Positions 1 through 33,111 of a stretch of 33,111 nt of DNA are shown here, one piece after another (positions within the stretch are counted from its first letter, which is position 1; the number at the start of each line of letters is the position of its first letter). Under the pieces are notes generated by a model, which searched no databases, was not told the DNA's origin, and saw only the letters and a program-made list of their open reading frames with translations. This DNA is from Anaerolineae bacterium (GTDB lineage: Bacteria > Chloroflexota > Anaerolineae > Aggregatilineales > Phototrophicaceae), in assembly GCA_013360465.1 (NCBI GenBank), contig JABWBO010000040.1, forward strand, positions 1-33,111, given 5' to 3'. A program made the position numbers and the translations under genes.

Positions 1-315
1 CGGTCCGCTGAAGGGACCGAAAGACCGGATAATTCGCCGTTGTTCCGCCCTTTGAATGGGCGGGTCCTTGCCTAGCCGACGGGTTTTAACCCTCGGCGGA
101 CTGCGCTGTCCGGTCCGCTGAAGGGACCGAAAGACCGGATAATTCGCCGTTGTTCCGCCCTTTGAATGGGCGGGTCCCTGCCGAGCCGAGGGGTTTCAAC
201 CCTCGGCGGACTGCGCTGTCCGGTCCGCTGAAGGGACCGAAAGACCGGATGGTTCGCCGCTGTTCCGCCCTTTCAATGGGCGGGTCCTTGCCTAGCCGAG
301 GGGTTTCAACCCTCG
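1..315. repeat. Tandem array of a 110-bp three-hairpin repeat
   Basis: Three head-to-tail copies begin at 1, 111 and 221, an exact 110-bp period; the third degenerates after about 315. Each unit contains three inverted repeats with 7-nt loops. In copy 1 these are CGGTCC (1-6) with GGACCG (14-19), CCGCCC (45-50) with GGGCGG (58-63), and GCCGA..GGG with CCCTCGGC (75-97). In copy 2 the third stem is perfect, 185-192 with 200-207. The array starts at the window edge, so more copies may lie to the left. It lies just 3' of the ABC1 kinase stop, where the last hairpin could end that transcript. No coding function is apparent, and there are no unique spacers as in CRISPR. Confidence 0.9.
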
Positions 316-325
316 GTGGTCTCCG

Positions 326-2392
326 TCATTCCCCGGTGAAGTACAGCGCCGCGACCATCAGCGCCGCGAAGCCGAAGCTGATCGCCGCCAGTGTCGTTTC
401 TCCGCCGGTGTAAAAGATCGCCGCCGCGATCAAACCGCTGCCGAACAGCACCGCCCGCGTCGTGCGCCGCTCCTGCGCCTCGAGGCGCGCAAACTGCCGC
501 TGAAAGGTCGTCGTCGGTTCGATGCGCACCTTCAGGTCGCCCCGTTCCAGCTTGGTGACGATCTCGCGCGCGTCGCCGGAGGGAGCCAGCCCGCCGAGGA
601 TCGCCTGTCCGATGTTCATCAGCGCCTTCGCCCCGGTGTTGTTGAACAGCCCTTGCAGCACCGTCGAGCCGAACAGCGTCGAGAGCAGATCGGGTTCGCC
701 GCTGGTCGAAGGGCTGCGCATGGCGATCAGCCGGGTGGTGTAAGGCTGCATCTCGCTCCAGGGGTTGAAGTTGGAATCCAGATGCGTCGCCAGCCCGCTC
801 AGGATGCCGATGGTCCGCCCCAGGTAGATGAAATCCTGGGGGACCTGGAAGGGCATGGCGAACAGCAGATCGTTGAACTGCCCGCCGATCTGCGCCATGC
901 TGTCGAAGCTCATGTCGCGCATCTGGTTCATCGACATGCCCCACACCTGGTCGAAGACCATGCGCGTCGCCTCTTCCAGCCGGTCTTTATCCGCCCCTGG
1001 TAGCAGGAAGCCAAGTTCGCTGTAGCTTTCGATCAGCTTGCGGGCGTCGCGCGTCACCACCGCCGCCATCGTGCCGATCAAGCCGTCCACGATCTGCTGC
1101 GTCAGCGTGCCGATCATGCCGAAGTCGATGAAGATCAGGTAGAAGGGACGCCCCTGAATGCGCCCCGCCTGCTGCCTGTACGCCTGGCTGTCTTCCGGCA
1201 GGGGATAGACGAACAGGTTGCCGGGGTGCGGGTCGGCGTGGAAGAAGCGCTCCTCGAAGATCTGCGTCAGATAGGTGTCCATCAGCCGGCGGGCGACTTC
1301 CAGACGGCTGATGCCCGCCTTTTCCAGCGCCGTATAGTCGTCCAGCTTGATCGCCGTCACGTCCTCCATGACCAGCACACAGTCGCTGGAATGCTCGGCG
1401 TAGACGGCGGGGATGTAGACGCCCAGATCATCGGCGAAGAGCTGGGCGAAGCGGGTGGCGTTGTAAGCTTCGTGCTTGTAGGACAGTTCTTCCAGCAGCA
1501 CGCGCCCGAACTCGTCGATCAGCGCGACGGCGTCCATGCGCCGCCGGATGAAACGGAAGCGGTTGGCGATGCGCGCCACGACGAACATGGCGGCGAGGTC
1601 GGTGTGGCAGATCGCCGCGATGCCGGGGCGCTGCACCTTGACCACCACCTTGTCGCCGTTGTGCAGGCGGGCGCGGTGTACCTGACCGAGCGACGCCGCC
1701 GCAATCGCCGTGTCGTCGAACCAGCTGAAGCGGCGGGTGATGTCGCCCAGCTCGCGGCGCAGGATGCTGCGAATCTCGCTGACCGGCACGCCCGGCACTT
1801 CGTCGCGCAGCGACGCCAGCTCGGCGATCACCTCTTCGGGCAGAATATCGCCGCGCGTCGAGACGAACTGCCCCGCCTTGATCATCACGCCGCCCAGGTC
1901 GATGGCGAAATTGCGGAAGGAGCGGGCATAGCCGCGCCAGCGCTGGAGGTTGCCGCGTTCGACCATCTCTGGGAAGTAGCGCGACAGGATGATGTGCCAG
2001 AAGACGGTCTGCACGAACAGCCAGGCGAAGTAGACCACCACGCGGGCGAAGCGCAGGGTCAGCGCCAGGGAACGCGGACGTCTGGCGATGACCTCGCGGA
2101 CGCTCGGCGGACTTGCTTCGGCGGGCGGCGGCGGGGGCGGCAGAATTGGCTGGATCGCCATCGTCGGTGCCGAATCGTCGCCCAGCCGCCCCAGGAATTC
2201 CGGTTCGCCGTTTTCGGCAGGCATATCGAAGATCGGCGCAGCGGACGAACCGCCGCCGTTCGGAGGGATGTCGGGAGTATGCTCCCGCACGCCGTTCGCC
2301 GCAGACCCGTTCATAGGCGGCGGCACATTCGCCGGCTCATTTGCCGACCCTGGCGAAGGTGATGTTGAGGGCAGCGTGTTCGAATTTGGCAT
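326..2392 (-). CDS. ABC1/AarF (UbiB-type) atypical protein kinase
   Basis: This 688-residue protein belongs to the ABC1/AarF/UbiB family of protein-kinase-like ATPases, known in ubiquinone or other isoprenoid lipid metabolism. Visible signatures are the family KxGQ motif (KAGQ, K about 172), an Ala-rich nucleotide loop (AAASLGQVHRA), the VKVQRPG lysine (about 252), the catalytic-loop equivalent HADPHPGNL and the DFG equivalent IDFGMIG (D about 423). A proline-rich low-complexity stretch occupies roughly the first 100 residues. Two hydrophobic segments end the protein (AVLFGSGLIAAAIFYTGG and AAISFGFAALMVAALYF), suggesting a membrane anchor. The start overlaps the upstream ArsA-like gene by 56 bp, so the two are probably co-translated. 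ATG at 2314 or GTG at 2326 are alternative starts that would remove or reduce the overlap, but neither has a clear ribosome site. The substrate is unknown. Confidence 0.9.
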   Translation of the reverse strand: MPNSNTLPSTSPSPGSANEPANVPPPMNGSAANGVREHTPDIPPNGGGSSAAPIFDMPAENGEPEFLGRLGDDSAPTMAIQPILPPPPPPAEASPPSVREVIARRPRSLALTLRFARVVVYFAWLFVQTVFWHIILSRYFPEMVERGNLQRWRGYARSFRNFAIDLGGVMIKAGQFVSTRGDILPEEVIAELASLRDEVPGVPVSEIRSILRRELGDITRRFSWFDDTAIAAASLGQVHRARLHNGDKVVVKVQRPGIAAICHTDLAAMFVVARIANRFRFIRRRMDAVALIDEFGRVLLEELSYKHEAYNATRFAQLFADDLGVYIPAVYAEHSSDCVLVMEDVTAIKLDDYTALEKAGISRLEVARRLMDTYLTQIFEERFFHADPHPGNLFVYPLPEDSQAYRQQAGRIQGRPFYLIFIDFGMIGTLTQQIVDGLIGTMAAVVTRDARKLIESYSELGFLLPGADKDRLEEATRMVFDQVWGMSMNQMRDMSFDSMAQIGGQFNDLLFAMPFQVPQDFIYLGRTIGILSGLATHLDSNFNPWSEMQPYTTRLIAMRSPSTSGEPDLLSTLFGSTVLQGLFNNTGAKALMNIGQAILGGLAPSGDAREIVTKLERGDLKVRIEPTTTFQRQFARLEAQERRTTRAVLFGSGLIAAAIFYTGGETTLAAISFGFAALMVAALYFTGE

Positions 2393-3515
2393 CCTCGATT
2401 TCCAGGTCCCATAAGCTGTAGGGCAGGACGATATTGCGGCGGTACGGACCCACGCGCAGCGTCAGCTCATCGCGCGAGCGGTACAGGTCGAGGTCTTCTT
2501 TATCGGCGAAGGGGAGCGGCACGCTCAGTGTATAGATGCCGTTCGCCTCCCTGATCTGATGGGTCGTGCCGTCGAACTGCTTCTTTTCCGGGTGACGGTC
2601 GGTGTAGAGGGCGTTCCCCAGCCGGCGCAGTCCTTCCAGCCCGGTGATCTCCTGCGAAAACATCGGCGCGCTGAACATCGGCAGTTCGCCGAAGGCTTCG
2701 CGGATGTAGGCGATGTTGTCGCGCTGGTTGCGCTTCCACATCTCGAAATATGGATCGGTCACTTCATCCGGGATGACCCGGTTGCAGATGATCGAATCGA
2801 CGGCGTAGCCGTACAGGTTGAGATAGGTATAGGTGCGCTGCGTCTCTTTGATGACCATGCGCTCCGGGTTGACCACCAGCCGCACGCTGGCGACCTCCGG
2901 GTCGGTGAGCAGGCGGCGCACCTTGTCGAGCGTCTCGAAGAGCTGATCAACCTGGTTCCAGGCATCATCGGCGGGGATAGAGTCGCCGGCGCGCCCCAGC
3001 ACCTTGCCGATCGGGCGCAGGATGCGCGCCGCGCCGCGCGTGATGCTCATGATCTTCTCGAACCACCAGCGGGTGACGTCCGGCAGGCTGAGCAGGCGCA
3101 GCGTCTCGGCGGTCGGCGCGGCGTCCACGACCAGCACGTCGTACTCGTTTTCGACGAAGTACTGGTTGATCCACAGCAGGTGCGCGCCTTCTTCCAAGCC
3201 GGGCAGGATCGTCACCTCTTCGGCGACGATGTCCTCGACGCCCTGGCGGGCGAAGAGCGAGGTCATGTACTGCTGGATGCGTCCCCAGTACTTATCCATC
3301 GAATAGCGGGCGTCTACCTCCTGCGCCCACAGATTGTCGCGTATTTGTATCGGTTCAGGACCGATCTCGGCTTCGAGCGAATCGCCCAGGCTGTGCGCCG
3401 TATCGGTGCTGATGACGATGGTCTTGAGTCCCTGTTCTGCACAGCGCAGCGCAGTCGCGGCGGAAACGCTGGTCTTGCCGACGCCGCCCTTGCCGGTATG
3501 CACGATGACACGCAT
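2337..3515 (-). CDS. ArsA/Get3-family ATPase with C-terminal Hsp20-like domain
   Basis: A 392-residue member of the ArsA/Get3 branch of the deviant P-loop (MinD-type) ATPases. The N-terminus carries GKGGVGKT (about 8-15). A switch-I-like DTAHSLGDSLE follows, and a switch-II-like VVDAAPTAETLRLL lies in the middle. The last ~70 residues (from about NGIYTLSVPLPF to ALNITFARV) resemble the small beta-sandwich Hsp20-like domain found at the end of many bacterial ArsA-like proteins. The Cys pairs used for arsenite or zinc binding in classical ArsA/Get3 are not evident, so arsenite export is not supported. It is the first gene of a two-gene unit with the ABC1 kinase. A membrane-protein or lipid-related chaperone role is only an inference. 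Confidence 0.9.
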   Translation of the reverse strand: MRVIVHTGKGGVGKTSVSAATALRCAEQGLKTIVISTDTAHSLGDSLEAEIGPEPIQIRDNLWAQEVDARYSMDKYWGRIQQYMTSLFARQGVEDIVAEEVTILPGLEEGAHLLWINQYFVENEYDVLVVDAAPTAETLRLLSLPDVTRWWFEKIMSITRGAARILRPIGKVLGRAGDSIPADDAWNQVDQLFETLDKVRRLLTDPEVASVRLVVNPERMVIKETQRTYTYLNLYGYAVDSIICNRVIPDEVTDPYFEMWKRNQRDNIAYIREAFGELPMFSAPMFSQEITGLEGLRRLGNALYTDRHPEKKQFDGTTHQIREANGIYTLSVPLPFADKEDLDLYRSRDELTLRVGPYRRNIVLPYSLWDLEIEDAKFEHAALNITFARVGK

Positions 3516-3623
3516 GGTGTTATCCCTTTGCCGCGTTACAACCAGTATACAATGCCAGTGAGTGCTCTCCCTTTAACATTCATGTACGGCTCAGATGGCG
3601 GGCGGGTTGCAGAGAGGAGACAT

Positions 3624-3790
3624 ATGAGAATCCGCAGTCAGGAACTGGCGCAGATATCGTCGCGATGCTTCGGGCAATAGATCCTATCGAGTTCGTTGAT
3701 CCGCACCTAGATGACCCGGTCGAGTGGGGGAAAGCGCAGCGGCGAAAACGAGCGGATCGGCTAAGGCTGGGGCTGGATGAAGCGGAATGA
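3624..3790 (+). pseudogene. Decayed antitoxin-like gene
   Basis: A ribosome site GAGGAG (3614-3619) precedes ATG 3624, but that frame stops after 18 codons. The other frame, entered at ATG 3665, runs open to TGA 3788-3790. Joining them with one frameshift near 3660 gives a charged protein of about 55 residues ending in DPVEWGKAQRRKRADRLRL and GLDEAE. The stop overlaps the ATG of the PIN-toxin remnant (ATGA), the arrangement typical of antitoxin-toxin operons. I do not recognise the antitoxin family; the call rests on size, charge and position. The short downstream frame alone (41 residues) could still be translated. Confidence 0.5.
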
Positions 3791-3998
3791 TCACGGCGAT
3801 CCTGGATACGACGGTCATTCTGCACCTTTTCCGCAAATATCCTCCTGCCCTGAACTGGCTCGACAACCAACAGCACTATGGCATTGCCTCAATCACTTGG
3901 CTGGCATTGCCTACAGGTTGAATCTGCCTTTGTACACGCACAACCTGAAGGATATGTCTCCGCTGCTCGGCTCGCTCGCGCTTCAACCCTACACCTAG
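3787..3998 (+). pseudogene. Broken PIN-domain (VapC-like) toxin
   Basis: From ATG 3787 the sequence reads MITAILDTTVILHLFRK, then PPALNWLDNQQHYGIASITWL, an N-terminal PIN-domain start with the first acidic residue (LDTT). That frame hits TGA soon after 3900. In the +1 frame from about 3906 it continues AYRLNLPLYTHNLKDMSPLL and ends LQPYT at TAG 3998, which looks like the C-terminal PIN strand (L-Y-T-x-N-x-K-D). Only about 70 of the usual ~130 residues remain. The middle, with its other acidic ligands, is missing, and a frameshift joins the two ends. This toxin cannot be active as a PIN nuclease. Confidence 0.7.
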
Positions 3999-4008
3999 CG
4001 AAGGTTAT

Positions 4009-4599
4009 TCACCCTTCGCCCAGCAGCTGCACTGTGCTGGTCTTCAGATCGAAGTACGCCGGGACGATCTTCAACTGCCCCTTCGCCGCTGCCTCCGCCA
4101 GGATAGCGCTGTCGTGAATCAGCCGCTCGGCGGTGTGGATGGCGTTGGCGTGGGTGGCGTTCAGGACCGGGTCTCCGGCAGCGCCGCGCACGCTGGCGAC
4201 CACCGGCTGCAAAGCCTCGGCGATGGCGCGGATGTTCCCCGGCAGGCTTTGCCCTTTGACCGCCGAGGTGACCGCCCCGCACTGGGCATGTCCCATCACC
4301 ACCACCAGCGGCACGCGCAGCACATGCACGGCGAATTCGAGGCTGCCGAGGATCAGCGGGTCGATGACGTGACCGGCGGTGCGCACGATGAACAGATCCC
4401 CCAAACCCTGGTCGAAGATCAGTTCCGAGGGCACACGCGAATCGGAACAGCTGAGGATGGCGGCGAAAGGATACTGCCCGTCCAGGAGCGCCTGCCGCTG
4501 CACCCGATTCTGGCGGGGATAGAGCTGGCGCATGGCGACGTAGCGCCGGTTGCCCGCCAGCAGTTCTTCCAGCGCCTCATCGGCTGAAAGGCTCCGCAT
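4009..4599 (-). CDS. Beta-class carbonic anhydrase
   Basis: A 196-residue beta-carbonic anhydrase, interconverting CO2 and bicarbonate in the cytoplasm. The zinc-site residues are all present: C51 in SCSDSR with the catalytic D53-R55 dyad, and H104xxC107 in GHAQCGA. The length is normal for the compact form of the family. A textbook ribosome site AAGGAGG (4606-4612) fixes the ATG at 4599. The gene begins 14 bp after the stop of the upstream membrane Ser/Thr kinase and is probably co-transcribed with it. A small inverted repeat (3998-4004 with 4013-4019) spans its stop and may help end the transcript. No signal peptide is seen. Confidence 0.96.
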   Translation of the reverse strand: MRSLSADEALEELLAGNRRYVAMRQLYPRQNRVQRQALLDGQYPFAAILSCSDSRVPSELIFDQGLGDLFIVRTAGHVIDPLILGSLEFAVHVLRVPLVVVMGHAQCGAVTSAVKGQSLPGNIRAIAEALQPVVASVRGAAGDPVLNATHANAIHTAERLIHDSAILAEAAAKGQLKIVPAYFDLKTSTVQLLGEG

Positions 4600-4605
4600 C
4601 GAAAA

Positions 4606-4612
4606 CCTCCTT
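4606..4612 (-). promoter_or_regulatory. Strong ribosome site of the carbonic anhydrase gene
   Basis: AAGGAGG on the minus strand lies 6 bp before ATG 4599, inside the 14-bp gap after the kinase stop. The match is stronger than at most genes here, so the carbonic anhydrase may be translated better than the kinase from the same message. Confidence 0.8.
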
Positions 4613-4613
4613 A

Positions 4614-6596
4614 TCAGTAGAGGCGGATGTCGGCGGTCTCGTCGGCGACCTTCTGCCGCAGCGCCCGGTAGAAATCGCCCGCCGAAAGGTAGCGGTCCTC
4701 CGGCGACTTGGACAGGGCGCGCATCAGCGCCAGCGCCACCTGTGGCGGCAGGTCCGGCTCGAACTGGCGCACGTCCGGCGCGGGCTGGCGCAGATGGGCG
4801 AAGAGGATCTGTCCGGGGTTGCCCCTGAAGGGACGCAGCCCGGTCAGCATCTCGAAGATGATCACCGCCAGCGCATAGACATCCGACGCCGGGCTGACCG
4901 CGCCGGAAGACTGAATCTGCTCTGGAGCCATGTAGTCGATGGTTCCCATCGTGCCGCCGCCGGTCACCTGCACGCTTTCCGCCTTGGCGATGCCGAAATC
5001 CATCAACATGGCGCGGAAAGAGCCATCAGCGGCGGGGGTGGTCAGCATGATGTTGGACGGCTTCAGATCGCGATGGATGACGCCGCGCTGATGCACATAG
5101 TCGAGCGCCGCAGCCATGTCGCGCGTCACCGCCTGGGCGACAGCCGGCGTCAGCTTGCCCCTGCTTTCCAGCGCCCGCCGCAGGGTCTCGCCTTCTACGT
5201 ATTGCAGGACCATGTAGCGCTGATCTTCGACTTCGCCGTGCTGGATGAAGCGCACGATGTGCGGGTGATTCAGGCTTTCGAGGATGTCCACCTCGCGGTC
5301 GAAGCGCATACGCACCTCGGCGTCGGCGCTGCTGGGCATGACTTTGATGGCGGCGATCTGCCCCGCGCAGAAGCCTTTATAGACCTCGCTGGTCGCGCCG
5401 CGCCCGATGAAGTCCAGAAGCTCCCAGCGGTCAATATGCGTCCCCGTCAGCCGTCCCGGCTGAGTCACGACGGGGCGCGGCGCGCGCGCATAGGTCTCGA
5501 CGGAGTAGCGCAGATCGTACAGCCGCCGGTCGATTTGCGCCTGAATCAGGCGGCGCAGCGGGTTGAAGGCGGCGGCGAGTACCACCACCAGCAGCCCGAA
5601 AGCGAGCGGAGTGCGGAAGAGATCGCCCCCGCTGATGATCAGCAGCAGCGCCAGCAGCGCGGCGATGCCAACCATGCCGTAGCCCAACGACCGGTTGATA
5701 GTGAAATCGACCCCCCACAGGTTGCGTTTCAGCACGGCGTTCACCAGCGCCAGCGCGCTGACCGCCACCGGCAGGAAGATCAGCAGGATGGGATAGACCA
5801 TGCGATAGACCATGCGCAGCATCGGGTGTTCGACCAGCGTCGGGGTGAGCAGGGGATCGATGATGAAGAGCAGCAGGAGCGACAGCATCACCAGCGACAT
5901 GCCGCTGACCACCCACTTGATCTGCTGCCTCTGGACCTGCGTCAGATAGTAACGGTAGCGGTAAAGCTGCGTCCCCAAACCGAGCAGCGTCCAGAGCGTC
6001 AGCGCCATCGTGTAGGGCGTGGCGATCAGCATCGTGTCGTTCAGGCTCAGGCGCAGCGCTGTGTCGGCGAGGATCAGCACCGGAATCGGGATCAGGAAGA
6101 GCGCCGTCCAGCGTGGATAGAAGCGCCCATCCGGGAAGACCAGCAGCAGCCAGTTGGCGCAGAAGGCGAACAGCACGCCGTTGAGAGTGATCACCGCAAC
6201 TGCCGGCGGAAAATCGCGGACGAAGAGGATGCCGGTGTTTAGATTCAGCGTCCCGAACAGCACCAGCACCGCCCCGGTGAGCATCGCCAGCCAGTCGTGC
6301 GGGCGCTGCCACAGCAGCAAGAAGGCGACGATCAGGGCGATCAGGATGTAGATGATCTGCGCGACGATGATCCACAGCGCGAAGACGACGGGCGACCAGC
6401 CCAGCGCCGCCAGTGGTTCGCTGAACAGCACGACGGCGCTGCGCGTCTGCATGGCAAAGGTCACCGGCATACTGAAGAAGGTGGTGGTCAGCGCGATGCC
6501 GATGACCACCGCCCAGCTCAGGCGGATCGCAAAGCGCGCCAGTGGATTGAAGCGTTCTAACGACTGAGTATCTGTCGCCGACGAACTTCGCATCAT
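4614..6596 (-). CDS. Membrane-anchored Ser/Thr protein kinase (multi-TM sensor module)
   Basis: A 660-residue protein. Roughly residues 20-350 hold about eight or more hydrophobic segments, ending in a conserved WGVDFTINRSLGY stretch. A eukaryotic-type kinase domain covers about 388-650. The kinase has a Gly loop (IGRGATSEVYKG), the AIK lysine (about 417), HRDLKPSN (about 508), DFGIAK (D about 533) and an APEQ motif, so it should be active. There is no PASTA or other extracellular C-terminal domain; the kinase is the last domain. In my knowledge the 'W-D-x-x-INRxLxY' membrane module commonly precedes histidine kinases in Chloroflexota, so this looks like a sensor with a swapped output. It shares the architecture and whole phrases (TMGTIDYMAPEQIQSSG) with the gene at 23612-25606. 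The start could be either ATG of MMRSSS; no clear ribosome site. Confidence 0.93.
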   Translation of the reverse strand: MMRSSSATDTQSLERFNPLARFAIRLSWAVVIGIALTTTFFSMPVTFAMQTRSAVVLFSEPLAALGWSPVVFALWIIVAQIIYILIALIVAFLLLWQRPHDWLAMLTGAVLVLFGTLNLNTGILFVRDFPPAVAVITLNGVLFAFCANWLLLVFPDGRFYPRWTALFLIPIPVLILADTALRLSLNDTMLIATPYTMALTLWTLLGLGTQLYRYRYYLTQVQRQQIKWVVSGMSLVMLSLLLLFIIDPLLTPTLVEHPMLRMVYRMVYPILLIFLPVAVSALALVNAVLKRNLWGVDFTINRSLGYGMVGIAALLALLLIISGGDLFRTPLAFGLLVVVLAAAFNPLRRLIQAQIDRRLYDLRYSVETYARAPRPVVTQPGRLTGTHIDRWELLDFIGRGATSEVYKGFCAGQIAAIKVMPSSADAEVRMRFDREVDILESLNHPHIVRFIQHGEVEDQRYMVLQYVEGETLRRALESRGKLTPAVAQAVTRDMAAALDYVHQRGVIHRDLKPSNIMLTTPAADGSFRAMLMDFGIAKAESVQVTGGGTMGTIDYMAPEQIQSSGAVSPASDVYALAVIIFEMLTGLRPFRGNPGQILFAHLRQPAPDVRQFEPDLPPQVALALMRALSKSPEDRYLSAGDFYRALRQKVADETADIRLY

Positions 6597-6751
6597 GTCT
6601 GATTTGCCGCTGCCAGGACCAGGGTCTCGATGGCTGCATTGTGATGGATCACGGCGAAAGTTGCAAGCTTTTCCCTATTGCAAGCCGAATCGTAACGCGG
6701 AAAATTGGGACTTTGGGTTATAACGGTTGAAGAATAGGAGTCATCGCTGCA

Positions 6752-8194
6752 ATGTCATCGTACAAGTTTCAACAGCTCATCGACGGCGCATGGAGAGACG
6801 CAGTCGGTGGGGCTGCCTGGGAGCTGGTCAACCCGGCGACGGAAGAGATCATCGCGGAAATCCCCTTCGGCGACGCCCGCGACGCCGAAGCCGCGCTGGA
6901 TGCCGCCGCCCGCGCCTTCCCCGCCTGGGCGCAGCTCACGCCTTACGACCGCGCCCCTTATTTGTTCCGCGCCGCCGCCTGGATACGCGAACACCACGAG
7001 GACCTCGCCCGCATCAGCAGTGAAGAGTGCGGCAAACCGCTTCGCGAGGCGCGCGGCGAATGGACGACTGCCGCCAATTCGTTTGAGTGGTTCGCCGAAG
7101 AAGCCAAGCGCGCGCATGGGCGCGTCGTGCCGTCGCGCCGCGCCGACCGCCGCCTGCTGGTGGTGCATCAGCCGGTCGGAGTAGTGGGGACGATCACCGC
7201 CTGGAATTTCCCGGTCTACAACCCGGTGCGCGCCTGGTCGGCGGCGCTGGCGGCGGGCTGCACCGTCGTCGGTCGCCCGTCGGAATACACCCCGCGCTCG
7301 GCGATGCTGCTGGGGCAGGCGCTCGTCGAGGCGGGCATCCCGGCGGGGGTGATCAACGTCATCAACGGCGACCCGTCCTCGATGGGCGAAGCCATGCTGC
7401 GCGACCCGCGCTGTCGTAAGATCGCCTTCACCGGCAGCACCCGTGTCGGCAAGCTGCTGATGGACGGCGCATCGCAGACCGTGACCCGCCTGTCGCTGGA
7501 ATTGGGCGGCAACGCGCCGGTCCTGATCTTCCCGGATGTCGATGTCGAGGCGACTGCCCGCGCCGCCGTCGGCAGCAAGATGCGCAACAATGGGCAGGTC
7601 TGCATCGCCCCGCAGCGCTTCTTCGTCCACAGCCGCATCGCTGAAGCGTTCATCGAGCGAACCGGCGACCTGGCGGCGAAGCTCAGGCTGGGGGCGGGGC
7701 TGGACGAGAGCAGCGATGTCGGTCCGCTGATCAACGCCGTGCAGCGCGACCGCCTCTCCCGCATCGTCGATGCTTCGGTGGAAGCTGGCGCGCAGCTCGT
7801 CGCCGGCGGCGCGCGCCCGGTGGAACTGCCGCGCGGCTATTTCTACCAACCGACGATTCTCACCGGCGTCACCCCCGAAATGCCCGCCTATCGCGAGGAA
7901 TTGTTCGGTCCGGTGATGCCGATCATCCCGTTTGACGACATCGATCATGCGCTGGCGCTGGCGAATGCGACCGAATATGGTCTCGCCGCCTACGTCCATA
8001 CGCGCAGCCTGAACACCGCCATTCGCGCCTATGAAGGGCTGGAGTTCGGCATGATCGGCGTCAATGAGTGGTTGCCCACCACGCCCGAAATGCCGTTTGG
8101 CGGCGTCAAAGCCAGCGGTTTAGGGCGTGAATATGGTTCTGAGGGCTTGCACGAGTATATGGAGACCAAAGCAGTGTATATCGGAGGGATTTGA
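6752..8194 (+). CDS. NAD(P)-dependent aldehyde dehydrogenase
   Basis: A 480-residue aldehyde dehydrogenase oxidising an aldehyde to the acid. Visible family motifs are the cofactor loop FTGSTRVGK, the general-base glutamate in LELGGNAP (about 250), the catalytic cysteine C284 in NNGQVCIAPQ and the C-terminal PEMPFGGVKASGLGREYG. The C-terminal motif is close to the succinate-semialdehyde or glycolaldehyde-type branch, but the substrate cannot be read from sequence. A ribosome site AGGAG (6736-6740) lies 11 bp before the ATG. It is divergent from the kinase gene and followed after 4 bp by a GNAT gene, so the two are probably co-transcribed. Confidence 0.94.
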   Translation: MSSYKFQQLIDGAWRDAVGGAAWELVNPATEEIIAEIPFGDARDAEAALDAAARAFPAWAQLTPYDRAPYLFRAAAWIREHHEDLARISSEECGKPLREARGEWTTAANSFEWFAEEAKRAHGRVVPSRRADRRLLVVHQPVGVVGTITAWNFPVYNPVRAWSAALAAGCTVVGRPSEYTPRSAMLLGQALVEAGIPAGVINVINGDPSSMGEAMLRDPRCRKIAFTGSTRVGKLLMDGASQTVTRLSLELGGNAPVLIFPDVDVEATARAAVGSKMRNNGQVCIAPQRFFVHSRIAEAFIERTGDLAAKLRLGAGLDESSDVGPLINAVQRDRLSRIVDASVEAGAQLVAGGARPVELPRGYFYQPTILTGVTPEMPAYREELFGPVMPIIPFDDIDHALALANATEYGLAAYVHTRSLNTAIRAYEGLEFGMIGVNEWLPTTPEMPFGGVKASGLGREYGSEGLHEYMETKAVYIGGI

Positions 8195-8198
8195 TACC

Positions 8199-9038
8199 AT
8201 GATGCACCAACAGCCATTTTCACCGTACCAGCGTCCGCTGCGAGAACAACAGATCCACAATCCGCAGCATGTCCCGCGACCTGTCCACCCACCGGGCATA
8301 TCCACCCCACGCGAGACCCATTCAGCAGCATCCTCTGCGTCACCTGCGCTACCAAGTGAAGTCCAACCTCACCATCAGGTCATTCTGCCCATTCGGGTCG
8401 TCAACATTCAGCCGGAACATTTCGCCGGGCTGGCGCAGGTTCAGCGCCTTGCCTTCCCCACGCTGACCGATGACGAACGATACTCGCCAGAGAAGTACGC
8501 CAAGCACATCGAGCTGTTCCCGGAAGGGCAGTTCGTCGCCCTGGCGGAGATCCGCGAAGGCGAGTGGGTGTGCGCCGGTTCGACCAGCACCTTCCGCACC
8601 AATTTCGAGTTCGGACAGGGGCATTTCACGTTCATGGACTCCGTCGCCGACGGGTGGCTGACGCACCACAACCCCGAAGGCGCGTGGATTTACGGCGCGG
8701 ACATCAGCGTGCATCCCAATTTTCGGGGTATGCGTGTCGGTCGCCGTCTGTACGAAGCGCGGCATAAGCTGGTGCAGCGCCTCAACCTGCGCGGCGAGAT
8801 CGCCGGCGGTATGATCCCCGGTTATGATCGCTACCGTGAACATCTCACGGTTGCGCAGTACGTGCTGCACGTGCATCAGGCGCGGCTGCACGACCCCACC
8901 CTGACCATGCAGCTCCGCAACGGGTTTGCGGTGCGCGGCATCCTCTACGATCACATCACCGATCCGCGTTCAGACAACGCCTGCACGCTGATCATCCGAG
9001 ACAATCCCCACTACCAACCTAAGACGCCTGAGGGTTGA
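8199..9038 (+). CDS. GNAT-family N-acetyltransferase
   Basis: A 279-residue acetyltransferase-fold protein. The first ~65 residues are low-complexity and rich in Pro, Gln and His. The GNAT core follows, with GADISVHPNFRGMRVGRRLY matching the acetyl-CoA-binding motif A (R/Q-x-x-G-x-G/A). The end (ILYDHITDPRSDN and TLIIRDNP) resembles the GNAT half of nitrilase-GNAT fusion proteins as I recall them, but no nitrilase domain is present here. ATG 8199 is chosen because GGAGGG (8183-8188) sits 10 bp upstream and the start falls just after the aldehyde dehydrogenase stop; the frame is open further upstream, inside that gene. Its last 20 bp overlap the convergent hydrolase gene. Substrate unknown. 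Confidence 0.85.
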   Translation: MMHQQPFSPYQRPLREQQIHNPQHVPRPVHPPGISTPRETHSAASSASPALPSEVQPHHQVILPIRVVNIQPEHFAGLAQVQRLAFPTLTDDERYSPEKYAKHIELFPEGQFVALAEIREGEWVCAGSTSTFRTNFEFGQGHFTFMDSVADGWLTHHNPEGAWIYGADISVHPNFRGMRVGRRLYEARHKLVQRLNLRGEIAGGMIPGYDRYREHLTVAQYVLHVHQARLHDPTLTMQLRNGFAVRGILYDHITDPRSDNACTLIIRDNPHYQPKTPEG

Positions 9039-9879
9039 CCTCGCCCCACACTCGACGCAGTGCGTCGGAGATGGGGTCGAGTACATCGTTATCCGTCCAG
9101 TACCCTAAATGGGACAGCGGATTCCACGATTCCAGAATGCGACCGATGTTGACCGGACGGTCCTGCGTGACCGTATCGCGATATTGATCGTTCAGCGTTT
9201 TGATCGGAAAGCCGACCATATCGTCCGCGTCGTAGAAATTGACCCATTCGCCCGTCAGCAACGGGTAATACTGGTTCAGATTGGGCGCGGGCATGCGGAT
9301 CGGCTTTCCGAAATTGGCGAAACGTAAGCTCCAGATCGCCAGCGGGCTGCCGAGCGTATAGAGCAGCGTCAGCGTCTCGCCCATCTCCAACGGCGTAGGC
9401 GGTTGGCTCATCTGCGCCCGCGTCTTTTCCCCGATCATCGGGCGGAACGGATCGACCTGCAGGTCATAGATGAAATTGCTGGCGATGATCGATCCCAGGC
9501 TGTGGGCGATGATCGCCAGCGGGGCGCCTGCTCCCGCTTCGCCCGCGAGCAGGCGGAGGGTCTCCGCCAGGACGGCGTGGATGGTGTCGTAGACGGTGCG
9601 GTCGCCGCGCACCGGCTGATAGGCGAAGGCGTCGCCCATCAGTTCGACCAAAAAGCGGCGCAGAAACCCCTGGCGCTGTGGACCCCCGGCGGCGGTGCGG
9701 CTGAGGAGTTCGTCTTCAACAGCGCGCAGCACCGGCGCCCAGTGTACCCCACGCATGATCAGGTCCGCGCTGATCTGCTCCCCGCATCGCTTGTGCAGTC
9801 CGGCGATCATCTTATCGGCAAAGGTCGCGTCCTGACTGCCGATACCGTGAATGATGGCGACGGCGATCTTCTGAGTCAT
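9019..9879 (-). CDS. Alpha/beta-hydrolase-like protein
   Basis: About 286 residues. It opens with the strand-loop IAVAIIHGIGSQ (oxyanion region) and has a nucleophile elbow at IAHSLGSIIASNF (Ser about 127), typical of alpha/beta hydrolases of the lipase or PGAP1-like kind. The conserved middle (LYTLGSPLAIWSLRF) is a second typical strand. ATG 9879 is preferred over the upstream ATG at 9936 because a purine-rich AAAGGGGG lies just before it and because the family starts at the first beta strand. No signal peptide, so probably cytoplasmic. It converges on the GNAT gene with a 20-bp overlap of the 3' ends. Substrate unknown. Confidence 0.8.
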   Translation of the reverse strand: MTQKIAVAIIHGIGSQDATFADKMIAGLHKRCGEQISADLIMRGVHWAPVLRAVEDELLSRTAAGGPQRQGFLRRFLVELMGDAFAYQPVRGDRTVYDTIHAVLAETLRLLAGEAGAGAPLAIIAHSLGSIIASNFIYDLQVDPFRPMIGEKTRAQMSQPPTPLEMGETLTLLYTLGSPLAIWSLRFANFGKPIRMPAPNLNQYYPLLTGEWVNFYDADDMVGFPIKTLNDQYRDTVTQDRPVNIGRILESWNPLSHLGYWTDNDVLDPISDALRRVWGEVNPQAS

Positions 9880-10084
9880 GGCTTCCCCCTTTTTGCGTTC
9901 CTCAATTGTGCGCGACAGTCGTCCGCGCCGTGACATCGCGTGCCACTGTCTGTATTGTAGGACGGATCAGGAAGCGGCGGCGAAAAGTGGGCTTTGCCGA
10001 CGCCCGTTCTGCCTGTTCACGTGGACAAGGATCGGAAGGCATGGCTTAAGCCAGGTCTCGCCTCTTTTCAACGGACGCGCCGGC

Positions 10085-10134
10085 GTCTCGCCCCTACGAC
10101 ACGTTGGTTGTAGGGGAGACCCGTCGGGTCTCGC
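10085..10134. repeat. Palindromic dispersed repeat (GTAGGGGAGAC type)
   Basis: GTCTCGCCCCTAC (10085-10097) pairs with GTAGGGGAGAC (10110-10120) around a 2-nt bulge. The right part also folds on itself, GAGACCC with GGGTCTC. The 10110-10134 part nearly matches the palindrome at 17255-17287, so this is a dispersed REP-like family. It sits in the 346-bp gap 9880-10225 between two divergent genes, where the only other feature seen is a possible promoter. Confidence 0.7.
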
Positions 10135-10182
10135 GCTCGTCCGCACGTCCGCTCGTGGATTTCTTTCGAGATTTCACTTCAG

Positions 10183-10188
10183 TACAAT
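10183..10188 (+). promoter_or_regulatory. Possible -10 element for the arylamine acetyltransferase
   Basis: TACAAT lies 37 bp upstream of ATG 10226 in an AT-richer patch. No convincing -35 hexamer is seen at the usual spacing, so this is tentative. Confidence 0.3.
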
Positions 10189-10225
10189 CACGCTGATCCC
10201 TGTCGGAAAGCCGGAGGACCCGCCC

Positions 10226-11044
10226 ATGACGCTCAGCCTGGACGCCTATCTGGAACGGATCGGACACCGCGCGCCGGTGCGTCCCGATCTGGACACCCTG
10301 ACGGCGCTGCACCGCGCCCACCTGATCCATATCCCCTACGAGAACCTGGATATTCACCGGGGCGTCCCGCTCAGCCTCGACCTCCCCACCCTCTACCGCA
10401 AGATCGTCGCGGACCGGCGCGGCGGCTGGTGTTTCGAGATGAATGGACTGCTCGCCTGGGCGCTCCGCGACATCGGCTTTGATGTGACCCTCCTGGCTTC
10501 CAGCGTTGGACGGGGGGCGGCGGATGAGCCGTTCATCGGCGATCACCTGATCCTGCTGGTTCAACTGGATCGCCCCTATCTGGCGGATGTTGGCTTCGGC
10601 AACGGACTGTTCGAGCCGATCCCGCTGGCGGAAGGGCGCTATCGCCAGCGGAGTCTGGAGTTTGGTCTGCGGCTGGCGGGCGACCGCTGGTGGTTCGAGA
10701 ACCAGCCTGATGGCGGAGCGGGCTACGACTTCACCCTGGAGCCGCATACGCTCCCCGACTTCGCCGCCGAGTCGCACCGGCTGCAAACGTCCCCGGCGTC
10801 CGGCTTCGTGCGCGCCACCGTCTGCTTTCGTTTCACGCCGGAGGGTCTGCTGACGCTGCGGGGGGCGGTGTTTCGCCGCCTGACTGCCGCCGGGGAGCAG
10901 GAACAGATCATCGAGGATGCGGAGTCCTACGCGCGCATCCTCGATGAAGCCTTCGATCTGCGCTTCAGCAGCGGCGACGCCGCCGCCTTGTGGGAGAAAG
11001 TCTGGACGCGGCATCTGGCTTGGCGGAAGGCGCAGGGGACCTAG
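10226..11044 (+). CDS. nat: Arylamine N-acetyltransferase
   Basis: A 272-residue arylamine N-acetyltransferase, moving acetyl from acetyl-CoA to aromatic amines or hydrazines through an acetyl-cysteine intermediate. The catalytic triad sits at canonical positions: C69 in RGGWCFEMN, H107 in GDHLILLV and D121 in LADVGFG. Length is normal. ATG 10226 is supported by GGAGG (10213-10217) 8 bp upstream; the open frame extends earlier, but over repeat DNA. The stop is followed after 26 bp by the left boundary repeat of the R-M insertion. Before that insertion the next gene would have been the convergent GNAT gene now at 13810-14787. Confidence 0.96.
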   Translation: MTLSLDAYLERIGHRAPVRPDLDTLTALHRAHLIHIPYENLDIHRGVPLSLDLPTLYRKIVADRRGGWCFEMNGLLAWALRDIGFDVTLLASSVGRGAADEPFIGDHLILLVQLDRPYLADVGFGNGLFEPIPLAEGRYRQRSLEFGLRLAGDRWWFENQPDGGAGYDFTLEPHTLPDFAAESHRLQTSPASGFVRATVCFRFTPEGLLTLRGAVFRRLTAAGEQEQIIEDAESYARILDEAFDLRFSSGDAAALWEKVWTRHLAWRKAQGT

Positions 11045-11070
11045 CCGCGTGCCTGCCCAGGTTTCAGCGC

Positions 11071-11092
11071 CGTGTGAACTTCCACCCCGTCC
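11071..11092. repeat. Left 22-bp direct repeat flanking the R-M cassette
   Basis: Starts CGTGTGAACTTCC and ends CCCCGTCC. It is identical over all 22 bp to 13847-13868; the bases just outside differ on both sides. It reads as the original 3' coding end of the GNAT gene: on the minus strand it encodes TGWKFTR and runs two codons on to TGA at 11064-11066. Confidence 0.9.
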
Positions 11093-11108
11093 TGTTATTC
11101 GCTCATCT

Positions 11109-11137
11109 GTGCAATAGAGCGTCCCGATGCGTATAAT
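11109..11137 (+). promoter_or_regulatory. Promoter of the restriction-modification genes
   Basis: A perfect TATAAT (11132-11137) follows a weak -35 (GTGCAA, 11109-11114) at 17 bp. It lies inside the inserted segment, so the cassette brings its own promoter. The predicted start near 11144 leaves a very short leader before TTG 11160. Confidence 0.6.
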
Positions 11138-11159
11138 CGTTAGAGGATGACCTCATCGG

Positions 11160-12560
11160 TTGGTGCATCAGGGAATTCTCACTTTGAGCAAAAAGAGCGA
11201 TTTGCCGTTTGGCAGCGAATTCTCCCCATCGCAGATCGATCTCCCCGATATTCTCACGATCATCGAAGTGAGCGAGGGGAGTCCAAAGACGCTTGATAAG
11301 GCGATTCTCGACCGTTATTTCAGCCAGCATGGGCGTTCCGAAGGAGATGAATACAATCGCGGAAAACTCGCCTCCAATTGCAGGCTCGGTCTCATCGCCT
11401 ACCAGATCGTCGATAATCAGGCGCGTTTCACGGTGTTTGGGAAAACACTTCTGTCTATCAGGCATGACGAACAAGCGTTATATAGCACACTCGCCAAACA
11501 CATCCTGCTGAATCTGAATGGCATGAACCTGATTCAGTGCGTTCTGGATATGACCGCCGCTGGAGAAGAAGTCACCCTCACCACCCTGCGTCAGGGATTG
11601 GCTTTGCGGGGAGTTCACTATCCATCGGGGGGGAAACATCCCAGCATTATGCGATTGTGGCTCGCCAAAGCCGGCATATTCCTGGGCGGTAGATGGCAGA
11701 TTAACGAACTGCGACTGCGGGATGTACTGGGAATCGACCCTGACCAGTTTGAAATACTTGCCGATCTTAGCGCAGAGCAGAGGGCGTTCGTCCGCGCACT
11801 CGCCAATACCGGTGTTGAATCGCCGCAGCCGGCAAACGAAATTGCCCGTATGGCGTCCGCCATTTATGGTGTGACATTCCCCGAAAAGAGTCTTCCAAAA
11901 CGGGTCCTCGACGCCCTGATTTCTGCCGGTTACATCACTGCGGAAAAGACGACATCAGGTCGAGGCGCTAAGCCGTTCCTGGTCGCCCCAACCCCAAAAC
12001 TCGTCACCGAAATCATCGATCCACTTCTGGAACAGTTGATCAACCAGACCGATCCCAAACTGCGGCGGCTCCTCAAGAAACCGCTTGAGGGAATTTTGGC
12101 AGAGATACAATCGGAGGATCGCCATATTTCAGGTCTGGCGCTCGAAGCGCTCGCGTTCAAACTTATGAGGCTGCTAGACATGGAATACTTGGCAACCCGT
12201 CTGCGCGGATCTGCAACCGGCGGTGCTGAAGTCGATCTCATCTTCCATTCGGCGCGACTTGTCTATTCCCGATGGCAGATCCAATGCAAAAACACGGCGC
12301 GCGTGTCGCTTGACGATGTAGCAAAAGAGGTAGGACTAAGCCAGTTCCTGAAAACCAACGTCATCGTCATCGTGTCGACCGGCGAAATTGGCAGTGAAGC
12401 TCGCCGCTATGCGAACAGTATCATGATACAGACGAATCTGGCAGTCGTCATGCTGGATGGCACGGATATTGAACGTGTCACGGTTCAACCCACCAGTATC
12501 GTCGGCATTTTTGAGCGGGAAGCTCATGCAGCGATGCGACTCAAGCATCTGGAAATTTGA
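11160..12560 (+). CDS. Putative type II restriction endonuclease, PD-(D/E)XK (Mrr-like) fold
   Basis: About 466 residues. The C-terminal quarter has a PD-(D/E)XK nuclease pattern: E in LALEALAFKL, then GGAEVDLIF (D about 357), then WQIQCKNT (Q-x-K, K about 377), followed by an alternating strand VIVIVSTGEIG. This resembles Mrr-type catalytic domains. The N-terminal part is not recognised and may recognise DNA; segments such as LRQGLALRGVHYPSGGKH look helical. No ATG opens the frame. The candidates are TTG 11160, GTG 11163 and TTG 11184; 11184 has an AGGGA about 10 bp upstream. It ends 11 bp before the methyltransferase start, and the adjacent gene is the main reason to call it a restriction enzyme. 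Specificity unknown. Confidence 0.8.
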   Translation: MVHQGILTLSKKSDLPFGSEFSPSQIDLPDILTIIEVSEGSPKTLDKAILDRYFSQHGRSEGDEYNRGKLASNCRLGLIAYQIVDNQARFTVFGKTLLSIRHDEQALYSTLAKHILLNLNGMNLIQCVLDMTAAGEEVTLTTLRQGLALRGVHYPSGGKHPSIMRLWLAKAGIFLGGRWQINELRLRDVLGIDPDQFEILADLSAEQRAFVRALANTGVESPQPANEIARMASAIYGVTFPEKSLPKRVLDALISAGYITAEKTTSGRGAKPFLVAPTPKLVTEIIDPLLEQLINQTDPKLRRLLKKPLEGILAEIQSEDRHISGLALEALAFKLMRLLDMEYLATRLRGSATGGAEVDLIFHSARLVYSRWQIQCKNTARVSLDDVAKEVGLSQFLKTNVIVIVSTGEIGSEARRYANSIMIQTNLAVVMLDGTDIERVTVQPTSIVGIFEREAHAAMRLKHLEI

Positions 12561-12571
12561 CTGGAGACGCC

Positions 12572-13765
12572 ATGACCGAGCGTGTACCCGGGTTCACGAC
12601 GTTTTTTGCCACCGCCCTCGGTGAGATGTTGCACGGCAATTCACTTGAGGTGCTTTCTGGTCGGCCGGCTGAGTCAGTTGATCTCGTGGTGACCAGTCCG
12701 CCGTTCGGGCTTGTCCGCAAAAAGGAATACGGCAACGTTCACGCGGATGACTATTGCGAATGGTTCCAACCCTTTGCGGAGCAGTTTCACAGAATCCTGA
12801 AGACAACCGGCAGCCTGGTCATTGACATAGGCGGCGCGTGGAATGAGGGCGTACCGACGCGCCATCTCTATCACTTCAAGCTGTTGATCATGCTCTGCGA
12901 GGCGTATGGCTTTCATCTGGCGCAAGACTTCTATTGGTGGAATCCATCCAAGCTTCCCACGCCCGCCGAATGGGTCACCGTCCGGCGCATCAGGGTCAAG
13001 GATGCCATCAACACTATCTGGTGGCTGTCCAAAACCCCCTGGCCCAAGGCAAGCAACCGACGTGTCCTTCAGCCGTACAGCGCCAGCATGATGCAGCTGC
13101 TTGCAACCGGCTACAGAGCCAAGCGCCGTCCTTCAGGACACGATATCAGCGACAAATTCGCGAACAACAACGGCGCAGCGATTCCACCGAATCTGATCGC
13201 CATCCCGAACACTGAGAGCAACAGCTCCTATATCCGATACTGTCAGGAAAAAGGACTTCCAGTTCACCCCGCTCGCTACCCCTCTGAGATACCGGAATAC
13301 TTCATTCGCATGCTGACCGATCCAGGAGACATGGTGATCGATCCATTTGGGGGAAGCTGCGTGACAGGCGAAGTATCGGAGCGATTGAAGCGCCGCTGGC
13401 AATGCATTGAAATAACCGAGGATTATCTAAAAGGCGCTCTTGGCCGCTTCGAGCGTTACTCCGTTGAGAAACCTGCGCCGGCCCTTGAAAACGAGGCAAA
13501 CTACTATCGTATCGCGCGCCCAGGTCTGTTATGGAACGGTGAAACCGCTGAACCCTTGCCCGAAGATGGCGGAAAAAGACGCCGAAGTCAGACATCTTTG
13601 GAAGCGCCATCTCAAACGGCTGAAGCAGAACTTCGCGCGCGCGCGCCGGCAGATGCCCATGCGCCAGATGGTGTATCAGGTGACGCTCGCCTGAGTCAAA
13701 AAGAACTCCCGCTGGAAATGCCCGATCGTCCAGGAGAATCCGGCAGCTCGATCAAGAAGCGCTGA
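12572..13765 (+). CDS. Type II DNA methyltransferase, beta-class (N4-cytosine or N6-adenine)
   Basis: A 397-residue amino-methyltransferase that protects host DNA from the adjacent nuclease. Motif IV, TSPPF (about residue 41, in DLVVTSPPFG), comes first. Motif I follows late, in DPFGGSCVTGE (about 256), after DPGDMVI. This order, with the recognition region between, is the beta class. The S-P-P-F form is common in N4-cytosine enzymes, but N6-adenine is possible. ATG 12572 has GGAG (12563-12566) 5 bp upstream; a TTG at 12557 is in frame but overlaps the nuclease stop. The last ~75 residues are a charged, low-complexity tail (KKRRSQ-like, Ala/Pro-rich). Confidence 0.92.
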   Translation: MTERVPGFTTFFATALGEMLHGNSLEVLSGRPAESVDLVVTSPPFGLVRKKEYGNVHADDYCEWFQPFAEQFHRILKTTGSLVIDIGGAWNEGVPTRHLYHFKLLIMLCEAYGFHLAQDFYWWNPSKLPTPAEWVTVRRIRVKDAINTIWWLSKTPWPKASNRRVLQPYSASMMQLLATGYRAKRRPSGHDISDKFANNNGAAIPPNLIAIPNTESNSSYIRYCQEKGLPVHPARYPSEIPEYFIRMLTDPGDMVIDPFGGSCVTGEVSERLKRRWQCIEITEDYLKGALGRFERYSVEKPAPALENEANYYRIARPGLLWNGETAEPLPEDGGKRRRSQTSLEAPSQTAEAELRARAPADAHAPDGVSGDARLSQKELPLEMPDRPGESGSSIKKR

Positions 13766-13809
13766 ACATCCGAAAACCGTGTATCCTGCCGCAGTCGAGG
13801 CGTTGAAAT

Positions 13810-14787
13810 TCACGCTAGACTCTCTGGAAAGTGCAGAGACGGGGAACGTGTGAACTTCCACCCCGTCCCATGATACGTCTCACTGAAGCCGACCGACTCA
13901 TAGAGCGCGTTGGCGGCGGGGTCGTCGCCGGTATCGACGACGGCGTCGAGCGCGCCCAGCGCCTTCAGACGGTGCAGCCCTTCGAACATCAGCGAGCGCG
14001 CCAGCCCGTGCCGCCGGTGCGCCGGATGCGTGCAGACCGGTTCGTAAATGCCCAGACGGTTATCGCCGTCGAACGTGACGCCGACGAACGCCGCGAATGC
14101 CCCGTCCGGCGCGACTGCCAGCAGGTCGAGGTCGGCGCGGTAGGAGGGCGCGAGGGTGGAGAAGGTCATGTAGTCCTCGGCGGTGTGAATGGTGCGGTTG
14201 AAGGCGGCGTTGAGCAGATCGGCAAGGCGCTGGCAGTCTTCGGCGTCGCCGGCGCGGATCGTGCGCAGTTTGTAGCCGGGGTCGAGGTTCGGCGCGGGCA
14301 GACGCCAACCCCCGAAGCGCAGACGGCGGGTCACGCCGCCCCACGACTGCTGCGCCCAGCCGCGTTCTTGCAGCAGACGGCGGCGCGGCGTGTCGTAATC
14401 GAAGACGAAGGTCACCACGCTCTGTGATGCGCCGTCGCTGTCGGGGATGGGCAGTGCCTCTTCCGCCCAGGCGAACATTGACGGCTGCAAGGCGCGGTAG
14501 TCCGGGTGCAGCTGAAGGTGAACATCGCCGCGCCCTTCCGGGTGCGCGACGCCGACCAGCCGCCCCCCGGCGTCTTCCCACAGGTGAATCCTGGTGCGCC
14601 ACTCTGGCGGAATCGCGCCGCCGGCGATGTGGAAGCGCCCGCCGTGCCAGCGCCGAATCTCCCAGTTCCAGCCGGTGGGGACCAGCCGCCGGGTCTCGAT
14701 CAGCAGTTGCCGCACGCGCTGCCAGTCGGCATCGCCCTCGAATGGGCGGTCGGTGATTTCCAGCGGCGGGGTCATGAAGAAAACCAC
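13810..14787 (-). CDS. Double-domain GNAT acetyltransferase with insertion-altered C-terminus
   Basis: About 325 residues. An N-terminal GNAT-like half (EITDRPFEGDADWQRVRQLL, then VGVAHPEGRGDVHLQLHPDY) is followed by a C-terminal GNAT core with CTHPAHRRHGLARSLMFEGL (acetyl-CoA motif) and ANALYESVGF. The start is taken at GTG 14787 because GGAGGAGG sits about 8 bp upstream; ATG 14775 is an alternative with poor spacing. The open frame extends further up but is antisense to the SDR gene. The end is odd: after GTGWKFTR the frame leaves the 22-bp repeat and reads SPSLHFPESLA from the R-M insert before stopping. The rebuilt uninterrupted gene would end TGWKFTRR. The core fold is probably intact. 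Substrate unknown. Confidence 0.85.
   Translation of the reverse strand: MVFFMTPPLEITDRPFEGDADWQRVRQLLIETRRLVPTGWNWEIRRWHGGRFHIAGGAIPPEWRTRIHLWEDAGGRLVGVAHPEGRGDVHLQLHPDYRALQPSMFAWAEEALPIPDSDGASQSVVTFVFDYDTPRRRLLQERGWAQQSWGGVTRRLRFGGWRLPAPNLDPGYKLRTIRAGDAEDCQRLADLLNAAFNRTIHTAEDYMTFSTLAPSYRADLDLLAVAPDGAFAAFVGVTFDGDNRLGIYEPVCTHPAHRRHGLARSLMFEGLHRLKALGALDAVVDTGDDPAANALYESVGFSETYHGTGWKFTRSPSLHFPESLA
13847..13868. repeat. Right 22-bp direct repeat flanking the R-M cassette
   Basis: Identical to 11071-11092. It lies inside the GNAT coding sequence and encodes TGWKFTR on the minus strand, so the right copy keeps the gene body joined while the downstream bases come from the insert. Confidence 0.9.
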
Positions 14788-14929
14788 AATCACATCCTCC
14801 TCCACAGCATGTCTGCATTGCAGCCGGACCCATGAGATCCAGCCTAGCGCGCGGTCATCAGGGACGATAGAGCCGGAATGATCTACACTCATAGGACCAA
14901 TTCGATGTTGAGCGGGAGAAGGGCGGACG

Positions 14930-15688
14930 ATGGGCATATTCGATGGCAGGACGGCGCTGGTCACAGGCGGCGCATCGGGGATCGGGCGGGCGGCGGCGCT
15001 GGCGTTCGCCCGCGAAGGCGCGACGGTCATCGTCTCGGATGTGAACGAGGTCGGCGGCGTCGAAACCCAGACGCTGATTCGCGCGGGGGGCGGGACCGGC
15101 ATCTTCGTCGCCGCCGAGGTCTCGCAAGCCGCCGAGGTCGAGGCGCTGGTCGCCGCCGCCCTGTCGCTGACTCAGCGCCTCGATTACGCCTTCAACAACG
15201 CCGGAGTTGGCGGCACGCTGGCGCGCCTGCACGACAAGACCGAAGACGAATGGGAGCAGGTGATCGGCGTCAACCTCAAGGGCGTGTGGCTGTGCCTGAA
15301 ATACGAGATTCCGGTCATGCTGCGCCAGGGCGGCGGCGCTGTCGTCAACATGGCATCGGTCGCCGGGCTGGTCGGCTTTCCGCGCGGGGGCATCTACAGC
15401 GCCAGCAAGCACGGCGTGATCGGGCTGACGCGCTCGGCGGCGTTGGAAAATGCCCGGCGCGGGCTGCGGATCAACGCCGTCTGCCCGGCGTTCACCGACA
15501 CGCCGATGGTGCGCGAGATGTTCGAAGCGGCGCCGCCGATGGCGGGGTCCACGACGGCGGGCAACCCGATGGGGCGGCTCGGCACGCCGGAAGAGATCGC
15601 CGAGGCGGTGGTATGGTTGTGCAGTGACAAAGCGTCTTTTATCAACGGACAGGCGCTCGCGCTCGACGGCGGGCTGACGGCGAGCTGA
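14930..15688 (+). CDS. Short-chain dehydrogenase/reductase (SDR)
   Basis: A 252-residue classical SDR using NAD(P)H. It shows the cofactor motif TGGASGIG near the N-terminus, NNAG in the middle, catalytic S143 (NMASVAG) and the Y156-x3-K160 pair (YSASK). The C-terminal CPAFTDTPMV and DGGLTAS are usual for the family. An Asp after strand 2 (VSDVN) suggests NAD rather than NADP. ATG 14930 has a purine-rich GGGAGAAGGG upstream. It is divergent from the GNAT gene and may be co-transcribed with the reductase 105 bp downstream. The substrate cannot be assigned. Confidence 0.93.
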   Translation: MGIFDGRTALVTGGASGIGRAAALAFAREGATVIVSDVNEVGGVETQTLIRAGGGTGIFVAAEVSQAAEVEALVAAALSLTQRLDYAFNNAGVGGTLARLHDKTEDEWEQVIGVNLKGVWLCLKYEIPVMLRQGGGAVVNMASVAGLVGFPRGGIYSASKHGVIGLTRSAALENARRGLRINAVCPAFTDTPMVREMFEAAPPMAGSTTAGNPMGRLGTPEEIAEAVVWLCSDKASFINGQALALDGGLTAS

Positions 15689-15793
15689 GGTCTGCCGGCA
15701 TTCCATCAGGAAGGCAGGGTGGCAGGGTTGCCGCTCCGTCGGCGATTCGCGCGTTGGGCGGCTGGATGAGTTGATAAGGGAGCGTTGGTCACT

Positions 15794-16402
15794 ATGAAGA
15801 TCGGAATCATCGGCACGGGACGAATCGGCACAGGGTTGGCGAAGCGCTGGACCGAAGCGGGGCACAGCGTCCTGCTCGGCTCGCGCGATGCCGGCAAAGC
15901 CACCGGAATCGCGGCGGCAGTCGGCGCTCAGGGCGGCACGTATCAGCAGGCGGTGGATTTTGGCGAGGTGGTCGTGCTGACCACCCCCTGGGAGGCGGCA
16001 GAAGAGACGCTGCACAGCCTGACCGGTCTGGCGGGCAAGACGCTGATCGAGACCACCAACAAGCTGCGCGATCCCCGACCGGAGACCTCGACCGAGCTGA
16101 TCGCCCGCTGGTCGAACGGCGCGAAGGTGGTCAAGGCGTTCAATACCGTCTTTGCGCAGATCATCCACACCCCGCCGGCGGAACGGCTGGCGCGGGCGGA
16201 TATTCCGATGGTCGGCGACCATGCCGACGCCAAGGCGCTGGCGGCGGGTCTGATCCGCGATGCCGGCTTCAACCCGCTCGACGCCGGCGGCATGGCGAAC
16301 GCCCGCCACGTGGAAAATCTGGCGGCGTTCATCATCGCCCTGGGCTACGGCGAAGGCTTGGGGACCGGCTTGAGCTACCAGTTCGTCAGGGTGACGCCGT
16401 GA
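15794..16402 (+). CDS. F420/NADP-oxidoreductase-type Rossmann protein
   Basis: A 202-residue protein like the NADP-dependent F420 reductase (FNO) family. A Rossmann GIIGTGRIGTGLAKRW opens the protein, then LLGSRD, where the Ser-Arg after strand 2 typically holds the NADP phosphate. ETTNKLRDPRP and KAFNTVFAQ follow as conserved family strands. Many bacterial members are annotated as NAD(P)-binding or reductases without proven F420 use. ATG 15794 is preferred over TTG 15785, since AAGGGAG lies about 11 bp upstream. The stop overlaps the start of the VOC gene (GTGA), so the two are translationally coupled. Confidence 0.88.
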   Translation: MKIGIIGTGRIGTGLAKRWTEAGHSVLLGSRDAGKATGIAAAVGAQGGTYQQAVDFGEVVVLTTPWEAAEETLHSLTGLAGKTLIETTNKLRDPRPETSTELIARWSNGAKVVKAFNTVFAQIIHTPPAERLARADIPMVGDHADAKALAAGLIRDAGFNPLDAGGMANARHVENLAAFIIALGYGEGLGTGLSYQFVRVTP

Positions 16403-17241
16403 CCCCTTACCGCCTGCCGGACGAAACAAGCATCGCCGGCGTGGTGCTGAAAGCGGCAAATCTGGCGCGCGCCCGCGCCTTCTACGCCGCCCTGCTCGGT
16501 TTCGCCGTCGTCGGCGAGTCGGCGGATGCGCTGAACCTCGCCCCGTCGCGCGACGCCGCGCCGATCATCACCCTGCGCGCCATCCCCGACGCCGTGCCCA
16601 AGCCATCGCGGACGGTCGGGCTGTATCACGTCGCCATCCTGGTCTCTGGGCGCGCCGCCCTGGGCAAGATCATCGCTCGCCTGCTGGCGGCGCGCTATCC
16701 CCTGCAAGGGGCGTCGGACCACGCCGTCAGCGAGGCGCTCTATCTGGCGGACACCGAGGGCAACGGGCTGGAGATCTACCGCGACCGTCCCCGCGAGGAC
16801 TGGCGCATGGACGCCGACGGCGTGGCGATGACCACCGAGGCGATGGATGTCGACGGCGTGCTGGAAGCCCGCGACACCTCGCCCTGGACGGGAATCGATC
16901 CGCTGACCCAGATCGGTCATGTCCATCTGAGTGTGAGCGACCTGAAGGAAGCAGAGGCGTTCTGGGTCGATTCTATCGGCTTCGACGTGATGCAGCGCAG
17001 CTATCCCGGCGCGCTGTTCGCCGCTGCCGGGGGCTATCATCATCACCTGGGGTTGAATACCTGGGCGGGGAAGCGTCCGCCGCCGCCGAACGCCACCGGT
17101 CTGGAGTCCTTCGCGCTGTACCTTCCGGGCGGCATCACCGCCGCCGCCGCGAATCTGCGGGCGCAGGGGCGCGCCGTCGAAGTTGTGGACGGGCGCGCCG
17201 TCGTGACCGACCCGGACGGCGGGACGGTCATCCTCGCGTAA
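16399..17241 (+). CDS. Two-domain VOC protein (glyoxalase / extradiol-dioxygenase-like)
   Basis: A 280-residue protein with two vicinal-oxygen-chelate modules. The first starts GVVLKAANLARARAFYAALL; the second starts IGHVHLSVSDLKEAEAFW and contains GYHHHLGLNTW. Candidate metal residues are the His of VGLYHVAI, the His of IGHVHL, the HHH cluster and the Glu of NGLEIYRDRP. The layout fits catechol-2,3-dioxygenase-like or CatE-type proteins; the substrate is unknown. Start is GTG 16399 overlapping the upstream stop by 4 bp, so translation is likely coupled. The 13-bp palindrome after the stop should end the transcript. Confidence 0.9.
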   Translation: MTPYRLPDETSIAGVVLKAANLARARAFYAALLGFAVVGESADALNLAPSRDAAPIITLRAIPDAVPKPSRTVGLYHVAILVSGRAALGKIIARLLAARYPLQGASDHAVSEALYLADTEGNGLEIYRDRPREDWRMDADGVAMTTEAMDVDGVLEARDTSPWTGIDPLTQIGHVHLSVSDLKEAEAFWVDSIGFDVMQRSYPGALFAAAGGYHHHLGLNTWAGKRPPPPNATGLESFALYLPGGITAAAANLRAQGRAVEVVDGRAVVTDPDGGTVILA

Positions 17242-17254
17242 AGGCAAACCTGCG

Positions 17255-17287
17255 CCGTAGGGGAGACGCGCCGGGTCTCCCCTACGG
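17255..17287. terminator. Perfect 13-bp palindrome, likely bidirectional terminator / REP-like repeat
   Basis: CCGTAGGGGAGAC (17255-17267) pairs perfectly with GTCTCCCCTACGG (17275-17287) over a 7-nt loop. It lies between convergent genes ending at 17241 (+) and 17349 (-). There is no U-run, so it may be a REP-like repeat rather than a classical intrinsic terminator. It nearly matches the element at 10110-10134. Confidence 0.7.
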
Positions 17288-17348
17288 GACATCTCATGCG
17301 GGGGCGATCCACCGGCTCGCCCGCTTCCGTCGGCGGCTCGCGAAAGGC

Positions 17349-18518
17349 TTACCCCAGCGCGCAGTAGCGCTGTTCGAAATCCGGCGGGACCAGCACCGTG
17401 TCGATCAGGTACAGGCTGCCGCTGAGCGTCATGTAATGCTCGGCATCCGTCACCGCCACCGCGCCGTCGATGACGAAACCGCCCGGCGCGGCGCGGAAGG
17501 TGTGCGTCGTCCCCGCCAGCGTCGGCAGGCTGCCTTCGGTGGTGAGCTGCGCCGGCGTGTACGATCCCACGCTGATGTGATGGAAGATCAGCGCGCGCAT
17601 CGCCTCGGTGCTGCTCATGGCGCACTCGAACACCTCCGGCGGGACCGACAGCACCGCGCCGTCCGTCGGGGCGAAGACCGTCAGCGGAAAATTGGGGTTG
17701 CCGAAGAGCGTCTCGAAGCGCGCCATCTCGATCAGCGCGACGATGTTTTCCGCCGCGTAAAGCGTTTCGCCGTCGGTGACCTGCAGGTCCGCCGTCAGCC
17801 CGCGCAGAAAGGTGATGATGTCGGTCGGGACGCGGCGGGGCAGACCGACCCGCATGTTCACCGGCTGACCGCCGCTGTAGCCGCCGCTCATGGCGATCAG
17901 GCTGATCAGGTTGGGCGCGAAATAGCCCTGCTCAATGCGCAGGAAGGGCGTCTGTGGGGTGGCGGGATCGACGACCGTGAGCTGGCGATAGCCGCCCGCC
18001 GGGGCAGATGCCGCCGCTGCCTGTCGATAGCTCACGCCGCCGATCACGCCTCTGCCGTCCAGGTTCAGGGTCAGCGGCGGGGAGTTCCTGACGTTGTTGA
18101 TCAGGATGATGCAGGAATCGTCCGCCCGCGTGGCGGCGCACAGCCGGTCTTCATCGAGGACGATCAGGTCGAGCGTGTTATCGCCACCCCCGCCGACCAG
18201 CGCGGCGGTGTGATAGCCCGGCGCGAGCGGCGGGAAGGTCCAGGCGCGGGTGTACGCCGCGCCGCCGGAAGGGGCGACGATGAAGGTCGCCGCCGCCGAC
18301 CGGTAGGCGACATACGGGAAATAGTCGCTGATCGAGCCGGGCGTGAAATTGACCAGCACCGGTCTGCCATCGGTCATCGTCATGGAAACCGCCGCGCCGT
18401 CGTTGACCAGCTGAACCACACGCAGAAACGCCGGTGCGCCGCTGTCCTGCGCCGTCGCGGCGGAAGCCCCCAGGCTGAGGATCAGCAGCAGAATCGCCAT
18501 CGTCAGTCTTCGCAGCAT
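17349..18518 (-). CDS. Exported fasciclin (FAS1)-domain protein
   Basis: A 389-residue protein with a clear signal peptide (RRLTMAILLLILSLG, Ala-rich cleavage region near ATAQ). A beta-rich middle (about 28-250; for example FLRVVQLVNDGAAVSMTM and SIILIN-like strands) is compatible with DUF4397-type repeats found with FAS1. A FAS1 domain occupies about 265-385, with FPLTVFAPTDGAV, ALIFHHISVG and the final SLYLIDTVLVPP. FAS1 domains mediate adhesion or matrix contact. The protein is expected outside the cell, but no sorting motif is seen. GGAGG sits about 8 bp before ATG 18518. Confidence 0.88.
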   Translation of the reverse strand: MLRRLTMAILLLILSLGASAATAQDSGAPAFLRVVQLVNDGAAVSMTMTDGRPVLVNFTPGSISDYFPYVAYRSAAATFIVAPSGGAAYTRAWTFPPLAPGYHTAALVGGGGDNTLDLIVLDEDRLCAATRADDSCIILINNVRNSPPLTLNLDGRGVIGGVSYRQAAAASAPAGGYRQLTVVDPATPQTPFLRIEQGYFAPNLISLIAMSGGYSGGQPVNMRVGLPRRVPTDIITFLRGLTADLQVTDGETLYAAENIVALIEMARFETLFGNPNFPLTVFAPTDGAVLSVPPEVFECAMSSTEAMRALIFHHISVGSYTPAQLTTEGSLPTLAGTTHTFRAAPGGFVIDGAVAVTDAEHYMTLSGSLYLIDTVLVPPDFEQRYCALG

Positions 18519-18640
18519 CGCAATTCCTCCCTGAAGAAGCGCTCACCGGCAGGCGCGGCAGATTTTCCCGCGCGTCCGATGCGGTCGATACAATCGCTGA
18601 TCCTATTGTCGCACGGGAAACTGATCGGGGAAACTGACGG

Positions 18641-18779
18641 CACACCGACGGGTGCATTTCAGATTATTGGGGATACGGGACAACGCGGGCGTTGTCCCAA
18701 AATGTACCTCCGTAGGGAAAAATGCCTGCATCATCCGTTGAAGTACCCAAAATATTGAAATGCACCCCACACCGACGGG
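18641..18779. mobile_element. MITE-like element between 12-bp direct repeats
   Basis: The 12-bp CACACCGACGGG occurs at 18641-18652 and again at 18768-18779. The ~115 bp between begins and ends with an imperfect inverted repeat, whose outer 12 bp (GGGTGCATTTCA 18650-18661; TGAAATGCACCC 18756-18767) are perfect. Inside is another palindrome, GGGACAACGC/GCGTTGTCCC (18677-18698 region). No coding sequence. The pattern fits a non-autonomous element with a target duplication. It lies in the 313-bp gap between the fasciclin gene and the S41 peptidase gene; 18519-18640 shows nothing else clear. Confidence 0.6.
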
Positions 18780-18789
18780 GTTCGGTCTT

Positions 18790-18824
18790 CCCCTGACCCC
18801 TCTCAACGCGAAAGGGGTCAGGGG
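18790..18824 (-). terminator. Strong hairpin terminator of the S41 peptidase gene
   Basis: A perfect 12-bp stem, CCCCTGACCCCT (18790-18801) with AGGGGTCAGGGG (18813-18824) and an 11-nt loop, lies 7 bp past the peptidase stop. The U-tract is poor, but stem strength and position favour a terminator. Confidence 0.7.
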
Positions 18825-18831
18825 AGAGTGG

Positions 18832-21171
18832 TTATTCGAGTTCGCGCACTTCCAGGATGTAGCTGCCGGCGCTGGCGTCGTCATAGGTTGCGACTTCCAG
18901 GATGACCGTCAGCCCACCGGGGACTTCCAGTTCCGTCAGCGACGAGTTGGGCGCGGTCACGCCGTCGTCAGAGTCGTCGCTTTCCGCGAGAAGCTGATCG
19001 GACAGGTCATAGATGCGCAGCACCGTATCGAGCGCGCTGGCTTCGTCGGTTAGGAAGATGCTGATCACGCCGTCCTGTTCGAAGATCAGCGTATAGCGGA
19101 TGCGCTGCCGTTCGACCACCTCGCCGGCGACCGTCTCGCCGACGGCGATCTCGCCGCCGTCAACCAATTCGACGGCGGTCACTTCGTCCAGATGCGCCAC
19201 CGCGCCATCCAGGACCGGGTCGCCTTCGGCGAACAGCGTCTCCTCGTTGACCGGGATGACCACCGTCGGGGCGACGCCCGTGCCTTCGATGATGATCTCG
19301 CCGTCGGGACCGAGCGCCCGTGAAGCCGAATACTGAAGCTGGAGTCCGTCCGGCATCAGATAGGTGGTTTGCCCGCCGCCTAAGCCTGCCGTCGGGTACT
19401 GACCGACGACGGCGGCGCGGTCCTGCAGGGTCATGTCGTAAGTGAAGTATTCGCAGGCGCTGTTGCAATTCGGTCCCACCAGGACGGCGACCGCGCCGTT
19501 GTAGCGCAGTTCCTCCGGCGGCAGGTAGTACTGCCCTTCAAAATCGGGGTCGGCGTAGAATTCGCCCAGACTCTCGTCGTAGGTGGCGGCGTTGCCCAGC
19601 AGCAGCGGTTCGTTGAAGAAGTACGCCGCCATCTGATCGGCAAGGAAGCCGCTGCCGCCGCCGTTCTGGCGCATGTCGATGATCAGCCCCGGCACGCCCG
19701 CGCCGTTGAGGTACTGGATCATCCGCTCCCACAGCTGGATGCTGAGGAGGTCATTGTCGGCGAAGCTGTAGATCTTGACGTAGCCGTAGCCGTTTTCCAG
19801 CAGGCGGAACTCGACCGGCGGCTCGGCGCCGGTCAGCCCGGCGTTGAACGACGAGAAAGCGAAGCTGACGCGCTCTGGCACGCTGGTCAAAGTCACGGTC
19901 GTCGGCTCGTCGCCGGGGTTCTGATAGGTGGCTTCGACATCCGTGCCGACTTCCGAGCGCAGCATGTAGCGCAGCTGCTGAAGGCGCAGCGTGTGTTCGG
20001 CGCTGAACGGCAGCGACCAGGGGCGGGTGGCGCTGATCACATCGTCGATCGGCTGCCCGTTGAGTTCGATCAGTTCCGCGCCAAGCGCGATTCCCGCCTG
20101 CGCCGCCGGTCCCTCTTCCAGCAGGAAGTTGACGATCACCCGCCCGTCGTCGATCTCGCGCGCCGCCATGCCCAGACCGCCGCCGGTGGCGTTGATGAAC
20201 TCGGCGTCGTCGGTCGGGGCGCTCAGGTGACCGTCAGGGATCGACCAGATGAAATCGCGCAGGGCGTGCTGATAGGCGAAGGAGTCGCCGTCGGCTTCCG
20301 CCTGCTCAAACAAGGGGCGAAATTCCTCGCGCTTGGCGTCCCAGTCGATGCCCTTATATTCCGTGTAGGCATAGGTCTCGCGGAACAGCGCGATCAGCGC
20401 GTCGAAGGCTTCGGTATAGCTGAGGGCGGAGAAATCTTCCTGTTCCGCGCCTTCGCCCTCGATCAGGTCGATCACCGAGCGGCGCGACCGGTCGAAAGTG
20501 AACGGGTCGGTGTCGAGGTTGACGATGGTATAGCCCTGCGGCACGATGACGATCGGGTCGTCGGCGCTGAAGAGCAAGCCGTCCTCGCCGAAGCCGGAGG
20601 GGAAGCCCTGGGCGTCATCCGGCGCGTAAATCAGATATGTGCCGCCGATGATCTCCGCCTTCGCCGAGGGGTTGGGATTAATCCGTGTCGAGGCATAAGC
20701 GCCGGACCAGCCGCCGCCATAGAGATCGCGCTCTTCCAGGTAGGGATCGCCCCAGGTGTTGGTCCAGTAAGCGATGGCGTAGATCATCACGCCGGTGTCT
20801 TCCCCGCCATCCTGATCGACATCGCGCAGGCTGGCGGCGGGTTCAATCGGCAGATCGATGCTGTAGGTGAACGGCGAGGTATAGAAGTCCGAAGTGATCT
20901 TGCCGATGACCTGCGATGCTTCCGGCATCAGGAAGCCGCGATCCCGGTCCACAAATCCCGCCTGATCTTCGAGGATGACCAGCGGTTCCGCCACGCCCAT
21001 CGTGAAGAAGCCGTTGGTATAAGTCACTGCGCCGGTGATAGAAACTGGTCCGCCCTCGTCGTTGATGATCTCGGCGGCGGGGATGGCATCCTGCGCCAGC
21101 GCCATCGAGACGATCCCCGGCGCGATCAGCGCCGCGAGCAGCAGGATCAGAAAAAGCCTGTTTTGTTTCAC
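18832..21171 (-). CDS. Exported S41-family serine peptidase with C-terminal PPC-like domain
   Basis: About 779 residues. GTG 21171 is chosen because GAGGAG lies ~8 bp upstream and it starts a clean signal peptide (KQNRLFLILLLAALIAP, cleavage near MALAQ); the open frame extends to 21303 but over repeat-like DNA. About 70-260 is beta-rich and unassigned. A DGHLSAP His (about 315) is followed by a PDZ-like segment (EGPAAQAGIALGAELIELNG) and the S41 core, with IIDMRQNGGGSG and the nucleophile S571 in GPNCNSACEYF. The Lys expected ~25 residues after the Ser in CtpA-type enzymes is absent (TAGLGGG). The DGH/Ser pair therefore resembles tricorn-type S41 members. The last ~100 residues (RIRYTLIFEQDG to GSYILEVREL) match a PPC-type beta domain. 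It should act outside the membrane. Confidence 0.9.
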   Translation of the reverse strand: MKQNRLFLILLLAALIAPGIVSMALAQDAIPAAEIINDEGGPVSITGAVTYTNGFFTMGVAEPLVILEDQAGFVDRDRGFLMPEASQVIGKITSDFYTSPFTYSIDLPIEPAASLRDVDQDGGEDTGVMIYAIAYWTNTWGDPYLEERDLYGGGWSGAYASTRINPNPSAKAEIIGGTYLIYAPDDAQGFPSGFGEDGLLFSADDPIVIVPQGYTIVNLDTDPFTFDRSRRSVIDLIEGEGAEQEDFSALSYTEAFDALIALFRETYAYTEYKGIDWDAKREEFRPLFEQAEADGDSFAYQHALRDFIWSIPDGHLSAPTDDAEFINATGGGLGMAAREIDDGRVIVNFLLEEGPAAQAGIALGAELIELNGQPIDDVISATRPWSLPFSAEHTLRLQQLRYMLRSEVGTDVEATYQNPGDEPTTVTLTSVPERVSFAFSSFNAGLTGAEPPVEFRLLENGYGYVKIYSFADNDLLSIQLWERMIQYLNGAGVPGLIIDMRQNGGGSGFLADQMAAYFFNEPLLLGNAATYDESLGEFYADPDFEGQYYLPPEELRYNGAVAVLVGPNCNSACEYFTYDMTLQDRAAVVGQYPTAGLGGGQTTYLMPDGLQLQYSASRALGPDGEIIIEGTGVAPTVVIPVNEETLFAEGDPVLDGAVAHLDEVTAVELVDGGEIAVGETVAGEVVERQRIRYTLIFEQDGVISIFLTDEASALDTVLRIYDLSDQLLAESDDSDDGVTAPNSSLTELEVPGGLTVILEVATYDDASAGSYILEVRELE

Positions 21172-21206
21172 GGGTACTCTCCTCAAAAAGCAAACAATGT
21201 CGGTAG

Positions 21207-21275
21207 GGCGCAGCAGACTGCGCTGCGCCTGGGTCTTCACCATCTTGATGGTCGGGCGCAACGCTGCGCGCTCCA
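21207..21275. repeat. REP-like hairpins upstream of the S41 peptidase gene
   Basis: GGCGCAGC (21207-21214) pairs with GCTGCGCC (21222-21229) over a 7-nt loop. A second small GCGCA/TGCGC hairpin follows near 21258-21271. They lie just upstream of the GTG start and would fall in the leader RNA if transcription begins beyond them. Confidence 0.5.
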
Positions 21276-21324
21276 CAAGTGCCTTGTGCTTCATTATCGC
21301 CATGTAAAGGCGGTTGTACAGGCG

Positions 21325-22815
21325 TCATATCCCCAGCGAGAGATATTTCACTTCCAGGTATTCGTCGATGCCGACGCTGCCGCCTTCGCGCCCCAAGCCG
21401 CTCTGCTTGACGCCGCCAAACGGAGCCTGCGCCGTCGAGGGCAGTGCGTCGTTCGCCCCGATGATGCCGTACTCCAGGCGTTCGGCGACGCGCATCACCC
21501 GGCTGACATCGCGCGTGTAGAAATACGCCGCCAGCCCGAAGGGGGTATCGTTCGCCGCCGCGATCACCTCGTCTTCAGTGTCGAAGGGGATGAGCGGGGC
21601 GACCGGTCCGAAGGTCTCCTCCTGGGTGATCAGCATGTCAGCGCGAACGTCCGTCAGCACCGTCGGCTGCCAGAACGTCCCGCCGACGGTGGCGTTGTCG
21701 GGCATGGCGCTGCCGCCCAACATCAGCTTTGCCCCGTGCGCCAGGGCGTCGCTGATGTGCCGTTCCACCTTCAGCCGCGCCGCCATGTCGATCAGCGGAC
21801 CCAGCACGCTGTCCGGCAGCAAGCCGTTGCCGACGCGCATCTTGCCGACTTCTTCGGCGAAGTGGGCGGCGAAGCGGTCATAGATGCCGCGCTGCACGTA
21901 GATGCGGTTGGCGCAAACGCAGGTCTGCCCATTGTTGCGGAATTTCGAGGCAATCGCCCCTTTGATCGCCGCTTCCAGATCGGCATCGTCGAAGATGATG
22001 AAGGGCGCGTTGCCGCCCAATTCCAGCGAGATGCGCTTGACCGTCGCCGCCGAGTTGCGGATGAGAATCTTGCCGACCTCGGTCGAGCCGGTGAAAGACA
22101 CCTTGCGCACCCGGTCGTCGGCGAAGATCACGTCGGAAAAGGGGATCGGGTCGCTGCACGGCAGGATGTTGACCACGCCGGGCGGGAAACCGGCGTTGAT
22201 GAAGACCCGCCCCAGTTCGAGCGCTGAAAGCGGCGTTTGCTCCGCCGGCTTGCAGATCGCCGTGCAGCCCGCCGCCAGCGCCGGTCCAAGCTTGCGGGTG
22301 AGCATCGCCGACGGGAAGTTCCAGGGGGTGATCAGCGCCACCACGCCGACCGGCTGGCGCAGCACCATCAGCCGCTTGCCGGCGACAGACGCCGGGATAA
22401 TCTGCCCGTAGATGCGCTCTGCCTCGCCGGCGAACCAGTTCAGGAAGCTGGCGGCGTAGACGATCTCGCCGCGCGCTTCGGTCAGCGGCTTGCCCTGTTC
22501 CAGGGTCATGAGAGTCGCCAGATGTTCCTTGCGCTCCACCATCAGCGCGGCGGCTTTGCGCAGCAGGTCGGCACGCTGAAGCGCCGGCAGCGCCGACCAG
22601 GCGGGCAGCGCCGCCGCCGCCGAATCGATGGCGGCGTGGGTATCCGCCGCGCCGGCGTCAGGGATGGTCGCCAGCAGATCGCCGGTGGCGGGGTTGGTGA
22701 CCTCGAAGGTCCTTCCGTCCGCCGCCGGGCGGAAGGCGTTGTCGATGAACACGCCATAGGCGGCATCGGCGAGGGTCTGGCGGGCAATCGTCCGCGCATC
22801 GAGAGGGATCGTCAT
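21325..22815 (-). CDS. NAD(P)-dependent succinate-semialdehyde-type dehydrogenase
   Basis: A 496-residue aldehyde dehydrogenase close to GabD-type succinate-semialdehyde dehydrogenases, by length and motifs. It has the cofactor loop FTGSTEVGK, the base Glu in LELGGNAP (about 265), catalytic C299 in NNGQTCVCANR, where the second Cys two residues on (CVC) is typical of GabD, and the ending FGGVKQSGLGREGG. It would convert succinate semialdehyde, or a similar semialdehyde, to the acid. No clear ribosome site precedes ATG 22815. A minus-strand TATAAT (22883-22888) lies about 70 bp upstream without a good -35. It is only distantly similar to the dehydrogenase at 6752-8194. Confidence 0.93.
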   Translation of the reverse strand: MTIPLDARTIARQTLADAAYGVFIDNAFRPAADGRTFEVTNPATGDLLATIPDAGAADTHAAIDSAAAALPAWSALPALQRADLLRKAAALMVERKEHLATLMTLEQGKPLTEARGEIVYAASFLNWFAGEAERIYGQIIPASVAGKRLMVLRQPVGVVALITPWNFPSAMLTRKLGPALAAGCTAICKPAEQTPLSALELGRVFINAGFPPGVVNILPCSDPIPFSDVIFADDRVRKVSFTGSTEVGKILIRNSAATVKRISLELGGNAPFIIFDDADLEAAIKGAIASKFRNNGQTCVCANRIYVQRGIYDRFAAHFAEEVGKMRVGNGLLPDSVLGPLIDMAARLKVERHISDALAHGAKLMLGGSAMPDNATVGGTFWQPTVLTDVRADMLITQEETFGPVAPLIPFDTEDEVIAAANDTPFGLAAYFYTRDVSRVMRVAERLEYGIIGANDALPSTAQAPFGGVKQSGLGREGGSVGIDEYLEVKYLSLGI

Positions 22816-22984
22816 GACATAAGTCTCGCTTTCTGACGCGCTCCGCCTGTGCAGCGGCGCGCCGCTTCGCTGATGTATGGAGATTATAACGGGGAAATGA
22901 TCTCAGGCAGCGGTGAATGCGATCTGCTGCGCTGCCTGTGTTAAGATAGGGCAGGCGTCAAGAGCAGTTGGAACGAGGCGAGGC

Positions 22985-23605
22985 ATGGTGCAGCAGACGT
23001 TCACCCTCACCGCCCCGGCGGCTTCGAAAGAGGTGTCGCTGGACGATCTCTTCCCGATCAGCGTCGAACGCTACGAGGCGATGATCCGGGCGGGCGCGAT
23101 CACCGAGGACGACAGCATCGAGCTGATTCACGGGAAGCTGGTCAGGAAGATGGGCAAGAACCAGGCGCACATCATCGTCTCTGAACTCCTGTTGCAGTCC
23201 ATGCAGTTTCGCCTGCCGCCGGGCTGGTTTCTCTCGACCGAAAACCCGATCCTGACCGGCGACAGCCTGCCGGAACCGGACGCACGGGTCACGCGCGGAT
23301 CGCCTCGTGACTATGCCGGCAGGCGGGTGACGGCGGCGGACATCGGCTTGATCATCGAAGTGTCTGACTCGACACTCGACGCCGACCGGGGCGTCAAGCT
23401 CAGCCTGTACGCCGAGGCGGGCATCCCGATCTACTGGATCATCAACATCCCCGACCGCCAGATCGAGGTCTACACGCAGCCGCAGCGCGGCGAAGGCGCG
23501 CCGTTCTACGCCTCGCTGGCGATCTACCCGGCGGACAGCGCCGTGCCGCTGCTGCTGGACGGCGGCGAAGCGGCGGCGCTCCCGGTCGCCGACCTCCTCC
23601 CCTGA
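22985..23605 (+). CDS. Uma2-family (DUF820) putative endonuclease
   Basis: A 206-residue Uma2/DUF820 protein, a PD-(D/E)XK-fold family abundant in cyanobacteria and Chloroflexota. It shows the opening SVERYEAMIRAGAI and IELIHGKLVRKM, then PEPDARV (acidic ligand), LIIEVSDSTLDADRG and KLSLYAEAGIPIYWIIN, in the family order with the E...K pair. The biological role of the family is unresolved. ATG 22985 has GAGGCGAGG just upstream; the frame is open to 22913. A TAAGAT (22942-22947) could be a -10. The stop is 6 bp from the stop of the convergent kinase gene. Confidence 0.9.
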   Translation: MVQQTFTLTAPAASKEVSLDDLFPISVERYEAMIRAGAITEDDSIELIHGKLVRKMGKNQAHIIVSELLLQSMQFRLPPGWFLSTENPILTGDSLPEPDARVTRGSPRDYAGRRVTAADIGLIIEVSDSTLDADRGVKLSLYAEAGIPIYWIINIPDRQIEVYTQPQRGEGAPFYASLAIYPADSAVPLLLDGGEAAALPVADLLP

Positions 23606-23611
23606 TCATCA

Positions 23612-25606
23612 TCACACGCCGGGCGACGCCAGCGCCGCGATCACCTCTCCGGCGCTGGCGAAGCGATCTGCCGGCTCCTTGGCGAGCGCCCGCTGAATCG
23701 CCGTGACCACCGTGCCCGGCAGGCTCGGCACAAGCTGGCGCGGGTCGGGCGGGGGCTGGCGCAGATGGGCGAAGAGGACCTGCCCGGCGTTCCCCTGGAA
23801 GGGGCGCGCGCCGGTCGCCATCTCATAGAGCATGACGCCGAGCGCGTACACGTCCGCCCGGTGATCGACCGTCCCGGAAGACTGAATCTGCTCCGGAGCC
23901 ATATAGTCGATGGTCCCCATCGTCTCCGCGCCGGTGATCGAGGTCGTCTCCGACTTGGCGATGCCGAAATCCATCAGCACCGCCCCGGCGACCGTCTTGT
24001 CGGGGTTCAGGCGGATCATGATGTTCGACGGTTTCAGATCGCGGTGGACGATGCCGCGCGCATGGATGTAATCGAGCGCCGCCGTCACATCCAGCAGAAT
24101 CCGGCGGACGGTCGAAACGGACAGCGGTCCGCCGCTCTGGATGAACTGACTGAGCAGAACACCCTCCAGGTAATCCATCACCATGTAGCGCACCCCGCCG
24201 GAGTCGCCGAATTCGTAGACCCGGACGATGTTCGGGTGATTCAGGCGCTGAAGGATTTCGCCTTCGCGCTGGAAGCGCACCCGCGCCTCGTCATCTGCCA
24301 TGCCGGGCAGCAGCTTGATGGCGACGGTCCTGCCGCCCATCTGCCCCTTGTAGACTTCGCCCATGCCGCCGCGCCCGACCCAGTCGGTCAGCGCATAGCC
24401 GCCGAGCGACGTGCCGGAGAGCGCCCCCGGCAGGGTGATCGGCTTGGGCGCGGGGCGTTCGCTGCGCGCGTAGTCGGCGACGGAGTCGATGGGGAAGCGC
24501 AGTCGGTAGATGCGCCGGTCGATGACGCCCTGCACCCGCCGCCGGATCGGGTTGAAGACCAGCCCGGAGCCGACCGCCAGCGCCGTCAGCGCCAGCGGGT
24601 TCAGGATGATGCTCTGCAGGACCAGGAACAGGATCAGCAAGATCAGCGCCAGCGCCCCGGTCACGACGGCATAACCGAGCGAGCGGTTGATGGCGTAGTC
24701 GATGTCCCACAGGCGGTAGCGGAAGATGGCGAAGGCGATGGTGAAGGCGTAGGCGGTGTTAGGGACGAAGAAGATGAGCGCCTGCACGCCGAAGCGGTAG
24801 AGTACGCGAATCGGCGGGTTCTGCACCAGCCAGGGCGTGATGAAGGGATCGATGATGTTGAAGAGCGTGATCGGCAGCAGCGACAGCGCCATGCCGAAGA
24901 GGATCCATTTGACCTGCTGACGCTGCGCCGCCGTGAGGACGCGGCGGTAGCGGCGGCGCTGCTGCAACAGCCCGACGACGGCGATCAGCCCCAACCCGAT
25001 GACGAACGGCGTGCCCGCCGCCGATGAGCCGAGCGGGCGACCGAGACCGACCACGCCGTCCAGCGCCGCCAGGGGCAGACAGAGCAGCAGCAGCCAGCGC
25101 GTCCAGCGCGGGTAGAACCTGCCGTCGGGGAAGAGCATGACGGTAGATAGGATGCTCATGTACGAGAGGGTGCTGACGCCGACCAGGAGCGGTTTGATGG
25201 CGGGATCGCTGCGAATCCAGGCGTTGTAGGCGGAGGCGTTGATGCCGCTGGCGCAGACCAGCATGAAGGAGACCACCAGGGCGATTGGCTCGTCGGAGCG
25301 GCGCAGGACGATCAGCAGCCCGATGGCGGCGCTGATCACGAAGTGGATCAGCCCCAGGAAGGGGAAGTAGCTGGCGTAGAACTGCGGCGACAGTCCCAGT
25401 TCGGGGAGTCCGATCTCGGCGAAGCGCAGAGGCGGCAGCATCGCCTGGCTGAGCCGTTCGGCGTAGGTCAGCGGCAGGGTCAGCAGCGAGATGGCGATGA
25501 CCACGCTCGCCAGCACCGCCCACAAGGCGCGGGCGCTCAACAACCGCCGTCCGTAGAGGCGCGCGGACAGATTGGTGTCGGTCACAGTCTGTGGAGACGC
25601 CATCAT
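23612..25606 (-). CDS. Membrane-anchored Ser/Thr protein kinase, paralogue of 4614-6596
   Basis: A 664-residue protein with the same layout as the kinase at 4614-6596. Many hydrophobic segments fill about 30-370, including WDIDYAINRSLGYAVVTG. The kinase domain covers about 402-660, with GRGGMGEVYKG, the AIK lysine (about 431), HRDLKPSN (about 522), DFGIAK (about 546) and MAPEQ. All catalytic residues are present. A strong AGGAGG sits 5 bp before ATG 25606. The shared phrases IDYMAPEQIQSSG and GQVLFAHLRQPPPD point to duplication, but the membrane halves are much less alike, which suggests different signals. The kinase is the C-terminal domain; there are no PASTA repeats. Confidence 0.93.
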   Translation of the reverse strand: MMASPQTVTDTNLSARLYGRRLLSARALWAVLASVVIAISLLTLPLTYAERLSQAMLPPLRFAEIGLPELGLSPQFYASYFPFLGLIHFVISAAIGLLIVLRRSDEPIALVVSFMLVCASGINASAYNAWIRSDPAIKPLLVGVSTLSYMSILSTVMLFPDGRFYPRWTRWLLLLCLPLAALDGVVGLGRPLGSSAAGTPFVIGLGLIAVVGLLQQRRRYRRVLTAAQRQQVKWILFGMALSLLPITLFNIIDPFITPWLVQNPPIRVLYRFGVQALIFFVPNTAYAFTIAFAIFRYRLWDIDYAINRSLGYAVVTGALALILLILFLVLQSIILNPLALTALAVGSGLVFNPIRRRVQGVIDRRIYRLRFPIDSVADYARSERPAPKPITLPGALSGTSLGGYALTDWVGRGGMGEVYKGQMGGRTVAIKLLPGMADDEARVRFQREGEILQRLNHPNIVRVYEFGDSGGVRYMVMDYLEGVLLSQFIQSGGPLSVSTVRRILLDVTAALDYIHARGIVHRDLKPSNIMIRLNPDKTVAGAVLMDFGIAKSETTSITGAETMGTIDYMAPEQIQSSGTVDHRADVYALGVMLYEMATGARPFQGNAGQVLFAHLRQPPPDPRQLVPSLPGTVVTAIQRALAKEPADRFASAGEVIAALASPGV

Positions 25607-25629
25607 TTCACCTCCTGTGTCTGCTCTTG

Positions 25630-25659
25630 ACTATACCGCCCAGGAGAATGACGACGCAA
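25630..25659 (-). promoter_or_regulatory. Possible sigma-70 promoter of the second kinase gene
   Basis: On the minus strand TTGCGT (25654-25659) and TATAGT (25630-25635) are 18 bp apart, with the -10 24 bp before ATG 25606. Position fits; the -35 is weak. Confidence 0.4.
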
Positions 25660-25789
25660 CCTGTCGAAGGGTTCCGACCACATAAGCGCGACGCCATTCT
25701 GTGATGCGCTTCACACCCCCTGTCCCGGCGTCCGCGTATACACTTCTGCGCAGATGCATTGTCCCAGTCCGCTCACCGCTTCATGGAGG

Positions 25790-26051
25790 ATGGCGATGGC
25801 AGAGCCAGCCCAGATTGAGACGATCACCACCCCGTTTTTCCCCGGCATTTCGGTCAACTGCACCCTGATCGACACGGCACGGCGCGGGAAGCGCGCCCGG
25901 CAAGCTCCGGCTGATCCTCCTGACGCACGGCGACTTCGATCACTGCGGGAACGCCGCGCACCTGCGCCGCAAGTATCAGACGCGCGTCGCCATGCACCTG
26001 GACGACCGGGGCAAGGAATTCTGGGAAAAGCAGCGCGGCGACCCGCCGTAA
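25790..26051 (+). pseudogene. Broken metallo-beta-lactamase-fold hydrolase gene
   Basis: ATG 25790 or 25796, after a GGAGG, starts AEPAQIETITTPFFPGISVN and reaches LIDTARRGK. Then, in another frame, it continues LRLILLTHGDFDHCGNAAHL and VAMHLDDRGKEFW, stopping at TAA 26051. The HxDFDH metal motif of the metallo-beta-lactamase fold is visible (THGDFDH). The usual loop between the first strands is lost, the frame shifts near 25890, and everything after the first ~80 residues is gone. This is a remnant, not an active enzyme. 25607-25789 shows only the possible minus-strand kinase promoter. Confidence 0.75.
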
Positions 26052-26057
26052 GGCGAC

Positions 26058-27854
26058 TCAGCCCGGCGGGTCGTCGATGAACCAGGAGTCGTTGATGCTC
26101 GCGCCCATCTCGATCACCTGCCGATCCGGGAAGCGGTCGAGGATCGCCTGGCGCACCGCCGGGTCGGTCCCGTTGGAGTAATCCCAGGCGGCGACGATGG
26201 GGCTGTCGAGGTAAGGGCTGGTCGAAGCCATCAGCGCCCCATAAGCGCGCCAGCGGACATCTTCGCCGGTCACCAGCACCAGCACCGGGCGGTCGCCTTC
26301 ACGCCGGGCGTTCACCTGGTCGATCAGATCGCGGGTGATGCGGTTGTAGCCGCGCAGCAGCGCCACGCGCGGCAGGGCGTAGACGAACAGGACGACCAGC
26401 AGCAGGGCAGCGAGTCCTCCATAGAATGCCCGTCGGGCGACTGACGGGCGGATGGCGGACAGGCGGCTGATCAGGCTGCCGAGCGGCACGGCGCTGAGCA
26501 GCGCGGCGGCAGCCAGCCCTTCGAAGTAGTAGCGCGTGCTGTAGCGCTGCGAGCCGATCCAGTAGGTGAGCTGCAAGCCGATCACCAGGGCGGCGGTCGC
26601 CAGCAGAATCCACGTCCAGGCGGCGCGGCGTTCGCGCAGCGCCAGGACCGGCAGCAGCGTCCAGACCAGCGCGCCGATCACCCAAGCCCAGGCGAAATCG
26701 GGACTTGTCAGCAGCCGCCCGTCGTCGTAGTGCATGGCGAACAGCGCCGCCCCGGCGAGACCGATCAGCCACAGCGCGCCGAGCCACCAGCGGCGGCGCA
26801 GCCCGATCAGCACGCCGAACGGCAGCAGCGCCCAGCTGTAGCCGGGGATCGGATAGGTATCGCCGTCGTTGAGCAGATGCGCCGCCGCCTCGTCGGTCAG
26901 CGGCAGCGGCGACTGCCAGCCGAACAGGTCGGCGGCGGTCAGCGACAGGTCGAAGCGGGTGTGGCGGAAAGCGCGCTCCAGCGTGTGCCCGCTGCGTCCA
27001 CAGCCCGCGAAGCCCACGCAGTCGTACTCCCAGTAACGGGCATACAGGTTGGCGGTCGGGTCGCCGACGGCGGCGACGTTGTAGATCGGCACGATGGCGA
27101 AGACGGCGAGGGCGACGGCGGCGATAATCAGGTGGGGGACGAGCCAGGCGCGCAGCCCGCCGAGGGGAGCCGACCAGCGCCCCAGCAGCCATGCGCTCGC
27201 CCGCGCCATCAGGGGCAGAGCGAAGGCGGCGGCGGTCAGCGGTCGGGCTGCCGCCAGCAAGCCGAGCGCCAGCCCGACGATCAGGGCGAGGACGAACCGG
27301 CGCTCGCCCCGCAGGCGCATCAGGCTCTGTTCCAGCCGCAGATAGGCGAGGAACGCCAGCGCGCCGCAGCAGAGCGCGGCGGTGTGTCCCATCAGGGTGG
27401 CGTTGAGGAGCAGCGCCATCGGCGAGAACGCCGTCAGCGCCGCCGCGATCAAGCCCGTATCGCGCCCGAACAGATCGCTCCCCAGGCGGTAGACCAGGGC
27501 GACGGTCAGCGCCGCCAGCAGCGCGTTGACCATCCATTCCTGCCCGGCGATCACCCCGCCTGCCAGCAGCAGGGGCCAGCCCGGCGTGTACTTGCCGAAG
27601 CGCACATCGTCGTGATAGAGCAGGAAGGGCAGCCAGTAGGCGCGGCGGACGGGCGGCGATTCGACCACCAGGTCGCCGCGCGCCAGGGTGCGCGCCTGAA
27701 AGAGGTAGGCGTATTCATCTTCGAGGTGCGGCAGGCGCTCGAAGACCGTCCGGCTGAGGATGGCGCTCATGGCGAAGGCGAACAGGCACAGCCCCAGCGC
27801 GGCGAGGGCGTGCGGCGCGAAGCGAGTGCGGCGCGTCATGATGCTGGGCGTCAC
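26058..27854 (-). CDS. GT-C-type membrane glycosyltransferase (GT39/ArnT-like)
   Basis: A 598-residue polytopic membrane protein with about 11-13 hydrophobic segments. After the first helix comes LPHLEDEYAYLFQARTLARG, where the acidic pair in the first outer loop is the hallmark of GT-C enzymes (PMT/ArnT) that use lipid-linked sugars. WLPFLLYHDDVRFGKYTPGW fits the same outer loop region. A soluble C-terminal part (from about LRGYNRITRDLIDQVN) ends the protein. The likely role is sugar transfer to an envelope lipid, polymer or protein. GTG 27854 overlaps the stop of the upstream VOC gene (GTGA), so translation is coupled. ATG 27839 is an alternative start. Donor and acceptor unknown. Confidence 0.85.
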   Translation of the reverse strand: MTPSIMTRRTRFAPHALAALGLCLFAFAMSAILSRTVFERLPHLEDEYAYLFQARTLARGDLVVESPPVRRAYWLPFLLYHDDVRFGKYTPGWPLLLAGGVIAGQEWMVNALLAALTVALVYRLGSDLFGRDTGLIAAALTAFSPMALLLNATLMGHTAALCCGALAFLAYLRLEQSLMRLRGERRFVLALIVGLALGLLAAARPLTAAAFALPLMARASAWLLGRWSAPLGGLRAWLVPHLIIAAVALAVFAIVPIYNVAAVGDPTANLYARYWEYDCVGFAGCGRSGHTLERAFRHTRFDLSLTAADLFGWQSPLPLTDEAAAHLLNDGDTYPIPGYSWALLPFGVLIGLRRRWWLGALWLIGLAGAALFAMHYDDGRLLTSPDFAWAWVIGALVWTLLPVLALRERRAAWTWILLATAALVIGLQLTYWIGSQRYSTRYYFEGLAAAALLSAVPLGSLISRLSAIRPSVARRAFYGGLAALLLVVLFVYALPRVALLRGYNRITRDLIDQVNARREGDRPVLVLVTGEDVRWRAYGALMASTSPYLDSPIVAAWDYSNGTDPAVRQAILDRFPDRQVIEMGASINDSWFIDDPPG

Positions 27855-28795
27855 GACGCGGACGCGAAGCTCTCCAGCAGTTCCAGCGAAACGCCCAGCG
27901 CGGCGTCGCTGTCCAGGTAGGTGTACATGCCGGAAAGATCGCCGTACAAGCCCTGCTGCACCACCGGCAGCCCGCGCCCGGCGAGATATGCCGCGACGCG
28001 GGCGGTATCCTTGACCGGGAAGGCGATGTGATGCCCCATCTGCCCGCGCGCGTTCAGGAAGTCGCGCCAGACGCTCGGCTGCGGGTCGGGTTCGATCAGC
28101 TCCAGCTGCATCTGCCCGAAGTTGAAGAAGGCGAGTTTGGCGGTGGCGTCGCAGGGCGCGCCGTGATAGGTGGTCTTGACCACGTCGTAGCCGCTGGTGA
28201 TGATCAGGTTCGGGTCGGGCAGCCCGAAGACTTCGGCGACGCGCCGCTTGACCGCTGCGATGTCGTGGGTCATGACCGCCACCTGATTCACGTGCGCCGT
28301 GCCGATGCCGCTCCCGGCGAAGGGCGGCGGTTCAGCGCGACGCCCGCCGAAGCGTTCCATCACCTCGACGACGATGCCCATGTCTCTGTCGGTATCCAGG
28401 TAGGTGTAGCGCCCATCCCTGCTGCTGAACAATCCCTGCTGCACGACGCTGTAACCGTAGCGCGCGAAGTCGGCGACGGCGGCGTCGGTATCGGCGACCT
28501 CGAAGGCGATGTGGTGAATGCCTTCGCCGCGCTCCGCCAGGAAATCCGCCCACACACTCTGAGCGTCGAGGGGCTGAAGGAATTCGAACTGCACACGCCC
28601 CAGCTCAAAGACCGCCCCGCGCACGCCCGCAGCGATAGGCTCCCCTTTGTAGACGGCGCGCGGCTCGCCCTGGGCGCTGAAGAAATGGGGGCTGGGCAGA
28701 TCAAGGACGGCGGCGAATCGGGCGGCGGCGGCTTCGACATCGCGCACCACCACGCCGATCTGGACAATTTCGGTCGGATTCAACTGTACGGGCAT
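27851..28795 (-). CDS. Two-domain VOC-family protein (methylmalonyl-CoA epimerase / glyoxalase-like)
   Basis: A 314-residue protein of two similar VOC halves. The first begins IVQIGVVVRDVEAAAARFAA; the second begins HVNQVAVMTHDIAAVKRRVA. Each half holds the phrase G-x-H-H-I-A-F (GIHHIAFEV, GHHIAFPV), YTYLDSD/YTYLDTD and a terminal Glu (VEVMERF, LELLESF), typical of epimerase or glyoxalase metal sites. The halves arose by internal duplication. GAGGAG lies about 8 bp before ATG 28795. It is divergent from the solute-binding gene, sharing the palindromic promoter at 28851-28884, and is followed by the coupled glycosyltransferase gene. Substrate unknown. Confidence 0.9.
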   Translation of the reverse strand: MPVQLNPTEIVQIGVVVRDVEAAAARFAAVLDLPSPHFFSAQGEPRAVYKGEPIAAGVRGAVFELGRVQFEFLQPLDAQSVWADFLAERGEGIHHIAFEVADTDAAVADFARYGYSVVQQGLFSSRDGRYTYLDTDRDMGIVVEVMERFGGRRAEPPPFAGSGIGTAHVNQVAVMTHDIAAVKRRVAEVFGLPDPNLIITSGYDVVKTTYHGAPCDATAKLAFFNFGQMQLELIEPDPQPSVWRDFLNARGQMGHHIAFPVKDTARVAAYLAGRGLPVVQQGLYGDLSGMYTYLDSDAALGVSLELLESFASAS

Positions 28796-28850
28796 GTCGC
28801 CGGCTCCTCACTGGGGTCTGGGTCTGTTTGCGGCATTCAGGCTGCCTGCG

Positions 28851-28884
28851 TCATTATAACCCCGCACGGCTTAGGTTATAATGA
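28851..28884. promoter_or_regulatory. Symmetric divergent promoter / operator
   Basis: TCATTATAACC (28851-28861) is the perfect reverse complement of GGTTATAATGA (28874-28884), with a 12-bp spacer. The arms place TATAAT at 28877-28882 on the plus strand and at 28853-28858 on the minus strand, giving two back-to-back -10 elements at proper distance from ATG 28913 and ATG 28795. Each arm falls in the -35 area of the opposite promoter, so one symmetric protein could control both genes. No regulator gene is adjacent. Confidence 0.65.
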
Positions 28885-28912
28885 CGCGGCGGCATACGCG
28901 GAGAGAACAGAG

Positions 28913-30226
28913 ATGCGCTTCATCTGGATATGGGTGGTAGGCGGGTTGATCGGCTGTGCGCTGGCGGGATGCGCGGGCGCGGCGCCGACCCCGGCGGCGG
29001 AGATGGCGCTGCAGGCGCTGCCGTCGGCGTCGCCCTCTCCTTCAGCGCCGCTCACCCCGATCGCCTCTCCTGCGCCGCTGCCGACCGAGACAGGTCCGCG
29101 CACCTTGATGATCTGGATGCCCGATGTCCTCGCCCCGACCGATAACGCCGATGCCGAGGTGCAGCGCGCCGTGTGGATCACCGCCTTCGAAACCCTGGAG
29201 GGCGATCTCACGGTGACGATGCGGCTGAAGCGCGCCGCCGACGTGGGCGGCATCTTCCAGACGCTCCGCAGCGCCAGCCTGGTCGCCCCGACCGCGCTGC
29301 CCGATCTCGCGCTGCTGCGCCGCGTCGATCTGCTGGCGGCGGTCGCCCTCGGCTTGGTACGCCCGCTCGACCCAACAGGCGTCACCGCCCTGATCCAGGA
29401 CATGTACCCGTCGGAGATCGCGCTCGGCTCGGTCGAAGGCGATCTCTACGCGCTGCCCTTCACCGTCGATGTCGCGCACCTGGCGCTGAACCCGGAGGCG
29501 GCGCTGACCGACTCCGACGCCTGGACCTTCGACGCGGTGCTGAGCCGCCGGGATACGCTGCTCTTCCCCGCCGGGCGCGCCGGGATCGCCAACGAGACCT
29601 TCCTGGCACAGTACCGCGCCGCCGCCGCCGGGGCGACGACGCAGGATGAGGGCGTGCCGGTCGACGCGGCGGCGCTGGAAGCCGTCTTCAGCTTCTACCA
29701 GTCGGCGCGGACGGCGGAGATCATCCCGGCGAGCGTGCTGGACTACACAGCGGCGAACGACTACATCGATCAGGTCATCACCGGGACCGCCGCCGGGGTG
29801 ATCTCATCGAGCAGCTTCCTGACCCTGCGCGATTCCGGCACGGCGCTCGCCTTTGCCCCCCTGCCCACCCGCGACGGCGAGCCGGCGGCGCTGATCGACG
29901 GCTGGATGTGGGTGATCACCACCGGCGACGCCGCCCGTCAAGCGGATGCGCTGCGCTTCCTGAGCTGGGTCTTCGACGTGGATCGCCATGCCGATTACAC
30001 CCGCGCCCTGCATATGCTGCCGACCGGCAGGGCGACCCTGCGCCAGAGCGCTGACCCGGACTATGCCCAGTTTGCCGAGGCGCTGATTGACCGGGCGACT
30101 CTGCCGCTCTCCGACTCCGCCGGAGGCGTGGCGGGGCGCGCCATGCAGGCGGCGCTGATTGCCGTGCTGCGCGGTGAACGCACGGCGGAAGCTGCCGCCC
30201 AGGATGTGATCGAGCAGGCAGGATAG
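28913..30226 (+). CDS. Extracellular solute-binding lipoprotein (ABC-type sugar-binding-like)
   Basis: About 437 residues. ATG 28913 (GGAGAG upstream) starts a lipoprotein signal, MRFIWIWVVGGLIG, with lipobox LAGC, so the mature protein should be lipid-anchored at Cys about 20. A Pro/Ser/Ala-rich linker follows. The body resembles type-1 extracellular solute-binding proteins: early LALLRRVDLLAAVALGLVRP, the EGDLYALPFTVDVAHLALNP phrase, the late LIDGWMWVITTG segment and FLSWVFDVDRHADYT. The frame is open far upstream, but that is antisense to the VOC gene. No permease genes follow; instead the hydantoinase-B-type gene begins 3 bp after the stop. Ligand unknown. Confidence 0.85.
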   Translation: MRFIWIWVVGGLIGCALAGCAGAAPTPAAEMALQALPSASPSPSAPLTPIASPAPLPTETGPRTLMIWMPDVLAPTDNADAEVQRAVWITAFETLEGDLTVTMRLKRAADVGGIFQTLRSASLVAPTALPDLALLRRVDLLAAVALGLVRPLDPTGVTALIQDMYPSEIALGSVEGDLYALPFTVDVAHLALNPEAALTDSDAWTFDAVLSRRDTLLFPAGRAGIANETFLAQYRAAAAGATTQDEGVPVDAAALEAVFSFYQSARTAEIIPASVLDYTAANDYIDQVITGTAAGVISSSSFLTLRDSGTALAFAPLPTRDGEPAALIDGWMWVITTGDAARQADALRFLSWVFDVDRHADYTRALHMLPTGRATLRQSADPDYAQFAEALIDRATLPLSDSAGGVAGRAMQAALIAVLRGERTAEAAAQDVIEQAG

Positions 30227-30229
30227 CGC

Positions 30230-31792
30230 ATGACCGTCGATGCCATCAGCCTGGAAGTGTTCAAGAACCTCTTCGTCTCTGCCGCCGAAGAGATGGGTGT
30301 GGCGCTGCGGCGCGCGGCGTTCAGCCCCAACATCCGCGAGCGGCTGGACTTCAGCTGCGCCGTCTTCGACGCCGCCGGCGCGATGATCGCCCAGGCGGCG
30401 CATATCCCGGTACACCTGGGCAGTATGCCCGCCAGCGTCCGCGCCGCGCTGGACCGCTTCCCCGACTTCGCGCCCGGCGATGTGATCATCGTCAACGATC
30501 CGTATCACGGCGGCACGCATCTGCCGGATGTAACCCTGGTCTCCGGCATCTTCGAAGGCGGCGCGCCGCTCTTCTTCGTCGCCAGCCGGGCGCACCATGC
30601 CGACGTGGGCGGCATGTCGCCGGGGTCGCTGCCCCTCAGCACCGAGCTGTATCAGGAAGGCGTAATTATCCCGCCGATCCGCCTGTTCGAGGGCGGGCGG
30701 CGGCATGACGGCGTGCTGGCGCTGATCACCGCCAACAGCCGCGCGCCCCACGAGCGCATCGGCGACCTGGAGGCGCAGATCGCGGCGCACCGCGTCGGCG
30801 AAGCGCGGCTGCGCGGGCTGATCGCCGCGCATGGCGTGGCGCGGCTGAGTGAACATGCCGCCGCCCTGATCGCCTATACCCGGCGCATGACCGAAGCGGC
30901 GATTGCCGCCCTGCCGGACGGCGTCTACACCTTCGAAGATGCGCTGGAAGGCGACGGGCAGGCGTCGTTCCGCATCCCCATCCGTGCGGCGGTGATCGTG
31001 CAGGGATCACGCCTGACGGTCGATTTCAGCGGCACGGCGGCGCAGGTGGCGGGCAACGTCAACGCCGTCACCCCCATCGCCGTCTCTGCCGTCGGCTACT
31101 GCGTCCGCCTGCTGAGCGGCGAAGACCTACCGGTCAACGCCGGCTGCTTCGACCCGGTGACGGTGATCGCGCCGGAGGGCTGCCTGCTCAACCCGCGCTT
31201 CCCGGCGGCGGTAGCGGTCGGCAATACCGAGACGGGGCAGCGGGTGGTCGATGTCGTGCTGGGCGCGCTGGCGCAGGCGCTCCCCGAATGTCTGCCGGCG
31301 GCGGCGCAGGGGTCGATGAACAACATCACCATCGGCGCGATGGTGGGCGGCGTACAGCGCGTTTACTACGAGACCATCGGCGGCGGGCACGGCGCCTCGG
31401 CAGACGGCGCGGGCTTGAGCGGGCGGCACAGCCACATGACCAACACCCTGAACACGCCGGTCGAGGCGCTGGAGGCGGCGTACCCGATCCGTGTGTGGGC
31501 GTATGCCCTGCGCGACGATTCCGGCGGCGCGGGGCGGCATCGCGGCGGCGACGGCATCCGACGGGAGTACGAACTGACCGCGCCGGGCGTGGTGACGCTC
31601 AACTGCGAGCGGCGCGAGATCGCCCCTTATGGCTCGGCGGGCGGAGCGGACGGCGCGATGGGGGTCAACACCGTCATTCGGGCGGGCGAAGCGGAGCGCG
31701 TCCCGGCGAAGTGGACGGGGCGGCTGGAGGCGGGCGACCGGCTGGTGATCGAGACCCCCGGCGGCGGCGGGTGGGGCGGTCCCATCTGCTGA
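30230..31792 (+). CDS. Hydantoinase B / oxoprolinase-type subunit (HyuB-like)
   Basis: A 520-residue HyuB-family protein, whose ATP-dependent relatives hydrolyse hydantoins, 5-oxoproline, or carboxylate acetone-like ketones. The family opening VDAISLEVFKNLFVSAAEEM is followed by RAAFSPNIRERLDFSCAVFD, then IPVHLGSMPASV, PGDVIIVNDPYHGGTHLPD and SRAHHADVGGMSPGS, where the His and Asp residues may bind metal in the family. The ending WTGRLEAGDRLVIETPGGGGWG is typical. The usual HyuA partner gene is not in the window; the next gene is alanine dehydrogenase. It is probably in one operon with the solute-binding gene (3-bp gap). A lone HyuB is unusual. Confidence 0.9.
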   Translation: MTVDAISLEVFKNLFVSAAEEMGVALRRAAFSPNIRERLDFSCAVFDAAGAMIAQAAHIPVHLGSMPASVRAALDRFPDFAPGDVIIVNDPYHGGTHLPDVTLVSGIFEGGAPLFFVASRAHHADVGGMSPGSLPLSTELYQEGVIIPPIRLFEGGRRHDGVLALITANSRAPHERIGDLEAQIAAHRVGEARLRGLIAAHGVARLSEHAAALIAYTRRMTEAAIAALPDGVYTFEDALEGDGQASFRIPIRAAVIVQGSRLTVDFSGTAAQVAGNVNAVTPIAVSAVGYCVRLLSGEDLPVNAGCFDPVTVIAPEGCLLNPRFPAAVAVGNTETGQRVVDVVLGALAQALPECLPAAAQGSMNNITIGAMVGGVQRVYYETIGGGHGASADGAGLSGRHSHMTNTLNTPVEALEAAYPIRVWAYALRDDSGGAGRHRGGDGIRREYELTAPGVVTLNCERREIAPYGSAGGADGAMGVNTVIRAGEAERVPAKWTGRLEAGDRLVIETPGGGGWGGPIC

Positions 31793-31822
31793 GTCTCTAT
31801 CTCTACACTTTGTACGAAAATA

Positions 31823-31851
31823 CTGGCAGTTTTTCCATCACTCTGTATAAA
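31823..31851 (+). promoter_or_regulatory. Promoter of the alanine dehydrogenase gene
   Basis: CTGGCA (31823-31828) and TATAAA (31846-31851) are exactly 17 bp apart, in an AT-rich 100-bp gap upstream of ATG 31893. Four of six bases match the -35 consensus. Confidence 0.6.
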
Positions 31852-31892
31852 ATAGGCGCCATCGTGCGGGCTTGAAGAAAAAAGGTCTTTTC

Positions 31893-32987
31893 ATGAATAT
31901 CGGCATCCCCAAGGAAATCAAGGATAACGAATACCGTGTGGCGCTGCCGCCGAGCGGCGTCCGCGAGCTGACCCGGCGTGGACATCAGGTCACCGTCGAA
32001 AAAGATGCCGGGTTGGGCAGCGGTTTCACTGACAACGAATACGTCATGGCAGGCGCGCGCATCGCCCACACCGCCGAAGAGACCTGGGGGCGCAGCGATC
32101 TGGCGATCAAGGTCAAGGAGCCGCTGCCCAGCGAATTCGCCTATCTGCGCGAAGACCTGACCCTGTTCACTTACCTGCACCTCGCCGCCAGCGAAGAGCT
32201 GACGCGCGGACTGCTCGACAGCGGCGTCACGGCGCTGGCGTATGAGACGGTGCAGATGCCCGACGGACACCTGCCGCTGCTCCAGCCGATGAGCGAAGTC
32301 GCCGGGCGCATGGCGACGCAGATCGCGGCGCAGTATTTGCAGAAATCGGAAGGCGGACGCGGCATCCTGCTCGGCGGCGTGCCGGGTGTGCGCCCTGCCC
32401 ACGTGGTGATCATCGGCGCGGGCACGGTCGGCACACACGCGGCAGAGATCGCCGTCGGCATGGGCGCACAGGTGACGCTGCTGGACATCAGCCTGGAACG
32501 GCTGCGCTACCTCTCTGACGTGATGCACGGGCGCATCGTGACCGTCTATTCGACCGAGGTCAACGTCGCCGAGGCGCTGCGCACCGCCGACGCCGTGATC
32601 GGCGCGGTGCTGGTCACCGGGGCGCGCGCCCCGCGCCTGGTCACCCGCGACATGCTCAAGCTGATGCCGCGTAACAGCGTGATCGTCGATGTGGCGGTGG
32701 ATCAGGGCGGCTGCGTCGAGACGACTCGCCCGACCACCCACAGCAACCCGACCTATTATGTCGATGACGTGCTGCACTACGGCGTGGCGAACATGCCCGG
32801 CGCGGTTCCGCGCAGTTCCAGCCTGGCGCTCGCCAACGCCACGCTGCGCTATGTGATCAAGCTGGCGTCCGGGAACCTGGACGGGGTGCTGGCGGAGGAC
32901 CCGATCCTGGCGACCGGCTTGAACGTGCGCGCCGGAAAGATCACCCACCCGGTGGTGGCGCGGACCTTCGGCATGCCGGTGGGGTAA
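31893..32987 (+). CDS. ald: Alanine dehydrogenase
   Basis: A 364-residue NAD-dependent alanine dehydrogenase, interconverting L-alanine and pyruvate plus ammonia. The N-terminal MNIGIPKEIKDNEYRVALPP is typical. Catalytic K75 (KVKEP) and H96 (FTYLHLAAS) are at the positions known in other alanine dehydrogenases. The NAD fold has GAGTVGTHAAEIA, followed by the acidic LLDIS. The C-terminal NMPGAVPRSSSLALANATL is also characteristic. ATG 31893 has AAAGG about 9 bp upstream; a TTG at 31872 is in frame but less likely. It has its own promoter. 32988-33111 shows no gene I can support. Confidence 0.96.
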   Translation: MNIGIPKEIKDNEYRVALPPSGVRELTRRGHQVTVEKDAGLGSGFTDNEYVMAGARIAHTAEETWGRSDLAIKVKEPLPSEFAYLREDLTLFTYLHLAASEELTRGLLDSGVTALAYETVQMPDGHLPLLQPMSEVAGRMATQIAAQYLQKSEGGRGILLGGVPGVRPAHVVIIGAGTVGTHAAEIAVGMGAQVTLLDISLERLRYLSDVMHGRIVTVYSTEVNVAEALRTADAVIGAVLVTGARAPRLVTRDMLKLMPRNSVIVDVAVDQGGCVETTRPTTHSNPTYYVDDVLHYGVANMPGAVPRSSSLALANATLRYVIKLASGNLDGVLAEDPILATGLNVRAGKITHPVVARTFGMPVG

Positions 32988-33111
32988 GGCGAGGGTTCCT
33001 GTCGCGGCGGGCGAGCCGGCGGACTCTGTTGAAAAACTACATAGAACAGAAAGTCGGGGAGGTGTCCATCGTCGAAATCCAAAGCGAAACGGGATTAGGA
33101 TTCAGATAGCG

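Follow-up and report, generated by a model that had tools for sequence, protein, structure and literature searches.

How is transcription arranged between two divergent gene units that begin on either side of a single perfect inverted repeat? The question is posed by a contig of an Anaerolineae bacterium (JABWBO010000040.1, assembly GCA_013360465.1), which was analyzed over its whole length of 33,111 nucleotides and is referred to here as the window. The leftward unit is headed by a two-domain VOC protein of the glyoxalase superfamily (314 amino acids; positions 27851 to 28795, minus strand; Pfam Glyoxalase_4, 2.2e-33) with its start codon at 28795; against the methylmalonyl-CoA epimerase model, this protein scored 76.6 bits, under the cut-off of 114.95. 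The end of its gene is overlapped by 4 nt by the gene for a 598-amino-acid protein (26058 to 27854, minus strand), which an earlier note on this DNA had named a glycosyltransferase. For that name there is one sub-threshold match to archaeal STT3 (22.4 bits; cut-off, 450) and no Pfam match, and the protein is possibly, on this weak indication, a glycosyltransferase of the GT-C type. The rightward unit is headed by an extracellular solute-binding protein (SBP) with a lipoprotein-like N terminus (28913 to 30226, plus strand; Pfam SBP_bac_8, 4.9e-13; lipobox identified by eye). Its start codon at 28913 agrees with homologues and with the lipoprotein signal; the frame itself stays open for about 885 nt upstream of this likely start, antisense to the VOC gene (28028 to 30226). 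A hydantoinase B/oxoprolinase subunit (HyuB; 30230 to 31792, plus strand; Pfam Hydantoinase_B, 2.5e-201) follows 3 nt past the SBP gene. In the stretch from 28913 to 32987, the order is SBP, directly HyuB, and then alanine dehydrogenase, and a transport permease was absent among the products scanned there. Pfam searches of 25 open reading frames of the window, which is the whole contig, gave no DNA-binding regulator family; no match was obtained for four of these frames, including a probably spurious antisense one. Elsewhere in the window (11160 to 13765), a protein with an Mrr-type restriction endonuclease domain is immediately followed by a DNA methylase (N6_N4_Mtase), which resembles a restriction-modification pair.

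The inverted repeat between the two start codons has 14 bp per arm, with arms that are 100% complementary, and a spacer of 12 nt. The left arm, GCGTCATTATAACC, occupies positions 28848 to 28861, the spacer 28862 to 28873, and the right arm, GGTTATAATGACGC, 28874 to 28887. Each arm carries one outward-reading TATAAT, a candidate -10 element at 28877 to 28882 on the plus strand for the SBP/HyuB promoter and at 28853 to 28858 on the minus strand for the VOC promoter. An inverted repeat with a perfect TATAAT on each strand was what the earlier note had described, and the coordinates on both strands confirm it; the position and the 11-bp arm given there were right in substance but slightly short. 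The TATAAT on the SBP side lies 36 nt ahead of its start codon and that on the VOC side 63 nt ahead of its own. With 18 bp between the two hexamers, each falls at the -35 contact position of the other promoter; each arm spans the other promoter's possible -35 positions for spacers of 15 to 19, as the earlier note had claimed. Transcription start sites were predicted at 7 nt beyond each hexamer, that is, at about 28889 and about 28846, roughly 43 bp apart as computed from the -10 positions. These predicted starts are just beyond the arms, and thus the repeat would lie outside both transcripts. The explanation that we consider the best, and hold with good confidence, is a divergent pair of housekeeping-type promoters with interlocked cores, and the 40-base mirror-image stretch probably serves as a genuine, compact control region.

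This explanation depends on the hexamers being promoter elements, and the upstream regions of the same genome, counted with the window pair left out, speak to that point. In an 833-kb sample, the 120 nt ahead of each gene were searched for hexamers containing four or more A/T, and TATAAT led the count: 41 copies in 414 upstream regions, whereas its reverse complement had 18 and its reversal 2. Half of the copies within 200 nt (25 of 50) begin 37 to 59 nt before the start codon. This first rank among A/T-rich upstream hexamers makes both window hexamers credible -10 elements. As in overlapping divergent promoter pairs, both strands therefore carry a genome-typical -10 element, each plausibly spaced from the divergent gene that it faces, and the proposal of two promoters at divergent genes stands, with the gene order right. 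No -35 match above chance was found on either strand; the best matches were 3/6 to TTGACA, which is typical of shuffled sequence. Among 40 other upstream TATAAT sites, three had a 5/6 match, versus 0.8 in shuffles, and thus a -35 element may contribute at some promoters of the genome; the window pair shows none.

The repeat itself is beyond chance by several counts. The motif TTATAATG has two copies in the window versus 0.08 expected, both at the promoter site, and the 5.93-Mb genome has a single copy of the core CATTATAA-N8-20-TTATAATG. With loops of 3 to 30 allowed, 20 perfect repeats with an arm of at least 14 were observed in the 833-kb sample, whereas five Markov-1 copies of the sample gave means of 0.2 arm-14 and 0.2 arm-15 repeats. 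Seventeen of the 20 are intergenic by the gene calls, with neighbors oriented +/-, +/+, or -/-; none of them has divergent neighbors, which leaves the promoter site as the sole long repeat in that position. Of these 17, 14 have a loop no longer than 8 and are probably terminators. If the repeat at the promoter site were likewise an RNA element or a terminator, its hairpin would act in transcripts. The strand does fold well as single-stranded DNA (-20.3 kcal/mol; z, -5.66), but both flanking genes are directed away from it, a T tract is absent after either arm, and the predicted starts lie just beyond both arms, so that the repeat would act as DNA and not as RNA. Moreover, the sole Rfam match in 28500 to 29200 up to an E value of 1 was a sub-threshold microRNA model elsewhere in that stretch (E, 0.15). 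Gene order, predicted starts, and Rfam together led us to reject the hairpin, to which we give almost no credence. The two remaining long repeats are inside called genes and equal the promoter site in arm (14 bp) and spacer (12 nt), and thus length by itself is no proof of function. One of the two, at 10908 to 10947 of the window, lies inside a gene of the N-acetyltransferase family and lacks TATAAT. The genic repeats of equal size favor a reading in which selection acts on the two hexamers only and the longer symmetry arose by coincidence or was left by an inverted duplication at the site; against it, 14-bp arms are rare in random sequence. We regard this reading as plausible, although short of probable.

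If interlocked -10 elements are an ordinary arrangement, mirror pairs should occur at other loci, and they do. In 15 genomes of the genus, ATTATA-gap(10-30)-TATAAT was found 35 times, versus 10 times for a reversed-pattern control; in 98 genomes of the family, the counts were 312 and 205, with the pattern ahead in 64 genomes and the control ahead in 12. The reversed control hexamer is rarer, and therefore the excess in part reflects the abundance of TATAAT and is no proof alone. The position of the pairs is stronger evidence for a class than their excess. Apart from the window site and its orthologue, 33 pairs were found in the genus, which are not independent, since in at least three instances two of them appear to be orthologous to each other; 21 are between divergent genes and none between convergent genes, in a setting in which 96 of 409 gaps in the sample of the window genome are divergent. 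The other 12 are inside called genes (6), between genes in +/+ (4) or -/- (1) orientation, or without a left gene near a contig end (1). A sister genus (g13) has a mirror TATAAT pair between divergent acyl-CoA dehydrogenase and VOC genes in 11 of 17 genomes (loci L139, L140, L141, L145, L147, and L340 to L345, each at about position 1500); the remaining six genomes had no exact match at this locus. The gap is exactly 14 bp in all 11, in a search that allowed 10 to 30, and 5 of 16 gap-14 pairs examined are at other loci. Across the 11 sequences, TGnTATAAT is invariant on the dehydrogenase side, the invariance of the hexamers being imposed by the search, whereas drift is seen in the flanks and over most of the spacer. 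That only the search-fixed hexamers and one TG are kept there again speaks for coincidence or duplication as the source of the longer symmetry at the window site. The mirror-pair architecture looks real and ordinary, recurring across the family, and the window site is an ordinary member of this class with unusual symmetry.

The locus itself was compared with its relatives. In a search of 61 genomes for both proteins, with the stronger VOC matches inspected individually, VOC and SBP genes were seen to be adjacent only in the window genome (G000) and in G006. The earlier note had named conservation of both arms as a check, and in G006, the sole relative in which the locus was found, none of the 28 arm bases is changed (0/14 in either arm) and one of the 12 spacer bases is. 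By comparison, 13 of 51 bases of the minus-strand leader and 16 of 70 aligned bases (local alignment) of the gap between the HyuB and alanine dehydrogenase genes are changed, giving 1/40 for the repeat versus 29/121 for these two regions (Fisher P = 0.0018); the VOC and SBP coding DNA differs by about 5 to 6%. The plus-strand leader is nearly as conserved (2/25 changed), and thus the conservation is not arm specific. When the arm bases outside the hexamers were taken separately, 0 of 16 were changed versus 13 of 51 in the minus leader (Fisher P = 0.03), which argues against coincidence or duplication, although two species, compared by sequence, are insufficient to tell whether the arms are under selection or the region is locally slow to change. 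Eight other loci with VOC homologues (L077 to L083 and L165) differ in their surroundings, which counts against the promoter-pair explanation: the upstream sequence, up to 300 nt from the match (189 nt at L081), contained no TATAAT, and no SBP gene was found beside the homologue within the available stretch. No VOC protein nearer than 53% appeared in the contig scan, in which very near records may be absent; the best named match was from an Anaerolineae bacterium.

The arms match for eight bases past the hexamer (14 bp), whereas those of the 33 other pairs of the genus are 6 to 11 bp long and those of 19 mirror pairs elsewhere in the family 6 to 9 bp. We considered the promoter consensus as the source of this match. 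At 40 TATAAT sites of this genome, G stands two bases before the hexamer in 20 and C or G just after it in 33, but the flanks hold at most 0.36 bits per position, and these preferences are too weak to account for eight extra matched bases. The earlier note had treated the arms as nothing but promoters, whereas the consensus leaves the symmetry past the hexamers unexplained. The symmetry exceeds the needs of promoter elements, as that of an operator would. The repeat might then be mainly an operator, with a dimeric or tetrameric regulator on both arms, over both -10 elements, repressing or coordinating both units; the promoters would also be present, and the symmetry would serve the regulator. 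The length of the match, the weak flank preferences, by which it is not forced, and the unchanged arms in G006 all favor this proposal. Further sites or an adjacent regulator gene, however, were not found in 154 genomes of the order, 400 of the phylum, and the 25 open reading frames of the window. The palindrome with up to three mismatches was present in 2 of the 154 genomes, once each, without a second site, and CATTATAACC-N6-30-GGTTATAATG in 1 of the 400, a sample without G006; the scanned frames, which belong to a window that ends with the contig, lack a DNA-binding regulator family. An operator therefore remains a tentative proposal, about which we are doubtful. A family of operators was also considered and rejected. 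Single arms with up to two mismatches gave 23 genomic matches, including two at the promoter site, versus 12 for the reversed pattern; six of these matches were inspected, and no common theme was seen. In the searches of the order and the phylum, whole palindromes were limited to G000 and G006.

A more ambitious proposal, which we consider rather unlikely, joins promoter and operator: the 40-bp palindrome would be a symmetric operator-promoter, with a dedicated regulator on both arms and the polymerase arbitrating direction, and the family would have, as a selected class, interlocked mirror -10 pairs whose spacing is fixed. A selected regulatory class is suggested because the acyl-CoA dehydrogenase/VOC pair recurs in 11 of 17 sister-genus genomes. 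If the proposal were true, a single symmetrical site would determine how much the two metabolic units yield in total and how that output is divided between them.

Overlapping divergent promoters are an already known kind of arrangement; they were reportedly described by Beck and Warren in 1988 as back-to-back promoters of divergent bacterial operons. The window site shares with them promoters on opposite strands, overlapping polymerase footprints (as predicted), and a place between divergent genes; it differs in the unusually perfect mirror symmetry over both cores and in that no regulator gene was found in the contig. In Escherichia coli, an operator palindrome of about 40 bp covers the two divergent promoters of bioA and bioB. 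The window site is similar, with a palindrome of about 40 bp over two predicted divergent promoters, but no biotin gene was found among the proteins scanned and no regulator in the window, which makes the likeness a lead only. The bioA/bioB promoter is named as bidirectional in one paper (PMC12825309). Bidirectional promoters, as characterized by Warman and Grainger, have start sites 7 to 25 bp apart and a shared or overlapping -10 element (PMC12825309, PMC10268837). The window site is like them in the symmetry of -10 elements on opposite strands, in predicted divergent RNAs, and in that binding one way would block the other. Unlike theirs, its hexamers are 18 bp apart and its predicted starts about 43 bp; neither a shared nor an overlapping -10 element is present, and the site therefore falls outside the bidirectional definition. 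Separate divergent promoters are not classed as bidirectional by these authors (PMC12825309). A search of one literature library for "anaerolineae" together with "bidirectional promoter" found no paper.

As an interlocked pair, the site would work as follows. Each strand would use its own TATAAT, and each hexamer would fall at the -35 contact of the other promoter. Polymerase bound in either direction would, by geometry, cover the other promoter, and the two units would take turns at one site. At modest activity, there would be little effect on output, and strong activation one way would reduce the other direction. The predicted footprints overlap by geometry alone, given hexamers 18 bp apart and a typical polymerase footprint, and to that extent the earlier proposal that the two polymerases cannot bind together follows. 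The further proposal of an either/or switch does not. For exclusion to produce a switch, the strength of both promoters must suffice for competition, and therefore a switch is not implied. If the competition were strong, only one unit would be expressed at a time, and the geometry, with each arm in the other promoter's -35 zone, is what one would expect. But neither window promoter has a -35 match above chance (3/6 each). To our knowledge, there is no functional opposition between the VOC enzyme and the SBP/HyuB unit, which also counts against a switch. In the E. coli work, five of five bidirectional promoters showed no competition in vitro at basal activity; competition emerged once one direction was strongly activated, so that competing polymerases can make activation in one direction repressive for the other, a point in favor of a switch (PMC12825309). 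Direct clashes at the binding site leave separate divergent promoters unaffected according to the same paper, which does not say whether interlocked ones are included (PMC12825309). We consider a true either/or switch very unlikely.

The competition tests between divergent promoters in the papers cited are all from E. coli. The readily recognized -10 element of this family provides natural cases of fixed spacing, 18 bp in the window and 14 bp in 11 genomes of the sister genus, in which it could be tested whether spacing, and through it polymerase interference, is under selection. A second mirror TATAAT pair, with a 21-bp gap, is present between divergent genes in the window genome (G000:C158:12347-12379; L313) and in G006 (G006:C69:712-744; L324), and its 33-bp core is identical in both sister species.
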